64,000 nucleotides of DNA from Rhodospirillales bacterium (GCA_014323865.1 JACONG010000010.1:1-64000), one strand, 5' to 3'. Numbered from the stretch's first letter, positions 1 to 64,000 are shown. Translations and numbers: made by a program. Notes: a model not told the origin generated them from the letters alone.

Positions 1-1190
1 TGTCGAAGGAGAAGTTTGAGCGTAGGAAGCCGCATGCGAACATTGGCACGATTGGCCATGTTGACCACGGCAAGACGACGCTGACGGCGGCGATTACGAA
101 GGTTCTCGCGACGACGGGCGGCGCGACGTTCACGGACTACGCGTCGATCGACAAGGCTCCTGAGGAGAAGGAGCGTGGTATCACGATCAACACGGCGCAC
201 GTGGAGTACGAGACCGAGGGTCGGCACTACGCGCACGTTGATTGCCCTGGCCATGCGGACTACGTGAAGAACATGATCACGGGTGCTGCGCAGATGGACG
301 GGGCGATCCTTGTTGTTAACGCCGCCGATGGCCCGATGCCGCAGACGCGTGAGCACATTCTTCTGGCGCGCCAGGTTGGGGTTCCTGCGATTGTTGTTTA
401 CATGAACAAGGTCGACCAGGTTGACGACGAGGAGCTTCTGGAGCTTGTCGAGCTTGAGGTTCGCGAGCTTTTGTCGTCGTACGACTTTCCGGGCGATGAG
501 ATCCCTGTTGTGAAGGGTTCGGCTCTTGCGGCGATGGAGGATCGCGATCCTGAGATCGGTGCGAACACGATCCTTGAACTGATGGCCGCGGTCGACAGTT
601 ACATCCCGACGCCTGAGCGTGCGATCGACCGTCCTTTCCTGATGCCGATTGAGGACGTGTTCTCGATTTCGGGCCGCGGCACGGTTGTGACGGGCCGTGT
701 TGAGCGTGGCGTGGTCACGACGGGCGACGAGGTTGAGATCGTGGGCATCAAGGACACGACGAAGACGGTGTGCACGGGCGTCGAGATGTTCCGCAAGCTG
801 CTTGACCGTGGTGAGGCGGGCGACAACATTGGTGCTCTGCTTCGTGGCACGAAGCGTGAGGAGGTCGAGCGCGGCCAGGTTCTGGCGCAGCCTGCCACGA
901 TCACGCCGCACACGAAGTTCAAGGCCGAGACGTATGTCCTGACGAAGGACGAGGGTGGTCGTCACACGCCGTTCTTCACGAACTATCGTCCGCAGTTCTA
1001 CTTCCGTACGACGGATGTGACGGGCCACGTGCTGCTGCCGGACGGCGTCGAGATGGTGATGCCGGGCGACAACATCACGATGAACGTCGAACTGATCGCG
1101 CCGATCGCGATGGACGAGGGCCTGCGCTTTGCCATCCGCGAAGGCGGACGCACCGTCGGTGCCGGCGTCGTCGCACAAATCATCGAGTAA
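1..1190 (+). CDS. tuf: Elongation factor Tu (lacks only the first base of its start codon)
   Basis: EF-Tu is the GTPase that delivers aminoacyl-tRNA to the ribosomal A site. The window opens on the last two bases of the start codon, so the gene is complete except for one A; total length is about 396 residues, normal for the family. Visible G motifs are GHVDHGKT (residues 19-26), DCPGH (81-85) and NKVD (136-139), followed by the beta-barrel domains 2 and 3 ending in VVAQIIE. It lies 34 bp before rpsJ, the usual junction of the str and S10 operons. Codon use is odd: Thr is nearly always ACG and many codons end in T, but the last ~100 bases switch to C-ending codons. Confidence 0.98.
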
Positions 1191-1224
1191 GACCGCAGGC
1201 AGGCGGGAAAACAGGAGAAGCACC

Positions 1225-1533
1225 ATGGCGGGTCAAAACATCCGCATTCGGCTGAAGGCCTTCGACCACCGGTTGCTCGACCAGTCGACGAATGAAATTG
1301 TTGGCACGGCCAAGCGGACCGGTGCCCAGGTGCGGGGACCGATCCCGTTGCCGACGCGTATCGAGAAATTCACGGTTCTGCGAGGACCCCACATCGACAA
1401 GGAGTCCCGCGAGCAGTTCGAGATGCGCACCCACAAGCGTCTGATCGACATCGTCGAGCCGACCCCGCAGACCGTCGACGCTCTCATGAAGCTCGACCTT
1501 GCGGCTGGTGTCGACGTTGAGATCAAGCTCTGA
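1225..1533 (+). CDS. rpsJ: 30S ribosomal protein S10
   Basis: Small-subunit head protein, also the NusE partner in antitermination. The product is 102 residues, the family length, starting [20 protein letters not shown]. The ATG at 1225 is chosen over an earlier in-frame ATG inside tuf because it follows AGGAG at 1213-1217 and matches the conserved N-terminus. First gene of the S10 operon proper. Confidence 0.97.
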
Positions 1534-1543
1534 GGAACGATTG

Positions 1544-2284
1544 ATGCGTACCGGTATAATCGCCAGAAAAATTGGCATGAGCCGCGTTTTCACGGGCGAC
1601 GGTGGCCATGTCCCCGTGACCGTTCTGCAGGCGCAGGATAACCGGGTTGTCGGCCAACGCACTCAGGAGCGCGACGGCTACGTCGCCGTTCAGATCGGCG
1701 CACAGCCCGCCAAGGTGAAACACTTGAACAGCGCCGAGCGCGGTCAGTTCTCCAAGGCCGGTGTTGAGCCCGTCCGCAAGGTTGTCGAGTTCCGCGTCAG
1801 CAACGATGCAGTGCTGCCTGTCGGCGCGCAGATCTCGGTCGAGCACTTTGTTGCCGGCCAGATGGTTGATGTCACCGGCACGTCGAAGGGCCGCGGTTTC
1901 GCGGGTTCGATGAAGCGGCACAACTTCGGCGGTATGCGCGCCAGCCATGGTGTCTCGGTGTCGCATCGTGCCCATGGTTCAACCGGCAACAGCCAGGATC
2001 CGGGCAAGGTGTGGAAGGGCAAGAAGATGGCTGGCCACATGGGCGACAAGCGCGTCACGACCCAGAACCTTGAGGTTGTCGGGACCGATATCGAACACGG
2101 CCTGATCATGATCAAGGGCAGCATCCCCGGCGCCAGGGAAGGCTGGGTGATAGTGTCGGACGCTGTGAAGGTCGATGCGCCGGGTGATCTGCCGTTTCCA
2201 GCGGCTCTGATCGAGGACGCGCAGCCGGAGGTGGCCGAAGAGGCCGCGCCCGAAGGTGGCGAGAACGCAGGAGAAGACAAGTAA
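1544..2284 (+). CDS. rplC: 50S ribosomal protein L3
   Basis: Early-assembly 23S rRNA binding protein; 246 residues from ATG 1544 ([16 protein letters not shown]). The central glycine-rich loop around [20 protein letters not shown] is the conserved segment that reaches towards the peptidyl-transferase centre and carries the Gln methylated in many bacteria. The C-terminus has an acidic extension ([18 protein letters not shown]), common in alphaproteobacterial L3. Starts 10 bp after rpsJ. Confidence 0.97.
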
Positions 2285-2286
2285 TC

Positions 2287-2907
2287 ATGAAGGCTGACGT
2301 TCTCACCTTGGACAACAGGAAGTCCGGCTCGGTCGAGCTGAGCGACGACGTGTTCGGCCTGCCGGCCCGCCCGGACATTCTGGCCCGTGTCATCAACTGG
2401 CAGCTCGCCAAGCGCCGGGCCGGAACCCATTCGACCAGGTCGACCAGCGACGTTGTCGGCACGACCCACCGTGTCGGTCGCCAGAAGGGCGGCGGCACGG
2501 CGCGCCACGGCAGCCGGAAGACTAACGTGTTCCGCGGTGGTGCCGTGGCACATGGTCCGGTCCAGCGCAGCCACGCCTTCAAGCTGCCCAAGCGCATCCG
2601 TTCGCTGGGCCTGAAGACGGCGCTCTCGGTCAAGCAGGCCGACGGCAAGCTGGTCGTGCTGGAGAATGCCGAACTTGAAGGGCCGAAGACGAAGGATCTC
2701 GTCGCCCGGCTTTCAGCCATGGGCATCGCCAATGCATTGATCGTCGACGGCGCTGCCGTCAACGAGAACTTCGCCCGGGCGGCCTCGAACATTCCCGGCA
2801 TCGACGTGCTGTCGAGCATGGGCGCGAACGTCTACGACATTGTGCGCCGCGACACGCTGGTGCTGACCAGGGACGCCGTCACGGTGCTTGAGGAGAGGCT
2901 CAAATGA
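2287..2907 (+). CDS. rplD: 50S ribosomal protein L4
   Basis: L4 lines the peptide exit tunnel and, in enterobacteria, represses its own operon. 206 residues, usual length. The basic tunnel loop [20 protein letters not shown] is well conserved. It begins 2 bp after the rplC stop and overlaps rplW by four bases, as expected of translationally coupled S10 operon genes. Confidence 0.97.
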
Positions 2908-3197
2908 GTCTGGCAAAGAACTACGACATCATCCGCAGCCCTGTGATCACTGAGAAGTCGACCCAGGGGGCGGTGTACAACCAGGTGACGTTCCGCGTCG
3001 ACCGCCGCGCCACGAAGCCCGAAATCAAGAAGGCCGTTGAGGAGCTCTTCAAGGTCGAGGTCACGGCGGTGAACACGCTGAACCAGCAGGGCAAGACCAA
3101 ACGTTTCCGTGGCCGCATGGGCCGCCGCAGCGCGGTGAAGAAAGCGATCGTGACCCTGGCCGAAGGCCACGTGATCGATGTCACGACGGGAGTCTGA
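2904..3197 (+). CDS. rplW: 50S ribosomal protein L23
   Basis: L23 sits at the tunnel exit and is the docking site for trigger factor and SRP. 97 residues, normal. The conserved start [14 protein letters not shown] is present, as is the basic hairpin [20 protein letters not shown]. The start ATG overlaps the rplD stop (ATGA). Confidence 0.97.
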
Positions 3198-3201
3198 AGT
3201 C

Positions 3202-4035
3202 ATGGCGCTGAAACCCCATAAGCCGGTCACGCCGGGCCAGCGCAATCTGGTCCAGGTCGACCGCTCGCACCTGCACAAGGGCGGGCCGGTCAAGGAGTTG
3301 ACCGAAGGCCTGAACAAGAAGGGCGGCCACAATGTGCATGGCCGCATCACGATGCGTCATCGTGGTGGCGGTCATAAGCGCCGTTACCGCTTGGTCGATT
3401 TCAAGCGCCGCAAGTTCGATGTCGTCGGCATAGTCGAGCGCCTCGAGTACGATCCCAATCGCTCGGCCTATATCGCGCTGATCAACTACGACGATGGCGA
3501 GCAGGCCTACATCCTGGCCCCGCACCGCCTCCAGCCCGGCGACAAGATCGTTTCCGGCGAGCGGACCGACATTCGCCCCGGCAACGCCATGCCGCTGCAG
3601 AACATCCCGGTGGGCACGATCGTCCACAACATTGAGATGAAGGCCAGGGGCGGCGGCAAGATCGCACGTTCGGCCGGCAACCACGCCCAGCTGATCGGCA
3701 AGGACCAGGGTTACGCTCAGCTCCGCCTGAGCTCGGGCGAGATGCGCATGGTGCGTGGCGAATGCATGGCCACGATCGGCGCGGTCTCGAACCCCGATCA
3801 TCAGAACCGCAAGCTCGGCAAGGCCGGCCGCAAGCGTTGGATGGGCAGACGCCCGTCGGTGCGCGGCGTGGTCATGAACCCGGTCGATCACCCGCACGGC
3901 GGCGGCGAGGGTCGCACCAGCGGTGGCCGTCATCCGGTGACCCCGTGGGGCAAGCCGACCAAGGGTGCGCGTACACGAAGCAAGAAGGCGAGTGACAAGC
4001 TGATCATCGCGCGTCGCCACCGCAAGAAGCGCTAG
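3202..4035 (+). CDS. rplB: 50S ribosomal protein L2
   Basis: L2 is required for subunit joining and peptidyl transfer. 277 residues from ATG 3202 ([15 protein letters not shown]); the ATG 24 bases upstream lies inside rplW and lacks support. The C-terminal signature [20 protein letters not shown], containing the functionally critical His, is intact. Ends with TAG, which shows that TAG is an ordinary stop codon here. Confidence 0.98.
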
Positions 4036-4046
4036 GAGGACCAGAG

Positions 4047-4325
4047 GTGTCTCGTTCTGTCTGGAAAGGTCCGTTTGTGGACGGCTATCTGCTCAAGAAG
4101 GCCGATGCCGTGCGCGAATCCGGGCGCAAGGAAGTGATCAAGACCTGGTCGCGCCGCTCGACGATCATGCCCCAGTTCGTGGGCCTGACCTTCGGCGTCT
4201 ACAACGGCCAGAAGCACGTGCCCGTGCTCGTGACCGAGAACATGGTGGGCCACAAGTTTGGCGAGTTCTCGCCAACCCGGAACTACTACGGTCACGCCGC
4301 CGACAGGAAGTCGAGGAGGGGCTGA
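4047..4325 (+). CDS. rpsS: 30S ribosomal protein S19
   Basis: Head protein contacting the B1 bridge. 92 residues starting at GTG 4047 ([17 protein letters not shown]); AGGAGG at 4034-4039 supports this start and no ATG is available. The conserved [20 protein letters not shown] segment is present. Confidence 0.97.
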
Positions 4326-4329
4326 GGTC

Positions 4330-4713
4330 ATGGGCAAGAAAAACTTGGAGCGTCAGCTCCCCGACAACGAGGTCCGCGCGATGGCGCGTTCGCTGCGCAC
4401 CAGTTCGCGCAAGCTTAACCTCGTTGCCGAGCAGATCCGCGGCAAGCCGGTCGCCAGGGCCTTGGCCGAGCTCACCTTCTCAAAGCGCCGCATCGCGGTC
4501 GACGTCAAGAAGGTGCTGCAGTCGGCGATTGCCAACGCGGAGAACAATCACGGCCTCGACGTCGACCGCTTGGTGGTGGCGCGTGCGTCAGTCGGCCAGA
4601 GCATCAAGATGCGCCGTTTTCGCCCCGCGGGCCGTGGTCGCCTCCACCCTTATCGCAGGGAATTCAGCAACATCGAGATCATTGTTCGTGAAGTTGCGGA
4701 GAGCGAGTACTGA
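4330..4713 (+). CDS. rplV: 50S ribosomal protein L22
   Basis: Exit-tunnel protein whose beta-hairpin forms part of the constriction. 127 residues from ATG 4330, including the ~17-residue N-terminal extension usual in alphaproteobacteria. The hairpin segment [20 protein letters not shown] is conserved. A second ATG at 4381 would give a shorter protein, but 4330 follows rpsS by only four bases and is preferred. Shares its last base with the rpsC start. Confidence 0.96.
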
Positions 4714-5402
4714 TGGGACACAAGGTTAACCCGATCGGGCTTCGGCTCGGCATCAACCGCACCTGGGACTCGCGCTGGTACGCCGATGGCCTCGACTATG
4801 CGCGGATGCTGCATGAGGATCTCGCGATTCGCGAGTATGTGCGTAGCCAGCTCGGTCAGGCCGGCATCAGCAAGGTTGTCGTGGAGCGCCAGGCCGCGAA
4901 GGTCCGGGTCTCGATTCACACGGCGCGCCCCGGCGTGGTGATCGGCAAGCGCGGCGCCGACATCGAGAAGCTCAAGCAGGGCCTCCAGAAGATGACGGAG
5001 TCCGAGGTGACGGTGAACATCGTCGAAATCCGCAAGCCCGAGGTCGACGCCTACCTCGTCGCTGAGAACATTGCCCAGCAGCTCGAGCGCCGGATTTCCT
5101 TCCGTCGCGCCATGAAACGTGCCGTGCAGTCGGCCATGCGCCTGGGCGCCGAAGGCATCCGCATCAACGTCGGCGGTCGCCTCGGCGGCGCCGAGATCGC
5201 GCGTGTCGAGTGGTACCGCGAGGGTCGCGTCCCGCTTCATACCCTGCGCGCCGACATCGACTTCGGTCGGGTCACCGCGAATACCGCTTACGGCTCTTTG
5301 GGCATCAAGACCTGGATCTTCAAGGGCGAGATCTTCGCCTACGACCCGCTGGCGCACGAGAAGCGTGAGACCGGGGCGCAGGGCGGCCAGGCCCGCAACT
5401 GA
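4713..5402 (+). CDS. rpsC: 30S ribosomal protein S3
   Basis: mRNA entry-channel protein with helicase-like role. 229 residues. The KH domain [14 protein letters not shown] (GxxG loop) is clear, and the C-terminal domain runs to GGQARN. Its ATG overlaps the rplV stop by one base (TGATG arrangement), so translation is coupled. Confidence 0.97.
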
Positions 5403-5420
5403 GATCAAGGAAACTGAGAG

Positions 5421-5831
5421 ATGCTGTCACCGAAACGCACAAGGTTCCGCAAGGCGCACAAGGGCCGTATCCACGGCAACGCAAAGGGTTACACCACGCT
5501 GAACTTCGGCTCCTACGGCATGAAGTCGCAGATGGCCGGTCGTATCACCGCGCGCCAGATTGAGGCCGCGCGTCGTGCGATCACGCGTTACATGAAGCGC
5601 GCCGGTCGCGTGTGGGTCACGGTCTTCCCGGACGTTCCGGTTTCGACCAAACCCGCCGAGGTTCGCATGGGTAAGGGCAAGGGCTCGCCCGAGTACTGGA
5701 TGTGCCGGGTCAAGCCGGGTCGCGTGATGTTCGAGCTTGACGGTGTCGACGAGGAGATCGCTCGCGAGGCCATCCGTCTGGGTGCTGCCAAGTTGCCGAT
5801 CCCTGTCAAGTTCATTCAGCGGTTGCACTGA
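5421..5831 (+). CDS. rplP: 50S ribosomal protein L16
   Basis: Binds near the A-site tRNA and organises 23S rRNA. 136 residues, starting [19 protein letters not shown]. The conserved [20 protein letters not shown] and [11 protein letters not shown] segments are present, including the Arg (in MKRAGR) hydroxylated in some bacteria. 18 bp after rpsC. Confidence 0.97.
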
Positions 5832-5842
5832 GGGAGACCGTC

Positions 5843-6046
5843 ATGAAGGCTGCCGACGTACGCGCCATGAGCGCCGACCAGATGAGCGACGAGGTTCTGA
5901 CGCTCAAGAAGGAGCTGTTCAACCTGCGTTTCCAGCAGGCGAGCGGTCAGTTGGAAAACACTGCGCGTATGCGGCAGGTCCGCCGTGACATCGCGCGCAT
6001 CAAGACCATCCAGTCCAAGGCCAACAAGGCCCCAGTCGGTTCATAA
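5843..6046 (+). CDS. rpmC: 50S ribosomal protein L29
   Basis: Small two-helix protein at the tunnel exit next to L23. 67 residues; the conserved helix [19 protein letters not shown] is visible, followed by the [12 protein letters not shown] helix. Starts 11 bp after rplP behind a GGGAG ribosome-binding site. Confidence 0.96.
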
Positions 6047-6058
6047 GGGAAGAGAGAG

Positions 6059-6295
6059 ATGCCGCGTCGCGTGATGCAGGGTATGGTGACCAGCAAGTCC
6101 GGTGACAAGACCGTTGTGGTCAACGTCGAACGGCTGATGAAGCACCCGATCTACAAGAAGACGATCCGCCGCTCGAAGCGCTACCACGCCCACGACGAGG
6201 GAAACGAGGTGGCCGTCGGCCAGACCGTGCGGATCCAGGAATGTGCCCCAATCTCCAAGCGCAAGCGTTGGATGGTCGTCGGGGACGAGGCCTGA
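6059..6295 (+). CDS. rpsQ: 30S ribosomal protein S17
   Basis: Primary 16S rRNA binding OB-fold protein. 78 residues starting [20 protein letters not shown]. The conserved [18 protein letters not shown] signature is intact. Preceded by GGGAAGAGAGAG, a purine-rich ribosome-binding region. Confidence 0.96.
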
Positions 6296-6308
6296 GAGGA
6301 CATGATAG

Positions 6309-6677
6309 ATGATTCAGCAGGAAACCAACCTGGACGTCGCTGACAACTCTGGCGCCCGCCGTGTCCAGTGTATTAAGGTTCTGGGTGGCTCCAAGCGCAA
6401 GACGGCGACTGTGGGCGACATCATCGTCGTGGCGGTCAAGGAGGCGCAGCCCGGTCAGCGCGTGAAGAAGGGCGAAGTGGCCCGTGCTGTGATCGTGCGT
6501 ACGGCCAAGGAAATCCGCCGCCCCGATGGCAGCGCGCTGCGTTTTGACCGCAATGCCGCGGTCATCATCAACCGTCAGAACGAGCCGGTCGGCACCCGTA
6601 TCTTCGGCCCGGTCACGCGTGAACTGCGCAGCCGGAACTTCATGAAGATCATCTCGCTGGCTCCGGAGGTGCTCTGA
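6309..6677 (+). CDS. rplN: 50S ribosomal protein L14
   Basis: Subunit-interface protein forming bridge B8. 122 residues, exactly the family length, starting [20 protein letters not shown]. First gene of the spc block (L14-L24-L5-S14-S8-L6-L18-S5-L30-L15-SecY), here contiguous with the S10 block. Confidence 0.97.
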
Positions 6678-6678
6678 G

Positions 6679-6996
6679 ATGGCGGCCAAGATCAGAAAGG
6701 GCGACCGGGTGATCGTTCTGGCCGGCCGTGACCGCGGCCGTGAGGGCGAGGTGCTCAAGGTGCTGACCGGTGAAAACCGGGCGATCGTGAACGGCGTCAA
6801 CATGGCGCGCCGCCACCTGAAGCCCTCTCAGACGACGCCGGGCGGGATTGAGGACAAGGAACTGCCGATCCAGCTCTCCAACCTGGCACTCGTCGATCCC
6901 AAGGATGGCAAGCCGACCCGTGTCGGTTTCCAGACGCTGGATGACGGCCGCAAGGTTCGCGTGGCCCGTCGTTCCGGCGAAATGATCGACTCCTGA
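6679..6996 (+). CDS. rplX: 50S ribosomal protein L24
   Basis: Assembly initiator protein. 105 residues with the N-terminal KOW motif ([20 protein letters not shown]) and the typical [20 protein letters not shown] segment. Starts one base after the rplN stop. Confidence 0.96.
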
Positions 6997-7010
6997 CCGG
7001 AACGCACATG

Positions 7011-7559
7011 ATGGCTACCGCAAGACTCCGGGAACATTATACTGAAACCGTCAGGCCCGCCCTGATGGAGCAGTTCGGCTACACAAACATCCACGCTGTG
7101 CCGAAGCTCGAGAAGATCGTGCTGAACATGGGCGTGAGTGAGGGCATCGCCGACTCCAGGCAGGTCGACAACGCGACCAACGAACTGACGCTGATTGCCG
7201 GCCAGAAAGCCGTCCCGACGCGCGCCAAGAAGTCGATTGCAAACTTCAAGCTGCGCGAGGGCATGGCCGTGGGTACGAAGGTCACGCTGCGTGGCACACA
7301 GATGTACGAATTCCTTGATCGTCTCGTGAACATCGCGCTGCCCCGCGTCCGTGACTTCCGCGGCATTAGCGGCAAGAGCTTCGACGGCCGTGGCAACTAC
7401 GCCATGGGCTTGAAGGAACAGATCGTTTTCCCCGAGATCGACTACGACCAGGTCAGCGCGATCCGGGGACTTGATATCGTCATTTGCACGACGGCCAAGA
7501 CCAACGAGGAAGCCTATGCGCTGCTCGATGGTTTCCAGATGCCGTTCGTGAAGAACTGA
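7011..7559 (+). CDS. rplE: 50S ribosomal protein L5
   Basis: 5S rRNA binding protein of the central protuberance. 182 residues from ATG 7011 ([20 protein letters not shown]); an adjacent ATG at 7008 would add one Met. Conserved segments [13 protein letters not shown] and the C-terminal [19 protein letters not shown] are present. Confidence 0.97.
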
Positions 7560-7585
7560 CCCCAAGCGGTTCGAAGGGAAACGAC

Positions 7586-7891
7586 ATGGCCAAGAAGAGC
7601 GCCATTGAGAAGAACAATCGTCGCAAGCGTCTGGTGGCGAAGTACGCCGCTAAGCGTGCCGAGCTTCTTGCGATCGCGAACAACCGCGAACTGCCGATTG
7701 AGGAGCGCTTCCAGGCGCGTCTCGAGCTCGCCAAGATGCCGCGCAACTCGGCGAGGGTGCGCGTCCGCAACCGCTGCGGCGTCACCGGACGTCCGCGTGG
7801 CTATCACCGTAAATTTAACATGTCCCGCGTCTTGTTGCGCCAACTGGCCTCCGACGGGTTCATCCCCGGTGTGACCAAGTCGAGCTGGTAA
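7586..7891 (+). CDS. rpsN: 30S ribosomal protein S14 (zinc-free type)
   Basis: Head protein, 101 residues from ATG 7586 ([20 protein letters not shown]). It is the long zinc-independent form: the region [20 protein letters not shown] has a single Cys rather than the paired CxxC motifs of the short form. Earlier in-frame starts lie inside rplE and are not conserved. Confidence 0.97.
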
Positions 7892-7904
7892 GGGGAGGGC
7901 GCCA

Positions 7905-8303
7905 ATGGCAATGACAGATCCCTTGGGCGATATGCTCGCCCGTATCAGGAACGGACACATGCGCCGCAAGTCGCAGGTGAACTGCCCGGCTTCGAAGCTG
8001 AAGGAGAACGTCCTTTCGGTGCTGAAGCGCGAGGGTTTCATCCGCGACTACCGCCGCGATGCCGTCGACACGCCCAAGCCTGAACTTGTGATCGAGCTCA
8101 AGTACTACGAGGGCGTTCCGGTCATTCGCGAAATCGGCCGTGTCAGCAAGCCAGGCCGCCGCGTCTATTCGGGCGTGAGCGACATGCCGCGCGTCTATGG
8201 CGGTCTCGGCGTCACCATCGTTTCGACGCCCAAGGGCGTCATGACCGATCACGAGGCCCGCGCTGCCAACGTCGGCGGCGAGGTCCTGTGCAAGGTGTTC
8301 TGA
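7905..8303 (+). CDS. rpsH: 30S ribosomal protein S8
   Basis: Central-domain 16S binding protein; the translational repressor of the spc operon in E. coli. 132 residues starting [17 protein letters not shown]. The C-terminal signature [17 protein letters not shown] is intact. Confidence 0.97.
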
Positions 8304-8331
8304 GGAACGCCGGAAGACTGGGGAACGAACC

Positions 8332-8868
8332 ATGTCACGCGTAGGCAAGAATGCCGTAGACATACCATCGGGCGTCGAGGTCTCGATCAACGACGACGTC
8401 GTTGAGGTCAAGGGTAAGAACGGCACGTTGAGTCAGCACATCCTGCCCCACCACGTCACCGTGATGATGGAGGAGCGGCAGGTCGTGGTGACGCCCAACG
8501 ATAACACCAAGCGGGCTCGGGCTCTGTGGGGCACGACGCGCGCCAACATCCAGACCATGGTCACCGGTGTGACCGAGGGCTTCAAGCGCGAGCTCGAGAT
8601 TCAGGGCGTCGGCTATCGTGCCCAGATGCAGGGCAAGACGCTGAAGCTGCAGCTTGGCTACAGCCACGACGTCGAGTTCCCGGTGCCTGACGGCATCACC
8701 ATCGAATGCCCCAACCAGACCGAGATCGTGGTGTCGGGCGTTGACAAGCAGCGGGTCAGCCAGGTCGCTTCGAACATCCGCGGCTGGCGTCCGCCTGAGC
8801 CCTATAAGGGCAAGGGCATCCGCTACAAGGACGAGTACGTCCTGCGTAAGGAAGGCAAGAAGAAGTAA
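8332..8868 (+). CDS. rplF: 50S ribosomal protein L6
   Basis: Binds near the sarcin-ricin loop and the L7/L12 base. 178 residues starting MSRVGKNAVDIPSGVEVSIN. Two tandem alpha/beta domains; the C-terminal rRNA-binding signature PEPYKGKGIRYKDEYVLRKE is conserved. Confidence 0.97.
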   Translation: MSRVGKNAVDIPSGVEVSINDDVVEVKGKNGTLSQHILPHHVTVMMEERQVVVTPNDNTKRARALWGTTRANIQTMVTGVTEGFKRELEIQGVGYRAQMQGKTLKLQLGYSHDVEFPVPDGITIECPNQTEIVVSGVDKQRVSQVASNIRGWRPPEPYKGKGIRYKDEYVLRKEGKKK

Positions 8869-8874
8869 GCCGCC

Positions 8875-9237
8875 ATGAAGAACGCAAGAGATCTTCACGC
8901 CCGCCGCTCCGGGCGTATCCGCCGCAAGGTCAAGGCGGGTCAGAACGGAAAGCCCCGGCTTTCGGTGTTCCGCTCGGGCAAGCACATCTATGCCCAGGTG
9001 ATTGACGATGGCGCAGGCCACACGATGGCGCAGGCCTCATCGCTCGACAGTGGCGTGCGCGGTGATTCGCCCACGGGTGCGAACATTGATGCGGCTGCGA
9101 AGGTCGGTAAGGCGATCGCCGAAAAGGCGACGGCCGCCGGCGTCACCGAGGTTGTCTTTGATCGCGGCGGTTGCCGCTATCACGGCCGAGTCAAGGCCTT
9201 GGCCGATGCCGCCCGCGAGGGCGGCCTTAAGTTCTGA
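8875..9237 (+). CDS. rplR: 50S ribosomal protein L18
   Basis: 5S rRNA binding protein. 120 residues with the usual basic N-terminus ([20 protein letters not shown]) and C-terminal [20 protein letters not shown]. Six bases after rplF. Confidence 0.96.
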
Positions 9238-9269
9238 GCCGCGCAGGCCAGGGAAAAGGAAGCACAACG

Positions 9270-9890
9270 ATGGTTATGGCAGGACGTGAGCAGCGTGGCG
9301 GCGGTCGCAACGACCGTGGCGGCAACCGGAACGAGCGCGGCGGAGGCCGCGGTCGCGGCGGCGATCGCGATGAGGGCAACGAGTTTCTCGAGAAGCTCGT
9401 CAGCATCAACCGCGTCGCCAAGGTGGTGAAGGGCGGTCGTCGCTTCGGTTTTGCTGCGCTCGTCGTTGTCGGTGACCAGAAGGGCCGCGTCGGTCACGGC
9501 GCCGGCAAGGCGCGCGAGGTGCCCGAGGCGATCCGCAAGGCGACTGAGCAGGCCAGGCACAACATGATCCGCGTTCCTCTGCGTGAGGGGCGCACGTTGC
9601 ACCACGACGTGAAGGGCCGCTACGGTGCGGGCCGCGTTGTTCTGCGCACCGCGCCTCCGGGTACCGGCGTGATCGCCGGCGGCCCGATGCGCGCCGTGTT
9701 CGAGGCGCTCGGTGCTCAGGACGTGGTCTGCAAGTCGACCGGCAGCGCCAACCCCCACAACATGGTCAAGGCGACGTTTGATGCCCTGACCCAGACGATG
9801 TCGCCGCGTGCGGTGGCCGCCAAGCGCAACAAGAAGGTTGCGGAGGTTCTGGGCAAGGCCGGTGGCGTCGAGTTTGTCACGGAGAACTGA
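9270..9890 (+). CDS. rpsE: 30S ribosomal protein S5 with a Gly/Arg-rich N-terminal extension
   Basis: S5 takes part in decoding fidelity and mRNA entry. 206 residues. The first ~35 residues are a low-complexity extension rich in Gly, Arg, Asn and Asp ([20 protein letters not shown]), followed by the conserved S5 core from about [20 protein letters not shown]. Charged extensions are common in alphaproteobacterial S5, but the repeated RGG character here is marked. Confidence 0.97.
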
Positions 9891-9895
9891 TCGCC

Positions 9896-10096
9896 ATGGC
9901 AGGTAAGAAGGACGTCGGCAAGCGTCTGCGCGTGACGCAGATCGGCAGCCCCATCGGCCGCCCGGCCGATCAGCGTCGGACGCTGATCGGTCTCGGCCTC
10001 AACAGGATGCACCGCACCCGTGAGCTGGAAGACACGCTCGCGGTGCGTGGCATGATCAACAAGGTGCGCCACCTGGTGCACTGGGAAGAAGTCTGA
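9896..10096 (+). CDS. rpmD: 50S ribosomal protein L30
   Basis: Small large-subunit protein, 66 residues. The conserved core [20 protein letters not shown] and [16 protein letters not shown] is present. Starts 5 bases after rpsE and lies 32 bp before rplO. Confidence 0.96.
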
Positions 10097-10128
10097 CGCA
10101 CTCCAGACGGGCACGGGAAGCTGTAGTC

Positions 10129-10620
10129 ATGAAACTCAACGATATTCGCGACAATAAGGGTTCGACCCACGCCAGGAAGCGGCGCGGCCGCGGCATCGGT
10201 TCGGGCTTGGGCAAGACCGGCGGACGCGGCCACAAGGGCCAGACGTCGCGCTCCGGTGTGGCCGTGGCCAACTTCGAAGGCGGCCAGATGCCGATCTACC
10301 GCCGTCTGCCGATGCGCGGGTTCCGGAATCCGAATCGGCGTGACTATGTCGGCGTCAACGTCGAGCGCATCCAGCAGGCGATCGATGCAGGCAAGCTCGA
10401 TGCCTCCGTGCCGATCGATACCGCCGCACTGAAGGCCGCCGGTGTGATCAAGCGCGCGCGTGACGGTGTGCGTCTGCTTGGCCGTGGCGAGCTGACCGCC
10501 AGGATCGACATCACGGTTGCCGGCGCCACGAAGACGGCGACCGCGACGATCGAGAAGGTCGGCGGCAGCGTCACGATCACCGTCGCCAAGGCCAAAAAGG
10601 CCGAAGCGGACGCCGAGTAA
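10129..10620 (+). CDS. rplO: 50S ribosomal protein L15
   Basis: Late-assembly 23S rRNA binding protein, 163 residues. The N-terminal Gly/Arg-rich tail [19 protein letters not shown] is the family hallmark. Last ribosomal protein of the spc block before secY. Confidence 0.97.
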
Positions 10621-10640
10621 GGACGTCAAGGCAGCGCTAG

Positions 10641-12005
10641 ATGGCATACCAAGCCGAACAACTCGCCAGCCAGCTCAATCTCGGAGCATTCGGCAAGGCG
10701 ACCGAACTCAAGAAGCGTCTGTGGTTCACTCTGGGTGCTTTGATTATCTATCGACTTGGCACCTTCATTCCGACTCCGGGCATCGATTCCCAGATCCTGA
10801 GCGATATCTTCGACCAACAGGCCGGCGGCATCATCGACATGTTCAACGTGTTCGCCGGCGGTGCGCTGGAACGCATGTCGATCTTTGCGCTCAACGTCAT
10901 GCCCTACATCTCGGCCTCGATCATCATGCAGCTGATGACGGCAGTCTCGCCCCAGCTTGAGCAGCTGAAGAAAGAGGGCGAGTCGGGCCGCAAGAAGATG
11001 AATCAGTACACCCGCTATCTTACGGTGTTGCTTTGCATCGTGCAGGGCTACGGCATCGCAGTGGGGCTCGAGCAGGGACTGGTGACAAGCGCTGGCGTCT
11101 CGGCCGTGATCGACCCGGGCATGCTGTTCCGCTTCACGACCGTCGTGTCATTGCTGGGCGGAACCATGTTCCTGCTTTGGCTTGGCGAACAGATCACCCA
11201 TCGTGGTGTCGGCAACGGTGTTTCGCTGATCATCTTCGCGGGCATCGTGGCGAGTTTCCCGGGTTCCGTCGCCCAGCTGCTCGAGGCCGGTCGCGTTGGC
11301 ACGCTGTCGGCGTTTGCCATCATGGCGATCCTGATCGGCGGTGCGCTGCTGATCTACTGGATCGTCTGGATGGAGCGCGCCCAGCGCCGCATCGTTGTCC
11401 AGTATCCGAAGCGCCAGGTCGGCAACCGCATGTTCGGTGGCGAAAGCTCGCACCTGCCGCTCAAGCTCAACACGGCCGGTGTCATCCCGGCGATCTTCGC
11501 AAGCTCGATCCTGCTGATGCCGGCGACCCTGGCCAGCTTCTCGGCCGCTGGAAGCGGGGCCGACTGGCTGACCGAGCTCACGCGCCTGTTGGGCCGCGGC
11601 GAGCCGCTCTATCTCACCATTTTCGGCGCCTCGATCGTGTTCTTCTGCTTCTTTTACACGGCCGTCGTGTTCAATCCGGCCGACACCGCCGACAATCTGC
11701 GCAAGAACGGCGGTTTCGTGCCCGGCATCCGTCCCGGCAAGAACACAGCGGAGTACCTCGACTACGTCCTCACGCGCTTGACCACCGTGGGTGCGATCTA
11801 TCTGACGATCGTCTGCGTGATCCCTGAGTACATCATCGGGGTCAATCAGCTTCCGATCCTGATGGGCGGAACCGCGCTGCTGATTTGCGTGACCGTCACC
11901 ATGGATACGGTGTCGCAGATTCAGTCGCATCTGCTGGCCCATCAGTACGAAGGCCTGATCAAGAAAGCCAAGCTCAAGGGTAGCAGGGGAAGGCCCCGGC
12001 GATGA
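10641..12005 (+). CDS. secY: Preprotein translocase subunit SecY
   Basis: Core channel of the Sec translocon in the inner membrane. 454 residues with ten predicted membrane segments; recognisable blocks are YRLGTFIPTPGID (TM1 region), NVMPYISASIIMQL (TM2 plug side), and the cytoplasmic loop QRRIVVQYPKRQVG. The last ORF codons KGSRGRPRR overlap the adk start by four bases (ATGA), coupling the two. Confidence 0.97.
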   Translation: MAYQAEQLASQLNLGAFGKATELKKRLWFTLGALIIYRLGTFIPTPGIDSQILSDIFDQQAGGIIDMFNVFAGGALERMSIFALNVMPYISASIIMQLMTAVSPQLEQLKKEGESGRKKMNQYTRYLTVLLCIVQGYGIAVGLEQGLVTSAGVSAVIDPGMLFRFTTVVSLLGGTMFLLWLGEQITHRGVGNGVSLIIFAGIVASFPGSVAQLLEAGRVGTLSAFAIMAILIGGALLIYWIVWMERAQRRIVVQYPKRQVGNRMFGGESSHLPLKLNTAGVIPAIFASSILLMPATLASFSAAGSGADWLTELTRLLGRGEPLYLTIFGASIVFFCFFYTAVVFNPADTADNLRKNGGFVPGIRPGKNTAEYLDYVLTRLTTVGAIYLTIVCVIPEYIIGVNQLPILMGGTALLICVTVTMDTVSQIQSHLLAHQYEGLIKKAKLKGSRGRPRR

Positions 12006-12655
12006 AACTGATTCTTCTCGGTCCGCCCGGTGCGGGCAAGGGAACCCAGGCGCGTCGTCTGATGGATACGCACGGTATCCCGCAGCTTTCGACCGGTGAC
12101 ATGCTGCGCGCTGCTGTTGCGGCGGGCACGGAGCTCGGCAAACAGGCCAAGGAGGTCATGGATCGTGGTGATCTGGTCTCCGACGAGATCATCGTGGGCA
12201 TGATCGCCGAGCGGATTGACCGGCCCGATTGTGCTAACGGCTTCATTTTGGACGGTTTTCCCCGTTCGGAAGCCCAGGCCGTGGCGCTCGACACCATGCT
12301 GCAGGAGCGTGGCCTGCCGCTGGACCATGTGATTGAGATGAAGATGGTCGACGATGTGCTCGTTGAGCGCATCACGGGCCGCTACACCTGTGCCAACTGT
12401 GGCGCGGGTTACCATGACCGGCTCCAGGTGCCTAGGGTTGAGGGCGTCTGCGACAGGTGCGGTGGCACGGAGTTCAAGCGCCGTGCCGACGACAACGAAG
12501 AGACGGTGCGTTTGCGTCTGGGTGTCTACCTCGACCAAACCGCGCCGCTTCTCCCATATTATCGCGCCAAAGGTGTGCTTCGTGAGGTCGATGGCATGGC
12601 CGACATCGACGACGTGACGGCCCAGCTGAGCGCCGTTCTCAACGGTGGAAATTAA
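12002..12655 (+). CDS. adk: Adenylate kinase with zinc-finger LID
   Basis: Interconverts ATP + AMP and 2 ADP. 217 residues, the long bacterial form. P-loop GPPGAGKGT at residues 8-16; the LID carries a four-cysteine zinc knuckle (CANC ... CDRC), the structural zinc type also found in Gram-positives. Located between secY and rpsM, the usual alphaproteobacterial arrangement. Confidence 0.97.
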   Translation: MKLILLGPPGAGKGTQARRLMDTHGIPQLSTGDMLRAAVAAGTELGKQAKEVMDRGDLVSDEIIVGMIAERIDRPDCANGFILDGFPRSEAQAVALDTMLQERGLPLDHVIEMKMVDDVLVERITGRYTCANCGAGYHDRLQVPRVEGVCDRCGGTEFKRRADDNEETVRLRLGVYLDQTAPLLPYYRAKGVLREVDGMADIDDVTAQLSAVLNGGN

Positions 12656-12668
12656 GGGTTTTCGATGA

Positions 12669-12697
12669 TTGACTCAACACATCTCTAACCCTACAAT
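12669..12697 (+). promoter_or_regulatory. Sigma-70 type promoter for rpsM-rpsK-rpoA-rplQ
   Basis: TTGACT at 12669-12674 and TACAAT at 12692-12697 are separated by exactly 17 bp, close to consensus. It lies in the 109-bp gap between adk and rpsM, the only sizeable gap in the ribosomal cluster so far, so the alpha block can probably be transcribed independently of the upstream operon. Confidence 0.7.
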
Positions 12698-12764
12698 CTG
12701 TCATCAATCTTCCAAACCTGAGCGGTTTTGTCGGCTCATTGTCATTGACTAAGGAGCGAAAGCC

Positions 12765-13133
12765 TTGGCGCGCATCGCTGGTGTGAATATCCCGACCTCG
12801 AAGAGGGTCGAAATTGCGCTGACCTACATTCATGGTATCGGGCGCACGAAGGCTGAGGAAATTTGTGCGAACGCGCAGATTCCGCAGGAGCGCCGTGTGA
12901 ACGAGCTCACCGATGCCGAGGTCGCGCAGATCCGTGAAATCATTGATATGGGCTACACGGTCGAAGGTGACCTGCGCCGCGAGGTGGCGATGAACATAAA
13001 GCGGCTGATGGACCTCGGTTGCAACCGAGGCATCCGTCACCGCAAAGGCCTGCCTGTGCGCGGCCAGAACACCCACAACAATGCGCGGACCCGCAAGGGC
13101 AAGGCGCGGCCGATTGCCGGCAAGAAGAAGTAG
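12765..13133 (+). CDS. rpsM: 30S ribosomal protein S13 (TTG start)
   Basis: Head protein contacting the P-site tRNA and 5S/L5 bridge. 122 residues. The only start compatible with the conserved N-terminus [20 protein letters not shown] is TTG 12765, preceded by AAGGAG at 12751-12756. The C-terminal [20 protein letters not shown] is conserved. First gene of the alpha block. Confidence 0.96.
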
Positions 13134-13142
13134 GCAGAGCAG

Positions 13143-13532
13143 ATGGCACGCGATGCAGCCCGTGTCAGGCGGCGCGAACGGAAAAACATCACGTCGGGCG
13201 TGGCCCATGTGAACGCTTCCTTCAACAACACGATGATCACGATCTCGGACGCCCAGGGCAACGCGATCTCATGGTCGTCAGCCGGTTCCATGGGTTTTAA
13301 GGGTTCGCGCAAGTCGACTCCCTATGCTGCCCAGATGGCCGCCGAGGAAGCCGGCAAGAAGGCCCGGGAGCACGGCATGCAGTTGCTCGAGGTTTTCGTG
13401 AAGGGTCCGGGTTCGGGCCGCGAGTCGGCACTGCGTGCGCTTTCGGCGATCGGTTTCCAGATCACGGCCATCCAGGACGTTACCCCCATTCCTCACAACG
13501 GCTGCCGGCCGCGCAAGCGCCGCCGCGTCTGA
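13143..13532 (+). CDS. rpsK: 30S ribosomal protein S11
   Basis: Platform protein near the E-site mRNA. 129 residues; conserved [20 protein letters not shown] and the C-terminus [16 protein letters not shown]. Nine bases after rpsM. Confidence 0.97.
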
Positions 13533-13537
13533 GATAC

Positions 13538-13583
13538 GGCCGAGGTGGGTGGCTCGCCTCGGCCCCGATTGTGCCCCGATTGT
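13538..13583 (+). other. Stem-loop followed by an 11-bp tandem repeat between rpsK and rpoA
   Basis: GGCCGAGG (13538-13545) pairs perfectly with CCTCGGCC (13557-13564) around an 11-base loop. The 3' arm runs into two consecutive copies of GCCCCGATTGT (13562-13583). There is no T tract, so it is not an ordinary terminator; it could be a processing or attenuation element that tunes rpoA against the ribosomal proteins, but nothing in the sequence proves a role. Confidence 0.45.
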
Positions 13584-13654
13584 GATGTACGACACCGGCT
13601 CCGGGCCGGTACGCGCCGTGACGATGGCGCCAGAACCAGGAGGTCGATGGCTAT

Positions 13655-14671
13655 ATGAACAGAAACTGGCAAGCGCTGATCAAACCCAACAAGCTGCAGA
13701 TCGAGCCGGGCATCGACGCCTCCCGTGAGTCGACGATCGTGGCTGAGCCGCTCGAGCGTGGTTTCGGCCTGACGCTCGGCAATGCTCTGCGCCGGGTCCT
13801 GCTGTCGTCGCTCCAGGGCGCGGCTGTGACCTCGATCCGCATCAACAACGTGCTGCATGAGTTCTCTTCGATCGCGGGCGTGCATGAGGACGTGACCGAC
13901 ATCGTGCTCAATGTGAAGGCGCTCGCGATCAAGTCGCACAGCGAGGGCACCAAGCGCATGTTGCTGAAGGCCAAGGGCCCCAGTGCGGTGACCGCCTCGA
14001 TGATCGAGACGGGCTCCGAGATTGAGATCATGGATCCCGATCACGTCATCTGTACGCTGGATTCCGACGCTGAGCTCAACATGGAGTTCACCGTCGACAT
14101 CGGCAACGGCTACGTGCCGGCCACGCAGAACCGAACCGAGGATGCGCCGATCGGCCTGATCCCGGTCGATGCGATCTACAGTCCGGTGCGCAAGGTGGCC
14201 TACAAGGTCGAGAACAGCCGTGTCGGCCAAGTGACCGACTACGACAAGCTTTCGATGACGGTCGAGACCAACGGTGCTGTGACGCCGGAGGATGCCGTGG
14301 CGCTGGCCGCCCGTATTCTGCAGGACCAGCTGCAGCTCTTCGTGAATTTCGAGGAGCCGGAGAGTCGCGTCGAGACGGTGGAGCCGGTGGAGCCGGAGTT
14401 CAATCCGCACCTCCTGCGTAAGGCCGATGAGCTTGAGCTCAGCGTCCGTTCGGCCAACTGCTTGAAGAACGACAACATCGTCTACATCGGCGATCTCGTT
14501 CAGAAGACCGAAGCCGAGATGCTGCGCACGCCGAACTTTGGCCGCAAGTCGCTCAATGAAATAAAGGACGTGCTGGCACACATGGGCCTGCACTTGGGCA
14601 TGAAGATCCCGGATTGGCCGCCCGAGAACATTGAGGCTCTGGTGCGCCGTCTCGAGGATCCGTTCAATTGA
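13655..14671 (+). CDS. rpoA: RNA polymerase alpha subunit
   Basis: Assembles RNA polymerase and contacts UP elements and activators. 338 residues: N-terminal dimerisation/assembly domain ([20 protein letters not shown] around residues 32-51) and C-terminal DNA-binding domain ([17 protein letters not shown] ... [18 protein letters not shown]). Preceded by AGGAGG at 13639-13644. Normal length and intact. Confidence 0.98.
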
Positions 14672-14723
14672 GGATGGCTTGGCGCTGCAACGCCGGCGTC
14701 GCTGTGTGAAAAGAGAGAGAACA

Positions 14724-15155
14724 ATGCGACATCGTTATTCGGGCCGTAAGTTGGGCCGTACCAGCTCGCACCGCAAAGCCATGTTCAAGAACATGGCTTG
14801 CGCGCTGATCAAGCACGAGCAGATCAGGACCACGCTGGCTAAGGCCAAGGAGCTCTCGCCTTATGTCGAGAAGCTGATCACGCTGGGCAAGCGCGGCGAT
14901 CTTCACGCCCGCCGCCAGGCATTCGCCCAGCTGCGTGACGACGCCATGGTCGAGAAGCTCTTCGATGTGCTCGCCGAGCGTTATGGCGACCGCCACGGCG
15001 GTTACACGCGCGTCCTGAAGGCCGGTCATCGCTATGGTGATGCCGCCGACATCGCAATCATCGAGTTTGTCGAACGCGACGAGTCCGCCAAGGGCCAGGA
15101 TTCTGGCCCCGTCTTTGACGACGAGGACGAGATCAAGGACCAGGCCGCAGCCTGA
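14724..15155 (+). CDS. rplQ: 50S ribosomal protein L17
   Basis: 143 residues from ATG 14724 ([20 protein letters not shown]), chosen because it matches the family start and follows AGAGAGAGA; earlier in-frame ATGs lie in rpoA. An acidic C-terminal tail ([16 protein letters not shown]) is typical of alphaproteobacteria. Last gene of the ribosomal cluster; the following 130 bp (15156-15288) show no convincing hairpin terminator or gene. Confidence 0.97.
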
Positions 15156-15288
15156 TCGTTCAACAGAGTGTTGCGAAAGGGCGGCTCCCTGTCACTGTTT
15201 TTCTTTGCTCGATAGTGTCATACCGGACATGGCCCCCACGGCCGCTGATTCGGGACCCCATGCCTGAGCATCTCGTTCGGTAGCCGAG

Positions 15289-15450
15289 TTACGATGGAAG
15301 CGCGTGGCTGAGGTCGTTCCAGTCCGGATTGTCTTTCTCGATCAAGGAGGCTTTCCAGTCTCGTCACCGCCGTTTGATCCGCTTTTCGCGCACTATGGCA
15401 TCGTTGACTTCCCCGTACTGCTCAACGAGGACAAGGCGCTTTATACCGAA
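15289..15450 (-). pseudogene. 3' remnant of a GIY-YIG endonuclease-like gene
   Basis: Read on the minus strand, one frame gives GIKRLVLVEQYGEVNDAIVR then EKRIKRR, a TGA, RDWKASLIEKDNPDWNDLSH and a final TAA. This matches the C-terminal block of small single-domain GIY-YIG proteins (the REKRIKKW...WK.LIE..NP.W.DL pattern). The catalytic GIY-YIG N-terminal half is missing because an IS630 element lies at its 5' side, and the conserved Trp position is followed by an in-frame stop. Too short and too broken to be functional. Confidence 0.6.
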
Positions 15451-15459
15451 GCGCGTTGA

Positions 15460-15856
15460 TCAGAACCGATTGGCCGAGCTTCTCGATCCGATTGAGGTTA
15501 TGCGCTCTGGATCATTGATCAACCTGTTCCAAGCCTCGCAACAGTTCGCCATGATATCGTCGTCGCTTGCGAAGATGCGGTTTGAGAGCCCGTTGTCCCG
15601 GATGTACTGCCAGACGTTTTCGACCGGGTTCAACTCAGGCGCCCTCGGCGGCAGTGGCAACAAGGTGATGTTCCCGGGCACCTCCAGTTTCGATGTCGTG
15701 TGCCCTCCGGCCTGATCGACGATCGGGATTGCGTGGGCGGCCAGGCGCGACTTCGATGCTGATCGGCTTCAGGTGTTCGGCCATCGCGTGGGTGTCGACC
15801 CAGGGCATGCCCAGACCGGCCGCCGGACAGATTGCACCGAAGATGTAGGCCCATTG
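15460..15856 (-). mobile_element. IS630-family transposase remnant (C-terminal DDE half)
   Basis: Minus-strand frames read WAYIFGAICPAAGLGMPWVD, then after a frameshift AAHAIPIVDQAGGHTTSKLE and VPGNITLLPLPPRAPELNPV ... ENVWQYIRDNGL. These are the second Asp (IVDQAG) and final Glu (ELNPVENVW) regions of an IS630 DDE transposase. The N-terminal half is absent and at least one frameshift interrupts the rest near 15735-15750. The fragment sits between two truncated host genes, so the original insertion was followed by deletions. Confidence 0.8.
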
Positions 15857-16168
15857 GGTGCGTTATCTTGCCGCCCGGCACGATCATATGACCTGCTCGG
15901 GCGAGACCTCGACGCCCCTGTGGCGCAAGGTATCGGCGGCGACCGCCTCGCGCAGGGCCATGATACCCGGGGCCGGTGCGTAGCCGTGGTGGCCGTCGCG
16001 TAGCGCCCGAATGCCGGACTCGACGATGTGCTCAGGCGTCTTGAAGTCGGGCTGGCCGATGCCAAGGTTGATGATCGAACGGCCCTGTGCTTGGAGTTCC
16101 GTGGCGCGTCCGAGCACGGCAAAGGCGGTCTCGGAGGCCAGATTGGCAACGTTCGCGGCGGTGATCAT
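15857..16168 (-). pseudogene. Aspartate aminotransferase-like gene, 5' fragment cut by IS630
   Basis: A class I/II PLP aminotransferase start is clear: MITAANVANLASETAFAVLG ... INLGIGQPDFKTPEHIVESG ... HHGYAPAPGIMALREAV. A two-base insertion (GTCATATG for GTCATG, near 15886-15890) shifts the frame before the conserved MIVPGGK, and the gene then runs directly into the IS630 remnant. The catalytic Lys domain is absent, so this ~100-residue piece cannot be active. Confidence 0.8.
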
Positions 16169-16205
16169 GAGATGACGCGGTCCATGTTTGGAAGCATGTT
16201 GACGG

Positions 16206-16234
16206 TTGACCCGGAAGGGCCTTCATCGTACAGA
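16206..16234 (+). promoter_or_regulatory. Candidate promoter upstream of tRNA-His
   Basis: TTGACC (16206-16211) and TACAGA (16229-16234) with a 17-bp spacer, ending about 64 bp before the tRNA. It is the best -35/-10 pair in the gap between the aminotransferase fragment and the tRNA. Assignment rests on motif resemblance alone. Confidence 0.4.
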
Positions 16235-16297
16235 CGCGCGCCTTGGAGCCAAGCGCATCGAAACGCCCTTTTTTCTTAGGCTCCAACGTGGCCTGTG

Positions 16298-16374
16298 GTG
16301 GCTATAGCTCAGTTGGTTAGAGCGCCTGGTTGTGGTCCAGGAGGTCGTCGGTTCGAATCCGACTAGCCACCCCA
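16298..16374 (+). tRNA. tRNA-His (anticodon GTG)
   Basis: 77 nt cloverleaf with encoded CCA. Acceptor stem GTGGCTA (16298-16304) pairs with TAGCCAC (16364-16370); anticodon stem CCTGG/CCAGG encloses loop TTGTGGT with anticodon GTG at 16332-16334; T arm is GTCGG-TTCGAAT-CCGAC. The discriminator is C (16371) and the preceding genomic base 16297 is G, which can serve as the extra G-1 that identifies tRNA-His. Confidence 0.97.
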
Positions 16375-16452
16375 AACCCCGCGCATCCGAACCCCGCGAG
16401 ATTTTGAATCCCGATCCCGTGCCTTTGCGCGGGGCAGACCTATATTCAGGTC

Positions 16453-17013
16453 ATGATCCGCGCTGTCGCCGTATCGCTTTGTCTGCTTTGTGGAGCCATC
16501 GGGGCGTCCGCGTTCTGGGGCACGGTGACGTCGGCTTGCGAAACGCCCGTCCATCGTGGCGTGGCGGATGCCATTGATGGCCACACCCTGCACTTCACCC
16601 GCGACAACGGCCTCGTCGATATCATCCGACTGGTCAGCGTTGAAGCGCCGGAGCTCTGTCAGGTCTGCCGCATCGACGGCGTCGAGTGGGATTGCGGCCT
16701 CGAAGCCCGGTCCACGCTGGCTGCCCTGGTCGACGAGCGCGAACTGGCCTGCTGCATGTACTGCGACGACGAACCCGATGGTGAGTGTATGGCGCTGCGC
16801 CGCGACGACGACACCGCTATCGGTGAGGAGATGCTGCGCGCCGGCATGGCGACCTCCCACGCCTATTTCGCCAACAATCTTCAAGCCGCCGAATCCCAGG
16901 CGAACAATGCCGGTCGCGGCCTGTGGCGTGGCGACCGGGTGCACCCCGACGCCTGGTGCGACGGAAAGCGGTTGGGTGCGGGGCCTTGCCGGTGCTGTTA
17001 TCTGCCGGAGTAG
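16453..17013 (+). CDS. Exported staphylococcal-nuclease-like protein, Cys-rich
   Basis: 186 residues: a signal peptide (MIRAVAVSLCLLCGAIGASA) followed by an SNase-like fold. The conserved start ADAIDGHTLHF and the catalytic-loop pattern IRLVSVEAPELC (Arg and Glu of the thermonuclease active site) are visible, and GRGLWRGDRVHPDAW resembles the family C-terminus. It is unusual in having many cysteines (CQVC, CCMYC, CRCC) suggesting disulfides or metal. Probably periplasmic. Nuclease activity is inferred from fold only; several SNase-like domains are non-catalytic. Confidence 0.7.
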   Translation: MIRAVAVSLCLLCGAIGASAFWGTVTSACETPVHRGVADAIDGHTLHFTRDNGLVDIIRLVSVEAPELCQVCRIDGVEWDCGLEARSTLAALVDERELACCMYCDDEPDGECMALRRDDDTAIGEEMLRAGMATSHAYFANNLQAAESQANNAGRGLWRGDRVHPDAWCDGKRLGAGPCRCCYLPE

Positions 17014-17057
17014 GGTAAGCGGTTGTCTGTGTCCTGAAGCAATGGTGTCATGAGCTC

Positions 17058-17564
17058 ATGTCTGCTGTCCGTGTCGTTTGTCTCGCCCTGATCGTTGCCG
17101 CCGCAGGCTTCGCCCTGCGGCCCGCCCATGCTGGCTGTTCCGACCTTCCGGCCCCCGGGGTCGACTGGCGAAGCTGCAACCTGCAGGGCATCTCGTTTCC
17201 CGCTTCCGACATGTCGGACGGCAACCTGCGCGGCGCCTCGCTCAGCAATGCCGATCACACCGGCAGCAACTTCTCCGGCATCGACGGCTACCGGGTGCGC
17301 TTCGTGGAATCGATCCTGGTTGACACCGTGTTCGACGGCGCGGCGCTGACCGACGCCCGGTTCGACCGGGCGGATCTTTCGGGTGCGTCGATGCGCGATG
17401 TCGCAGCGCGTAACGCCAAGTTCCAGTTCGCCAATCTCTCCGGCGTCGACTTCACCGGTGCGAACCTGCGCGATGTCGACCTGACCGGCACCGATCTCTC
17501 CGGCGCCATCTGGATCGACGGCGAGCGAGTCTGTGCGGAGGGATCGATGGGGATATGCCGATGA
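17058..17564 (+). CDS. Exported pentapeptide-repeat protein
   Basis: 168 residues with a signal peptide ending near RPAHA, then tandem A(D/N)LXX-type pentapeptides (for example NLRGASLSNAD, ADLSGASMRD, ANLSGVDFTGANLRDVDLTG), which fold into a right-handed quadrilateral beta-helix. Exported members have no known enzymatic role. It follows the nuclease-like gene by 44 bp and overlaps the next small gene (ATGA), so the three probably form one transcript. Confidence 0.8.
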   Translation: MSAVRVVCLALIVAAAGFALRPAHAGCSDLPAPGVDWRSCNLQGISFPASDMSDGNLRGASLSNADHTGSNFSGIDGYRVRFVESILVDTVFDGAALTDARFDRADLSGASMRDVAARNAKFQFANLSGVDFTGANLRDVDLTGTDLSGAIWIDGERVCAEGSMGICR

Positions 17565-17734
17565 CCGACTTCTCCTGTCCGTTCTGCAACGACCCCATCG
17601 CCTGTCCCGTGGATGTTCACGGTGACGTGCAGTGCAGCACGTGCCACACCAACGTCGATCCCTGCTGCGGTGGAGCGCTGTGCCTGATCAGCCCGCCGGC
17701 CGATCCGGCGGGCGGGGAGAGCGGCGAAACCTGA
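17561..17734 (+). CDS. 57-residue eight-cysteine (zinc-ribbon-like) protein
   Basis: Starts at ATG 17561, overlapping the pentapeptide gene stop by four bases, and ends at TGA 17732-17734. The protein contains CPFC at residues 6-9, C15, CSTC at 25-28, CC at 35-36 and C41, with an acidic Gly-rich tail. Two CxxC pairs suggest a zinc ribbon. There is no signal peptide, so unlike its two neighbours it is probably cytoplasmic. I do not recognise a family; the overlap and the clean cysteine pattern support it as a real gene. Confidence 0.6.
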   Translation: MTDFSCPFCNDPIACPVDVHGDVQCSTCHTNVDPCCGGALCLISPPADPAGGESGET

Positions 17735-18611
17735 TAGCCTACCGCCCAGCGCGATGCCGGGCAGCACCAGGGTCATGCCGATCATCGTCAGCGTATTCGG
17801 CACCTCGTCGAGCAGGCCCCAGACAATCGGTGTCGCCAGCACCGAACGAAGATCATCACGAGCGCGGCGCGCTGTGGACCGATCGTGCGGATCGCGCGGG
17901 TGTAGAGGATCGGCGCCAGGGCGCCTGTGAGAAAGCCCTGATAGACGAACTGCAGTGCGCTCTCGTGCCACGGCTCTTCGGGAACGGTCGTGGGATCGAA
18001 CAGCAGCACGAGCGGGGCTTACCAGATGGCCGGGACCACGGCGATAATCGCCACATTGGTCAGCGGGCTCAGGCCGTAGACCCGCGTACCCATCGTGAAG
18101 GCTGCCCACATGAGCGCTGCGGCGAGGAAGAATGCGTGCCCTGCCAGGTGCCGAACTGACTGTCCTTGATGCCAATCAGCGCCAGCGCAGCAAGCACGAT
18201 CCCCAGGCCGAGCCATTGATCGCCCGAGGGTCGTTCGCCGATCCAGGCCCAGGCGAGCAGGGCGACGAAGACGTCCAGTGCGCCGGGGATAACGGTGGCG
18301 CCCTGGGCCGCCGGCGCGAACGCCAGCCCGCCGACCGACGCCAGGCTGTAGGGCACACCGCCCATCATCGAGAGCACCGGCAGCGGCGGCCACCCGGCGT
18401 CCATGATCTCCCAGCGGCGCTTCCAGAAGACCGGCGCCATCACCAAGCCCGAGCCCAGGAAGCGCAGCAGCGTGATGTTGCTGACCAGCAGACTGCTTGT
18501 CGCGTCATAACGTGACGTCACCATCAAGCCCGCCCAGAGGATAGCCACCGGGACGGCGCAACCCAAGCCCATCAGGAGTTGGCACCGGTCCGGCGTGGGA
18601 ACCGTGGGCAT
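17735..18611 (-). pseudogene. DMT/EamA transporter pseudogene
   Basis: A ten-segment drug/metabolite transporter can be reconstructed from several minus-strand pieces: it starts at ATG 18611 (MPTVPTPDRCQLLMGLGCAV), runs to about 18140, shifts frame to HAFFLAAALMWAAFTMGTRV, meets an in-frame TAA at 18019-18021 after VVPAIW, continues as APLVLLFDPTTV, and shifts again near 17850 to LATPIVWGLLDEVPNTLT. No in-frame stop follows the last segment, so the 3' limit is approximate. At least three lesions make it non-functional. A related intact gene lies next door on the opposite strand. Confidence 0.8.
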
Positions 18612-18701
18612 AGCGGCTTCGATAGAGGCTGCTTGCGGAAGGGGCCAGCACGCAAGCTGCTGACAATACGCTGTCAGCACGGCTGTCGCAGGATCGCGGC
18701 C

Positions 18702-19616
18702 ATGACGAACCTCGCCTCAAGCAGACAGCAAGCCCGGAACGCCGAGACACTCGGACGCCTGTTGGTGATCGGCTCGGCGGTCGCCTGGAGCGGTGCCGGC
18801 ATCTTCACCAAGAGCGTCGAAGCCGATGTCTGGACCGTGCTGTTCTGGCGGGGCGCGCTGGCCGCAGTGCTGATGTGGGCCTATCTCGTCTGGCGCCAGG
18901 GCGGCAGTGCGCTGACCGACGCCAGTCGGCTCGGCCTGGCTGGCTGGGCCGCGGCCGCCGTCGGCAGTGCGGCGACGATCTGCTTTATCGCTGCCTTCAA
19001 GAACACCGCCGTCGCCAATGTTGCGATCATCTATGCGACGGCGCCGTTTGCCGCCGCAGCCATCGCCTTGTTCTGGATGCGTGAGGCGCCGGGCTGCACG
19101 ACCCTCGTGGCGGCTGCCTTCTGTGTCATCGGCGTCGCTGTCATGGTCGGCGGTTCATCCGGCACGCCTAACCTCTCGGGCGACCTTTTGGCGGTCGGCA
19201 TGACCGTCCTGATGGCGCTGATGATGGTCATCATGCGGCGTTATCCGCAGCGCCCCATGACCTTGGCCGTCGGCCCCATCTCAAGCCTGCAGCTCGTTCT
19301 GGTCGGCTGGCTGATGACCGATCCCCTGGCGATCTCCGGCTACGACCTCCTGCTCGTCTGCGCCTTCGGCATCGCGCATGCCGCCGCTACAATCATGCTG
19401 GCCGAAGGCGTTCTCCGCATCCGCGCTGCCGAAGCTGGACTGCTGAGCACGCTCGAGATGCCGCTCGTCCCGCTTTGGGGTTTCCTTTTCCTGGCCGAGG
19501 TTCCGGGCATGTGGACGGTGGTCGGAGGAGGAATCGTGCTGGTGACGCTGGTCGGGTACCTGACGACTGCGGCGCAGATCAGGCTTCGGCCAGGGCCTGA
19601 TCGAGATCGGCGATGA
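18702..19616 (+). CDS. DMT-family (EamA) transporter
   Basis: 304-residue inner-membrane protein with about ten hydrophobic segments arranged as two EamA repeats (SAVAWSGAGIFTKSVE in repeat 1; GPISSLQLVLVGWLMTD onwards in repeat 2). ATG 18702 is chosen because upstream in-frame codons encode an arginine-rich, non-membrane stretch. Substrate unknown; family members export amino acids or metabolites. Its 3' end overlaps the convergent metY reading frame by 38 bp. Confidence 0.8.
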   Translation: MTNLASSRQQARNAETLGRLLVIGSAVAWSGAGIFTKSVEADVWTVLFWRGALAAVLMWAYLVWRQGGSALTDASRLGLAGWAAAAVGSAATICFIAAFKNTAVANVAIIYATAPFAAAAIALFWMREAPGCTTLVAAAFCVIGVAVMVGGSSGTPNLSGDLLAVGMTVLMALMMVIMRRYPQRPMTLAVGPISSLQLVLVGWLMTDPLAISGYDLLLVCAFGIAHAAATIMLAEGVLRIRAAEAGLLSTLEMPLVPLWGFLFLAEVPGMWTVVGGGIVLVTLVGYLTTAAQIRLRPGPDRDRR

Positions 19617-20858
19617 GGTCGGCGGCGGTTTCGATGCCGAAGGAGAGCCGGATGGTGTCGTCGTCGGCGTCGCGCTGCTCTTGGGTAAGCTGGTGGTGGG
19701 TGGTGCTGGTCGGGTGCAGGATGAGGCTGCGGGTGTCGCCGACGTTGGCGAGGTGGCTGAACAGATTCGAGGCCTCGACCACACGGCAGCCCGCTTCGAA
19801 ACCGCCCTTGAGGCTGAAGGTGAAGACACTGCCGAAGCCGTGTTCGAGGTACTTCCCGGCGAGCGCGCGATAAGGGCTTGAGGGCAGCCCTGCATAGGAC
19901 ATCCAGGCGACCTTGGGGTGGTTTTCAAGGAATTGGGAAATTTCCATCACGTTGTCGCAATGGCGCTGCATCCTCAGCGGCGGGGTCTTGCAGCCGGTGA
20001 TGAGGTTGAAGGCATTGGTCGGTGACAGGGCCGTTCCAAAGTCGCGCAGGGCAAAGGCGCGGGCCTTCATGGTGAAACCGATGTCACCAAAGGTCTCTGC
20101 GAAGGTCAGGCCATGATAGGTTGGCTCGGGTTCGGTCATTCCGGGAAACTTCCCGCTGCCATACCAGTCGAACTTGCCGGACTCGACCACAAGCCCGCCC
20201 ATCGACGTGTCGTGCCCGCCGATGAACTTGGTCGCCGAGTGGGTGACGATATCCGCACCCCAGTGGAACGGCCGGTACAGCCAGGGCGTTGCCATGGTGT
20301 TGTCGACGATGAGCGGGATGGCGTGGTGCCGGGCGATCTCCGCCAGCGGTCGAGATCGACGATCACGCCACCGGGATTGGCCAGCGCCTCGACGAAGATC
20401 GCCTTTGTGTTGGGCCGGATGGTGGCCTCGACCAGGCCGGTGTCGTTGGAGTCGATCAGGTCGGCATGCCAGCCGAGTTTGCCGAAGGACTTGGTGAACT
20501 GGTTGACCGAGCCGCCATAGAGGAACTTCGAGGCGACGATGTGGTCGTCGGGCTCCAGCAAGGTGAAGAAGGCGAGGAACTGCGCGGCATGGCCTGACGC
20601 GCAGGCCACTGCGGCGCGGCCGTCATCGAGGTTCGCGACCTTCTCCTCGAGCACCGCGACCGTTGGGTTGGTGAGGCGCGAATAGATGTAGCCGAAGGTC
20701 TGCAGGTTGAAGAGCGAGGCGGCATGGTTGACGTCGTCGAAGACGTAGCTCGTGGTCTGGTAGATCGGCGTGGCGCGCGCACCGGTCACGGGATCGGGCC
20801 GGGCCTCGGCATGCACTGTGCGGGTTTCGAGGCCATAGTCGGGCTTGCCGTCGCTCAT
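19579..20858 (-). pseudogene. metY: O-acetylhomoserine sulfhydrylase-like gene, single frameshift
   Basis: PLP enzyme that makes homocysteine or methionine precursors from O-acetylhomoserine. Two overlapping frames together give a full ~425-residue protein: MSDGKPDYGLETRTVHAEAR to GGVIVDLD, then LAEIARHHAIPLIVDNT ... HSATKFIGGHDTSMGG (PLP Lys in SATKF) to DLDQALAEA. They are offset by one base near 20341-20352, where GACCGCTGG replaces the expected GACCCGCTGG. All motifs on both sides are intact, so this is either a very recent loss or a homopolymer sequencing error. Confidence 0.75.
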
Positions 20859-20864
20859 CGGGAC

Positions 20865-21143
20865 CTACCGGTGTGTGTAGAGATCGCCGTCGGCGTCCCA
20901 GGTGCATTGCGACGCAGCATCGCACAACGACCCCGGCCAGAGCTGCCCCGTCCGCTCCCAGTCGATCGAGGAACAACCCGAAAGGAGGAGGGCGATACTG
21001 GCCGCTGCGGTGAGCGATACGATCCGGCGGGTCCCCTCACTCTTCCCCGTTGGGTCGAGGGGACATTTGCGCAGGTCATCCCTTCTCCCTCGGGCCGGAA
21101 AGGGAGGGACCCGACGCGAATCAGTGGGAGGGTGAGGGGCCAC
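20865..21143 (-). CDS. Small putative lipoprotein with unclear start
   Basis: The C-terminal 51 residues read VSLTAAASIALLLSGCSSID followed by a short polar region with two Cys (SLCDAASQCTWDADGDLYTHR). LLSGC is a good lipobox. The only in-frame ATG (21143) lies 38 residues further upstream, and the sequence between is made by the palindromic repeat at 21031-21141, so the natural start was probably replaced by the repeat. Expression is therefore doubtful. Confidence 0.45.
   Translation of the reverse strand: MAPHPPTDSRRVPPFPARGRRDDLRKCPLDPTGKSEGTRRIVSLTAAASIALLLSGCSSIDWERTGQLWPGSLCDAASQCTWDADGDLYTHR
21031..21141. repeat. Intergenic palindromic repeat element
   Basis: Outer arms GTCCCCTCAC (21031-21040) and GTGAGGGGCC (21132-21141) are inverted; inside lie TTCTCCCTCGGGCC and GGAAAGGGAGGGACC, which also pair. 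The composition (alternating CCCTC/GAGGG) is typical of short mobile palindromic units scattered between alphaproteobacterial genes. It sits between a lipoprotein gene and a CoA-binding protein gene. Confidence 0.6.
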
Positions 21144-21144
21144 C

Positions 21145-21636
21145 TCATATCTTCAGCGCCTTGGCGGTGATGATCCCGGAGTTGATGCCGCCCCAGGAGA
21201 GTTCGCTGGAGAGGCGGCCATACTCGATCTTGGGGCAGCGGTTCATCACGACGTTGAGGCCCGCCGCCTCGGTCCGTGCCGCGGCTTCGTTGTTACGCAC
21301 GCCGAGCTGCATCCAGACCGTATCGATCTGGTGCTTGTCCTTGAGCGCGATCGCTTCGTCGGTGATCGGGCCCGCGGCCTCCGCGTTGCGAAAGATGTCG
21401 ACCATATCGAAGCATACGGGCACCTCTGTCAGCGAGCCGTATACGATCTCACCGTGGATCTCCTTGCCGGCCGATGTCGGGTTGACCGGAATCACGCGGT
21501 ATCCCTTGGCCTGCAGGTATTTGAAGACGAAGTTGCTGGGGCGCGCCCAGTTGGGACTGGCGCCGACCATGGCGATGGTCCGGCAGCGCCGCAGAATGCC
21601 GCGCAGGTACTCGTCTTCGTAAGTCTCATGATCCAA
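21145..21636 (-). CDS. CoA-binding domain protein (YccU-like)
   Basis: 163 residues forming one Rossmann-type CoA-binding domain: the nucleotide loop TIAMVGASPNWARPSNFVFK, then GYRVIPVNPTSAGKEIHGE, and the C-terminal NRCPKIEYGRL. Stand-alone proteins of this kind resemble the CoA-binding domain of succinyl-CoA synthetase but have no established reaction. It is 2 bp downstream of the enoyl-CoA hydratase-like gene, so the two are co-transcribed. Confidence 0.8.
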   Translation of the reverse strand: MDHETYEDEYLRGILRRCRTIAMVGASPNWARPSNFVFKYLQAKGYRVIPVNPTSAGKEIHGEIVYGSLTEVPVCFDMVDIFRNAEAAGPITDEAIALKDKHQIDTVWMQLGVRNNEAAARTEAAGLNVVMNRCPKIEYGRLSSELSWGGINSGIITAKALKI

Positions 21637-21638
21637 AG

Positions 21639-22424
21639 CTATTCGCCGGTCCAGGTCGGCTGGCGCTTCTCAAGGAAGGCGTCGATCCCTTCCTCGGCGT
21701 CGCGCGCCATCATGTTCTCGGCCATCACCGTGCTGGCATAAAGATAAGCATCGTCGAGCGGCATCTCGAGCTGGCGGTAGAAGGCCTCCTTGCCGACAGC
21801 AAGCGTCAGCGGCGATTTCGAGGCGATCTGGCGAGCCAGAGCCAGGGTCTCGTCGGCCAGGGCATCCGCGTCGACAACGCGGTTCACAAGCCCCATCGCC
21901 TTGGCGCTCTCGGCATCGGCCATGTCGCCGGTCAGCAGCATCTCCATGGCTTGCTTGCGCGCCACGTTGCGAGACAACGCGACCATGGGCGTCGAGCAGA
22001 ACAGCCCGATGTTGACCCCCGGCGTCGCGAAGCGCGCGTCGGTCGTCGCCACGGCCAGATCGCAGGTCGCGACAAGCTGGCAGCCCGCCGCCGTCGCAAT
22101 GCCGTGCACTTGGGCGATCACCGGCTTGGGCAGGGTGACGATGGAGGTCATCAGCTGGCTGCACTGGGCGAAGAGATCATCGTAGTTGCCCCGGCCTGGA
22201 TTGGCGCGGATTTCCTTGAGATCGTGGCCGGCGCAGAAGGTGGGGCCGTTGCCCGCAATCGTCACGACATGGATGGCGCGGTCGGCGGCGATGGCGTCAA
22301 GCTCGTCCTGGAGGGCGGCCATAAGCCCGACCGAGAGCGCGTTGCGCTGCTTCGGACGATTCAGCGTGAGGCGGGCTACGCCCTTGGCGTCGTCGCGGAG
22401 AAGGATGTCATCGGTCATGAGCAC
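21639..22424 (-). CDS. Enoyl-CoA hydratase/isomerase family protein
   Basis: Crotonase-fold protein of 261 residues (259 if the second ATG is used). Oxyanion-hole segments are TFCAGHDLKE and HGIATAAGCQLVATCDLAVA. The GHDLKE form, lacking the paired catalytic Glu of true hydratases at the second position, resembles the ECHDC3-type subgroup, so the exact reaction is open. Followed directly by the CoA-binding protein gene. Confidence 0.8.
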   Translation of the reverse strand: MLMTDDILLRDDAKGVARLTLNRPKQRNALSVGLMAALQDELDAIAADRAIHVVTIAGNGPTFCAGHDLKEIRANPGRGNYDDLFAQCSQLMTSIVTLPKPVIAQVHGIATAAGCQLVATCDLAVATTDARFATPGVNIGLFCSTPMVALSRNVARKQAMEMLLTGDMADAESAKAMGLVNRVVDADALADETLALARQIASKSPLTLAVGKEAFYRQLEMPLDDAYLYASTVMAENMMARDAEEGIDAFLEKRQPTWTGE

Positions 22425-22513
22425 AATGTGGCGTGTGCCGGTCCCGCCAGCAAGCCGATCACGCGCGAAACGGTTGCTCTAGACCGGTTGCCAACCCGAA
22501 GCTGCGGAAACGT

Positions 22514-23476
22514 TCAGCGGATCGGCAGCGCCATGGTCCAGACCAGTCGTCTCCACCCGGAAGCACCCAAAATCCTCGCGGCGGAGCCCCAGCTCTTCGT
22601 GTCAGACATCACCGAGTCCTGCGAATTCTCCGAAGATCTCGGCTTCGAGTCGAACAGGGTGTGGGTCATGGGATCGACCTCACCGCTCACGGTTTCAAGT
22701 CCGCGTTCGAGCGAGGCGATCACGGCGTTGTGCAGCGGCAGCGCCATTTGATCCGCGCCCCGGTCGCCCTCACCGATCCGGGCCTCACCCTGGGCCGACC
22801 CGGCGGGCAGGCCGCCGAGATCGAGCAGCCGTTCGAGTAACGCCTCGCTGCGGTACATCATGACCAGTGCGGCATTGAGTTCGCGTTCGGTGAGGTCTTC
22901 CCAGCCGCCGTGTTCGTGCTTCAGGCTGTGAAAGAAAATCTGGCTCACCGCCGAGGTCATGACGGGCAGGGTGCCTTTGATCGCCGCTGTGGCGATATCA
23001 GTGCCGCCCATCTTCGGCAGCAGATGTTTGCGGTTGGCCGGTTCCTCAATCCCCTCCGAGCCCAACGCCAAGGCCTCCAGCACCTCGACATCGGCGCGTT
23101 CGGCATCGGCAATGGTCAGAAGTGTCGCACGTGCCTCATCGTCGGCGCAGGCATCCATCACGCGATCGACGGCTGCGATGAATCCCAGGATCTGCTCGGC
23201 ATCGGCCAGGAAGATGGCCTTCGGCGTGGTGCCGATCGTGATCGGTTCGGCGTCACGGTCGACGGGGCCGCCGCCGAGCCGTGTCGTGACGCCGACCAGC
23301 GCCTTGGTGCGCTGCATCTTCCCGATCCACTCCCAATTGCGCGCACCGCCCTTGGAATGGCCCTAGGCGCGCAGCATGCGGGAATGGAAGAACTTCTGGT
23401 TGATCGGCGGAATCATCGCCATCAGGACGTCCTGGAGCGCCTCGACCGTGCGGTCGTTTGAACTGGTCTCTTCCAT
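22514..23476 (-). pseudogene. Unrecognised gene with an in-frame TAG and a fused 3' end
   Basis: From ATG 23476 (MEETSSNDRTVEALQDVLMA) the frame reaches a TAG at 23363-23365 after SRMLRA and continues without shift as GHSKGGARNWEWIGKMQRTK through a mainly helical, acidic region (ADAEQILGFIAAVDRVMDAC, ELNAALVMMYRSEALLERLL). I do not recognise the family. Downstream of about 22650 the frame runs antisense through a glyoxalase-like fragment, so the natural 3' end is lost. Likely a pseudogene; the codon at the TAG is otherwise in perfect register. Confidence 0.5.
22533..22650 (+). pseudogene. 5' fragment of a glyoxalase (VOC) family gene
   Basis: ATG 22533 opens MVQTSRLHPEAPKILAAEPQ followed by LFVSDITESCEFSEDLGFES, which matches the N-terminal beta-strand and SC.F....LGFE pattern of single-domain VOC proteins. 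After about 22650 the resemblance stops and the sequence belongs to the opposite-strand gene. Both convergent genes are truncated at the same point, as expected of a deletion that joined them. Confidence 0.5.
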
Positions 23477-23559
23477 AGCCTTGCCAAGCCCCGCTTTTCG
23501 GACCATTTCACAGCAGATAGGGCCTGCCAAACGGGCTGCGAAATCAACTCTTCGGTGCG

Positions 23560-23587
23560 TTGACTCCGCAGGCCCTTGTGTTAGGTT
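23560..23587 (+). promoter_or_regulatory. Promoter of rplM-rpsI
   Basis: TTGACT (23560-23565) and TAGGTT (23582-23587) with a 16-bp spacer, ending 65 bp upstream of the rplM ATG. It is the same -35 hexamer as in the rpsM promoter at 12669. Confidence 0.55.
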
Positions 23588-23652
23588 GCGGACCCCTAGG
23601 GCTGCGGTGTCAAACGGCACAGCGGCCCTGACTTTATGAGACAAAGAACATC

Positions 23653-24117
23653 ATGAAGACTTACGTCGCCAAACCCGCTGAGGTCGAGCGCAAGTGGTAC
23701 GTCGTGAACGCTGAGGATATGATCCTCGGGCGCATGGCCGTCGAGATCGCCGACATCCTGCGCGGCAAGCACAAGCCGACCTTCTCGCCGCATGTCGATT
23801 GCGGCGACTTCGTCGTAGTCATCAACGCCGAGAAGGTCCATCTCACCGGCAACAAGCGTGACGGCGAGACCTTCTACTGGCACACCGGCCATCATGGCGG
23901 CATCAAGGGCCAGACCTTGGGTGCGCGTCTTGATGGCGAGCACCCCGAGCGGGTCGTCATCAAGGCCGTCGAGCGCATGATCACGCGCAACTCGCTGGGT
24001 CGCCAGGTGATGAAGAAGCTCAAGGTCTATGCCGGTCCTGAGCACCCACATGAGGCGCAGCAGCCTGAGGTGCTCGATCTCGCCGCGCGCAACCGCAAGA
24101 ACAAGAGGGCAGCCTGA
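23653..24117 (+). CDS. rplM: 50S ribosomal protein L13
   Basis: Early assembly protein, 154 residues starting [20 protein letters not shown]. Conserved segments [20 protein letters not shown] and YRHTGHHGG-like [17 protein letters not shown] are present. Forms the standard two-gene unit with rpsI, three bases downstream. Confidence 0.97.
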
Positions 24118-24120
24118 ACC

Positions 24121-24606
24121 ATGGCCGCAACTGAGACCGTGATCCCCGAGGCCGAAGCGCCTGTTGTGCCCGTCATGACCGAAGAGCCGGTCGAACTGCC
24201 CGATCCGCAGATCGACAAGCACGGCCGCTCCTACGCCACCGGCAAGCGCAAGAACGCGATTGCGCGTGTGTGGCTGAAGCCCGGCGCCGGCCGCGTCATC
24301 GTGAACGGCCGTTCGATCGAGGAGTACTTCACCCGCGGCACGTGGCGTCTGATCCTGAGCCAGCCGTTCCAGGTCGCCGACCGACTCGAGCAGTACGACG
24401 TCTTCTGTACCGTCAAGGGCGGTGGCCTTTCGGGCCAGGCCGGTGCGGTGCGCCACGGCATCTCCAAGGCGCTGGTTGCCTATGAGCCCGCGCTGCGCAA
24501 GACGCTGAAGAGCTTGGGCTTCTTGACCCGCGACCCGCGCGTTGTCGAGCGCAAGAAGTACGGTAAGCGCAAGGCCCGACGCAGCTTCCAGTTCTCGAAG
24601 CGCTAG
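24121..24606 (+). CDS. rpsI: 30S ribosomal protein S9
   Basis: 161 residues with an acidic ~35-residue N-terminal extension ([20 protein letters not shown]) ahead of the conserved core [20 protein letters not shown]. The C-terminal tail ending FQFSKR, which touches P-site tRNA, is intact. Ends in TAG. Confidence 0.97.
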
Positions 24607-24637
24607 GCCGCACGAGGCTCAACATACGCAAGACGTT

Positions 24638-24676
24638 ATGCGGCGTTCTCAAACTCTGAGAGCGCCGCATTTCTTT
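24638..24676 (+). terminator. Rho-independent terminator after rpsI
   Basis: ATGCGGCGTTCTC (24638-24650) pairs with GAGAGCGCCGCAT (24658-24670), one G-U pair, around a 7-base loop, followed by TTTCTTT. This is the strongest intrinsic terminator in the window and closes the rplM-rpsI transcript. Confidence 0.85.
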
Positions 24677-24897
24677 GGAGGCATTGTTGCGTGTTGAACC
24701 ACCTGATTTCATTCGCTGCCATCGGGAAAACTGCGCAGATAGGCCTTCGCATCGCCCGGAGACCTGTTGCCGACGAGACCTTCGGGTATGACGATGGGAC
24801 GGGCCGCAAGCTTCTTCACCGAGGCTCTCGGCCAGACCGGGAACAAAGGCCGCGTGCCTGTCCGGCTTCGAACCCGCAGGATTGCTCACAGGATTGA
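24677..24897. other. Non-coding stretch between the rpsI terminator and an IS630 remnant
   Basis: I see no supported gene here. The opening GGAGGCATTGTTGCGTGTTG resembles the end of an insertion sequence in style but no inverted partner is visible, so I cannot assign it. The rest is probably decayed sequence attached to the IS630 fragment that follows. Confidence 0.3.
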
Positions 24898-25076
24898 TTG
24901 TCATCCTGGCCCTGCCGTTCGCGCGCCAGCGAGCACCTCTCGCGCCAACGACGATGCCAGGTGATCGCCGTCGATGGCGCGACAGAGCATCGCGCCGCCG
25001 CACCACGCGCCGATAGACTGCCCTTGATCGCATCAACGACCCGGCGGCGAAGGTCCAATCCGTACCAACGCCCCAT
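24898..25076 (-). mobile_element. IS630-family transposase remnant (N-terminal HTH)
   Basis: Reading down from ATG 25076 the frame gives MGRWYGLDLRRRVVDAIKGS, LSARGAAARCSVAPSTAITW and HRRWRERCSLARE, matching the start and helix-turn-helix of IS630 transposases (the RDRVV.AV..G.S...AA..F.VS.ST..RW pattern). Similarity ends around 24900 and the DDE half is absent. A separate C-terminal IS630 piece lies at 15460-15856, so the two may be relics of the same family but not of one copy. Confidence 0.65.
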
Positions 25077-25196
25077 ATTTGACTCCCGAAGCCCCTGCGG
25101 GTAGAGGATATGGGTTGGAACAAAGGGGAATCCCCTTTTTCGATCCAGATCAAGAGGAAGATCCTCTAGTTTCGCCGCGACAACGGGGAGGCTGGC

Positions 25197-26063
25197 ATGG
25201 CGCAGGCAGAAGTGTTTCTGGTTCCCGGCGAGCAGGTCCGGGCGTTCCAGGAAGACGGCGCGGTCATGATCAAGGGCGTGCTTAACGACGAATGGCTGGC
25301 GGAACTCGAGGCCGGGATCACGCTCGATATCGAACAGCCTAGCGACCGCATGATGGACTGGCTTAAGGGCGACGCCAGCGGTAAGCGTCTCTGTGTCGAC
25401 ACCATCACGGTCGGTCACAATCCGCACCTGCACCGCTACATGACGCAGTCGCCGCTGGGACCGATCGCAGCGCAGATGTTCGGTGAGGAAAAGGCGCATG
25501 CCTTCTACGCCACCGTCTTCGTGCGCTCGCCCGGAACCCGGTCGCGTACGCCGTGGCATCAGGACCAGACCTACTGGTGCGCCGAGGGGTGCCAGGCATT
25601 GAGTGTCTGGACCTCGATCGATCCCGTGCCGCAGGGCACGGAACTGCAGTTCGTGAAGGGCTCGCACCTCTGGGAGAAGCCGCTTGCCAAACCGCATTTC
25701 GAGGACGGCAACCTCGGCGGCGAAATGGACCTCAAGGAGTACGAGACCATCCCGGTGCCCGACTTCTCCGGTTCCGATTGCGACGAGTACGAGTTCCTCG
25801 GCTGGGCCATGGATCCCGGCGACATCGTGATCTTCCACGGCATGGTGATTCACGGTGGCTCGGGCAACCTGCCCGACGGCATGCAGCGCCGTACGGTGTC
25901 GGCACAGTACCTCGGTGCCGACGTTCGCCTCACGCAAAGACCCGGGGGCTGCAATCCCGACTTTCTGCCGGAGTTTGCCGAACACGGCCGCGCCTTGGGC
26001 GATCACCCTGCCTGCGGGCTCTGCCCGACCATCGGTGCGGATGGACGCCTGTTCGCAGCCTAG
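25197..26063 (+). CDS. Phytanoyl-CoA dioxygenase (PhyH) family protein
   Basis: 288-residue Fe(II)/2-oxoglutarate dioxygenase. The iron-binding pair is WHQDQ (His121 and Asp123) with a distal His in IFHGMVIHGGSGN and a 2-oxoglutarate-binding Arg in QRRTVSAQYLG. Bacterial PhyH homologues hydroxylate diverse small molecules, including osmolytes and phosphonates, so the substrate is open. It is intact but is followed 9 bp later by a broken M24 peptidase-like gene, its likely operon partner. Confidence 0.85.
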   Translation: MAQAEVFLVPGEQVRAFQEDGAVMIKGVLNDEWLAELEAGITLDIEQPSDRMMDWLKGDASGKRLCVDTITVGHNPHLHRYMTQSPLGPIAAQMFGEEKAHAFYATVFVRSPGTRSRTPWHQDQTYWCAEGCQALSVWTSIDPVPQGTELQFVKGSHLWEKPLAKPHFEDGNLGGEMDLKEYETIPVPDFSGSDCDEYEFLGWAMDPGDIVIFHGMVIHGGSGNLPDGMQRRTVSAQYLGADVRLTQRPGGCNPDFLPEFAEHGRALGDHPACGLCPTIGADGRLFAA

Positions 26064-26072
26064 GAGGACGCC

Positions 26073-27290
26073 ATGACCGGTGTCGGTCCGCAACCCGGGC
26101 ACGTCGACGCCACCAGAATGGTGGCGTTTGAGGTGTCGTTCACCGAGGAGGAGTACGCCGCGCGCCTGGAACGCCTGCTCGGCATGGCGAGCGAACAGCG
26201 GCGCGACCTGCTCTGGAACACCTCACCCGAGGGTGTCGCCTGGACCCACGGCTTCTTCGCCTCCTGGCATACGGGGCAGGGGCCGATGCGTTATCCGCAG
26301 CGTTACGGCACGGCGGTGCATGTGGAGTCCGTTCGTTTCATACATTTCGACAACTCGACCGAGGAGCCGGTGCTGGCCCGCACCTCGATCTGCCGAGACA
26401 ACCGCTACACGCCCGACCGCGAGGTCGACCCAACATCCGTTTCATGATGAAGGAGCTCAAGGCCGAAGGCTGGCTCGGTGGCACGGTGAGCATGGAATTC
26501 TGGATCTACGTCTCCAATCACACGATCAGCACGATGTTCGAGGGTGCCTTCCTGACCCACGGCTGTCGTCCGGTCGACATGAGCGAGTTGATGCGCCGCG
26601 TCCGGTGCCAGAAGTCGGCCCAAGAGATCGCCTAGACCGAAGAGGCCATGCGCATCTGCGACATCGGCCACCACACGATCATGGCGAACCTGCGATCCGG
26701 CATCATCGAGCTCGAACTCTTCGGTCAGATATGGCTGCGATGATGGCGGCGGGCGGCGAGTTCTCCGCGCTGATCCCGATCTTGAACACCTCGCCCATGG
26801 ATGTGGAGGTGCCAATGTCGAACGGCACACCATGGCCTCCCGCAAGGTCATCCAGAAGGGTGAGATCCTCGGCGCCGACATCTGCGGTGTCTTCAATCGC
26901 TGTAACGCCAATACGTTGCGCGGGTACTACGTCGGCGACGAGCCGCAGCAGAGCAGTACAAGAAATCCGGTGGAAGCTTCGATGTAATCTGTTCGGAGGT
27001 GAATGCCAGCATGTCAGCCGCCGAGGTCATCCGGCCCTTGCGCGCCCACTACGAGGAAGTCGGCATCTGGACAGAACGGCGGGCTGGGCTTGGGTCACGA
27101 GCTCGGCTGGATTGGCGACTTCTACTTGCATCTGGTCGACGACAGGTATCTGGACCATATATTCGAGGAGAACATTGTTACCAACTATGGGAGCCTTTTC
27201 AACACCGACCTGATCGACATGCTGGTCTACGGCAAGGACGGCACCCGCAAGTTATCCGAAATGCCGCTGGAACTGCTTGTCGCGGGCTGA
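26073..27290 (+). pseudogene. Creatinase/Xaa-Pro peptidase (M24) family pseudogene
   Basis: Pieces of one M24 protein occur in order in different frames: the N-terminal domain MTGVGPQPGHVDATRMVAFE ... FFASWHTGQGPMRYPQRYGT, a shift near 26430 to NIRFMMKELKAEGWLGGTVS, a TAG at 26633-26635 inside the conserved EIA.TEEAMRICDIGH helix, then GGEFSALIPILNTSP, MASRKVIQKGEILGADICGV and finally GDFYLHLVDDRYLDHIFEEN to a stop at 27290. At least four frameshifts plus the stop. Creatinase-like enzymes cleave C-N bonds in creatine or ectoine derivatives. Confidence 0.75.
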
Positions 27291-27319
27291 GAGCATTACT
27301 CGACCAGCATTGCGTCGTT

Positions 27320-27560
27320 TCAGCGCTCCTGCATCTCCGCGGGGCTGACCTCTTCGATCGGCGCAGAGAGGAACCAGACGTAGCCGAAGGGGTCGGAGAC
27401 CATGGCCGTGCGTTCGCCGGAGAACTCGTCCTTGGCCTTGCGCAGGATCATGGCACCCGCGGCTTCGGCTCTGGCCGTCACCGCTTTGATATCGTCGTTC
27501 CTGAGAAAGAGCTTCACCGGCGAACCGCCAAGGGCTGCGGGCGAGAGCGCACAATCTTTC
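27320..27560 (-). pseudogene. VOC/PhnB-like gene, 5'-truncated
   Basis: The reading frame (open from 27649) shows VOC similarity only from about 27560: SPAALGGSPVKLFLRNDDIK, AVTARAEAAGAMILRKAKDE, MVSDPFGYVWFLSAPIEEVS. This is the C-terminal beta-alpha-beta-beta-beta module of PhnB-type glyoxalase proteins. The N-terminal half is missing and is replaced by the truncated end of the DUF6134-like gene upstream, suggesting a deletion joined the two. Confidence 0.6.
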
Positions 27561-27689
27561 GAGTCAAATGAGCAAATCCGGAACTGGCACCGGACCCGGC
27601 CGCCCGCGCCGATGCTCTCGAACATCGTATTCGGCGCGGCGGGTTCCATGCTGATTGCGCTGCTCGCGGTTTATGGCCTGCGCCTTGGA

Positions 27690-28103
27690 CAGGACGAAGG
27701 AACGGCGACTCGGCGTTCCGATTCTCGTCGTCCCACTCCCTTGCAGTCAGCGCGAGACCATTCGGGATGGCATGGCCGGAGACGACGTACCATTCGCCGT
27801 CGTCGAAAGTCTCGGATTCGAAGCGATCGAGGAGTCTGCAGCACCAGATTTCCGTGCTGGCATGTTCGAACCGGATCGCTTCGAACAGCAGAAGATCGAC
27901 CACGATCTCAACGCGATTAACGACCGTGAGGTCGCCGTTGTCGTCGTCGCTTGCGATGGCAATGTGATGGCTGCCGATCGAAATACCGACACACAACAGG
28001 GCATAGCGCAGTTCCCCGGACTCTCGGCGTGGTGAGATGCGGCAGCTGGGAGCGCTAGGAGCAGGCTGCGGCGTGTCAGCAGAGGTGCCATGGCCATTGG
28101 CAC
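27690..28103 (-). pseudogene. DUF6134-like exported protein pseudogene
   Basis: Start MAPLLTRRSLLLALPAAA is a Tat-like signal with twin Arg. After a frameshift near 28020-28035 the mature part reads GELRYALLCVGISIGSHHIA, NRVEIVVDLLLFEAIRFEHA, TEIWCCRLLDRFESETFDDG, matching the LRY.V...G..IG.H ... TEVW..GRL pattern of DUF6134. The family's C-terminal third is lost where the sequence joins the truncated VOC gene at about 27560-27690. Confidence 0.55.
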
Positions 28104-28129
28104 GCGCGCGAGCGGGGTGCACCTTACGG

Positions 28130-28753
28130 TCAGCCCACATGCGGGACCGTTACCGCAACGGCGTCACGAGCGTTCATGCGCTCGAACCAGGTCGACAGGT
28201 TCGGCTGTGCGGCGATCAGGTCAGCCGTATCGGAGCAACCGAGCCCATAGGCAATGCTCGGCACGAAGTACCAGTCGGCGAGCGTGGGTTCGGCGCTGCC
28301 GAAATGGCCGCTGTCGGCGACGGCGGCATCAAGCACAGGCAGTATGTGTTGCACCTTGGGCAGGTTCTCGGCGATGGTCGCTTCGTTGGTCTCCATGCCG
28401 AACATCGGCTTGACGACACGTTCGAGGACGATGCCCACGGTCAGCGCCTCCTGGACCGAGTCGTTGTGGACACCGACCCACTGCATCGTGCGGACGGCTT
28501 CTGCGTCTTCCGGGACGAGGCGCGGCCCGCCGAAGTGGACGTCGAGATAGGTCGCGATCGCGAGCGACTCATAAATCACCGTGTCGCCGTGCACCATGAT
28601 CGGGATCTAGTGAAACGCGTTCAGAGCAAAGTGTTCCTCGCTGCCCATCTCAAGCGGCATGAGATTGTAGTCGACGTCCTTCTCGTGGAGGCCGATGCGG
28701 ATCGTGCGCACGAAGGTGGAGGCGTTGAAGCCGTAAAGCTTGATGTCGGCCAT
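28130..28753 (-). pseudogene. Glutathione S-transferase gene with a single in-frame TAG
   Basis: From ATG 28753 (MADIKLYGFNASTFVRTIRI) the thioredoxin-fold domain runs to LNAFH, then TAG at 28607-28609, then IPIMVHGDTVIYESLAIATY and a complete helical C-terminal domain ending AVTVPHVG. There is no frameshift; the stop occupies the position of the conserved Lys/Arg before the cis-Pro (F.K-I-P). Without suppression the product is a 48-residue fragment. Related GST genes conjugate glutathione to electrophiles. Confidence 0.8.
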
Positions 28754-28788
28754 GGGTGTGTCCCTTGGTTGAGTGGGGAAGGCGCCTG

Positions 28789-29220
28789 TCAGCCCGAGAG
28801 GTGAACTTCGAGCTTGTTGAACGAGCTCGACCAGCCTTCGTTGTGGAGACGGGCCGCTTCGTCCGACGGCATCAGGGTCTGGTGAAGATCAAGAACGGTG
28901 TCATTGCCGACCGTGGTGAAGGTCAGCGTGACCAGCATTTCGGTCCCGTCGGGATTGGTGATCCACCGCCATGTGAAGACCAGCCGCTCCGGTTTGGTGA
29001 TCTCGCGGTAGACACCGGCGACTGTGTGGATGTTGCCCTCACTGTTGTGGATCGCGAGCTCGTAGGCACCACCGACCCGCATCGACCTTCGGCGCCGGAC
29101 AGGTCATGCCTTCGGTGCCCACCAGGCACTGAGTGCGACAGGATCAAGAAAGGCCGCGAACACCCGTTCGCGTGGCACCTTGAAGCGTCGGCTGATCTTG
29201 AGTTCGTGTTCCTCGGACAC
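28789..29220 (-). pseudogene. SRPBCC/AHSA1-domain protein pseudogene
   Basis: From GTG 29220: SEEHELKISRRFKVPRERVF then AAFLDPVALSAWWAPK, followed by a frameshift in the GMTCPAPKVD stretch and continuation as MRVGGAYELAIHNSEG (29082 onward) to NKLEVHLSG. Together these form a full ~145-residue START-like domain. Two small indels at about 29080-29115 disable it. Such proteins are normally encoded next to an ArsR regulator, as here. Confidence 0.75.
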
Positions 29221-29274
29221 GGTTCAGGTGGCCGCCTCGTCACGAGTAGCGGTCCGGCCGCTGGTGTCTTCCAG

Positions 29275-29600
29275 CTAACGGGCCAGCTGGTTGAACGTCT
29301 TCTGCCAGAACTCCCTGCGTTCGCGGATCCAGCCTGTCGCATCGTCGAGCGGCTCCGGCGCAGGCCGGCGGTGGTGCACGCGGCCGTCTACGGTGTGACG
29401 GATCAGGCCCGCGTTTTCCAGGACTTTCAGGTGTTTCGAGATTGCCGGCAGCGACATCGCGAAGGGTTCGGCCAGTGCGCCCATTTTGGCTTCGCTCTCG
29501 GCAAGCCGTGCCGGGATCGCGCGGCGTGTCGGATTGGCCAGAGCGTGGAAGGTCGCGGACAGGGAGTCATCATTATAGTTAGCCGCATGGTTAGATATGG
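29275..29600 (-). pseudogene. ArsR-family regulator, start unclear and ends at an early TAG
   Basis: A winged-helix ArsR domain is clear: LSATFHALANPTRRAIPARL, ALAEPFAMSLPAISKHLKVL, ENAGLIRHTVDGRVHH. No in-frame ATG/GTG/TTG lies just upstream; ATGATG occurs one frame off, suggesting a small indel at the start. The frame ends at TAG 29275-29277 after FNQLAR where homologues continue with Tyr-Leu-Glu; reading on gives LEDTSGRTATRDEAAT and TGA four bases before the SRPBCC start. Probably inactive. Confidence 0.6.
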
Positions 29601-29746
29601 AGAGATGGCGTTTCAGGTCAAGGCGTCTTCGGTTCCCGAGTGTGTTTGCTGCCGCACGGAATGAGTCGCCCACGCCCTTCACAAACCGCGGCGGATCCTT
29701 CATTGTGCACTGCAACATTTTCCTGCCTGACGTTGTTGGAAACCCG

Positions 29747-30895
29747 ATGAAGGTCGCGATTCTCAAGGAGCGGCACCCTGGTGAGACCAGAGTCGCCGCT
29801 TCGCCCGACATGGTGAAGAAGCTGGTCGGGCTCGGTGTCGAGGTTGTCGTTGAAGCTGGCGCCGGTGCGGCGTCGGGCATCACGGACGATGCGTTCGGCA
29901 CGGCGGGTGCTGGCATTGCGGGCGATCCGGTCCGCACGCTCGACGGTGCCGAGGTGGTGCTGAAGGTGCGCCGTCCGGCTGTGGAGTGTGAAGGCGAGAC
30001 CGATGAGGTCGCGCTGATTCCCGCCGGGTCCGTGCTGATCGGCCTGGTCAATCCGCTGGTCGATCGCGGCCAGTTCCAGGCCTACGCTGCCAAGCGCCTG
30101 ACGGTGTTGGCGATGGAGCTCGTTCCGCGCATCAGCCGCGCGCAGTCGATGGATGCGCTTTCGTCTCAGGCCAACCTGGCCGGCTACAAATCCGTGCTGG
30201 ATGCCTGCATCTACTACAGGCGGGCCATGCCGCTGATGATGACGGCGGCGGGCACGCTGACGCCCGCCAAGGTGCTGATCCTGGGTGCCGGCGTCGCGGG
30301 TCTCCAGGCCATCGCCACGGCGCGTCGTCTTGGTGCCGTCGTATCTGCTTTCGATGTGCGGGCGGCCGTGAAGGAACAGGTCGAGAGTCTTGGTGCCAGC
30401 TTTGTCGAGGTTGAGGGCGTCGAAGATGCCGAAAGCTCCGGCGGCTACGCCAAGGAGATGGGCGAGGACTACAAGCGACGCCAGGCCGAGGCAATCGCGG
30501 CCGCGCTCAAGAAGTGCGACATCTGCATCACCACCGCGCAGATCCCCGGCCGGCCGTCACCGAAGTTGATCACCGCCGAGATGGTTTGCGCGATGAAGCC
30601 GGGTTCTGTTATCGTCGACCTCGCGGTCGAGGGCGGCGGCAATTGCGCGCTGACGCAGTACGACCAAGTCGTCCAGGCCGAGGGTGTCACCATCGTCGGC
30701 TTCGCCAATGTCCCGGCGCGCATGGCGACCGATGCCTCGTCGCTTTATGCCCGCAACCTGCTCAATCTGATACAGCCCTTCATCGACAAGGAGAACGGCA
30801 CGCTCACCCTCGACTTCGAGGATGAGGTCATCGCTGGGGCTTGCGCCATGCGTGCGGGTGAGCTGGTCCACCCCATGCTGCGCGAGGAGGGCTGA
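29747..30895 (+). CDS. pntA: NAD(P) transhydrogenase subunit alpha, part 1
   Basis: NAD(H)-binding domain I of the proton-translocating transhydrogenase, cytoplasmic side. 382 residues from ATG 29747 (MKVAILKERHPGETRVAASP). Landmarks: SRAQSMDALSSQANLAGYKS, Rossmann loop VLILGAGVAGLQAIATARRL and ITTAQIPGRPSPKLI. The split alpha subunit (pntAA plus pntAB) is the alphaproteobacterial type known from Rhodospirillum rubrum. Three bases separate it from the next gene. Confidence 0.95.
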   Translation: MKVAILKERHPGETRVAASPDMVKKLVGLGVEVVVEAGAGAASGITDDAFGTAGAGIAGDPVRTLDGAEVVLKVRRPAVECEGETDEVALIPAGSVLIGLVNPLVDRGQFQAYAAKRLTVLAMELVPRISRAQSMDALSSQANLAGYKSVLDACIYYRRAMPLMMTAAGTLTPAKVLILGAGVAGLQAIATARRLGAVVSAFDVRAAVKEQVESLGASFVEVEGVEDAESSGGYAKEMGEDYKRRQAEAIAAALKKCDICITTAQIPGRPSPKLITAEMVCAMKPGSVIVDLAVEGGGNCALTQYDQVVQAEGVTIVGFANVPARMATDASSLYARNLLNLIQPFIDKENGTLTLDFEDEVIAGACAMRAGELVHPMLREEG

Positions 30896-30898
30896 GCG

Positions 30899-31213
30899 AT
30901 GGAAGCCGCGGTCGATCCTTTCGTTTTCCGGGTCACGATCTTCGTTCTGGCGATCTTCGTCGGCTACTACGTCGTCTGGTCGGTCACACCGGCGCTTCAC
31001 ACCCCGCTCATGGCCGTCACCAACGCGATCTCCTCGGTCATCATCGTTGGCGCCCTGATTGCCGTCGGCCCTGCCGAGATGAATGTCGCCAAGGTGCTCG
31101 GCTTCATCGCGGTCACGCTCGCGGCGGTCAACATCTTCGGCGGTTTCACTGTCACTCAGCGGATGCTCCAGATGTTCAAGAAGAAGGAACGTCTGCAGGG
31201 AGGTGACCGATGA
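30899..31213 (+). CDS. pntAB: NAD(P) transhydrogenase subunit alpha, part 2 (membrane)
   Basis: 104 residues with about three membrane helices ([53 protein letters not shown]). Forms the proton channel with PntB. The stop overlaps the pntB start by four bases. Confidence 0.93.
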
Positions 31214-32598
31214 GCGCCAATCTCACCGCCATCGCCTATCTGGTCGCGGCGGTCTGTTTCATCCTGGCGCTCAAGGGTCTGAGTTCGCCGACGTCGTCGC
31301 GTCGTGGCAACGCCATCGGTATCGCCGGCATGGTCATCGCGGTCGTCACCACGGTGCTCGACCCCTCGGTGCTGTCCTACACTTGGATCCTCGGTGGCCT
31401 GGTGCTGGGTGGCACGATCGGTGTTGTCATCGCGCTGCGCATCCAGATGACGGCGATGCCCCAGCTCGTCGCGGCCTTCCACAGCCTTGTCGGAATGGCG
31501 GCGGTGCTGGTCGCCGCGGCGGCGCTCTACGCGCCCGAAGTCTACAGCATCGTCAGTGATGACGGCACGATCAAGACCGCCAGCAAGATCGAGATGATCC
31601 TCGGCATGGCGATCGGCGCGATCACCTTCTCGGGCTCCGTCATCGCGTTCGCCAAGCTGCAGGGCTTGGTCTCCGGCGCGCCCGTGGTCTTCCCCGGCCA
31701 GCATCTTCTCAATCTCGCCATCGGCCTCGTGATGATCGGTGTCACCGTGTGGTTCGTCTCGGGCGAGGCGGAACTGGCGTTCTGGATCGTCGCCGGTCTC
31801 GCCTTTCTGATCGGCGTCACGCTGATCATCCCGATCGGCGGTGCGGACATGCCAGTCGTCGTCTCCATGCTCAACAGCTACTCGGGCTGGGCGGCCGCGG
31901 GCATCGGCTTCACGCTGGAGAACGAGCTTCTGATCATAACCGGCGCTCTGGTCGGCAGCTCAGGCGCGATCCTGAGCTACATCATGTGCAAGGGTATGAA
32001 CCGCTCGTTCATCAGCGTGATTCTCGGCGGTTTCGGCGCCGATGGCGGTGCGGCGGCCGATCTCGGTGATCGCACGGTCAAACAGGGCAGCGCCGACGAT
32101 GCTGCCTTCATCATGCAAAACGCGCGCAAGGTCATCATCGTGCCGGGCTATGGCATGGCCGTGGCCCAGGCCCAGCACGCCCTGTGCGAGATGGCCGACA
32201 AGCTCAAGGACGAGGACGTTGAGGTGGCCTACGCCATCCACCCAGTGGCCGGACGTATGCCGGGCCACATGAACGTTCTGCTGGCCGAGGCCAACGTGCC
32301 CTACGACGAGCTCTTCGAGCTCGAAGAAATCAACTCCCAGTTCGCCACGGCCGACGTCGCCTTTGTGATCGGTGCCAACGACGTCTGCAATCCGCTTGCC
32401 AAGACCGACCCGCAGAGCCCCATTGCCGGCATGCCCATCCTGGACGCCGACAAGGCCGGCACCGTGCTGGTGATCAAACGCTCGCTCTCGCCGGGTTACG
32501 CCGGCATCGACAATCCGCTGTTCTACATGGACAGCACGATGATGCTCTTCGCTGACGCCAAGAAGATGGTCGAGGACATCGTCAAGGCGCTTGAGTAG
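31210..32598 (+). CDS. pntB: NAD(P) transhydrogenase subunit beta
   Basis: 462 residues: membrane domain II of about nine helices followed by the NADP(H)-binding domain III. Domain III motifs [31 protein letters not shown] and [13 protein letters not shown] are intact. Couples proton re-entry to NADPH formation. Ends with TAG. Confidence 0.96.
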
Positions 32599-32629
32599 CG
32601 TTCCGTCCGCATCACTGCGGGAGAACGCA

Positions 32630-33275
32630 ATGACTATTCTCTACGAGTTTCCGTCGACCCGCTCGCAGTGTGCAAAATGGGCGCTTGAGGAAGTCTGGGT
32701 GTCGTACGAAGGGCGGCTCTGGTCGATCTGCCGAGCAAGGAACAGGACGGCGATACCTGTCGCATACTCCATCCGCTCGGCGTCGTGCCGGTGCTGGAGA
32801 CAGCCGGCTACACGATGATTGAGTCGGTGTCGATGGTGTTCCAGATCATCGACGAACATCCCGAAAGCGGCCTCGCCCGTCTGTTGGATCGCCGGACCGT
32901 GCGCTCCACTACCAGTAGGGTGTCTTCGCTGCTGCCGAAATCGACCGCGTCTTGATGATGGTGTTCGATAACATGATGCTACCATCGGAAGGCATGCGGC
33001 TTACCGGCAGCACGCACAATGCCGACGTTGCTGGACGCGGACGCCACCTCTTCGGCGTATGCGCCGAGGTGGTTGCCCGTGCTCTCCATGGCAATGACCA
33101 CATCCTGGGCGGCACCTTCAGCGGTGCGGATATCATGGTCGGCCACAGCTGTTTCATAGCGCGGGTGGCCAGACTTCTGGATGACCAGCCCGCCCTTTCA
33201 GCCTGTCTCGACCGTCTCGCCAGACACCCGGCCTACCGCTGCCTCTACCCGGGCTCCGTCGCGTTCTCGTCCTAG
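32630..33275 (+). pseudogene. Glutathione S-transferase pseudogene
   Basis: Starts ATG 32630 MTILYEFPSTRSQCAKWALE, shifts frame near 32710 to VDLPSKEQDGDTCRILHPLG and VVPVLETAGYTMIESVSMVF, shifts again near 32895 to ALHYQ, meets TAG at 32916-32918 where GST relatives have Trp, and continues GVFAAAEIDRVLMMVFDNMM to DRLARHPAYRCLY. Two frameshifts and one stop in a ~210-residue gene. The C-terminus overlaps the convergent mttB pseudogene by four bases. Confidence 0.75.
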
Positions 33276-34821
33276 AAGTGCATCCGGAACCGCTCGCGGA
33301 TCGTGCGGTCGATGTCGGGCGGGATATGTAATGGCGGGGGTGCAGCGAGCAGCTCGCGGGTGCGCTCGCGTGCCTGCTCCAGCAGATCGGGCGTGCGCTG
33401 TGCGTCCCATTCCTGCGGCGTCTGGCGGTCGCCGAGCGTGGGATAGAAGTAGTCGTCCTGCATGCGTTCCAGGGTCTGGGCATGGCCGAGGAAGTGACCG
33501 GGGCCGTCGATGCAGACATCCCGGATGGTCTCGAACGACAGCGTCTCGTCACTGACCTCAATGCCGCGTGTCGCGCGCATGACGGCACCGATGAGGTCGT
33601 TGTCGAGCACGAAGCTCTCGAGCGAACAGGCCAGCAGCGAGCCATACATGCCGGCGGCCTCGTAGATCAGGTTCGCACCTGCGAGCGCACTCAGGAGCTC
33701 GGTGTAGCCCTTCTCGTAGCCCGCCTGGAATCCGGCATCTTGGAATCAGTCATGCCTGCCGAGACCGCGCAGGGGATGCCATAGTGCTGAGCCATCTGGG
33801 CGCAGGCGGCCATCAGCAGACCCTGTTCCGCACTGCCGCCTGACATGGCGCCTGTGCGCAGGTCCGAGACGAAGGGCAGGGCACCGAACAGCGCAGGATG
33901 ACCCGGTCGCAGCAAGTTCACATAAAGCAGCCCCGCCAGAACCTCGGCGGTTTGCAGTGCGATCGCGCCGGCAAGCGCCGCCGGGCTGGTGGCACCTGCC
34001 TGTCCAGCGGATACGAGCTTCAGGGGCACACCCGTGTCGCAGGAGAGTTCGATGACGCCGAGCGCCTCCTCGGCGAACTTGAGCGGTGGCACGATAAAAC
34101 AAGTCGAAACGCACAGGAACGGACGCGCGCGAAAGGCGTCTTCGCCGCCGGCGATGCAGTGCACGATGTCGAGGGCGTCCGCGAGATGCTCCTGGTTGCC
34201 GAAGCTGGTGCCGACGTGTTTGGCCGTGCCGGCCAGGCATGCATACGCGGTGTTGAGGTCCATCTCGCGGGGGTCGGTGATGTCGCGCGCCACCACCGTT
34301 CGCTGGAACATGTGGATATTGGGCAGCGCATTGGCAAGCCGCGCCATGTCGTAGAGGTCGCGTGCCGTCGAATCGCGGATCGTCCGGCTTTCGGTATCGA
34401 CGATGTGAACCGCCGCACCCGAGGTCCCGAGATGAATGCGTGTGGCCGAAGGGTCGATGTCGTGGGCCGGATCCTGGGCATGAAGCTTGAAGTCGCGACC
34501 CGCCGTCGCCAGCACGGCCTCGGAGACCTCTTGCGGGATCAAGAGACGGCCATCGTTGGTCAGGCGGCCACCAGCAGCCTCGAAGGTCGCAATGCTGCGG
34601 GGTGTCGCATCGCGCAGGCCGATCTCAGCAAGAATGCGTAGTGCGGTCTCGTGGACGGCCTGCACATCGTCGCGTCTCAGGGGTTTGTAGCGGCCGCCGT
34701 TGATGCCGGGCCAGATCGCACTCGTCGGGCCCTTGCCGGCACCGTCGATACGCTCAGCGCGTCGGGCGGATCGTCCGCCGCGCCGTCTGTGAGACTCCTG
34801 TGAAACAGCCGCGTCGGTCAT
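33272..34821 (-). pseudogene. Trimethylamine methyltransferase-like (MttB family) gene with one frameshift
   Basis: A ~515-residue MttB-superfamily protein interrupted once. From ATG 34821 it reads normally through LGTSGAAVHIVDTESRTIRD, MDLNTAYACLAGTAKHVGTS, SAGQAGATSPAALAGAIALQ to SAGMTDSKMPDS, then loses one C near 33743 (GATTCCAGGC for GATTCCCAGGC) and continues in another frame as MYGSLLACSLESFVLDNDLI to the stop at 33272. No amber codon occurs at the pyrrolysine position, so it is the non-Pyl type. Start overlaps the stop of the PrpD-family gene (ATGA). Confidence 0.8.
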
Positions 34822-36209
34822 GGTGCCGTGCTCCATGGCTCTAGAAGGGAAAGAAGGTCGTCGGCGTCGGGCCAGGCGCTGAGCCTGTCGATGGTGCCCC
34901 CGTCTGCAGGGAAGCGAGTGGTGTTCTGTCGGAACTTGTCGAGGATCTGCGCCGACGTCATGGGACGTTGCGGCGAACCCAGCGGATAGGCGACCCGGAC
35001 CTCGTGCACCGTGCCGTCGGCCAGGGTGACAGACAGCCTGTCGGGGTCGTCGGGATCGTAGTTGAGGCGCGGGTTCAGCGGTGCGAAGGAATGCACCGTG
35101 CTGAGCCCGATCAGACGTGCAACGTCCGGCTCTTGCCAGCGCTCCCGGACGAAATCGTCAGCGGTGACGTGGCCGTGCACCAGGGCCTGTGTGGCGCAGA
35201 ACGGCAGGCTGAATCGGGCCTGGCGGGCATCGTCGGGCTGGCGGAACGGCAGAATGCCGGCATGCATTGCAGGAAGATAAATCGCGATCCCGGCGATCTG
35301 ATCCGCTGCCGGAGACATGCGCTCACGAACGTTCAGCGCGCAGTCGATGATCCTGTGGGTGTAGCCGCAACTCGGGTAGGGCTTGAAGACAAGGCCATGC
35401 TCGGCGAGTGCGAGGACATGACCGAGGCTCTCCATCGCACTCGCGATCTGTGCTTCGCCACATGATGTCAGCGTGGCGTAGCCCTGATCCTTTTCCAGGA
35501 CATCGGGCACAGCTGTCATGCCGCATCGTGCCAGGCGGGCGCAGGTGATTCCGGCCTCTGCAGCGAAGCCTGCCTGCAGCGGCTTGGCGTCGCTGCCGAA
35601 CTGCCGTGTCAGGCCTGCGGCCCGACTCACCGCCAGTGACAGGGCGTGTGTTGTCGTGGCCGGGTCCAGTTTCCAGAGGCGCGCCACCGATGCGGCAGCG
35701 CCCACGGCGGCGATTGTCCCAGTGGTGTGCCAGCCCCTGTCGTAGTGATCGAAGTTCAGGATATCGCCCAACCGCGCGATCACCTCGAAACCGGCTACAT
35801 AAGCGTCCCGCATGTCGCGGCCGGCCGGGCGGCACTCCCGAGCGGCAGCCAGCAGCGCTGGAACCATAACGACCGTCGGATGGGAGTTGCCGGGGATCTC
35901 CCAGTCGTCGAACTCTAAGGCGTGGCCTGCGACTGCGTTCAGCAGGGCGGCCGCGCCCGGCGTCGTGCAGAGGGCGGTGCCGAAGACCTCCGCCGTGCCG
36001 GCGTCGCCGGACATCGCATCCTGCGCCCGGCGTGCGACGGCTTCGGCGGCGCCTGAGATGATGCAGCCGAAAGTATCGAGCAAAGCATCCCTTACGACGT
36101 TGACCGTGCCGGGGTCGAGTTCGAAGCGGGCGCCAGCGACGAAGGCGCCCAAGCGCGTGAGCACGGGCGTGTCACTGGGAATCGAGGAAGCAAGGTGGAC
36201 AGTCGACAT
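34818..36209 (-). CDS. MmgE/PrpD family protein
   Basis: 463-residue protein of the 2-methylcitrate dehydratase/aconitate decarboxylase superfamily: DTFGCIISGAAEAVARRAQD, NAVAGHALEFDDWEIPGNSH (the conserved H.L.FDD block), GWHTTGTIAAVGAAASVARL and FKPYPSCGYTHRIID. True PrpD dehydrates 2-methylcitrate, but PrpD-like genes beside MttB or amine genes are of unknown specificity. Its stop overlaps the broken mttB start, so they formed an operon; no prpB/prpC accompany it. Confidence 0.85.
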   Translation of the reverse strand: MSTVHLASSIPSDTPVLTRLGAFVAGARFELDPGTVNVVRDALLDTFGCIISGAAEAVARRAQDAMSGDAGTAEVFGTALCTTPGAAALLNAVAGHALEFDDWEIPGNSHPTVVMVPALLAAARECRPAGRDMRDAYVAGFEVIARLGDILNFDHYDRGWHTTGTIAAVGAAASVARLWKLDPATTTHALSLAVSRAAGLTRQFGSDAKPLQAGFAAEAGITCARLARCGMTAVPDVLEKDQGYATLTSCGEAQIASAMESLGHVLALAEHGLVFKPYPSCGYTHRIIDCALNVRERMSPAADQIAGIAIYLPAMHAGILPFRQPDDARQARFSLPFCATQALVHGHVTADDFVRERWQEPDVARLIGLSTVHSFAPLNPRLNYDPDDPDRLSVTLADGTVHEVRVAYPLGSPQRPMTSAQILDKFRQNTTRFPADGGTIDRLSAWPDADDLLSLLEPWSTAP

Positions 36210-36307
36210 GGGACGCCATGCCCGTGGATCATGGAAAGAAGTATAAGGTTGTATAACTCCTGAGAAACCGGGAATCAGAAGCGGATAACTTTCTCTAGAA
36301 GAATGAT

Positions 36308-37191
36308 ATGAGACTGCCCAACCTTGCCGCTCTTCGGACCTTCGAGGCCTCGGCCCGGCATCTGAGTTTCGTCAGGGCCGCAGGTGAGCTGAACGTGCAG
36401 CCGCCCGCCGTTAGCCGGAAGGCTGCCGAACTCGAACGTGAGCTCAATGTCTCCCTGTTCGTCCGCACGAAATCCAGGCTGACGCTGACGCCCGAAGGCG
36501 AACGTTTCTTTCAGGCTGTTTCCTCGGGGTTCGGCACGATCGCCCAGTCGGCCGAGGCAATGCGCAAAAGGCCGGGCTCCGAAACCATTGTCGTCGGTAT
36601 CTCGATCGGTCTGGCCAGTTGATGGCGAGGCTCAGCGCATTCCGGAGCCGGTACGACGATGTCGACATCCGTCTCTTCACACGCGACGGCAATGCCCCGG
36701 CGATGGCCGACCGGGCTGACATCGTGATCCTTTTCGGCCGCGCCGGCCTGCCGTCAAGCCGGTCTGTCGAGGTGTTCCCGGAGGAACTAATCGCGGCCTG
36801 TGGTCCGTCCTACCGCGCGAAGGGGCCCATGATCGTGCCAGCCGACCTGCTCGATGAGAACCTGCTGCGTCTCCGAAACCAGAGCTATGCGCGCGACTGG
36901 GACGTCTGGTTTGACGATGTCGGTCTGGATGTACCGTCGATCGAGCGTGGCGACGAGTTCAACAGCTTCATCGTCTATCAGCAGGCGGCGATGGATGGCG
37001 CCGGGATTGCACTGACGTGGCGTTTCATGACCGAAGACTTGATCCGTGAGGGTCGCTTGCGTCAGGTCACCCCGCACGGCGTCCGGACCACCAGCAGGTG
37101 CCACGCCTGTCTGATGCCCAAGGCCTTCGACCATGAAGGCGCCAATGCGTCCCTTGCCTGGCTCGGCGCACAGGGATCACCAGAAGCTTAG
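36308..37191 (+). pseudogene. LysR-family regulator (GcvA-like) with a frameshift
   Basis: The N-terminal 104 residues (MRLPNLAALRTFEASARHLS, HTH ELNVQPPAVSRKAAELEREL) end at TGA 36620-36622 after VVGISIGLAS. The effector-binding domain resumes one frame over from 36619 (MARLSAFRSRYDDVDIRLFT) and is complete to GAQGSPEA. A small deletion at the 'AS.W' junction explains it. Divergent from the PrpD-mttB operon across a 98-bp gap containing AT-rich GTATAAGGTTGTATAAC, a plausible operator region, so it probably controlled that operon. Confidence 0.75.
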
Positions 37192-37197
37192 TCACGA

Positions 37198-37232
37198 CAA
37201 AAGCCACCGTTCGTCATGAACGACGGCTTTTT
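37198..37232. terminator. Bidirectional terminator between the LysR gene and rpsU
   Basis: AAAAGCC (37198-37204) pairs with GGCTTTT, and CCG-TCGT pairs with ACGA-CGG around the loop CATGA. T-rich flanks follow on both strands (CTTTTTG on plus, GGCTTTTGTC on minus), so it can end both convergent transcripts. Confidence 0.65.
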
Positions 37233-37260
37233 GCACGCCGAAGCGGAAACTGGGTAAGAC

Positions 37261-37470
37261 TTAGTTGTTGCCTTCGCGCTGGGCGCGCTTACGGGCCAGC
37301 TTGCGGGCGCGGCGCACAGCTTCGGCACGCTCACGCTTCTTCTTCTCGGAAGGCTTCTCGAAATGGCGCCGAAGCTTCATTTCGCGGTACACGCCCTCGC
37401 GCTGCAGCTTCTTTTTCAGCGCGCGCAGGGCCTGATCGACATTGTTATCGCGTACGGTGACCTGAACGAT
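37261..37470 (-). CDS. rpsU: 30S ribosomal protein S21, apparently starting at ATC
   Basis: The frame encodes 69 residues: [40 protein letters not shown] and [20 protein letters not shown], clearly S21. There is no ATG, GTG or TTG at the right place. The codon before VQVTV is ATC (37468-37470), preceded by AGGAG seven bases upstream; further up come CTG and then an in-frame TGA. Either ATC (or the CTG four codons earlier) is used, or an original ATG was mutated or mis-sequenced. S21 binds near the anti-Shine-Dalgarno region and is normally needed for initiation. Confidence 0.9.
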
Positions 37471-37632
37471 GGTTCTTCTCCTCAGTCATGATGGCCCTGA
37501 CTGGGCCGTGTCATCCCGATTCTGTCCCCTGTAAGGGGTGGCCCTCCTAACACAGCGCCGGAGGCTTGTGAAGTGCCCTGCTGGCCTGACAAACGGCTGC
37601 ACTGTAGAATGCGCCGCGAGTTCGACAGGGGC

Positions 37633-38232
37633 ATGACGGCCATGACATTAACCATCGGCGACATCCGGATTGAGGAGTCCTGCGATGTCGTCGGTGCACC
37701 CCATGAGGACTTCCCCGACGCCGCCCCGGAAGCCATAGAGCCCTACCTGGTAATGGCTGATGCCGGCAGCGATCGACCCCCGGCGACGGGCGGTTGCATC
37801 ATGCCTGTGCGGAGTTCTCTCGTGAATAGGTGCTACCACACCCTACTCCTGAACATTTGGGTTGGCAACCACAAGAACCATCCCGGCATGCCGATATGGG
37901 GCCAGCGCACCGACTATCGTCAGCTGGACGACATGGCCGCCGTGGGCGTCGGGCCCGAGGACGTCGATTTCGTGCTCTGCAGCCACCTTTATCTCGACCA
38001 CGCGGGCTGGAACACGAGGCAGGAGGATGGCCGTTGGGTCTTGACCTTCCCCAACGCGTGTTACCTCTTCAACAAGGATGACCTCGGCTTCCGCCGATTC
38101 CTCGAGTCGGTCGCTGACACGGACATCCTGATGATGATGATGCACTTCCCGGCTCCGTCGGTTGAGCATGTCTTCTCCAGGGGCAACGGCTTCGGCTTCC
38201 GCTACGACGGTTGCGACATGGTGCACGGTTAG
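37633..38232 (+). pseudogene. Metallo-beta-lactamase-fold protein with internal deletion
   Basis: ATG 37633 opens MTAMTLTIGDIRIEESCDVV. The protein has the N-terminal MBL region through CSHLYLDHAGWN and then jumps from NKDDLGFRRF to LESVADTDILMMMMHFPAPS and GNGFGFRYD, the family's C-terminal end. About 90-100 residues, including the HTPGH-like and GD metal ligands, are missing in frame. The first metal motif is also changed: HxHxDH reads HLYLDH, with Tyr for the second His. Open reading frame retained but almost certainly not a hydrolase. Confidence 0.65.
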
Positions 38233-38242
38233 GAGTTCCGGC

Positions 38243-38767
38243 ATGACTATTCTAAAGATCGCCCGCATGGGGCATCCCGTGTTGCATCGGCGGGCCGATG
38301 AAGTGCCCGATCCGACCGCGCCGCCAATACGTAAGCTGGTCATGGACATGATCGAGACTATGCACGACGCCGAGGGCAGGGGTCTTGCTGCCCCGCAGGT
38401 CCACGTGCCGTTGCGCGGCGTTGTCTTCATCACACCGGAGGCTTCCGAACACGAAGGGGTGACAGTACTGGTCAACCCGACGCTGGAACTTCTCAGCGAG
38501 GAGCGTATCGAGGGATGGGAAGGCTGCCTGTCGGTGCCTGGCCTCCAGGGCGTCGTGCCGCGTTCGCCCAAGGTGCGTTACACCGGAACGACAACCGACG
38601 GCACGTTCATCGACCGCACGGTCGACGGTTTGCACGCTGTCGTCGTGCAGCACGAATTCGATCATCTCGACGGCATTCTCTATCCCCAGAGGATGACCGA
38701 TATGAAAAAGCTGATTTTTGTGTCCGAGGCCCGGTGGTTCCGTTCGTCCGAAGAGGAGGGCGCATGA
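38243..38767 (+). CDS. def: Peptide deformylase
   Basis: Removes the N-formyl group from nascent proteins. 174 residues from ATG 38243 (MTILKIARMGHPVLHRRADE). All three active-site motifs are present: GRGLAAPQ (about 45-52), EGCLS (residues 93-97, Cys95 metal ligand) and HEFDH (137-141). Sits ahead of the COQ9 gene with a four-base overlap; no fmt follows. Confidence 0.93.
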   Translation: MTILKIARMGHPVLHRRADEVPDPTAPPIRKLVMDMIETMHDAEGRGLAAPQVHVPLRGVVFITPEASEHEGVTVLVNPTLELLSEERIEGWEGCLSVPGLQGVVPRSPKVRYTGTTTDGTFIDRTVDGLHAVVVQHEFDHLDGILYPQRMTDMKKLIFVSEARWFRSSEEEGA

Positions 38768-39453
38768 GCGCGACACCTCAACGCGGTACCGAACGGCGCG
38801 CCCTGCTGGCCGCCACCCTGCCGCACGTATCGTTCGACGGCTGGACCCTGACCGCGATGCGGGCCGGTGCCGAGGATTGCGACATGCCGCTTGCCGATGT
38901 CAGGCGGCTGTTTCCGGGCGGGCCCGACGAAGTTATCGCGTTTTTCGTCGCCGAAGCCGATCGGCTGATGGAAGACGAACTGACCAAGCGCGGTCTCGGG
39001 AACATGCGTATTCGCGACCGGATCGCGACGGCAGTTCGCGTCAGGCTTGAGCAGAACGCGGTTCACAAGGACGCGATCCGAAAGGCGCTCGCGATCCAGG
39101 CGCTACCGCACAACGGTCCTGGCGGCCTGCGGGCGCTCTACCGGACGGTCGACACGATGTGGCATGCCGCGGGCGACACCGCGACGGACTACAACTTCTA
39201 CACCAAGCGCATGCTGCTTTCGGGCGTCTACATGTCGACGCTGATGTTTTGGCTTTCGGACACCAGCGAGGACGACGAGGCGACATGGGGCTTCCTCGAT
39301 CGGCGCATCGACAACGTCATGCAAATCCAGAAGGCCAAGGGCCGCATGGAACGATGGCTGCCGAACCCGGACGACCTTGTCGGGCGGCTCGTGCGCTACC
39401 GCTCTCAGCCGTTCTCGGTCTTCAGCTGTCTGTCTTCGGATACAGCCGGGTGA
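38764..39453 (+). CDS. COQ9 family protein (ubiquinone biosynthesis)
   Basis: 229 residues from ATG 38764. COQ9 proteins are TetR-fold lipid-binding proteins that present intermediates to COQ7. Family blocks: RRALLAATLPHVSFDGWTLT, MPLADVRRLFPGGPDEVIAF, AAGDTATDYNFYTKRMLLSG (the conserved lipid-binding helix) and YSST-like VYMSTLMFWLSDTSEDDEAT. The gene overlaps the convergent purK by 32 bp at the 3' ends. Confidence 0.9.
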   Translation: MSATPQRGTERRALLAATLPHVSFDGWTLTAMRAGAEDCDMPLADVRRLFPGGPDEVIAFFVAEADRLMEDELTKRGLGNMRIRDRIATAVRVRLEQNAVHKDAIRKALAIQALPHNGPGGLRALYRTVDTMWHAAGDTATDYNFYTKRMLLSGVYMSTLMFWLSDTSEDDEATWGFLDRRIDNVMQIQKAKGRMERWLPNPDDLVGRLVRYRSQPFSVFSCLSSDTAG

Positions 39454-40513
39454 CGTGACCCATCTTGCGGCTGGGCCGTGCTTCAGCCTTGCCGTAGAGG
39501 TGGAGCTTGGCGTTGGGCGCGGCGATCATGGCCTGCCAGTCGTCGATGTCATTATGCAGAAGATTGATCATGATCGCATCTCTGTGGCGCGACGGATCGC
39601 CCAGCGGGAGGCCTGCAACGGCCCGGATGAACTGCTCGAACTGACTGCTGATGCAGGCATCGATGGTCCAATGCCCCGAATTATGGGGTCGCGCCGCGAG
39701 TTCATTGACCAGCAACGTGTCGTCGCGCGTCACGAACAGCTCGACGGCCAGAAGACCCGCCATGTCGAATGACTCCACGAGCCTGACGGCGATCGACCGC
39801 GCCTGATCCGCCAGCGCCCGGGAGATCGGAGCGGGCGCGTGGGTTTTGGCGAGGATGTGGTTGCGGTGAACGTTCTCGACCACGTCGAAACAGGCCGTCG
39901 CACCATCGGGGCCCCGCGCGACGATGGCCGAAACCTCTCGATCGAAATCAACGAAGCCCTCGAGGATGCCTTCGGCGTCGCCCATCGCCTGCCATGCCGT
40001 CTCGGCATCGTCATCGGCGCCGATCATGACCTGGCCTTTGCCGTCGTACCCCATGCGTGTGGTCTTCAGCACGGCCGGCCGGCCTAATGCTGCAAGCGCC
40101 GCCCCAAGCTCGTTCGCCGAGGTGACGCGCCTGTAGGGGGCCGTGCCGATTCCCAGTGCGTTGATGAAGTCCTTCTCGGTCACGCGGTGTTGTGTCGTCT
40201 CCAAGCAACGCCAGTGCGGTCGGACCGGCGTGATGGCCCCCATGCGCGCAAAGCTCTCGGTCGGCAGGTTCTCGAATTCGTAGGTGATAACGTCGACCGC
40301 GGCCGCGAAGCTGTCGAGCGCCGCGAGGTCGTCATAGGACGCAACGGTCGCGGCCGCACTCACCTGGGCCGCCGGACTGTCATCTTCCGGACAGAGGATA
40401 TGGCATCGGTATCCCATCGCAGCGGCACTGAGCGCCGCCATGCGACCTAGCTGGCCACCACCGACGATTCCGATCGTTCCGCCCGGCGGGACGATTCTCA
40501 GATCATCCTGCAT
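39422..40513 (-). CDS. purK: 5-(carboxyamino)imidazole ribonucleotide synthase
   Basis: ATP-grasp enzyme that carboxylates AIR in purine synthesis. 363 residues from ATG 40513; N-terminal IGIVGGGQLGRMAALSAAAM, ATP-grasp LKTTRMGYDGKGQVMI, and NELAARPHNSGHWTIDACIS near the C-terminus. Four bases downstream of purE, the standard purEK pair. Confidence 0.95.
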   Translation of the reverse strand: MQDDLRIVPPGGTIGIVGGGQLGRMAALSAAAMGYRCHILCPEDDSPAAQVSAAATVASYDDLAALDSFAAAVDVITYEFENLPTESFARMGAITPVRPHWRCLETTQHRVTEKDFINALGIGTAPYRRVTSANELGAALAALGRPAVLKTTRMGYDGKGQVMIGADDDAETAWQAMGDAEGILEGFVDFDREVSAIVARGPDGATACFDVVENVHRNHILAKTHAPAPISRALADQARSIAVRLVESFDMAGLLAVELFVTRDDTLLVNELAARPHNSGHWTIDACISSQFEQFIRAVAGLPLGDPSRHRDAIMINLLHNDIDDWQAMIAAPNAKLHLYGKAEARPSRKMGHVTRLYPKTDS

Positions 40514-40517
40514 CACG

Positions 40518-41009
40518 TCAAGCTGTGTCGGTCGGAGCGTCGGCCACCGCCGCGGTCTGGCATGCGCGATAATCGTCGACCGCTTGCGCCACGTCGGCGT
40601 TGTCGTTTCCGACGATCGCCGCGGCCAGAAGTGCGGCGTTGACCGCGCCGGCACGGCCGATGGCAAGGGTGCCGACGGGAATGCCGGCCGGCATCTGAAC
40701 GATGGAGAGCAGGCTGTCCATGCCGCTGAGCGCCTTGCTTTCGACGGGAACGCCCAAGACCGGCACCGGAGTCTTGGCTGCGGCCATGCCGGGCAGGTGG
40801 GCCGCGCCGCCGGCCCCGGCGATGATCGCCTTCAGGCCACGCCCGCGTGCCGTCTCGGCATACGCAAAAAGGCGATCAGGCGTACGATGGGCCGAGACGA
40901 TCTTAACCTCGTGATCGACCCCCAAGGTTGCCAAGGTCTCGGCGGCGTGCTGCATGGTCTCCCAGTCTGACTGACTGCCCATGATGATGCCGACGACCGG
41001 TTCGGCCAT
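40518..41009 (-). CDS. purE: N5-carboxyaminoimidazole ribonucleotide mutase
   Basis: 163 residues from ATG 41009 ([20 protein letters not shown]), the family start with the SDW phosphate-binding motif; [20 protein letters not shown] and [20 protein letters not shown] are also conserved. The intergenic 41010-41178 separates it from the divergent diguanylate cyclase gene. Confidence 0.96.
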
Positions 41010-41178
41010 GCTGATCTCCGTTCCGCGAAAAAGGGCTGTTATCCTGATTGTTGTGTCGTTCATGCACAAGCACCGAAGCGGTGTCTCATCATTATGTCAC
41101 GCATGGCACACGACTTGCTTGCTAGTATGGCGTTCGCCGCCCGTGCACGGCAGGTGCCTCGCGCCTGGACGTTGATGT

Positions 41179-41919
41179 GTGGGCAAGCGGAGACAGAAGC
41201 GCGTGACCCAGGTGGATTACACAGGAAAGAACCCGGACGTCAGCGATCTGGCATCGATCGGTGACTTGGAACCCGGCGATGCGGTGTCGCGGGCGGTCGG
41301 CGTATCGCCGGACGATATGTCGCCCAAGGTTCGCTCAGCCATGATCAAACTCCTCGACGAACTCGAGCGTCTCCGCATGGAACTCGGCGAGACACGCTCG
41401 CGCATCAAGTATCTTGAGCGTCTTATCGATCAGGATTCTCTCGCTCCAGTTGTAAATCGCAGGGCTTTCATGTGTGAGCTTGGCCGGGCGATCGCATATT
41501 CCGCGCGACACGGCATTCCGAGTGCTGTGGTCTACTTCGACCTCAACAAGATGAAGCATATCAACGACCACTATGGTCACGCCCTAGGCGATGCGGCGCT
41601 GTTGCACGTGGCGAACACGCTGCTCAAGCGGGTCCGCAACTCGGATCTCGTCGGTCGCCTGGGTGGAGACGAATTCGGACTGATCATGCCGAACTCCGAC
41701 GAGACCGGCGCGATGCGGAAGTCGCAGAAACTCGTCGATGAGATCAGCACCACGCCGATCTCGGCCGAAAGACACCCGCTCCTGATCGACGGTTCGCCGA
41801 TCTTCGTCTCGGTTTCGTTTGGTGTGCACAGCTTTGTCGCCGGCGACGACGCCACCAGCGCACTGGCCAAGGCTGACAAGGCGATGTATGTGCAGAAGCT
41901 CAGGGGCGCGGCCGCTTAG
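41179..41919 (+). CDS. Diguanylate cyclase (GGDEF domain)
   Basis: 246 residues from GTG 41179. The C-terminal GGDEF domain carries the intact signature GGDEF at residues 162-166 and the RxxD product-inhibition site RNSD just upstream (RNSDLVGRLGGDEF), plus the DLNKMKHINDHYGHALGD block. The N-terminal ~80 residues hold a short predicted coiled coil (IKLLDELERLRMELGETRSR) and no recognised sensor or membrane segment, so the enzyme is probably cytoplasmic and possibly dimerised through the helix. Confidence 0.9.
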   Translation: MGKRRQKRVTQVDYTGKNPDVSDLASIGDLEPGDAVSRAVGVSPDDMSPKVRSAMIKLLDELERLRMELGETRSRIKYLERLIDQDSLAPVVNRRAFMCELGRAIAYSARHGIPSAVVYFDLNKMKHINDHYGHALGDAALLHVANTLLKRVRNSDLVGRLGGDEFGLIMPNSDETGAMRKSQKLVDEISTTPISAERHPLLIDGSPIFVSVSFGVHSFVAGDDATSALAKADKAMYVQKLRGAAA

Positions 41920-42039
41920 GCCTTCCCTGCACCGGTTGCCATTTCCTTCGGCGCTGCTGATACTTCCTCCTTACTTAAAGACACGCTGCCGTCCGGTTCC
42001 GGGGGACCGCCGCTTACAGCGTGATCCGGAGTTTCCGAA

Positions 42040-42582
42040 ATGAGTGCTTTCTGGACCTACACCATGGGCGTCTATGGCCGTGATGGCGTGCAGCCGTCGG
42101 TCATCCATCTGCAGGATGCGCGCGACGCCGACGTCAACCTTCTGCTCTATGCCATGTGGACCGCAAATCTTGGTCTACCCGCCTTCGACAGCACCCATGT
42201 CGCGTTCCTGGCATCCCGTGTCCGCGCCTGGCGCGAGGCTGCAATCGAGCCGTTGCGCGCGGTGCGAACCGGCATGCGGGACGGGGTCGTCCACGTGCCC
42301 GAAGACGAGGCGGAAGGTTTGCGCAAGCAGATCCTGAAGCTTGAAATCGAGGCTGAACGGATCGAACAGCTGATCATCGAGAGTGCGAACAGCGAGGCCA
42401 AGGGCAAGGAGTCGGGTGAGCCGGACCCGTCGGTGGTCGCCGAGAACCTGGCTGCCGTAATGGCTCTCTCCGATGGTGAGAACGACGAGGCCGATCTGGC
42501 CTCGATGCGCGCCTTGGTTGAAGCTGCCTGCCAGGAGGCCGGCAGTACCGCGGTCGATGCGGCGATGTCGCTTATATCGTAA
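42040..42582 (+). CDS. TIGR02444 family protein
   Basis: 180 residues. The pattern SAFWTYTMGVYGRDGVQPSV, LYAMWTANLGLPAF and VRAWREAAIEPLRAVRTGMR matches TIGR02444 (DUF2390), a proteobacterial family of unknown function found near cell-cycle and envelope genes. A charged helical stretch occupies residues ~95-135 (EDEAEGLRKQILKLEIEAER). Its last 11 bp overlap the convergent ubiX. Confidence 0.75.
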   Translation: MSAFWTYTMGVYGRDGVQPSVIHLQDARDADVNLLLYAMWTANLGLPAFDSTHVAFLASRVRAWREAAIEPLRAVRTGMRDGVVHVPEDEAEGLRKQILKLEIEAERIEQLIIESANSEAKGKESGEPDPSVVAENLAAVMALSDGENDEADLASMRALVEAACQEAGSTAVDAAMSLIS

Positions 42583-43180
42583 CGGTTCCTTTGCCGCCTT
42601 TCCGATTCTGACGCAGACTGTCCCATCTTCGGACAAGGGGGTTCTCTATCTGGAACAGGTCGAGCCAGCGGCCGACTGTTTGATTGACCAGATCATCCAC
42701 AGAATCCGGCCTGGCATAGAAGGCCGGGACCGGCGGTGCCACGATGGCGCCCATCTCCGAGACTGCCACCATGCTCCTGAGGTGCCCGGTGTGAATCGGC
42801 GTCTCGCGCAGGCCCAGCACCAAGCGGCGCCGTTCCTTCAGGACCACATCAGCGGCGCGCGTCAGAAGGGTCGACGTCACGCCCGTCGCGATCTCCGACA
42901 ACGACTTCACCGAGCACGGCGCGACGATCATGCCCACGGTGCGGAACGAGCCGCTCGAGATCGCAGCGCCCATGTCGCCCGCGGGATGCACCACGTCGGC
43001 GAGCTTGTGGACGGTGACGACCTTCATGTCGGTCTCGTAGGCCAGTGTGACCTCGGCGGTCTTGGTCATCACGAGGTGACTTTCGACCTCGGTGTTCGCG
43101 AGCGCCTCCAGCAGGCGTACGCCGAGGATCACGCCCGAGGCGCCACTGATCCCCACGATGATTCGATCGGGGCTCGCCAT
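42572..43180 (-). CDS. ubiX: Flavin prenyltransferase
   Basis: Makes prenylated FMN for UbiD-type decarboxylases in ubiquinone synthesis. 202 residues; IIVGISGASGVILGVRLLEA (flavin-binding Rossmann loop), SSGSFRTVGMIVAPCSVKSL and LVLGLRETPIHTGHLRSM are diagnostic. No ubiD is present in the window. Confidence 0.93.
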   Translation of the reverse strand: MASPDRIIVGISGASGVILGVRLLEALANTEVESHLVMTKTAEVTLAYETDMKVVTVHKLADVVHPAGDMGAAISSGSFRTVGMIVAPCSVKSLSEIATGVTSTLLTRAADVVLKERRRLVLGLRETPIHTGHLRSMVAVSEMGAIVAPPVPAFYARPDSVDDLVNQTVGRWLDLFQIENPLVRRWDSLRQNRKGGKGTVTI

Positions 43181-43292
43181 ACCGACGTCACCTCCCTATA
43201 GTGAAGTTCCGAGCTGGGCATTCGCCGGCGTGAAGCTGACGGATCGCCATGAAGCGCCCGGTTCGCGGACGGACCTTAATCCGGAGGCGTTT

Positions 43293-43469
43293 ATGAGCAA
43301 AACCGTTGATTTGCACGGCCTTGAGGCGCGTCACGCCGCTCTCGAGAGCGAAATCGAGACCGAGGCCAACCGGCCGCTGCCCGATCAGGCGCTCCTCACC
43401 GAACTCAAGCGCGAAAAGCTGAAGATCAAGGAAGAGATCGCGCGCGCGTCAGGCGAACTCGCCGCCTGA
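43293..43469 (+). CDS. DUF465/YdcH family small protein
   Basis: 58 residues from ATG 43293, behind GGAGG at 43282-43286. Helical-hairpin pattern: DLHGLEARHAALESEIETEA and LTELKREKLKIKEEIARASG. Function unknown; common single-copy or multi-copy small protein in alphaproteobacteria. Confidence 0.85.
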   Translation: MSKTVDLHGLEARHAALESEIETEANRPLPDQALLTELKREKLKIKEEIARASGELAA

Positions 43470-43473
43470 CCCC

Positions 43474-43491
43474 TGGCCGCCTCAGCGGCCA
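43474..43491. terminator. Hairpin between convergent DUF465 and hldE genes
   Basis: TGGCCGC (43474-43480) pairs perfectly with GCGGCCA (43485-43491) around CTCA. The flanks are only weakly A/T-rich, so termination may need Rho, but the position immediately after both stops fits a shared terminator. Confidence 0.5.
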
Positions 43492-43514
43492 TAACATAAA
43501 CGGGAACTGACCCG

Positions 43515-44978
43515 TCACGTCGCCATACGGGCGACCATGGTGGTTGTGCTGTGACCGTCGGCAAGATCGGCAAGCAGAATCTTGCCGCCATAAGCCTGTA
43601 CTTCCTCAGCCCCGACGACTTGATCGATGGTGTAGTCGGCGCCCTTGACGAGTACATCCGGACGCAAGGCCTCAATCAGAGCCAGCGGCGTCTTCTCGTC
43701 GAACACCACCACCAGATCCACATCCGCCATTGAGGCCAGCACCTGGCCCCGTGACAGCTCATTCTGTACAGGCCGATCCGGGCCTTTCAGGCTGCGGACC
43801 GAACTGTCACTGTTGAGCCCGACCACCAGCCGGTCGCAGGTGTTGCGCGACTGGCGCAGCAGCGAGACATGGCCGGGGTGAAGAAGATCGAAGCAGCCGT
43901 TGGTGAAACCCACCGTCTTGCTCTGGTTCTGCCAGCGGCGGACCAGTTCCTCGGCACGGCCCGCCGAGACCAGCTTGTCCTCGTTGCTGGCAAAGGCGTG
44001 GCTGTGATTGGCACGATGGAGATCGTCGAGATCGACCACGGCCGTTCCGGTCTTGCCCACCACGACGCCGCCGGCGCGGTTGGCGAGCTGCGTCGCCGTC
44101 TCCGGCGACAGGCCTTGGCCCAAGGCCGCCGCAAAGACTGCCACCACGGTGTCGCCCGCGCCCGAAACGTCGAACACCTCGCGCGCCTCGGCCGCAAAGT
44201 GGCTGGCGCTGCCGTTGCGGTTGACCAGGGACATGCCGTCGGCGCTGCGTGTGACGAGCAGGAATTCGCAATCGGTGTCGGCGATCACCCGGCCGCCCGC
44301 GGCGATGACCTCGTCGTCGGTCTCGGCCATCATTCGGGCGGCCTGCGAGAGTTCGTTGCGGTTTGGCGTCAACACGGTCACGCCGCGATAGCGCGAGAAA
44401 TCCTGACTCTTCGGATCAACCACCACCGGCACCTCGGCGTCGCGCGCCGCCCCTATGACCGCTTCGATCACATCGTCGGTCAGCACGCCCTTGGCGTAGT
44501 CCGACAGGACCAGGGCATTGATGCCGTCGAGCCCGTTGGCGACGATGTCGATGATGCGCCCACGGGTCGCGTCGTCGACGGGACGCTGGGTCTCGCGGTC
44601 GGCGCGCAGGAGCTGCTGGCTGCCGGCGACGTAGCGAACCTTCGTGGTCGATCGCCGGCCCCGTTCGACGAGCAGATAGGGTTCGACCGATTCTTCTTCG
44701 GCGACCATGGCGATCAGGTCGCGACCAACCTGGTCGTCACCCACCACGGCGATGAAGCAGACCTCGGCACCCAGCGCGATCAGGTTGCGTACGACATTGC
44801 CGGCCCCACCCAGCATGGATTCTTCGGCACCGACACGGATCACCGGCACCGGCGCCTCGGGCGAAATGCGCTCGACCTCCCCATAAACGAAGCGGTCGAG
44901 CATCAGGTCGCCAATCACCATCACATTGGCACCGGGCAGCGATTGGATCGCGGAGGAGAGGTCGGCGGCTTCGGTCAT
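43515..44978 (-). CDS. hldE: Bifunctional heptose-7-phosphate kinase / heptose-1-phosphate adenylyltransferase
   Basis: Makes ADP-heptose for the LPS core. 487 residues from ATG 44978 (MTEAADLSSAIQSLPGANVM). The ribokinase-type domain has MLGGAGNVVRNLIALGAEV and the catalytic VFDVSGAGDTVVAVF; the nucleotidyltransferase domain starts at about VGFTNGCFDLLHPGHVSLLR with the HxGH motif. Presence indicates a heptose-containing LPS. Confidence 0.96.
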   Translation of the reverse strand: MTEAADLSSAIQSLPGANVMVIGDLMLDRFVYGEVERISPEAPVPVIRVGAEESMLGGAGNVVRNLIALGAEVCFIAVVGDDQVGRDLIAMVAEEESVEPYLLVERGRRSTTKVRYVAGSQQLLRADRETQRPVDDATRGRIIDIVANGLDGINALVLSDYAKGVLTDDVIEAVIGAARDAEVPVVVDPKSQDFSRYRGVTVLTPNRNELSQAARMMAETDDEVIAAGGRVIADTDCEFLLVTRSADGMSLVNRNGSASHFAAEAREVFDVSGAGDTVVAVFAAALGQGLSPETATQLANRAGGVVVGKTGTAVVDLDDLHRANHSHAFASNEDKLVSAGRAEELVRRWQNQSKTVGFTNGCFDLLHPGHVSLLRQSRNTCDRLVVGLNSDSSVRSLKGPDRPVQNELSRGQVLASMADVDLVVVFDEKTPLALIEALRPDVLVKGADYTIDQVVGAEEVQAYGGKILLADLADGHSTTTMVARMAT

Positions 44979-45106
44979 CGTCGTTTCATTGCGACACGGG
45001 CGCGCTGCATGCACCCCAAAACGGTGTTCGTCAACCGAACGGTTTGATTGTTCGCGAGCGACGGGGCATGGATGCACAATCGTCGTCCGAACGGGGGAGT
45101 ACAGCG

Positions 45107-47005
45107 ATGTCGCAGCGTTTCGAGGAGGTTTACAGGCAGTCGCTGGAGAATCCGGCGGGCTATTGGGGGGATCTGGCCGAGGCGATCGGCTGGACCAAGC
45201 GCTGGGACCGGGTGCTCGATGACGACAACCCGCCATTCTATCGCTGGTTTCCCGGCGCGGAGACAAACACCTGCTGGAACGCGGTCGACCGCCATGTCGA
45301 CAACGGTCGCGGCGACCAGCGTGCGCTGATCTGGGATAGCCCGATCGCCGGCGACAAGCGCATTCTGACCTTCAGCGAGCTCAAGAACGAGGTCGCGACC
45401 TTCGCCGGCGTGCTGCGCGATCATGGTGTCGAGAAGGGCGATCGGGTTCTGATCTACATGCCCGCCGTGCCCGAGGCCGTGATCGGCATGCTGGCTTGCG
45501 CGCGCCTCGGTGCGATCCATTCGGTGGTATTCGGCGGTTTCGCGGCGGCCGAGGTCGCCAAGCGGCTCGACGACGCCGGCCCGAAGGTGCTGCTAACGTC
45601 AACCTGTGGCCTCGAGCCCGGCCGCGTCATCCCCTACCTGCCGATCCTTGAGGAGGCCTACGAGATCGCCGGCCACACGCCCGACGCGACAATCGTTCTG
45701 GCGCGCGAACAGCAGGATGGCGAGCTCAAGCCAGGCCGCGATTTCGACTGGTATGACGAGATCGCCAAGGCGAGCACCGTCGACTGGGTGCCGGTCGCCG
45801 CGACCGACCCGCTCTACATTCTCTACACCTCGGGCACGACCGGTAAGCCCAAGGGCGTGGTGCGCGACAACGGCGGTCACGCAGTTGCCATGCACTGGAC
45901 GATGAAGGGGGTCTACGACCTCGATCCCGGTGATTGCTGGTGGGCAGCCTCCGACATCGGCTGGGTTGTCGGCCACAGCTACATCGTCTATGCCCCGCTG
46001 CTGCACGGCAACACGACGATCATGTTCGAGGGCAAACCTGTCGGCACACCCGATGCTGGTGTCTTCTGGCGCGTGATCGCCGAGCACGGCGTGAAGGCGC
46101 TGTTCACAGCGCCGACGGCCTTACGCGCGATCAAGAAGGAAGACCCCGAGGGCAAGTACATTGGCGAGTACGCCCTCTCGCGGTTCGTCACGCTGTTTCT
46201 CGCCGGCGAGCGCGCCGATCCCGACACCATCCAGTGGGCCGAGCGCATGCTCGACCGTCCGGTGATTGACCACTGGTGGCAGACCGAGACCGGCTGGGCC
46301 ATGGCCGCGAACTGCCTGGGCCTCGGCCGTTTCCCCGTGAAGTACGGCTCGCCCACCAAACCGACGCCGGGCTACAAGATCGACATCCTGGGCGCCGACG
46401 GCCATCCGGTGCCCGACGGCGAGATTGGCGCAATCTGCGTGAAGCTTCCGCTGCCGCCGAGTGGCCTGCCGACACTTTGGAACAACCCGCATGGTTACGT
46501 CGACGGCTACATGGCCGATTTCCCCGGCTACTACAAAACCGGTGACGCCGGCATGTTCGACGAGGACGGCTACATCTACATCATGAGCCGCACCGACGAC
46601 CTGATTAATGTCGCCGGCCATCGTCTCTCGACTGGTGGCATGGAGGAGGTGCTGTCGAAGCACCAGGATGTCGCCGAATGCGCCGTGATCGGAGTCGCCG
46701 ACCAGCTCAAGGGTCAGGTGCCGGTCGGCCTCATGGTGTTGAAGGTCGGCGTGAACCGCGAGCATGACGAGATCGTCAAGGAGGTTGTTCAGATGGTGCG
46801 CGACGAGATCGGCGCTGTTGCTAGCTTCCGCAAGGCCGCCGTTGTCGATCGTCTGCCCAAGACCCGCTCGGGCAAGATCCTCAGGAAGACCATGCGCCAG
46901 ATCGCCGACGGCGAGGATTTTCCCATACCCGCCACGATCGACGATCCCGCGATCCTCGACGAGATCGGCACGGCGCTGAAACCGTTGGGCTATCCGGGCA
47001 GCTAG
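45107..47005 (+). CDS. prpE: Propionyl-CoA synthetase (PrpE-type acyl-CoA synthetase)
   Basis: 632 residues from ATG 45107, behind GGGGGAG. AMP-binding motifs: YILYTSGTTGKPKGVVRDNG, WWQTETGWAMAANC, YKTGDAGMFDEDGYIYIMSR, and the acylatable Lys in PKTRSGKILRKTMRQIADGE. The N-terminal NPPFYRWFPGAETNTCWNAV is characteristic of PrpE rather than acetyl-CoA synthetase. Activates propionate; with the PrpD-family gene this hints at propionate metabolism, but the two are not linked. Confidence 0.88.
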   Translation: MSQRFEEVYRQSLENPAGYWGDLAEAIGWTKRWDRVLDDDNPPFYRWFPGAETNTCWNAVDRHVDNGRGDQRALIWDSPIAGDKRILTFSELKNEVATFAGVLRDHGVEKGDRVLIYMPAVPEAVIGMLACARLGAIHSVVFGGFAAAEVAKRLDDAGPKVLLTSTCGLEPGRVIPYLPILEEAYEIAGHTPDATIVLAREQQDGELKPGRDFDWYDEIAKASTVDWVPVAATDPLYILYTSGTTGKPKGVVRDNGGHAVAMHWTMKGVYDLDPGDCWWAASDIGWVVGHSYIVYAPLLHGNTTIMFEGKPVGTPDAGVFWRVIAEHGVKALFTAPTALRAIKKEDPEGKYIGEYALSRFVTLFLAGERADPDTIQWAERMLDRPVIDHWWQTETGWAMAANCLGLGRFPVKYGSPTKPTPGYKIDILGADGHPVPDGEIGAICVKLPLPPSGLPTLWNNPHGYVDGYMADFPGYYKTGDAGMFDEDGYIYIMSRTDDLINVAGHRLSTGGMEEVLSKHQDVAECAVIGVADQLKGQVPVGLMVLKVGVNREHDEIVKEVVQMVRDEIGAVASFRKAAVVDRLPKTRSGKILRKTMRQIADGEDFPIPATIDDPAILDEIGTALKPLGYPGS

Positions 47006-47013
47006 CTTCCGAT

Positions 47014-47116
47014 GTCATCACGGACAAGCTCCGGAAGAGTCGCCGATCCGGGATCCAGGTTCGCCACGCCTCTGCGCGAGGGGATCCCGACTCTCCTGCC
47101 GGTCAGCCGGGATGAC
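47014..47116. repeat. Intergenic inverted-repeat element
   Basis: Nested inverted arms: GTCATC (47014-47019) with GATGAC (47111-47116), AGAGTCG with CGACTCT, and GGGATCC with GGATCCC. The whole ~100-bp unit (ATCCCGG-rich) resembles short palindromic elements common between alphaproteobacterial genes and differs from the unit at 21031-21141. Confidence 0.55.
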
Positions 47117-47364
47117 ACGTGGCTGGCAAACCGATGCTGATCTCCGGATTCGACCTCGAAACCTGCAGCAACGACGGTATCGTCTGCCTGCGTCGGGTCT
47201 TTATCGTTGCACTGTATCGACGTTCTGCGCGAGGCCGTCGAGATCGCGAGCCCTACTGGGCGGTGTCAGGACGGCAAGTCTGTTCGATCTGGCTGCCGCC
47301 CAGTGGTGCGATGGGGAAGTCTGTCATGGCTTTCCCAGTACCGCTTCGGGATGAGGCGGCAAAG
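47117..47364. other. Gene-free stretch after prpE
   Basis: With the preceding repeat this makes about 360 bp with no supported gene. Small open frames here have no recognisable domain or ribosome-binding site. It is probably decayed sequence attached to the MFS pseudogene that follows. Confidence 0.4.
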
Positions 47365-48494
47365 TCAGACGCCGCACATCATGCCGATGCTGGTCACCGT
47401 AAACACGGCCGAGAGCGGCAGGGCGAGCAGCATGACCGCGAAGATGTCCTGCGGCACGACACGGTCGACATCGCGACAGGTCGTGTAAAGCGACGTCATC
47501 TCGCCCGTTCGTGCGGTTTGAACGTGCGGACGAACGGCGCGTTGCCGACGGCATCGAGCAACGCGGCGCACAAACAGGAAAAGAGCATCATGATGATTCC
47601 GACCAGGGGCCAGCCGGCGAGCGCGGTCATGGCAGAGGCGGCAAGTGCGGTGGCGATGTAGCCGAAGATCACGTGCTTGCCCGAAGGGTGCGCCGGGCCG
47701 GCCCCAGAACGACAAACATGGCACTCAACGAGACGATGAGGCCTGCGGTTTCGTCGGATTAGCTGTGGGCGACGCAGTAGATTGGAGCATAGACGAAGAT
47801 CGTGTTTCACCACGACGACCGGATCAGCGCCAGCACATAGGCAAGCAGCACGCGGGGTTGGCGCACGAAGCACGGAATGAAGCGCAGTGGATTGCCCGTG
47901 CCCGCCCGGTGTCGACTTTCGATCGTTGATCAGGTTGCGCACGAAGCAGTAGCCGACGACGCCGATGGTCGTCATCGCGACGAACGGCCACCAGATACCG
48001 AAGTCACTGGTGATCCGGACACCCAGCCACGGGCCGATGGTGAAGGCGAGGCCCAGCATGCTCATGCGCATGGCCTCGAACCGGACGAAACGCTGGCGCA
48101 GGATGCTCTCCATGATGATGACGTTCATCACGATATTGACCGCGAAGAACCCGAAGGTGTACGGCACCGCGGCGACGAAAAGCGCGCCGGCGCTCTCCAG
48201 CGGGAAGAGGAGCGTCGACAGGACGATGCAGACCGTCCCCAGCAGGATCATGCGCATGCGCTTCAGACGTTCCAGCATCATCGGCAACGCCAGAGCACCG
48301 CTCAGGCTAAAGACCCCGATCGCTAGGTAGAATGTGCTGACGGCTTGGGCGGCGCCCAGCAACTCCAGTGCCAGGAGCGGAATCACCGTGAATGGGATCG
48401 CCAGCGCAAGGACGAGCAATCCTTGCAGCAATGTGAACGTGAAGGCGTAGGGCACACCTTCGAGGTTCAGAAGACAGACAAGGGTAGCGTGCAC
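47365..48494 (-). pseudogene. MFS transporter pseudogene
   Basis: Membrane segments of a major-facilitator protein appear in order: AFTFTLLQGLLVLALAIPFT, TFYLAIGVFSLSGALALPMM, GVVGYCFVRNLINDRKS, then a shifted region with in-frame TGA and TAA (SSW stop NTIFVYAPIYCVAHS stop SDETAGLIVSLSAMFVVLG), FGYIATALAASAMTALAGWP in another frame and finally MTSLYTTCRDVDRVVPQDIF to a stop at 47365. Several lesions; not functional. Substrate unknown. Lies downstream of the FAD oxidoreductase and mttB genes on the same strand, so it may once have served that pathway. Confidence 0.75.
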
Positions 48495-48547
48495 AAGGGT
48501 GCCCCGGGCGTGATCCGCAAGCAGGTCACGCCCGGGGCGTCAGCCTT

Positions 48548-49778
48548 TCAAGGATCGGTCCCCGGCATCACGTAGCCTGCGCGGTAGGTCGCAGCGATCT
48601 GCTGCAGGCAGGCGTCGCGCGTCATGTCGTTGGCAAAGCGCGACGGGCGGACAATTGGCAGCGGATAGGGCTCGACGCCGTCGACCATCCAGTCTGCGAG
48701 AAACCTGCCGGAGCCGCCACCGGTGCCGATCCCGATGGCGAAGCCGGCGGCAAGCCACAGGCCGGGGTGGCTCTCGACCGGCCCGAGCATGGGACAGCCG
48801 TCCGGCGCATAGCAGATCGGGCCGTTGTTGACTGTCTTGATGCCGGCACGTCCGAAGGCCGGCAGGCGCTCCATCACCCGCACAAGGTGCGGCTCGAGCC
48901 GCTCCGTGTCGGGCGACAGAAGCGCGTTGGTGAAGTCGGGCGGAATGCCGTCGATCGCCCAGAACTTCGGCTCGGACTCGTAGACCCCGCACAGAAAGCC
49001 CCCGCGCTCCTGCCGCGTGTTCGACGGCACCCAGGGATCGCGCACCGTCGGGACCTCGAAATCGAGCGCTTGCAGTTCCGGTACGGTGTCGGTGATGACC
49101 TCGTGATGCTCCAACGCATAGAGCGGAAGGTTGAGCCCGAGCGGTGCGACGAGCTCCCGGGTCCAGAAGCTCGCGGCCAGGACGACGTGTTCAGCGTGCA
49201 CCATACCGTCATCGGTCTCGAGCTCCCAGCCGTCGCCGGCTTGCCGGATCGCGTGGACGTGGCAGTGACGTTTGACCCCGGGCGCCCCGCTTGCGTGCTG
49301 CCGCAGCAAGGGCGTGGGTTGCGCCCGAGGAGTCACAGTGTCCGTCGGTCGGCGTATGGGCGGCGCCGAACAGACATTCGACATTGAGCAGCGGATGAAT
49401 CTCGGCGACTTCTGCCGGTCCGATCACGTGATAGGGAACGCCCATCTCCTCGTACATCGGCACGAGGCGCTGATAGGCCGCGAGTTCCGCCGCACTGGTC
49501 GCAAGCCGCAGGCTGCCCGCCGGGTGGAAGCCGACCGACGGGTCCGATTCCGTCTCAGTCTCAAGATAGGTTGCCACGGACTCGACGAACAGTCGGGTGA
49601 TGCTGGTGTAGTGGCCGAAGAAGGTAGCGTTCCCGGCGGCGTGCCAGGTCGATCCCGATGTCAGCGCGTGTCGCTCGAGCAGCAGCGTGTCGGTCCAGCC
49701 GCGTTTGGCAAGGGCGAACAGCACACTGCCGCCGACGATGCCGCCACCGACGATGGCGACCCTGACGCGGTCGGTCAT
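48548..49778 (-). pseudogene. FAD-dependent amine oxidoreductase (DAO family) with one frameshift
   Basis: From ATG 49778, VRVAIVGGGIVGGSVLFALA is a dinucleotide-binding loop, followed by ERHALTSGSTWHAAGNATFF as in dimethylglycine/sarcosine dehydrogenases. The frame shifts near 49290 (one extra base in a GGGGCGCCCGGGG run) and continues AEHVVLAASFWTRELVAPLG to AAGFAIGIGTGGGSGRFLAD and a stop at 48548. The folate-binding C-terminal domain of full-length dimethylglycine dehydrogenase is absent. Overlaps the mttB-like gene stop (ATGA), suggesting sequential demethylation in one pathway. Confidence 0.75.
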
Positions 49779-51334
49779 GCGGCTGTGTCCCTCAGCCAGA
49801 CGGGATCGAGCATGATCGGGAATTGCTCACGGATGCGGGCGTCGGTCTTGGCGTCGATCTGGACCGGCATGTGGTTCGCAAGGACCGAGCGGGCATGCTC
49901 GGTGGCGCGATCCCACATGTCCTGCGAGCCCGCATCCATCCAGTCGTCGGGCGAGGACCGATCCGCGTAGCGCGGGTAGATGTATTCGGTCTCCATCAGC
50001 TCCATGGTTTGCTGCGCGCCGAGATAATGGCCGGGCCCATCGACGGTTTCGGCGACCACGTCGACCGACAAAGTCTCGTCGGTCACCTCAATGCCGCGCG
50101 CGATCCGGCGGATCACGCTCAGCATCTCGTCGTCGATGATCAGCGCCTCATGGGAGCAACCGAGCAGGCTCGCGAGCATACCCGCCGACTCCCAGACGAA
50201 GCCGCCGCCCGACATGGCCGCCGTGGCCATGGTGAGGCCCTTCTCGAAGCCTGCCTGGTTATCCGGCAGCTTTGAGTCGGTCATGCCGGAGCCGCAGCCT
50301 CCCGGGATGCCATAGAACGCCGCCATCTGCCCGGCGCCAGCGCAAAGCAGGGCCTGCTCGCCGCCGCCGCCGCTGAAGGCGCCGGTCCGGAGATCAGAGA
50401 CAAAGAGCCAATTGCCCATGGCGACGGGATAGCCGGGGCTCAGCATGTTGACGATGCAGAGCGAGGCCAGCGATTCCGCACAACCCTGGGCCAGCGCACC
50501 CGCCAGCGCGGCAGGCGAGGTCGCACCGGCCTGCGGTCCCGTCAGGCAATGGAGCGGCATGCCGATGTCGATCGCCGCGCAGGCCGCATCCAAGCTGTCC
50601 TGAGAGAAGGTCATGGGCGAGACCACGGTGGTCGCGTGGATCGTGCAGAACGGTCGTTTGGCGAAGGCGCCGTCACCGCCTGCCAGAAGATCGAGCATCG
50701 GGAGCGAGGCAGTGACGTTTTCGCCGTTCGCATAGCTGGTGGCGATGTGTTTCTTCGTGCCCGCCGCGCAGGCGTAGATCGAGTTGATGTCGAAGGCGAA
50801 GACGTCCTCGACGTCCGTGATCACCACGGGGCGGGTGATCCACTGCAGGTTCTCTAGCGTGTTGCAGACCCGGGCGATATCGTAGAGGTCGCGCAGGGTG
50901 CTGGGCCGATACTGGCGGGTGTCGATGTCGAGTATCTTCACGGCCGCGCCGCCTGTGCAGAAGTTCACCGTGCCGTTGCGCGCTTCGAAGTCGTATGCGG
51001 GATCGCGTCCGTGCACCACGTAACTCTTTGCCGCGCCGGCGAGCAGGTCCTCGACCAAGGCACGCGGAAAGAGGAGGCGGCCCGACTCCGAGAGCGAGCA
51101 GCCTGCCGCGAGCGCGGTCTCCTGAACACGGTCCGTCGGGGTTGCCATCCCGACCGTTTCCAGCAGGGTCAGCGCGGCGTCATGAACACGCGCGACGTCG
51201 CCGTCGCTGAGAGGCCGGAAGACCTGGGCCAACGGACTTCCCGCGACCATGTCCGTCGACTGGCGCCGGGACTCGCGGTCCCGGCGACGCTTTTCGCGTC
51301 CTCGACGGGCAACGGAGGTGTTCGTATCGGTCAT
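49775..51334 (-). CDS. Trimethylamine methyltransferase-like protein (MttB superfamily)
   Basis: 519 residues from ATG 51334 (MTDTNTSVARRGREKRRRDR); longer in-frame extensions upstream lack support. MttB-family blocks: NFCTGGAAVKILDIDTRQYR, YACAAGTKKHIATSYANGEN, GPQAGATSPAALAGALAQGC, VSDLRTGAFSGGGGEQALLC and GSGMTDSKLPDNQAGFEKGL. No amber codon interrupts it, so it is a non-pyrrolysine homologue, a class that includes glycine betaine:corrinoid methyltransferases. No corrinoid protein gene is nearby. Substrate: probably a quaternary amine, from family and neighbours only. Confidence 0.88.
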   Translation of the reverse strand: MTDTNTSVARRGREKRRRDRESRRQSTDMVAGSPLAQVFRPLSDGDVARVHDAALTLLETVGMATPTDRVQETALAAGCSLSESGRLLFPRALVEDLLAGAAKSYVVHGRDPAYDFEARNGTVNFCTGGAAVKILDIDTRQYRPSTLRDLYDIARVCNTLENLQWITRPVVITDVEDVFAFDINSIYACAAGTKKHIATSYANGENVTASLPMLDLLAGGDGAFAKRPFCTIHATTVVSPMTFSQDSLDAACAAIDIGMPLHCLTGPQAGATSPAALAGALAQGCAESLASLCIVNMLSPGYPVAMGNWLFVSDLRTGAFSGGGGEQALLCAGAGQMAAFYGIPGGCGSGMTDSKLPDNQAGFEKGLTMATAAMSGGGFVWESAGMLASLLGCSHEALIIDDEMLSVIRRIARGIEVTDETLSVDVVAETVDGPGHYLGAQQTMELMETEYIYPRYADRSSPDDWMDAGSQDMWDRATEHARSVLANHMPVQIDAKTDARIREQFPIMLDPVWLRDTAA

Positions 51335-51479
51335 TGACAGCGGTCCTGTGGCGATCTCTCGGAGCGTGACGAATAGTCTGAATCGCGATCGAGGACCGCA
51401 GAAGGAGCCAGATGATGACAATAATGGGTCCAGGCGTGGGGTGCAGTCAGCGATCACCTTGCGCCAGAATTCCACGGCC

Positions 51480-52060
51480 GCAGTGTTTTCGGGTACCTGA
51501 GACACCTGCCATCGTCTGGCGAAACGCCCGAAGGCTTCGACCGCGGTGCGACGGCCGACATCGCGCTCGATGCACTCGCCTGGGCGGAGGCCGCTGTCGA
51601 GCGCATGTCGCGCGTGCGTGCCTGGTTTGGATGCCGCCTTTCCTTTCCCATGTGGCCGAGAACTTCCCCGAGCTTGATGTCGCTTATGACGTGACGTTGC
51701 CCGACGACACCCTGGATGCGCTGGCGCGCGGACGCATCGATGTCGCCGTCTTTCCGCGGGCCCCGCCGGAGCAGCACGTCTTTGTACGCGTGCTGTTCGA
51801 GGACGATCTTGTCGCATGTCGGTACGCAGACGGTGCTGGCGATCAGAGCTGAATTGATCCCTCTGTTTTCCATGACTGGACCGACATCACCGAAGAGGAC
51901 AATCCCGTCTAGGACCCCGGGTTTGTCGCGAGGCTCCAACCGGCCGGCGTGAAGCTGCTTCGGATCCTGCCGGCGGTCTCCTTCATCATCCCTTGCCGAT
52001 CTGGTCGCGGGCGGCGTCGGCCGCACCATCGTTCAGGCAGCGCTTCGACGCGGCGCTTGA
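51480..52060 (+). pseudogene. LysR-type regulator effector-domain pseudogene
   Basis: Plus-strand fragments DIALDALAWAEAAVERMSRV (linker helix), PPFLSHVAENFPELDVAYDV, TLPDDTLDALARGRIDVAVF, PRAPPEQHVFVRVLFEDDLV and, in a shifted frame, DPGFVARLQPAGVKLLRI match a LysR substrate-binding domain. Frameshifts and a TAG near 51910 break it, and no DNA-binding helix-turn-helix is left upstream. Divergent from the mttB-like operon, which it may once have controlled. Confidence 0.45.
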
Positions 52061-52218
52061 TCGCGCCGACGTCACGTGCCGCTGCCTCGGACCCGGTGGC
52101 TCGTCGGTTTCGCGGTACGTGGCCTATCGACGGAAGGACCGGGGTGGCATGTCCGCAAAACACCTGTTCGAGCGACTGTTCCACTGGTTCGCCCGGAAGG
52201 ACGCCACCTCCGATCCGA

Positions 52219-52860
52219 TCAACCTGCCGGACTGAGCTGCGCGAGCTTGATCGGTCCCGGTGAGACCCAGAAGCAGAAGGTGAAGAGCGGCGTTTTCTGC
52301 GTGATCATCTCATGCGGCAGCCACGGCGTGTTGTGGATCGGCTCGCCCGCGGGTCGCAGCCTTGGTTTCTCGTCGTCCTGGCTCCACAGCGTGTCGCCGC
52401 CGAAGGGAAAGTAGATTTCCTCGGCCTCGTGATAGTAGCGCGGATAGTGGCGCCCCGGGCCGATCACGAAGAAGGCGGCGATCACCCGGTCGTGCGGGAT
52501 CAGCGCGTCGTAGCCCAGAATGTTGGCGTAGCAGTAGTTCGCCATGTACTCATCGCCGAGCGCCTCGCGGTAATGCTCAGTGCGGATCCACCGCAAATGC
52601 GGTTCGAAGGCTGCGAAGGCGCGGGCGAGATCCGCCATCGGTCCGTCCTCGGCCATCGCAAGGGCGCTCTTGAGGTGACGGCAGCCGGGCAGGCGCAGAG
52701 GTTCCGGCGGCGGCCATGGCAGGTCGGCTCCTTCAAGGGCCTCGATCAACGTCCCGATGGGGCGCGCCTGATCGGGGCAGGCACCCGCCCGCTCGTTTAG
52801 GAACCGCAGAATCTTTGTGCGCAGAACGCCGAAGCTGGTCTCGATGGACATGCCATTCAT
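52219..52860 (-). CDS. DMSP lyase-like cupin (DddL/DddQ family)
   Basis: 213 residues. The C-terminal cupin reads FFVIGPGRHYPRYYHEAEEI, YFPFGGDTLWS, then IHNTPWLPHEM and FTFCFWVSPG, following the DMSP-lyase pattern (YP.H.H.AEE.Y, H....PH.M). Such enzymes split dimethylsulfoniopropionate into DMS and acrylate. One expected metal-binding His is Tyr here (PRYYH instead of P.H.H; codon TAC for CAC), so activity is uncertain. The start ATG overlaps the peroxiredoxin stop by four bases. Confidence 0.65.
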   Translation of the reverse strand: MNGMSIETSFGVLRTKILRFLNERAGACPDQARPIGTLIEALEGADLPWPPPEPLRLPGCRHLKSALAMAEDGPMADLARAFAAFEPHLRWIRTEHYREALGDEYMANYCYANILGYDALIPHDRVIAAFFVIGPGRHYPRYYHEAEEIYFPFGGDTLWSQDDEKPRLRPAGEPIHNTPWLPHEMITQKTPLFTFCFWVSPGPIKLAQLSPAG

Positions 52861-53510
52861 CCGTTCAGGGTAGCCATGGCGTTGAGCGCGTCGACAACAT
52901 CGGCCGGTTCGGCCCGCTCACGATCATCCGGATGGGCTGAAGCGAAGGCGCTCTTGCGGTCCTGGCCGACAACGAACACCGCCGGTACCGGGAGCTCCTA
53001 GCTCTCGTCATCGTTGATCTTGCCGAGGTCGAGGCCGTTCCGCTCATAGAGCGGCCGGGACTCGTCGTCGAGCCGGTAGACAAGGCCGAACGTCCTCGCG
53101 GTCTGGTTGCCGGGATCGCTCAGGATTTCCAGCGAGAGCGCATCGATTTCATCCTCGGTCAACGAACCGTCGGGCGCTTCCGGCGAAATCGCCACCAACG
53201 ACGTTTTGCATGCCTTGATGTCCGGCAAAGCGAGTTGGTAGGCCGCGAGTTCGGCGCTGCAATAGGGACACCAGCGGCCGCGATAGAAGACCAGAACCAC
53301 TGGCCCCTGCATCAGCAGCGCCCGTAACGCGGTCGCGTTGCCGCGGGCATCGGACAGAATGAAGCTGGGCGCATCGTCACCAACCTTCTGGGCGCGCGTT
53401 CCGGCGCCGCTGTTGGCGTTGACAATGCGGTTGACCATGGTGCCGATCGAGGCGGCGAGGTCGGACGGCAGCGTGTTCTCGATGGAGCTCAGTTCGGCTT
53501 GCAGGCTCAT
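52857..53510 (-). pseudogene. Peroxiredoxin-like (AhpC/TSA) gene with a single in-frame TAG
   Basis: From ATG 53510 (MSLQAELSSIENTLPSDLAA) the thioredoxin-fold core has VVLVFYRGRWCPYCSAELAA (peroxidatic CxxC-type site). TAG occurs at 52998-53000 after INDDES, exactly where relatives have Trp (DSW.LPVPA), and the frame continues ELPVPAVFVVGQDRKSAFAS to a TGA that overlaps the next gene's ATG. With TAG the product loses its last 47 residues, including strands of the core, so it is probably inactive unless the stop is suppressed. Confidence 0.75.
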
Positions 53511-53589
53511 GTCTCGGGCTCGCAGGTGGTTGTCAGCGGCGGAGCAAATCCGATATTGGTTGCCAAGACCCTCCAGACAACGGCTTGGC

Positions 53590-54153
53590 ATGACATCAGA
53601 TGCACCGCCTCGCTGGCTGACGCCAGCGACCGAATACGGCCCGCTTGCGGTGTTCTTCGTCGCCTATCTGATGTCGGATCTGATGACCGCGACGGTGGCC
53701 CTGATGGTGGCCACGCTCTGTGCGCTGGCTCTTGGCTACGGCGTGGCGCGTCACGTGCCGAAGATGGCTCTGGTTGCTGCCGGGTTCGTCGGCGTCTTCG
53801 GAGCCCTCACGCTGATCCTGCAGGACGACACCTTCATCAAGATGAAGCCGACCATCGTTCAGCTCCTGTTCGCCGTGCTGCTGGCCGGCGGTCTGGCGCT
53901 GGGCAAGTCGCCGCTGCAGTTCGTCGTGGGCAAGGCGCTTGGTCTTGATGATGCGGGCTGGAGGGGCCTGACGCTGCGCTTTGCCGTGTTCTTCGTTGCC
54001 ATGGCCGCGCTCAACGAGTTGGTCTGGCGTACCCAGAGCGAGCTCATCTGGGTGAACTTTAAGGTGTTCGGTCTCATGGCGCTGACGATCGGCTTCACGC
54101 TGTCCCAGATTCCGTTCATGAACAGGCACATGAAACCGGACGACGAGAGCTAG
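53590..54153 (+). CDS. yciB: Inner membrane septation protein YciB/IspZ
   Basis: 187 residues from ATG 53590 with about five membrane helices (YGPLAVFFVAYLMSDLMTAT, ALVAAGFVGVFGALTLILQD, TIVQLLFAVLLAGGLALGKS). The DDTFIKMKPTIVQLLF and WRTQSELIWVNFKVFG blocks are typical of the family, which links cell division and envelope elongation. Divergent from the peroxiredoxin gene. Confidence 0.9.
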   Translation: MTSDAPPRWLTPATEYGPLAVFFVAYLMSDLMTATVALMVATLCALALGYGVARHVPKMALVAAGFVGVFGALTLILQDDTFIKMKPTIVQLLFAVLLAGGLALGKSPLQFVVGKALGLDDAGWRGLTLRFAVFFVAMAALNELVWRTQSELIWVNFKVFGLMALTIGFTLSQIPFMNRHMKPDDES

Positions 54154-54252
54154 CGGCGTTAACCCTACCACCAAGAATTCCGCATTTGTCGCCCGTGGTG
54201 CCTGACGACTAGGCTTAATCTTCCTCATGCCTGACACGGGCAGGCTGTGACG

Positions 54253-55815
54253 ATGGACGAGGCCCAGACCGCGAAACCGCAACGCCGGGGACGCAGTGCG
54301 CGCCATGCCGAGCGCGCCGCGCCGCTTCCGCCCGACGAACGGGCGGTTTGGCCTGGCATGTCCGGCGGGCGTTACCAGCCGCTCTCCGACAGCGATGTGG
54401 CACAGGTCCAGGAGGCTGTCATGCGGCTGCTGGAGGACATCGGATTCGCCGGCGCGATTCCGCCGATGATTGAGCGCGTGTCCGAGCGTGGCGGCTGGGT
54501 CTGCGAGCACGGGCGGCTTCACTTTCCCCGCGCCCTCGTCGAGGACATCCTGGCGCGTAGCCGGAAGCGTTTCGTTGCGCACGGTCAGACCCCGGAGCAC
54601 GACCTTGAGATCGCCGACGGTCGCGTGCATTTCGGTTCCGGTGGCGCCTCGCCCAACATCGTCGACCTGGACACCGGGCTTTATCGCGGGGCGAACCTGG
54701 CCGATCTTTACGATGTCGCTCGCATTGTCGACACGCTGCCCAACATCCATTTCTACGACCGCTCGCTCGTCGCCCGTGACGTGGAGGACGTGCGCGCGTT
54801 CGATCTCAACACCGCCTACGCCATCCTCTCGGGCACGGCCAAGCACGTCGGCACCAGCATCACGGTGGCGGACAACGTTGAGGATGTCGTAGCGCTGTTC
54901 GACACGGTCGCGGGCGGCGAGGGTCGGTACCGCAAGCGGCCATTCGCCATGCTGCTGTCCTGCCATGTCGTTCCGCCCATGCGCTTCGCCGAAGAGGCGC
55001 TTTGGGTCATCGAAAAGGCGATCCCGCTCGGCATGCCGGTCATGCTGGTCTCGGCCGGGCAGGCCGGAGCGACAGCGCCGGTCAAACTCGCCGGCACGGT
55101 CGCCCAGGCCGTCGCCGAGGCGCTCGCGGGACTGGTCTACTGCAATCTGATCGACCCAGAAGCTACTGTTATCACTGGCCCCAAACCGATCGTCTCGGAT
55201 CTGCGCACGGGTGCGATGTGCGGCGGCAGCGGCGAGCAGGCGATCGTCGCTGCGGCGACCACCCAGATGGCGCGCCAATACGGCATTCCCTGCAGCGTGA
55301 TGGCGGGGATCTCCGACTCCAAGATCCCGGACGCCCAATCGGGCTATGAGAAGGGCTACACGATCACGCTGGCAGCCCAGGCCGGCTGCTCCATGGTAAC
55401 CCAGACCTGCGGCATGCAGGCAAGTCTTCTGGGACTGACGATGGAAGGTTACGTCATCGACAACGACATGCTGGGTGCCATCCTGAGAACCGTGCGCGGC
55501 ATCGAGGTCAGCGATGAAAGCCTCTCGGTCGAGACCATTCGTGATGTGGTGCTGGGCGAGGGGCACTATCTCGGCCACGCCCAGACGCTCGAGAACATGA
55601 CCCGCGACTATCTCTACCCCGACATCGCCGACCGCCTCTCGCCCTCCGACTGGGAGGAGAAGGGGGGTAGGGACATCCGCGACCGGGCCAGGGACGAGGT
55701 CCGGCGCATCCTCGCCTCGCACTATCCCCGCCACATCGACGATGCGACCGATCGGCGTCTGCGCGAGCGTTTCCCGATCAGGCTGCCGCGGGAGCGAATG
55801 GCTCCGGCACCATGA
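54253..55815 (+). CDS. Trimethylamine methyltransferase-like protein (MttB superfamily), third copy
   Basis: 520 residues from ATG 54253 (GTG 54247 is an alternative). Same architecture as the copy at 49775: basic N-terminus, VHFGSGGASPNIVDLDTGLY, AYAILSGTAKHVGTSITVAD, SAGQAGATAPVKLAGTVAQA, VSDLRTGAMCGGSGEQAIVA and MAGISDSKIPDAQSGYEKGY. No amber codon. First gene of an operon with a 4Fe-4S flavoprotein and a TPP enzyme, joined by a four-base overlap, so it very likely acts on the same substrate chain. Confidence 0.88.
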   Translation: MDEAQTAKPQRRGRSARHAERAAPLPPDERAVWPGMSGGRYQPLSDSDVAQVQEAVMRLLEDIGFAGAIPPMIERVSERGGWVCEHGRLHFPRALVEDILARSRKRFVAHGQTPEHDLEIADGRVHFGSGGASPNIVDLDTGLYRGANLADLYDVARIVDTLPNIHFYDRSLVARDVEDVRAFDLNTAYAILSGTAKHVGTSITVADNVEDVVALFDTVAGGEGRYRKRPFAMLLSCHVVPPMRFAEEALWVIEKAIPLGMPVMLVSAGQAGATAPVKLAGTVAQAVAEALAGLVYCNLIDPEATVITGPKPIVSDLRTGAMCGGSGEQAIVAAATTQMARQYGIPCSVMAGISDSKIPDAQSGYEKGYTITLAAQAGCSMVTQTCGMQASLLGLTMEGYVIDNDMLGAILRTVRGIEVSDESLSVETIRDVVLGEGHYLGHAQTLENMTRDYLYPDIADRLSPSDWEEKGGRDIRDRARDEVRRILASHYPRHIDDATDRRLRERFPIRLPRERMAPAP

Positions 55816-57761
55816 ATGCGGCGTTTCCCAACCTCTTCTCGCCGGTCGATCTGGGAACCACCAGGGTTCGCAACCGGATCGTTTCGACCGGCCACCACAC
55901 GCACCACTCCCATGGTGTGCCATCGGATCGTTACATCGCCTATCAGGAAGCGCGTGCGCGGGGCGGTGCCGGACTGATCGTGGCCGAGGTGGCCGGTGTT
56001 CATCAGACCGCCCATTTTGCTGACAACTTCCTGCAGGCCGACACACCCGCGTGCATCCCCGGTTACCGCCGGCTGGCCGAGGCAGTTCACGGCCACGGCG
56101 CCGCGCTGTTCGGCCAGCTCTTTCACCCGGGTCGCGAGGTGCAATCGACGCCCGACGGGACGCTCGCAACTGCCTACGCGCCATCGTCGGTGCCGAACGA
56201 ACGTTTCCACATCATGCCGCGGTCGATGTCGGACGCGTTGATCGAAGAGGTCATTGAGGGCTTTGGGCGCAGCGCCGGCCATATGGTGGAGGCCGGGCTT
56301 GATGGCGTGGAGCTGGTCGCAAGCCAGGGCTACCTGCCGGCCCAGTTTCTCAATCCCCGCCTCAACCTTCGTGAAGATTGCTGGGGCGGCTCTTTCGAGA
56401 ACCGATTTCGCTTCGTCGTGCACTGTCTTGACGCGATGCGTTCGGCCATCGGTGACCGGAGCCTGGGGATGCGCATTTCCGGCGACGAACTCGAACCGGC
56501 CCAAGGACTCAGCGCCGACGAGGTTGTCGACATCTGCGCAGTCTTGGCGCCGAAGCTCGATTACATCAGCGTGGTCGCGGGCATGTCGTCGAGCCTGGGT
56601 GCCTCAATCCATATCGCCGCACCGATGGGTGTGCCTGCGGGTTACGTCGCGCCCTACGGCCGGCGCATCAAGGAGGCCACTGGTCTGCCCGTGATTGTGA
56701 CCGGCCGTGTCAACCAGCCGCAGACGGCCGAAACAATCCTGGCATCGGGTGATGCGGATCTTTGTGGCATGACCCGTGCGATGATCTGCGACCCACAGAT
56801 GCCCGCCAAGACGCAGGCGGGTCGATTGGACGACATCAGGGCGTGCATCGCATGTAACCAGGCCTGCATCGGTCACTCGCACAAAGGCGTGCCGGTCTCC
56901 TGCATCCAGTATCCCGAAAGTGGGCGGGAGGTTGAGTTCGGCGACATCACCCCGGCTGACGCCCACAAGCACGTGATGGTGGTGGGGGGCGGTCCCGCCG
57001 GCATGAAGGCGGCTGCGGTTGCGGGGGCACGAGGCCATGACGTGACCCTGCATGAAGCTGCGGATCGCCTTGGTGGACAGGTCCTGCTGGCGCAGCGTCT
57101 GCCGGGGCGCGAGGAATTCGGCGGGATCGTTCAGAACCTTGAGCGCGAGATGCGCGAGGCCGGTGTGTCCGTCCGACTGGGATCGCATGTCGATCAGGCG
57201 ACGATCGCGTCCGACACGCCAGACGCCGTGATCGTTGCGACCGGAGGCGTGCCGTATCGCCCAGCGATCGAGGGCGAGGAGGAGGCGCATGTTGTCGACG
57301 CCTGGCAGGCGCTTGATGGCGCCAATATCGGCAACCGGATTGTCATTGCAGACTGGCGCTGTGACTGGATCGGCATCGGGCTCGCCGAGATGCTCGCGAG
57401 CTCGGGCCGTCATGTAAGGTTGATGGTCAACGGCGCGATGGCAGGCGAAATCCTCCAGCTCTACGTGCGCAATCACTACGTCGGTCGTCTTCACAGGCTG
57501 GGCGTCGAGATCCGCACCCATGCGCGGCTGTTCGGTGCCGATGCCGGCAGCGCCTACTTCCAGAACACACTGACCAACGAAGCGATTGTCGCAGACGATG
57601 TCAACACGCTGGTTCTTTCACTCGGGCAGACGCCCTGTGATGACCTCGGCGAAGCCTTGGAACGCGCGGGCATTGCCTTCACCCGTATCGGTGACTGCCT
57701 CGCCCCCCGCACTGCCGAAGAGGCGGTTCTCGAGGGCCTGCAGGCGGCCTGGGAGGTTTGA
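55812..57761 (+). CDS. Old-Yellow-Enzyme/trimethylamine-dehydrogenase-like iron-sulfur flavoprotein
   Basis: 649 residues. Residues 1-~330 are an FMN TIM barrel (NLFSPVDLGTTRVRNRIVST, GQLFHPGREVQSTPDGTLAT, ELVASQGYLPAQFLNPRLNL). A 4Fe-4S cluster follows: C345, C348, C352, C364 (CIACNQACIGHSHKGVPVSC), then an FAD/NAD domain from HVMVVGGGPAGMKAAAVAGA. This is the layout of trimethylamine dehydrogenase, dimethylamine dehydrogenase, 2,4-dienoyl-CoA reductase and betaine demethylases. Given the neighbours, an N-demethylase or C-N cleaving role is likeliest but unproven. Confidence 0.85.
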   Translation: MNAAFPNLFSPVDLGTTRVRNRIVSTGHHTHHSHGVPSDRYIAYQEARARGGAGLIVAEVAGVHQTAHFADNFLQADTPACIPGYRRLAEAVHGHGAALFGQLFHPGREVQSTPDGTLATAYAPSSVPNERFHIMPRSMSDALIEEVIEGFGRSAGHMVEAGLDGVELVASQGYLPAQFLNPRLNLREDCWGGSFENRFRFVVHCLDAMRSAIGDRSLGMRISGDELEPAQGLSADEVVDICAVLAPKLDYISVVAGMSSSLGASIHIAAPMGVPAGYVAPYGRRIKEATGLPVIVTGRVNQPQTAETILASGDADLCGMTRAMICDPQMPAKTQAGRLDDIRACIACNQACIGHSHKGVPVSCIQYPESGREVEFGDITPADAHKHVMVVGGGPAGMKAAAVAGARGHDVTLHEAADRLGGQVLLAQRLPGREEFGGIVQNLEREMREAGVSVRLGSHVDQATIASDTPDAVIVATGGVPYRPAIEGEEEAHVVDAWQALDGANIGNRIVIADWRCDWIGIGLAEMLASSGRHVRLMVNGAMAGEILQLYVRNHYVGRLHRLGVEIRTHARLFGADAGSAYFQNTLTNEAIVADDVNTLVLSLGQTPCDDLGEALERAGIAFTRIGDCLAPRTAEEAVLEGLQAAWEV

Positions 57762-59440
57762 TGAACGAACGGATCGGTGCTGGCGAAGCGGTGGTCGGCT
57801 TGCTCGAACAGGCCTGTGTCGGAACCGTCTTCGGTCTGCTCGGCGGTTCCATGCTGGAGCTTTACGACGCCCTGCGTTCGTCGGAGATTGCCTACGTCGG
57901 TACGCGGGACGAGCGGGCCGCGGGCCACATGGCCGACGGTTACGCCCGCATCACCGGTGGTCCCGGCGTCGTGCTGGGGGCGCAGGCTGGGCCCGGTGTT
58001 GCAAACCTGGTGACAGCGATCGCCGAGGCGCACTTGGCCTATTCGCCCGTCGTTGCGATTGCGGGGGCAATCTCGCGCGAGCAGGCCGGGCGTGACACGT
58101 TCCAGGAGATCGACCAGCAGGCGCTCTTTGCCCCGATCTCCAAGCGGTCGATCGTGGTCCCTGGGCCCGATCGCCTGCCTGAACTGATGGCCGAGGCCAT
58201 GCGGGTCGCGATGACCGGTCGGCGTGGTCCCGTTGTGTTGCATGTGCCGCGCGATTGCTTTGCGGCCGATGTTCCTGCCAGCACGTCGCTGCTTCATCTG
58301 CAGGCATCCGCCGGCGGGCCGTCCTGCGTACAGCTCGATGCGATCGTCGGCATGCTGCGCGACGCGCGGCGCCCGGTCCTTGTGGCCGGCGCTGGCTTCA
58401 AATGGTCGGGCGGTTCACAGGCGCTGGCCACCCTGGCCGAGGCGCTGGAGGTTCCGGTCGTGGCGTCGACAGGGCACCACGATGTCCTGCCGACCGATCA
58501 TCCGCTGCTGGCTGGCCAGGCCGGACCGCGCGGCAATCGCGCGGCAAGCGCCCTGACCCGCGATGCCGATCTGATCTTGGCGCTGGGAACACGGCTCGGT
58601 TTCAACTCGACCTTCCACAGCAATGACTATGTCGCCGCCGACGCCAGGATCGTTCAGGTCGACATCGATGCCATGGCGCTCGGCCGACACTTCCCGGTGT
58701 CGCTTGGGATCGTCGCGGATGCACGCGCGACGGCCGTCGCGCTGCACAACAGAGTGCGAGCCGAGGGTATCGATGGCGCGGCCTGGTCGTCGTGGACGTC
58801 GGCCTTCACGGCGAACCGCGAGGCGCTGAATGCCGAGCGCAGGGAAGAGGCGCGTCAGACGGGCGATCCCCTGCCGCCTGTGCGTGTCTTCGGGGAGATT
58901 CGCGAAGCACTGCCGGAGAATGTGATCGTCACGCTCGACACCGGGGCAATGTGTCTCCAAGCCGCCGACCGGATGCGGTTCGGGCAGACGCCGGGCCTCG
59001 TCACGCCGCTCGACTTCGGCCTCGTCGGCTTCGGCTACGCCGCTGCCCTGGGCGCTCAGGCGGCAGCGCCTGACAGGCCCGTCGTCTCCATCATGGGCGA
59101 CGGCGGTTTCGGCATGACGATGATCGAGATGACGACGGCCGTACAGCATGGTCTTCCGGTCGTCGCGGTCGTGCTCGACAACGGCGCCTGGGGCGCGGAG
59201 AAGGCCTATCAGCGCGACTTCTTCGATGCGCGCTATCTCGGTGCCGATCTGCTCAACCCGAGTTACCCCACCTTTGCCGAACAGATCGGCGCGAAGGGCT
59301 ACACGGCATCGGAACCGGGCGAGGTCGGCCGGATGCTCTCGGAGGCACTCGCGGCGGGTGAACCCGCCGTCATCCAAGTCGCGGTCGATCGGGAAGCGAT
59401 GTCCAGCCTGCGCAAGGACCTCTTCAGGAGACCGGTGTAG
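57761..59440 (+). CDS. Thiamine-diphosphate enzyme, acetolactate-synthase/Xsc-like
   Basis: 559 residues from ATG 57761, which shares a base with the preceding stop. N-terminal catalytic Glu in GTRDERAAGHMADGYARITG; central Rossmann domain QALATLAEALEVPVVASTGH; C-terminal TPP signature GDGGFGMTMIEMTTAVQHGL and VVLDNGAWGAEKAYQRDFFD. The WGAEK..Q stretch resembles sulfoacetaldehyde acetyltransferase (Xsc), though taurine genes and pta are absent. It probably handles a C2/C3 aldehyde or keto acid released by the upstream enzymes. Confidence 0.8.
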   Translation: MNERIGAGEAVVGLLEQACVGTVFGLLGGSMLELYDALRSSEIAYVGTRDERAAGHMADGYARITGGPGVVLGAQAGPGVANLVTAIAEAHLAYSPVVAIAGAISREQAGRDTFQEIDQQALFAPISKRSIVVPGPDRLPELMAEAMRVAMTGRRGPVVLHVPRDCFAADVPASTSLLHLQASAGGPSCVQLDAIVGMLRDARRPVLVAGAGFKWSGGSQALATLAEALEVPVVASTGHHDVLPTDHPLLAGQAGPRGNRAASALTRDADLILALGTRLGFNSTFHSNDYVAADARIVQVDIDAMALGRHFPVSLGIVADARATAVALHNRVRAEGIDGAAWSSWTSAFTANREALNAERREEARQTGDPLPPVRVFGEIREALPENVIVTLDTGAMCLQAADRMRFGQTPGLVTPLDFGLVGFGYAAALGAQAAAPDRPVVSIMGDGGFGMTMIEMTTAVQHGLPVVAVVLDNGAWGAEKAYQRDFFDARYLGADLLNPSYPTFAEQIGAKGYTASEPGEVGRMLSEALAAGEPAVIQVAVDREAMSSLRKDLFRRPV

Positions 59441-59485
59441 GACGTTCGACGCGACGCATCCAGGATGATGCGGCGGGCCAAAAGA

Positions 59486-60091
59486 CTACGCCTCGCCGAT
59501 TTCCTTCGGTTCCTCGGCGTCGCGGGCGGCGAGCTCGGCGCGGGCGGCGGCGAGGTTCTTTTCCAGTGTCGCAGCCTTGGCGTTTGCCTTCTCGATCTCG
59601 ACGTTGAGGTCCTTGGCCGTGCACAGCCCCAGCAGAACGGGATCCTTCGGCTCCAGTTCCTCGGAGTTGCGGTGGGTGCCCTCGCGCACATGGGTTATGG
59701 TCTGCTTGGTCGTGCCGATCAGGCGCACGATCTGGGCGTCGGCAAGCTGCGGGAACCGCTTCAGCAGGTAGGCGATGGCGTCGGGCTTGTCCTGGCGTTT
59801 GGAGACCGGTGTGTAGCGCGCCTTGCTCTGCTTGATCTTGGGCAGGTCCTTGCGCTCGCGCAGCTTGAGCGACGCATCGGGGTCGGCTTCGCATCGCGCG
59901 ATCTCGTCAGCGTCCATCTGGCCCCACAGAACCGGATCCTGGCCGACGATGCTGGTCGCGACCTCGCCGTCGGCGATGCTCTGGATCTCGAGCTCATGCA
60001 TGCCGCACAGGTCGGCGATCTGCTTGAAGGTCAGCGTCGTGTTGTAGACCAGCCAGACGGCGGTTGCCTGGGGCATGAGCAACTTTGCCAT
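59486..60091 (-). CDS. trcR: DUF1013 cell-cycle regulator TrcR
   Basis: 201 residues from ATG 60091 (a second ATG lies one codon upstream). MAKLLMPQATAVWLVYNTTL, IADLCGMHELEIQSIADGEV, KARYTPVSKRQDKPDAIAYL and LKRFPQLADAQIVRLIGTTK are typical of this nearly pan-alphaproteobacterial family, described as a transcriptional regulator of the cell cycle. A C-terminal coiled coil (EIEKANAKAATLEKNLAAAR) follows. Single, stand-alone gene. Confidence 0.85.
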   Translation of the reverse strand: MAKLLMPQATAVWLVYNTTLTFKQIADLCGMHELEIQSIADGEVATSIVGQDPVLWGQMDADEIARCEADPDASLKLRERKDLPKIKQSKARYTPVSKRQDKPDAIAYLLKRFPQLADAQIVRLIGTTKQTITHVREGTHRNSEELEPKDPVLLGLCTAKDLNVEIEKANAKAATLEKNLAAARAELAARDAEEPKEIGEA

Positions 60092-60180
60092 CATGTCTCC
60101 TTGATACGGCGCGGCCGCGAATCGGGCCCAGTACGGAAGCTACCTAATCGATCAGTCGTTCTCTGACAACCGATCCGCCG

Positions 60181-61179
60181 TCATTCCATGGTCAGCACCA
60201 CCTTGCCCACGTGGTCGCCGTCGATGGCGTCCTGCGCCTCGGCAGCCCGGACCAGGGGATAGGCGGCGTGCATGACGGGCTTGACCCGGCCGTTCTCCAG
60301 CAGCGGCAGGACCTCACGTTTGAGCTCCTCGGCGATCGCACCTTTCTCGAGGACCGACCGCGCCCGCAGGGTGGAACCGGTGATGGTCGCGCGCTTCATC
60401 ATCAACGGGGCGAAGTTCACCTCGGCCTTCGGCCCGCCCAGGAACGCGATGAAACAGAGCCGGCCTTCGGTTGCCAGCGCCTTGATGTTCTTCGGAATAT
60501 AGCTGCCGCCCACCATGTCGAGGATGACGTTGACGCCCCGCCCATCGGTCAGGTCGGCCGTCACTTCGACGAAATCCTCGGTGCGATAGTTGATACCGCG
60601 CTCGGCACCGAGCGCTTCGCAGGAACGGCAGCGCTCGCCGCTGCCGGCAGTGACGAAGACGCGCGATCCCCGGGCTTGGGCGAGCTGAATGGCGGTGGTG
60701 CCGATACCGCTTGCACCACCGTGCACCAGCAGTGTTTCGCCGGCCTGCAGGCGCGAGCGCTGGAAGACGTTGGTCCAGACGGTGAAGAAGGTCTCAGGGA
60801 CCGCAGCGGCCTCGGCCATCGTCAAGGCCTCGGGAACGGGCAGGGCCTGCGGTGCGGGGACCACGCAGTACTCCGCGTAGCCGCCACCTGAGACGAGCGC
60901 CATGACCTTGTCGCCGACGGTCAGATCGGCGGAGTCCGGGCCGTTGGCCACCACCTCGCCCGAGATTTCCAAGCCTGGGATGTCGCTGGCGCCGGGCGGG
61001 GGCGGATAACCCCCGGCGCGCTGCAGCAGGTCCGGCCGGTTGACGCCGGCGGCCGCGACCTTGACCAGCACCTCGCCGATCGACGGCACCGGTACCGGTC
61101 GTTCCGCGATCTTGACGACCTCGGATCCGCCGCTGCCGTCGTACGCGATCGCGCGCATGGTCATGGGCAGGTCGGTCAT
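60181..61179 (-). CDS. Zinc-independent NAD(P)H quinone oxidoreductase (PIG3-like)
   Basis: 332-residue medium-chain reductase: MRAIAYDGSGGSEVVKIAER, VAAAGVNRPDLLQRAGGYPP, and the cofactor loop LLVHGGASGIGTTAIQLAQA. Zinc-ligand cysteines of alcohol dehydrogenases are absent. Reduces quinones with NADPH in homologues. Divergent from the DUF1192 gene across 76 bp. Confidence 0.88.
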   Translation of the reverse strand: MTDLPMTMRAIAYDGSGGSEVVKIAERPVPVPSIGEVLVKVAAAGVNRPDLLQRAGGYPPPPGASDIPGLEISGEVVANGPDSADLTVGDKVMALVSGGGYAEYCVVPAPQALPVPEALTMAEAAAVPETFFTVWTNVFQRSRLQAGETLLVHGGASGIGTTAIQLAQARGSRVFVTAGSGERCRSCEALGAERGINYRTEDFVEVTADLTDGRGVNVILDMVGGSYIPKNIKALATEGRLCFIAFLGGPKAEVNFAPLMMKRATITGSTLRARSVLEKGAIAEELKREVLPLLENGRVKPVMHAAYPLVRAAEAQDAIDGDHVGKVVLTME

Positions 61180-61255
61180 GGCGATCTCCGGGGCGATTCA
61201 GTCGTTTGACGATCTGCTCTATAACAGGGTTACCGGATCAAGCGAGGAGAACGCC

Positions 61256-61438
61256 ATGGACATCGACGATGTGGAGCCCAAACGGCCCACGGCCAAGCCT
61301 CGGAACCTGGAGACCATGTCGATTGAGGCGCTCAAGGATTACGTCGCGGAACTCGAAGCCGAGATCGGCCGCGCCCGGGCCATGATCAACAGCAAGGAAG
61401 GTGCCCGCGCGTCGGCCGATTCCGTGTTCAAAATCTGA
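61256..61438 (+). CDS. DUF1192 small protein
   Basis: 60 residues from ATG 61256 after AGGAG. MDIDDVEPKRPTAKPRNLET, MSIEALKDYVAELEAEIGRA and the RAMINSKEGARASADSVFK tail match DUF1192, an alphaproteobacterial family of unknown function. Its central helix is likely a coiled coil. Confidence 0.85.
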   Translation: MDIDDVEPKRPTAKPRNLETMSIEALKDYVAELEAEIGRARAMINSKEGARASADSVFKI

Positions 61439-61548
61439 CGATCCGCCCACAGTTTGCGTCCCCTCGGGGGACCGGATGTGGTATTGTCAATGTGTCAACG
61501 CGCGATATCTGGACGCCAACCGAAGACAGAAACGAGTCAGAGGACATT

Positions 61549-62298
61549 ATGGCCGGCCATTCCAAATGGAAGAACATCATGTACCGCAAGGGCGCACAGG
61601 ATGCGAAGCGCGCCAAGCAGTTCACCAAGGTGGGGCGCGAGATCGCCGTTGCCGCCAAGACGGGCATGCCGGACCCCGAGCACAATCCGCGCTTGCGGGC
61701 CGCGATCCAGGCTGCGCGTGCCGTGAACATGGGCAAGGACGCCATCGAACGGGCCATAAGGAAGGCCGCCGGTGGTGACGACCAGACGGACTATCAGGAG
61801 ATGCGCTACGAGGGTTACGGACCCGGCGGCATCGCAGTCATTGTCGAGGCGCTGACCGACAACCGCAACCGGACCGCATCCGAGGTCCGCGCCGCGTTCA
61901 ACAAGTTCGGCGGATCCTTGGGCGAGACCGGCAGTGTCTCCTTCATGTTCGAACGGTTCGGCCAGGTCGTGTTCGGTGCCGACGTCGGCGATTCCGACAC
62001 CATCTTCGAAGCGGGACTTGAGGCTGGCGCCAGCGATGTCGTCTCCGACGGTGACGGCCACACAATCTACTGTGCCCCCGGTGATTTCGGCCAGGTCAGC
62101 GAGGCGCTCTCCGATCAGTTCGGCGATCCGCAGGAAGCTGGCCTGATCTGGAAACCCGGCAACACCATCGAGATCGATGAAGAAAAGGGCAGCACCCTGC
62201 TCAAGCTCATCGACGTCCTTGAGGACAACGATGACATTCAGTCGGTCGCGGCGAACTTCGAGATCGCCGCCGACGTTATGGAACGGCTGGTCGCCTGA
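61549..62298 (+). CDS. yebC: YebC/PmpR-family regulator (TACO1-like)
   Basis: 249 residues from ATG 61549 (MAGHSKWKNIMYRKGAQDAK), the invariant family start. Known both as DNA-binding regulator and as a translation factor that helps ribosomes through proline stretches. GYGPGGIAVIVEALTDNRNR and FNKFGGSLGETGSVSFMFER are conserved. Shares one base with the ruvC start, the usual yebC-ruvCAB arrangement. Confidence 0.95.
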   Translation: MAGHSKWKNIMYRKGAQDAKRAKQFTKVGREIAVAAKTGMPDPEHNPRLRAAIQAARAVNMGKDAIERAIRKAAGGDDQTDYQEMRYEGYGPGGIAVIVEALTDNRNRTASEVRAAFNKFGGSLGETGSVSFMFERFGQVVFGADVGDSDTIFEAGLEAGASDVVSDGDGHTIYCAPGDFGQVSEALSDQFGDPQEAGLIWKPGNTIEIDEEKGSTLLKLIDVLEDNDDIQSVAANFEIAADVMERLVA

Positions 62299-62807
62299 TG
62301 CGGATCCTGGGCCTGGATCCGGGCCTCCAACACACCGGCTGGGGTGTGATCGACATCGAAGGGAACTCCCTGCGCCACGTGGCGCATGGCGTGATCTCGC
62401 CTGCGATCAAGGCCGCCATGGCCGAGCGGCTGACGGCGATCTATGACGGTGTGGTCGACGTGCTCAACGCGCGCCATCCCGACGGCGTGGCGATCGAGGA
62501 AACTTTCGTCAACCGCAATCCGGACAGCACGCTGAAGCTTGGTCTTGCGCGCGGCGCGGCGCTCGTGGCTTCCGCCTCGACCGGCCTGCCGGTTGCGGAG
62601 TACGCGGCGCGGCTGGTTAAGAAGTCGGTCGTCGGCACGGGCAAGGCCGACAAGGATCAGATCGCCGCCATGGTGGCGATGCTGCTGCCCGATTCCGGCG
62701 TGAAGAGCGCCGATGCGGCCGATGCGCTCGCCGTTGCGATCTGCCACGCCCACCACGCGGAGACCTTGGGACCGCAGCGCCGTCTGACGGCGGCCGTGAC
62801 CGCATGA
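62298..62807 (+). CDS. ruvC: Holliday junction resolvase RuvC
   Basis: 169 residues. The RNase H-like active site is visible: first Asp in MRILGLDPGLQHTGWG (D7), Glu in VAIEETFVNRNPDSTLKLGL, and the C-terminal Asp pair in KSADAADALAVAICHAHH. Four-base overlap with ruvA. Confidence 0.95.
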   Translation: MRILGLDPGLQHTGWGVIDIEGNSLRHVAHGVISPAIKAAMAERLTAIYDGVVDVLNARHPDGVAIEETFVNRNPDSTLKLGLARGAALVASASTGLPVAEYAARLVKKSVVGTGKADKDQIAAMVAMLLPDSGVKSADAADALAVAICHAHHAETLGPQRRLTAAVTA

Positions 62808-63409
62808 TCGGCAAGCTGACAGGCACGCTCGACACGGCCGGCGAGGACTGGGCGATTCTTGATGTTGGCGGCGTCGGCTACGAGCTCTCCTGTTCGACCC
62901 GTACCTTGCGCACCCTGGGCGACGGCGCGACCAGTGTTTTCGTCGAGACCTTCATCCGCGACGACCGGATCGTCCTCTACGGATTTGCCGATCACGCCGA
63001 ACGTTATTGCTTCCGCATCCTGATGACCGTGCAAGGGGTCGGCGCGCGTGTCGCGCTGGCGATCCTGTCGGTGCTCGCACCCGAGGAGCTGACCCAGGCC
63101 ATCATGGCCGGGGACAAGACGGCGGTGGCGCGCGCCAGCGGCGTCGGCCCGCGCCTCGCCCAACGGGTCGTCACCGAGCTGAAGGACCGCATGGGCGATA
63201 TCGGCCCTGGACCGGGTGCCGCGCTGCAACCGGGAGCGCCGGCAACGGCCGATGCGGGGCCCGACGCCGACGCCCTCTCGGCACTGGTCAACCTGGGCTA
63301 CGGGCGCTCGGAGGCGTTCGCTGCGGTCGTTGCAGCCCGCAAGCTTCTGGGTGAGGGCGCGGATGTCGCGGCGCTGATCCGTGGCAGCCTCAAGGAGCTC
63401 TCGCAGTGA
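62804..63409 (+). CDS. ruvA: Holliday junction helicase subunit RuvA
   Basis: 201 residues: OB-fold N-terminus ([20 protein letters not shown]), tandem HhH motifs ([40 protein letters not shown]) and the flexible linker to the RuvB-binding domain III ([20 protein letters not shown]). Translationally coupled to ruvB. Confidence 0.95.
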
Positions 63410-64000
63410 GTGACGATAGGCTGGTCAGCGGCGCGCCGGGCTCCGACGATGTCGAGGGTTCTCTCCGCCCACAGGCGCTCGACGACTTCATCGGCCAGCG
63501 TCAGGTCTGCCGTAACCTCGCCATCTTCGTGCAGGCGGCGCGCGGACGTGGCGAGGCGCTGGACCATGTGCTGCTGCATGGACCGCCCGGACTGGGCAAG
63601 ACGACGCTGGCCCAGATCGTCGCTCGTGAACTCGGTGTCGGGTTTCGCGCCACCTCGGGCCCGATCATCGTGCGTGCGGGTGACCTCGCCGCGCTGCTGA
63701 CCAACCTCGAAGAACGCGACGTCCTCTTTATCGACGAGATTCACCGCCTCAATCCTGCCGTAGAAGAGGTGCTTTATCCCGCCATGGAGGACTTCCAGCT
63801 CGACCTCATCATCGGCGAGGGGCCGGCGGCACGCTCCGTGCGCATTGATCTGCCGAAGTTCACGCTGGTGGGCGCGACGACGCGGTCGGGTCTTCTGACC
63901 ATGCCGCTGCGTGAACGTTTTGGCATTCCGCTCAGGCTCGACTTCTATGACGCCGACGACCTCGCGATCGTCGTGTCGCGCGCGGCGCGCATCATGGAGG
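63406..64000 (+). CDS. ruvB: Holliday junction helicase ATPase RuvB (3' end outside window)
   Basis: GTG start at 63406 overlapping the ruvA stop; 198 codons are visible before the window ends. Walker A is [10 protein letters not shown], Walker [21 protein letters not shown] and sensor 1 [17 protein letters not shown]. The N-terminal [12 protein letters not shown] is the standard RuvB opening. The DNA-binding winged helix lies beyond the edge. Confidence 0.95.

Follow-up and report, generated by a model that had tools for sequence, protein, structure and literature searches.

Three genes follow one another on the plus strand between positions 54253 and 59440 of the window, i.e., the 64,000-nucleotide stretch of a Rhodospirillales bacterium (GCA_014323865.1 JACONG010000010.1:1-64000) that was analysed as a whole. 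The first gene (54253..55815, +; 520 aa) encodes a predicted non-pyrrolysine, corrinoid-dependent methyltransferase, whose PF06253 score of 401 bits against a cut-off of 25 places it in the MttB superfamily. The second one (55812..57761, +; 649 aa) encodes a 4Fe-4S flavoprotein of the OYE family, a proposed amine dehydrogenase composed of an FMN barrel, a 4Fe-4S region and FAD/NAD domains (PF00724, Oxidored_FMN, 198 bits; PF07992, Pyr_redox_2), and the third one (57761..59440, +; 559 aa) an Xsc-like TPP enzyme, proposed to be an aldehyde-using lyase and carrying the N, M and C domains of this fold (PF02776/PF00205/PF02775, 120-124 bits apiece). Translational coupling of the first two genes is likely, as their stop and start codons overlap in the sequence ATGA (55812..55815, +), while flavoprotein and TPP genes share a single base within TGATG (57759..57763, +). 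For the first gene, a GTG at 54247, six bases 5' of position 54253, is an alternative start. None of the three frames contains an internal stop, so that the intact three-gene operon with 4-bp and 1-bp overlaps of the original prediction is exact to the base. The genes are also maintained under purifying selection, since NG86 dN/dS values against five relatives are 0.09-0.19 for all three. The accompanying view that most other accessory genes of the region are broken holds for an MttB copy fragmented into two frames (33287-34719) and for a split DAO/DMGDH-like gene (48623-49778), but not for the MttB2, DMSP-lyase-family and peroxiredoxin genes near the trio, which are open.

The methyltransferase is not of the pyrrolysine type: TIGR02369 gives 336 bits against a cut-off of 525, and its frame is read through without an internal stop. 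Its nearest solved structures are those of MtgB (PDB 2qne and 9yce). Altogether, the 2.8-Mb genome holds 15 MttB matches, some of them fragments, and only one corrinoid protein with a PF02607 domain (PF02607 + PF02310), a stand-alone protein of the MtgC type encoded at C10:113844-114557 next to another MttB gene and a methylene-H4F reductase gene. A pterin-binding gene (PF00809) is found 4 kb from it at C10:109648-110319. Hence, partners of the MtgBCD type are present, and apparently one corrinoid protein serves all MttB-family genes of this genome; judged from its family, the MttB protein of the trio would pass its methyl group to this single protein. These MtgC/MtgD-like partners lie about 54 kb from the operon on the same contig, and the operon itself can thus not be called a complete route. 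For R. pomeroyi, demethylation of glycine betaine by the MtgC/MtgD arrangement has been demonstrated, and the same authors suggested that other pfam06253 ORFs, of which a genome may hold up to seven, serve for other methylated compounds (PMC12478193).

The trio is not a peculiarity of one genome. Adjacent copies occur in at least 17 loci (that of the window and 16 others) of Alpha- and Gammaproteobacteria, many of which come from MAGs. In a search of relatives, an orthologue of the TPP enzyme (63-77%) was present in seven of nine other members of the genus and in four of six other members of the family, while a scan of named genomes widened the set of trios to Limibaculum (brittle star), Hyphomicrobiales, Rhodospirillales and gammaproteobacterial MAGs; orthologous MttB proteins of the trio loci share 48-87% identity. 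Spacing was compared in the 16 relatives carrying all three genes. The 4-bp overlap between MttB and OYE genes recurs in at least nine of them and the distance stays within 4 bp in 15, trio genes in general being spaced by -4 to +6 bp in most relatives; in one relative an amidase gene is inserted between OYE and TPP genes. Across 16 loci, the pairwise identities of each protein go along with those of the other two (r = 0.82-0.90), which supports a co-inherited unit with congruent protein histories. Thus, co-conservation beyond the genome in which the trio was first noticed, on which the original prediction depended, is borne out. Two loci deviate: in one member of the genus (G009) MttB and OYE genes stand at a contig end, and the TPP gene has therefore probably been cut off, while one gammaproteobacterial MAG locus (L061) holds MttB and TPP genes without a trio-type OYE. 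Several relatives of the genus and family carry the operon at the same chromosomal site. Upstream of it are a DMSP-lyase-family gene, a peroxiredoxin gene and a gene resembling YciB, and downstream of it TrcR, a quinone-reductase-like gene, YebC and RuvC (YciB, YebC and RuvC assigned by eye).

A second arrangement of the same genes, MttB-AT3-DMGDH-DMGDH-TPP, is seen in Ruegeria, Leisingera, Shimia and other Roseobacters. Here, MttB and TPP orthologues (51-58% and 57-61%, respectively, to those of the trio) enclose a HemL-like class III aminotransferase and two DAO-GcvT proteins resembling dimethylglycine/sarcosine dehydrogenases, sometimes together with an amidase, and no OYE gene is present. 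In R. pomeroyi DSS-3 this layout resides on the megaplasmid (SPO_RS21400-21380), in Ruegeria sp. THAF33 on pTHAF33_a; open-access papers searched for the R. pomeroyi locus tags held no characterisation of the cluster and nothing decisive on its role. Among the loci compared, OYE and the DMGDH pair never occur together, i.e., the two layouts are mutually exclusive. Moreover, orthologues of the aminotransferase and the DMGDH proteins were not found in seven trio genomes (G000, G008, G002, G010, G012, G061 and G065), where the best matches are paralogues (30-41% for the aminotransferase, 41-48% for the first DMGDH). A GcvA-like LysR gene and a gene for a TcuA-like FAD_binding_2 flavoprotein recur beside both layouts; the role of the latter has no place in the scheme proposed below. 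Recurrent transporters, sulfite exporters or Pta genes were absent from the cluster neighbourhoods compared, although Pta is not informative in this respect, since Pta-domain genes lie elsewhere in all nine genomes checked. In the TPP tree, enzymes of the Roseobacter layout branch from within those of the trio layout, and a topology that keeps all trio rows together is rejected (AU p = 0.0006); the MttB tree shows the same nesting. Given this nesting, the trio arrangement is most likely the older one, OYE having been replaced once. The swap further suggests that OYE performs in one step what demethylases and transaminase do together, namely the conversion of a dimethylamine into the aldehyde required by the TPP enzyme. 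The tally of demethylases also fits that of the methyl groups, as MttB and two DMGDH proteins make three, with the transaminase to follow.

Regarding the flavoprotein itself, the four cluster cysteines (Cys345/348/352/364) are invariant in the alignment, which bears out the 4Fe-4S label. The architecture corresponds over the full length to the OYE-4Fe-4S-FAD order of TMADH, and full-length matches of the fold model (mean pLDDT 77, active-site loops poor) were obtained only with 4Fe-4S members, i.e., DCR, NCR, histamine dehydrogenase, TMADH and 6-HPON oxidase. The model ranks DCR, NCR, histamine dehydrogenase and TMADH together and does not separate reductase from amine dehydrogenase. For TMADH we take Cys30 to form the 6-S-FMN link and His172 and Asp267 to be the other key residues. 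At these positions the trio proteins have His29, Gln or His (at 172) and Gly or Ala instead of the catalytic Asp; a TMADH in the strict sense is thus not supported. His29 is specific to the trio proteins, which form one clade (84/100), while the several paralogues in the same genomes (48-57% identity) mostly have Met, Asp or Gly. By both sequence and fold, the best match is 2,4-dienoyl-CoA reductase, followed by 2-naphthoyl-CoA reductase. Of the residues presumed to be catalytic in DCR, Tyr166 and His252, the proton-donor tyrosine has its equivalent in Tyr174, but the histidine is replaced by Ser. An ene-reductase of the DCR/NCR type, with the operon degrading an unsaturated methylated compound and no C-N cleavage taking place, would accommodate the best match and Tyr174; we regard it as improbable, since it loses the histidine and leaves the replacement of OYE by demethylases and a transaminase unexplained. 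Whether the enzyme oxidises amines or reduces C=C bonds cannot be told from the sequence alone, yet the gene context favours amines, because several of the paralogues adjoin HemL-like aminotransferases.

Amine oxidation could also take the form of N-demethylation. Known N-demethylases are found among 4Fe-4S OYE proteins (TMADH, DgcA), and an enzyme of the dimethylglycine or N-methylproline demethylase type would remove the second methyl group as formaldehyde, after which an unlinked transaminase would make the carbonyl compound for the TPP enzyme. The full-length fold matches to TMADH and histamine dehydrogenase are in keeping with such a role, and class III transaminases are encoded elsewhere in the genome. 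However, a secondary amine would be left and a third, unlinked enzyme be needed, whereas the Roseobacter layout has all steps in its cluster, and several OYE paralogues adjoin HemL-like transaminases instead. We consider N-demethylation rather unlikely and retain oxidation of the R-side C-N bond as the preferred reading.

The TPP enzyme is not an ordinary acetolactate synthase (ALS); a firm grouping with these enzymes would have told against the original prediction. Its best NCBIfam models are those of Xsc, with 423 bits against a cut-off of 676 (TIGR03457), and the ALS models stay below their cut-off as well (369 against 538 bits). In the tree, trio and Roseobacter enzymes form a clade of their own with 100% support, separate from the Xsc clade (98-100 support); its sister is a broad, uncharacterised clade at 45-50%, true Xsc branches next and ALS is distant. 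More than 30 positions, among them the invariant WGAEK (477-481), are common to this clade and Xsc and absent in ALS, while about 45 fixed positions set the clade apart from Xsc, differences being found at 101-102, 237, 281-282 and 309, for instance. In addition, true Xsc is found in nine of ten genomes checked, including that of the window. An assignment of the gene as acetolactate synthase was accordingly rejected by tree and residues, and one as true Xsc by cut-off, clade and the true Xsc elsewhere in the genome. The sister clade, accompanied by an LLM monooxygenase, AA_synth, an enol-lactonase-like hydrolase and an ALDH, was taken to belong to a different pathway and left aside. Of the label Xsc-like, kinship and signature residues remain, but not identity with Xsc proper: the reaction type is probably Xsc-like and the substrate likelier to be something other than sulfoacetaldehyde. 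TPP enzymes of this fold mostly use 2-oxo acids, and a decarboxylase or carboligase acting on a 2-oxo acid derived by demethylation and deamination from an N-trimethyl amino acid deserves mention. In its favour, the TcuA-like flavoprotein that recurs beside the clusters hints at carboxylate chemistry, and the scores of the best ALS and the best Xsc model are no more than about 70 bits apart. Yet many invariant positions carry Xsc-type rather than ALS-type residues, the enzyme branches with Xsc, and class III transaminases usually work on omega- or beta-amines, so that we deem a 2-oxo acid an unlikely substrate and keep to an aldehyde in what follows.

Taken together, we propose, at about even confidence, that the operon is a catabolic route for a quaternary ammonium compound R-CH2-N+(CH3)3, in which MttB, C-N oxidation by OYE and the TPP enzyme act in turn. 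From its family, MttB would move one methyl group to the stand-alone corrinoid protein, leaving R-CH2-N(CH3)2, and the pterin-binding methyltransferase would hand the methyl group on to H4F. OYE, as the layout swap implies, would then oxidise the R-side C-N bond in a TMADH-type reaction, yielding R-CHO and dimethylamine; in Roseobacters, the two DMGDH/GcvT-type demethylases would instead take the last two methyl groups and the class III aminotransferase the amine, leading to the same carbonyl compound. Finally, in analogy to Xsc, the TPP enzyme would add to the aldehyde, expel the alpha-substituent (sulfite in the case of Xsc) and release an acyl phosphate. The original idea of demethylation, C-N cleavage and capture by TPP chemistry is therefore upheld as the best reading of the OYE replacement in Roseobacters, though not as a complete route, and its methylated osmolyte as the substrate found no support. 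Against the scheme stand the missing flavin-linking Cys and catalytic Asp of the OYE protein and its proximity to DCR/NCR, as well as locus L061, which keeps MttB and TPP genes without a trio-type OYE.

As for the substrate, the best single guess is a 2-substituted ethyl-trimethylammonium compound, be it taurine betaine or another one of this kind, with choline-like, carnitine-like and N-trimethyl amino-acid compounds as further candidates. Homarine is weakly excluded, another enzyme (Mgd) reportedly taking part in its use. With taurine betaine, MttB would give N,N-dimethyltaurine, OYE sulfoacetaldehyde and dimethylamine (in Roseobacters taurine, followed by the transaminase) and the TPP enzyme acetyl phosphate and sulfite. 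Every step fits chemically, the Roseobacter layout reads as trimethylamine to primary amine to aldehyde, and Xsc, whose WGAEK and other residues are kept, is the closest named family. Support also comes from R. pomeroyi, where SPOA0309-0313 were equated with SPO_RS21380-21400 by gene order, anchored on SPOA0318, which we take to be methionine gamma-lyase. In the reannotation of this genome SPOA0309, by that gene order the same gene, is entered as 'Sulphoacetaldehyde acetyltransferase'. The one expression hit, SPOA0310, labelled 'glycine' and raised in late-phase diatom co-culture, is weak. On the other hand, the true Xsc in nine of ten genomes would make a second sulfoacetaldehyde enzyme redundant, about 45 positions differ consistently between the two clades, the aminotransferase is HemL-like, sulfite-handling genes are absent nearby and the open-access papers searched gave no link between taurine betaine and these genes. 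Hence, taurine betaine as the actual substrate appears doubtful, if slightly less so than N-demethylation or a 2-oxo acid.

The operon is a new pathway variant from known families and, in line with the original prediction, a search of open-access literature turned up no paper on this trio. We tentatively, and at clearly less than even confidence, go further and suggest an undescribed aerobic, cobalamin-dependent route for a major marine betaine, with a new TPP lyase, sister to Xsc, that acts on an aldehyde other than sulfoacetaldehyde, and with one 4Fe-4S OYE in place of two demethylases and a transaminase; its trio form would occur in invertebrate-associated and other Proteobacteria, its swapped form in Roseobacters. 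If true, this would place a new family of TPP enzymes beside Xsc and amount to a clean natural swap of non-homologous chemistry inside one pathway. Marine bacteria have many MttB-family genes without known substrate, as many as seven in a genome of the R. pomeroyi type (PMC12478193). The operon ties one of this family to a specific downstream pathway proposal, and an orthologous MttB/TPP cluster is present in the genetically tractable R. pomeroyi DSS-3.

Compared with known systems, MtgBCD of R. pomeroyi and D. hafniense shares with the trio an MttB-family substrate module in aerobic marine Alphaproteobacteria, with a stand-alone corrinoid protein and H4F as methyl acceptor, and the genome of the window has its MtgC-like protein beside another MttB (PMC12478193). 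The MttB of the trio, however, is a different paralogue that is unlinked to mtgC, and its partners, an OYE and a TPP enzyme, have no counterpart in MtgBCD. Xsc (TIGR03457) is the nearest named family of the TPP enzyme by fold and signature residues, but forms a separate clade with its fixed differences and a cut-off that is not reached. TMADH and histamine dehydrogenase resemble the flavoprotein in domain architecture, full-length fold and a YLPxQFLNP-type motif, and differ from it in the flavin-linking Cys, the catalytic Asp and position 172, whereas DCR and NCR are its best matches, with the 4Fe-4S cysteines and the Tyr equivalent, yet His252 of DCR is not kept and the gene context is one of amine metabolism. 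The Roseobacter cluster (R. pomeroyi SPO_RS21380-21400) has orthologous MttB and TPP enzymes, a similar regulator and the TcuA-like neighbour in common with the trio, and a HemL-like transaminase plus two DAO-GcvT proteins where the trio has its OYE.

At three of the compared loci (L079, L089 and L094), the TPP gene is followed by a distinct TcuA subfamily, which takes the place of the usual TcuA-like protein while matching it at only 34-35%. Because a second TcuA subfamily thus fills the same position downstream of TPP, the gene arrangement suggests that TcuA-type oxidation is of importance for the pathway. A TcuA-like gene is also found upstream of the MttB-TPP pair in a Gammaproteobacterial MAG (L061 / L206:14411-17664), where MttB (73%) directly abuts TPP (67%) without an OYE gene and the same contig also carries a DMGDH (about 50%). 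A sister clade of the trio TPP enzyme (45-50%) is widespread (L096-L138; e.g., L115, L138 and L111), with operons encoding an LLM monooxygenase, an AA_synth protein (PF06684), an enol-lactonase-like hydrolase and an aldehyde dehydrogenase; in Burkholderiales, the operons carry a GMC oxidoreductase instead.

Within the window, a second MttB paralogue (49775-51352, minus strand; 46% to the trio MttB) adjoins a DAO/DMGDH-like gene that is broken up over two frames (48623-49778, minus strand), whose counterpart in a relative is an open frame (L060:1390-2508). The two constitute an MttB-demethylase pair in decay. A further MttB copy (33287-34719, minus strand) is disrupted into two frames. On the same contig of this genome (C10:109648-116433), genes for an MtgC-like corrinoid protein, MttB, methylene-H4F reductase and a pterin-binding protein probably form a single methyl-acceptor hub serving the genome's many MttB paralogues. 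The window also harbors a DMSP-lyase family gene (52219-52860, minus strand; PF16867, 95 bits), which a peroxiredoxin gene adjoins; this pair is kept beside the trio in several relatives.

OYE paralogues occur in operons (L180-L183) together with a HemL-like aminotransferase, an SDR, another TPP enzyme, a JmjC_2 protein and an ABC transporter including a TOBE_2 ATPase, possibly representing another, undescribed amine pathway. Residue 29 (window 55896-55898) is an invariant His among trio OYEs and mostly Met, Asp or Gly in the paralogues, making His29 a candidate specificity residue at the site where TMADH has its flavin-linking Cys.
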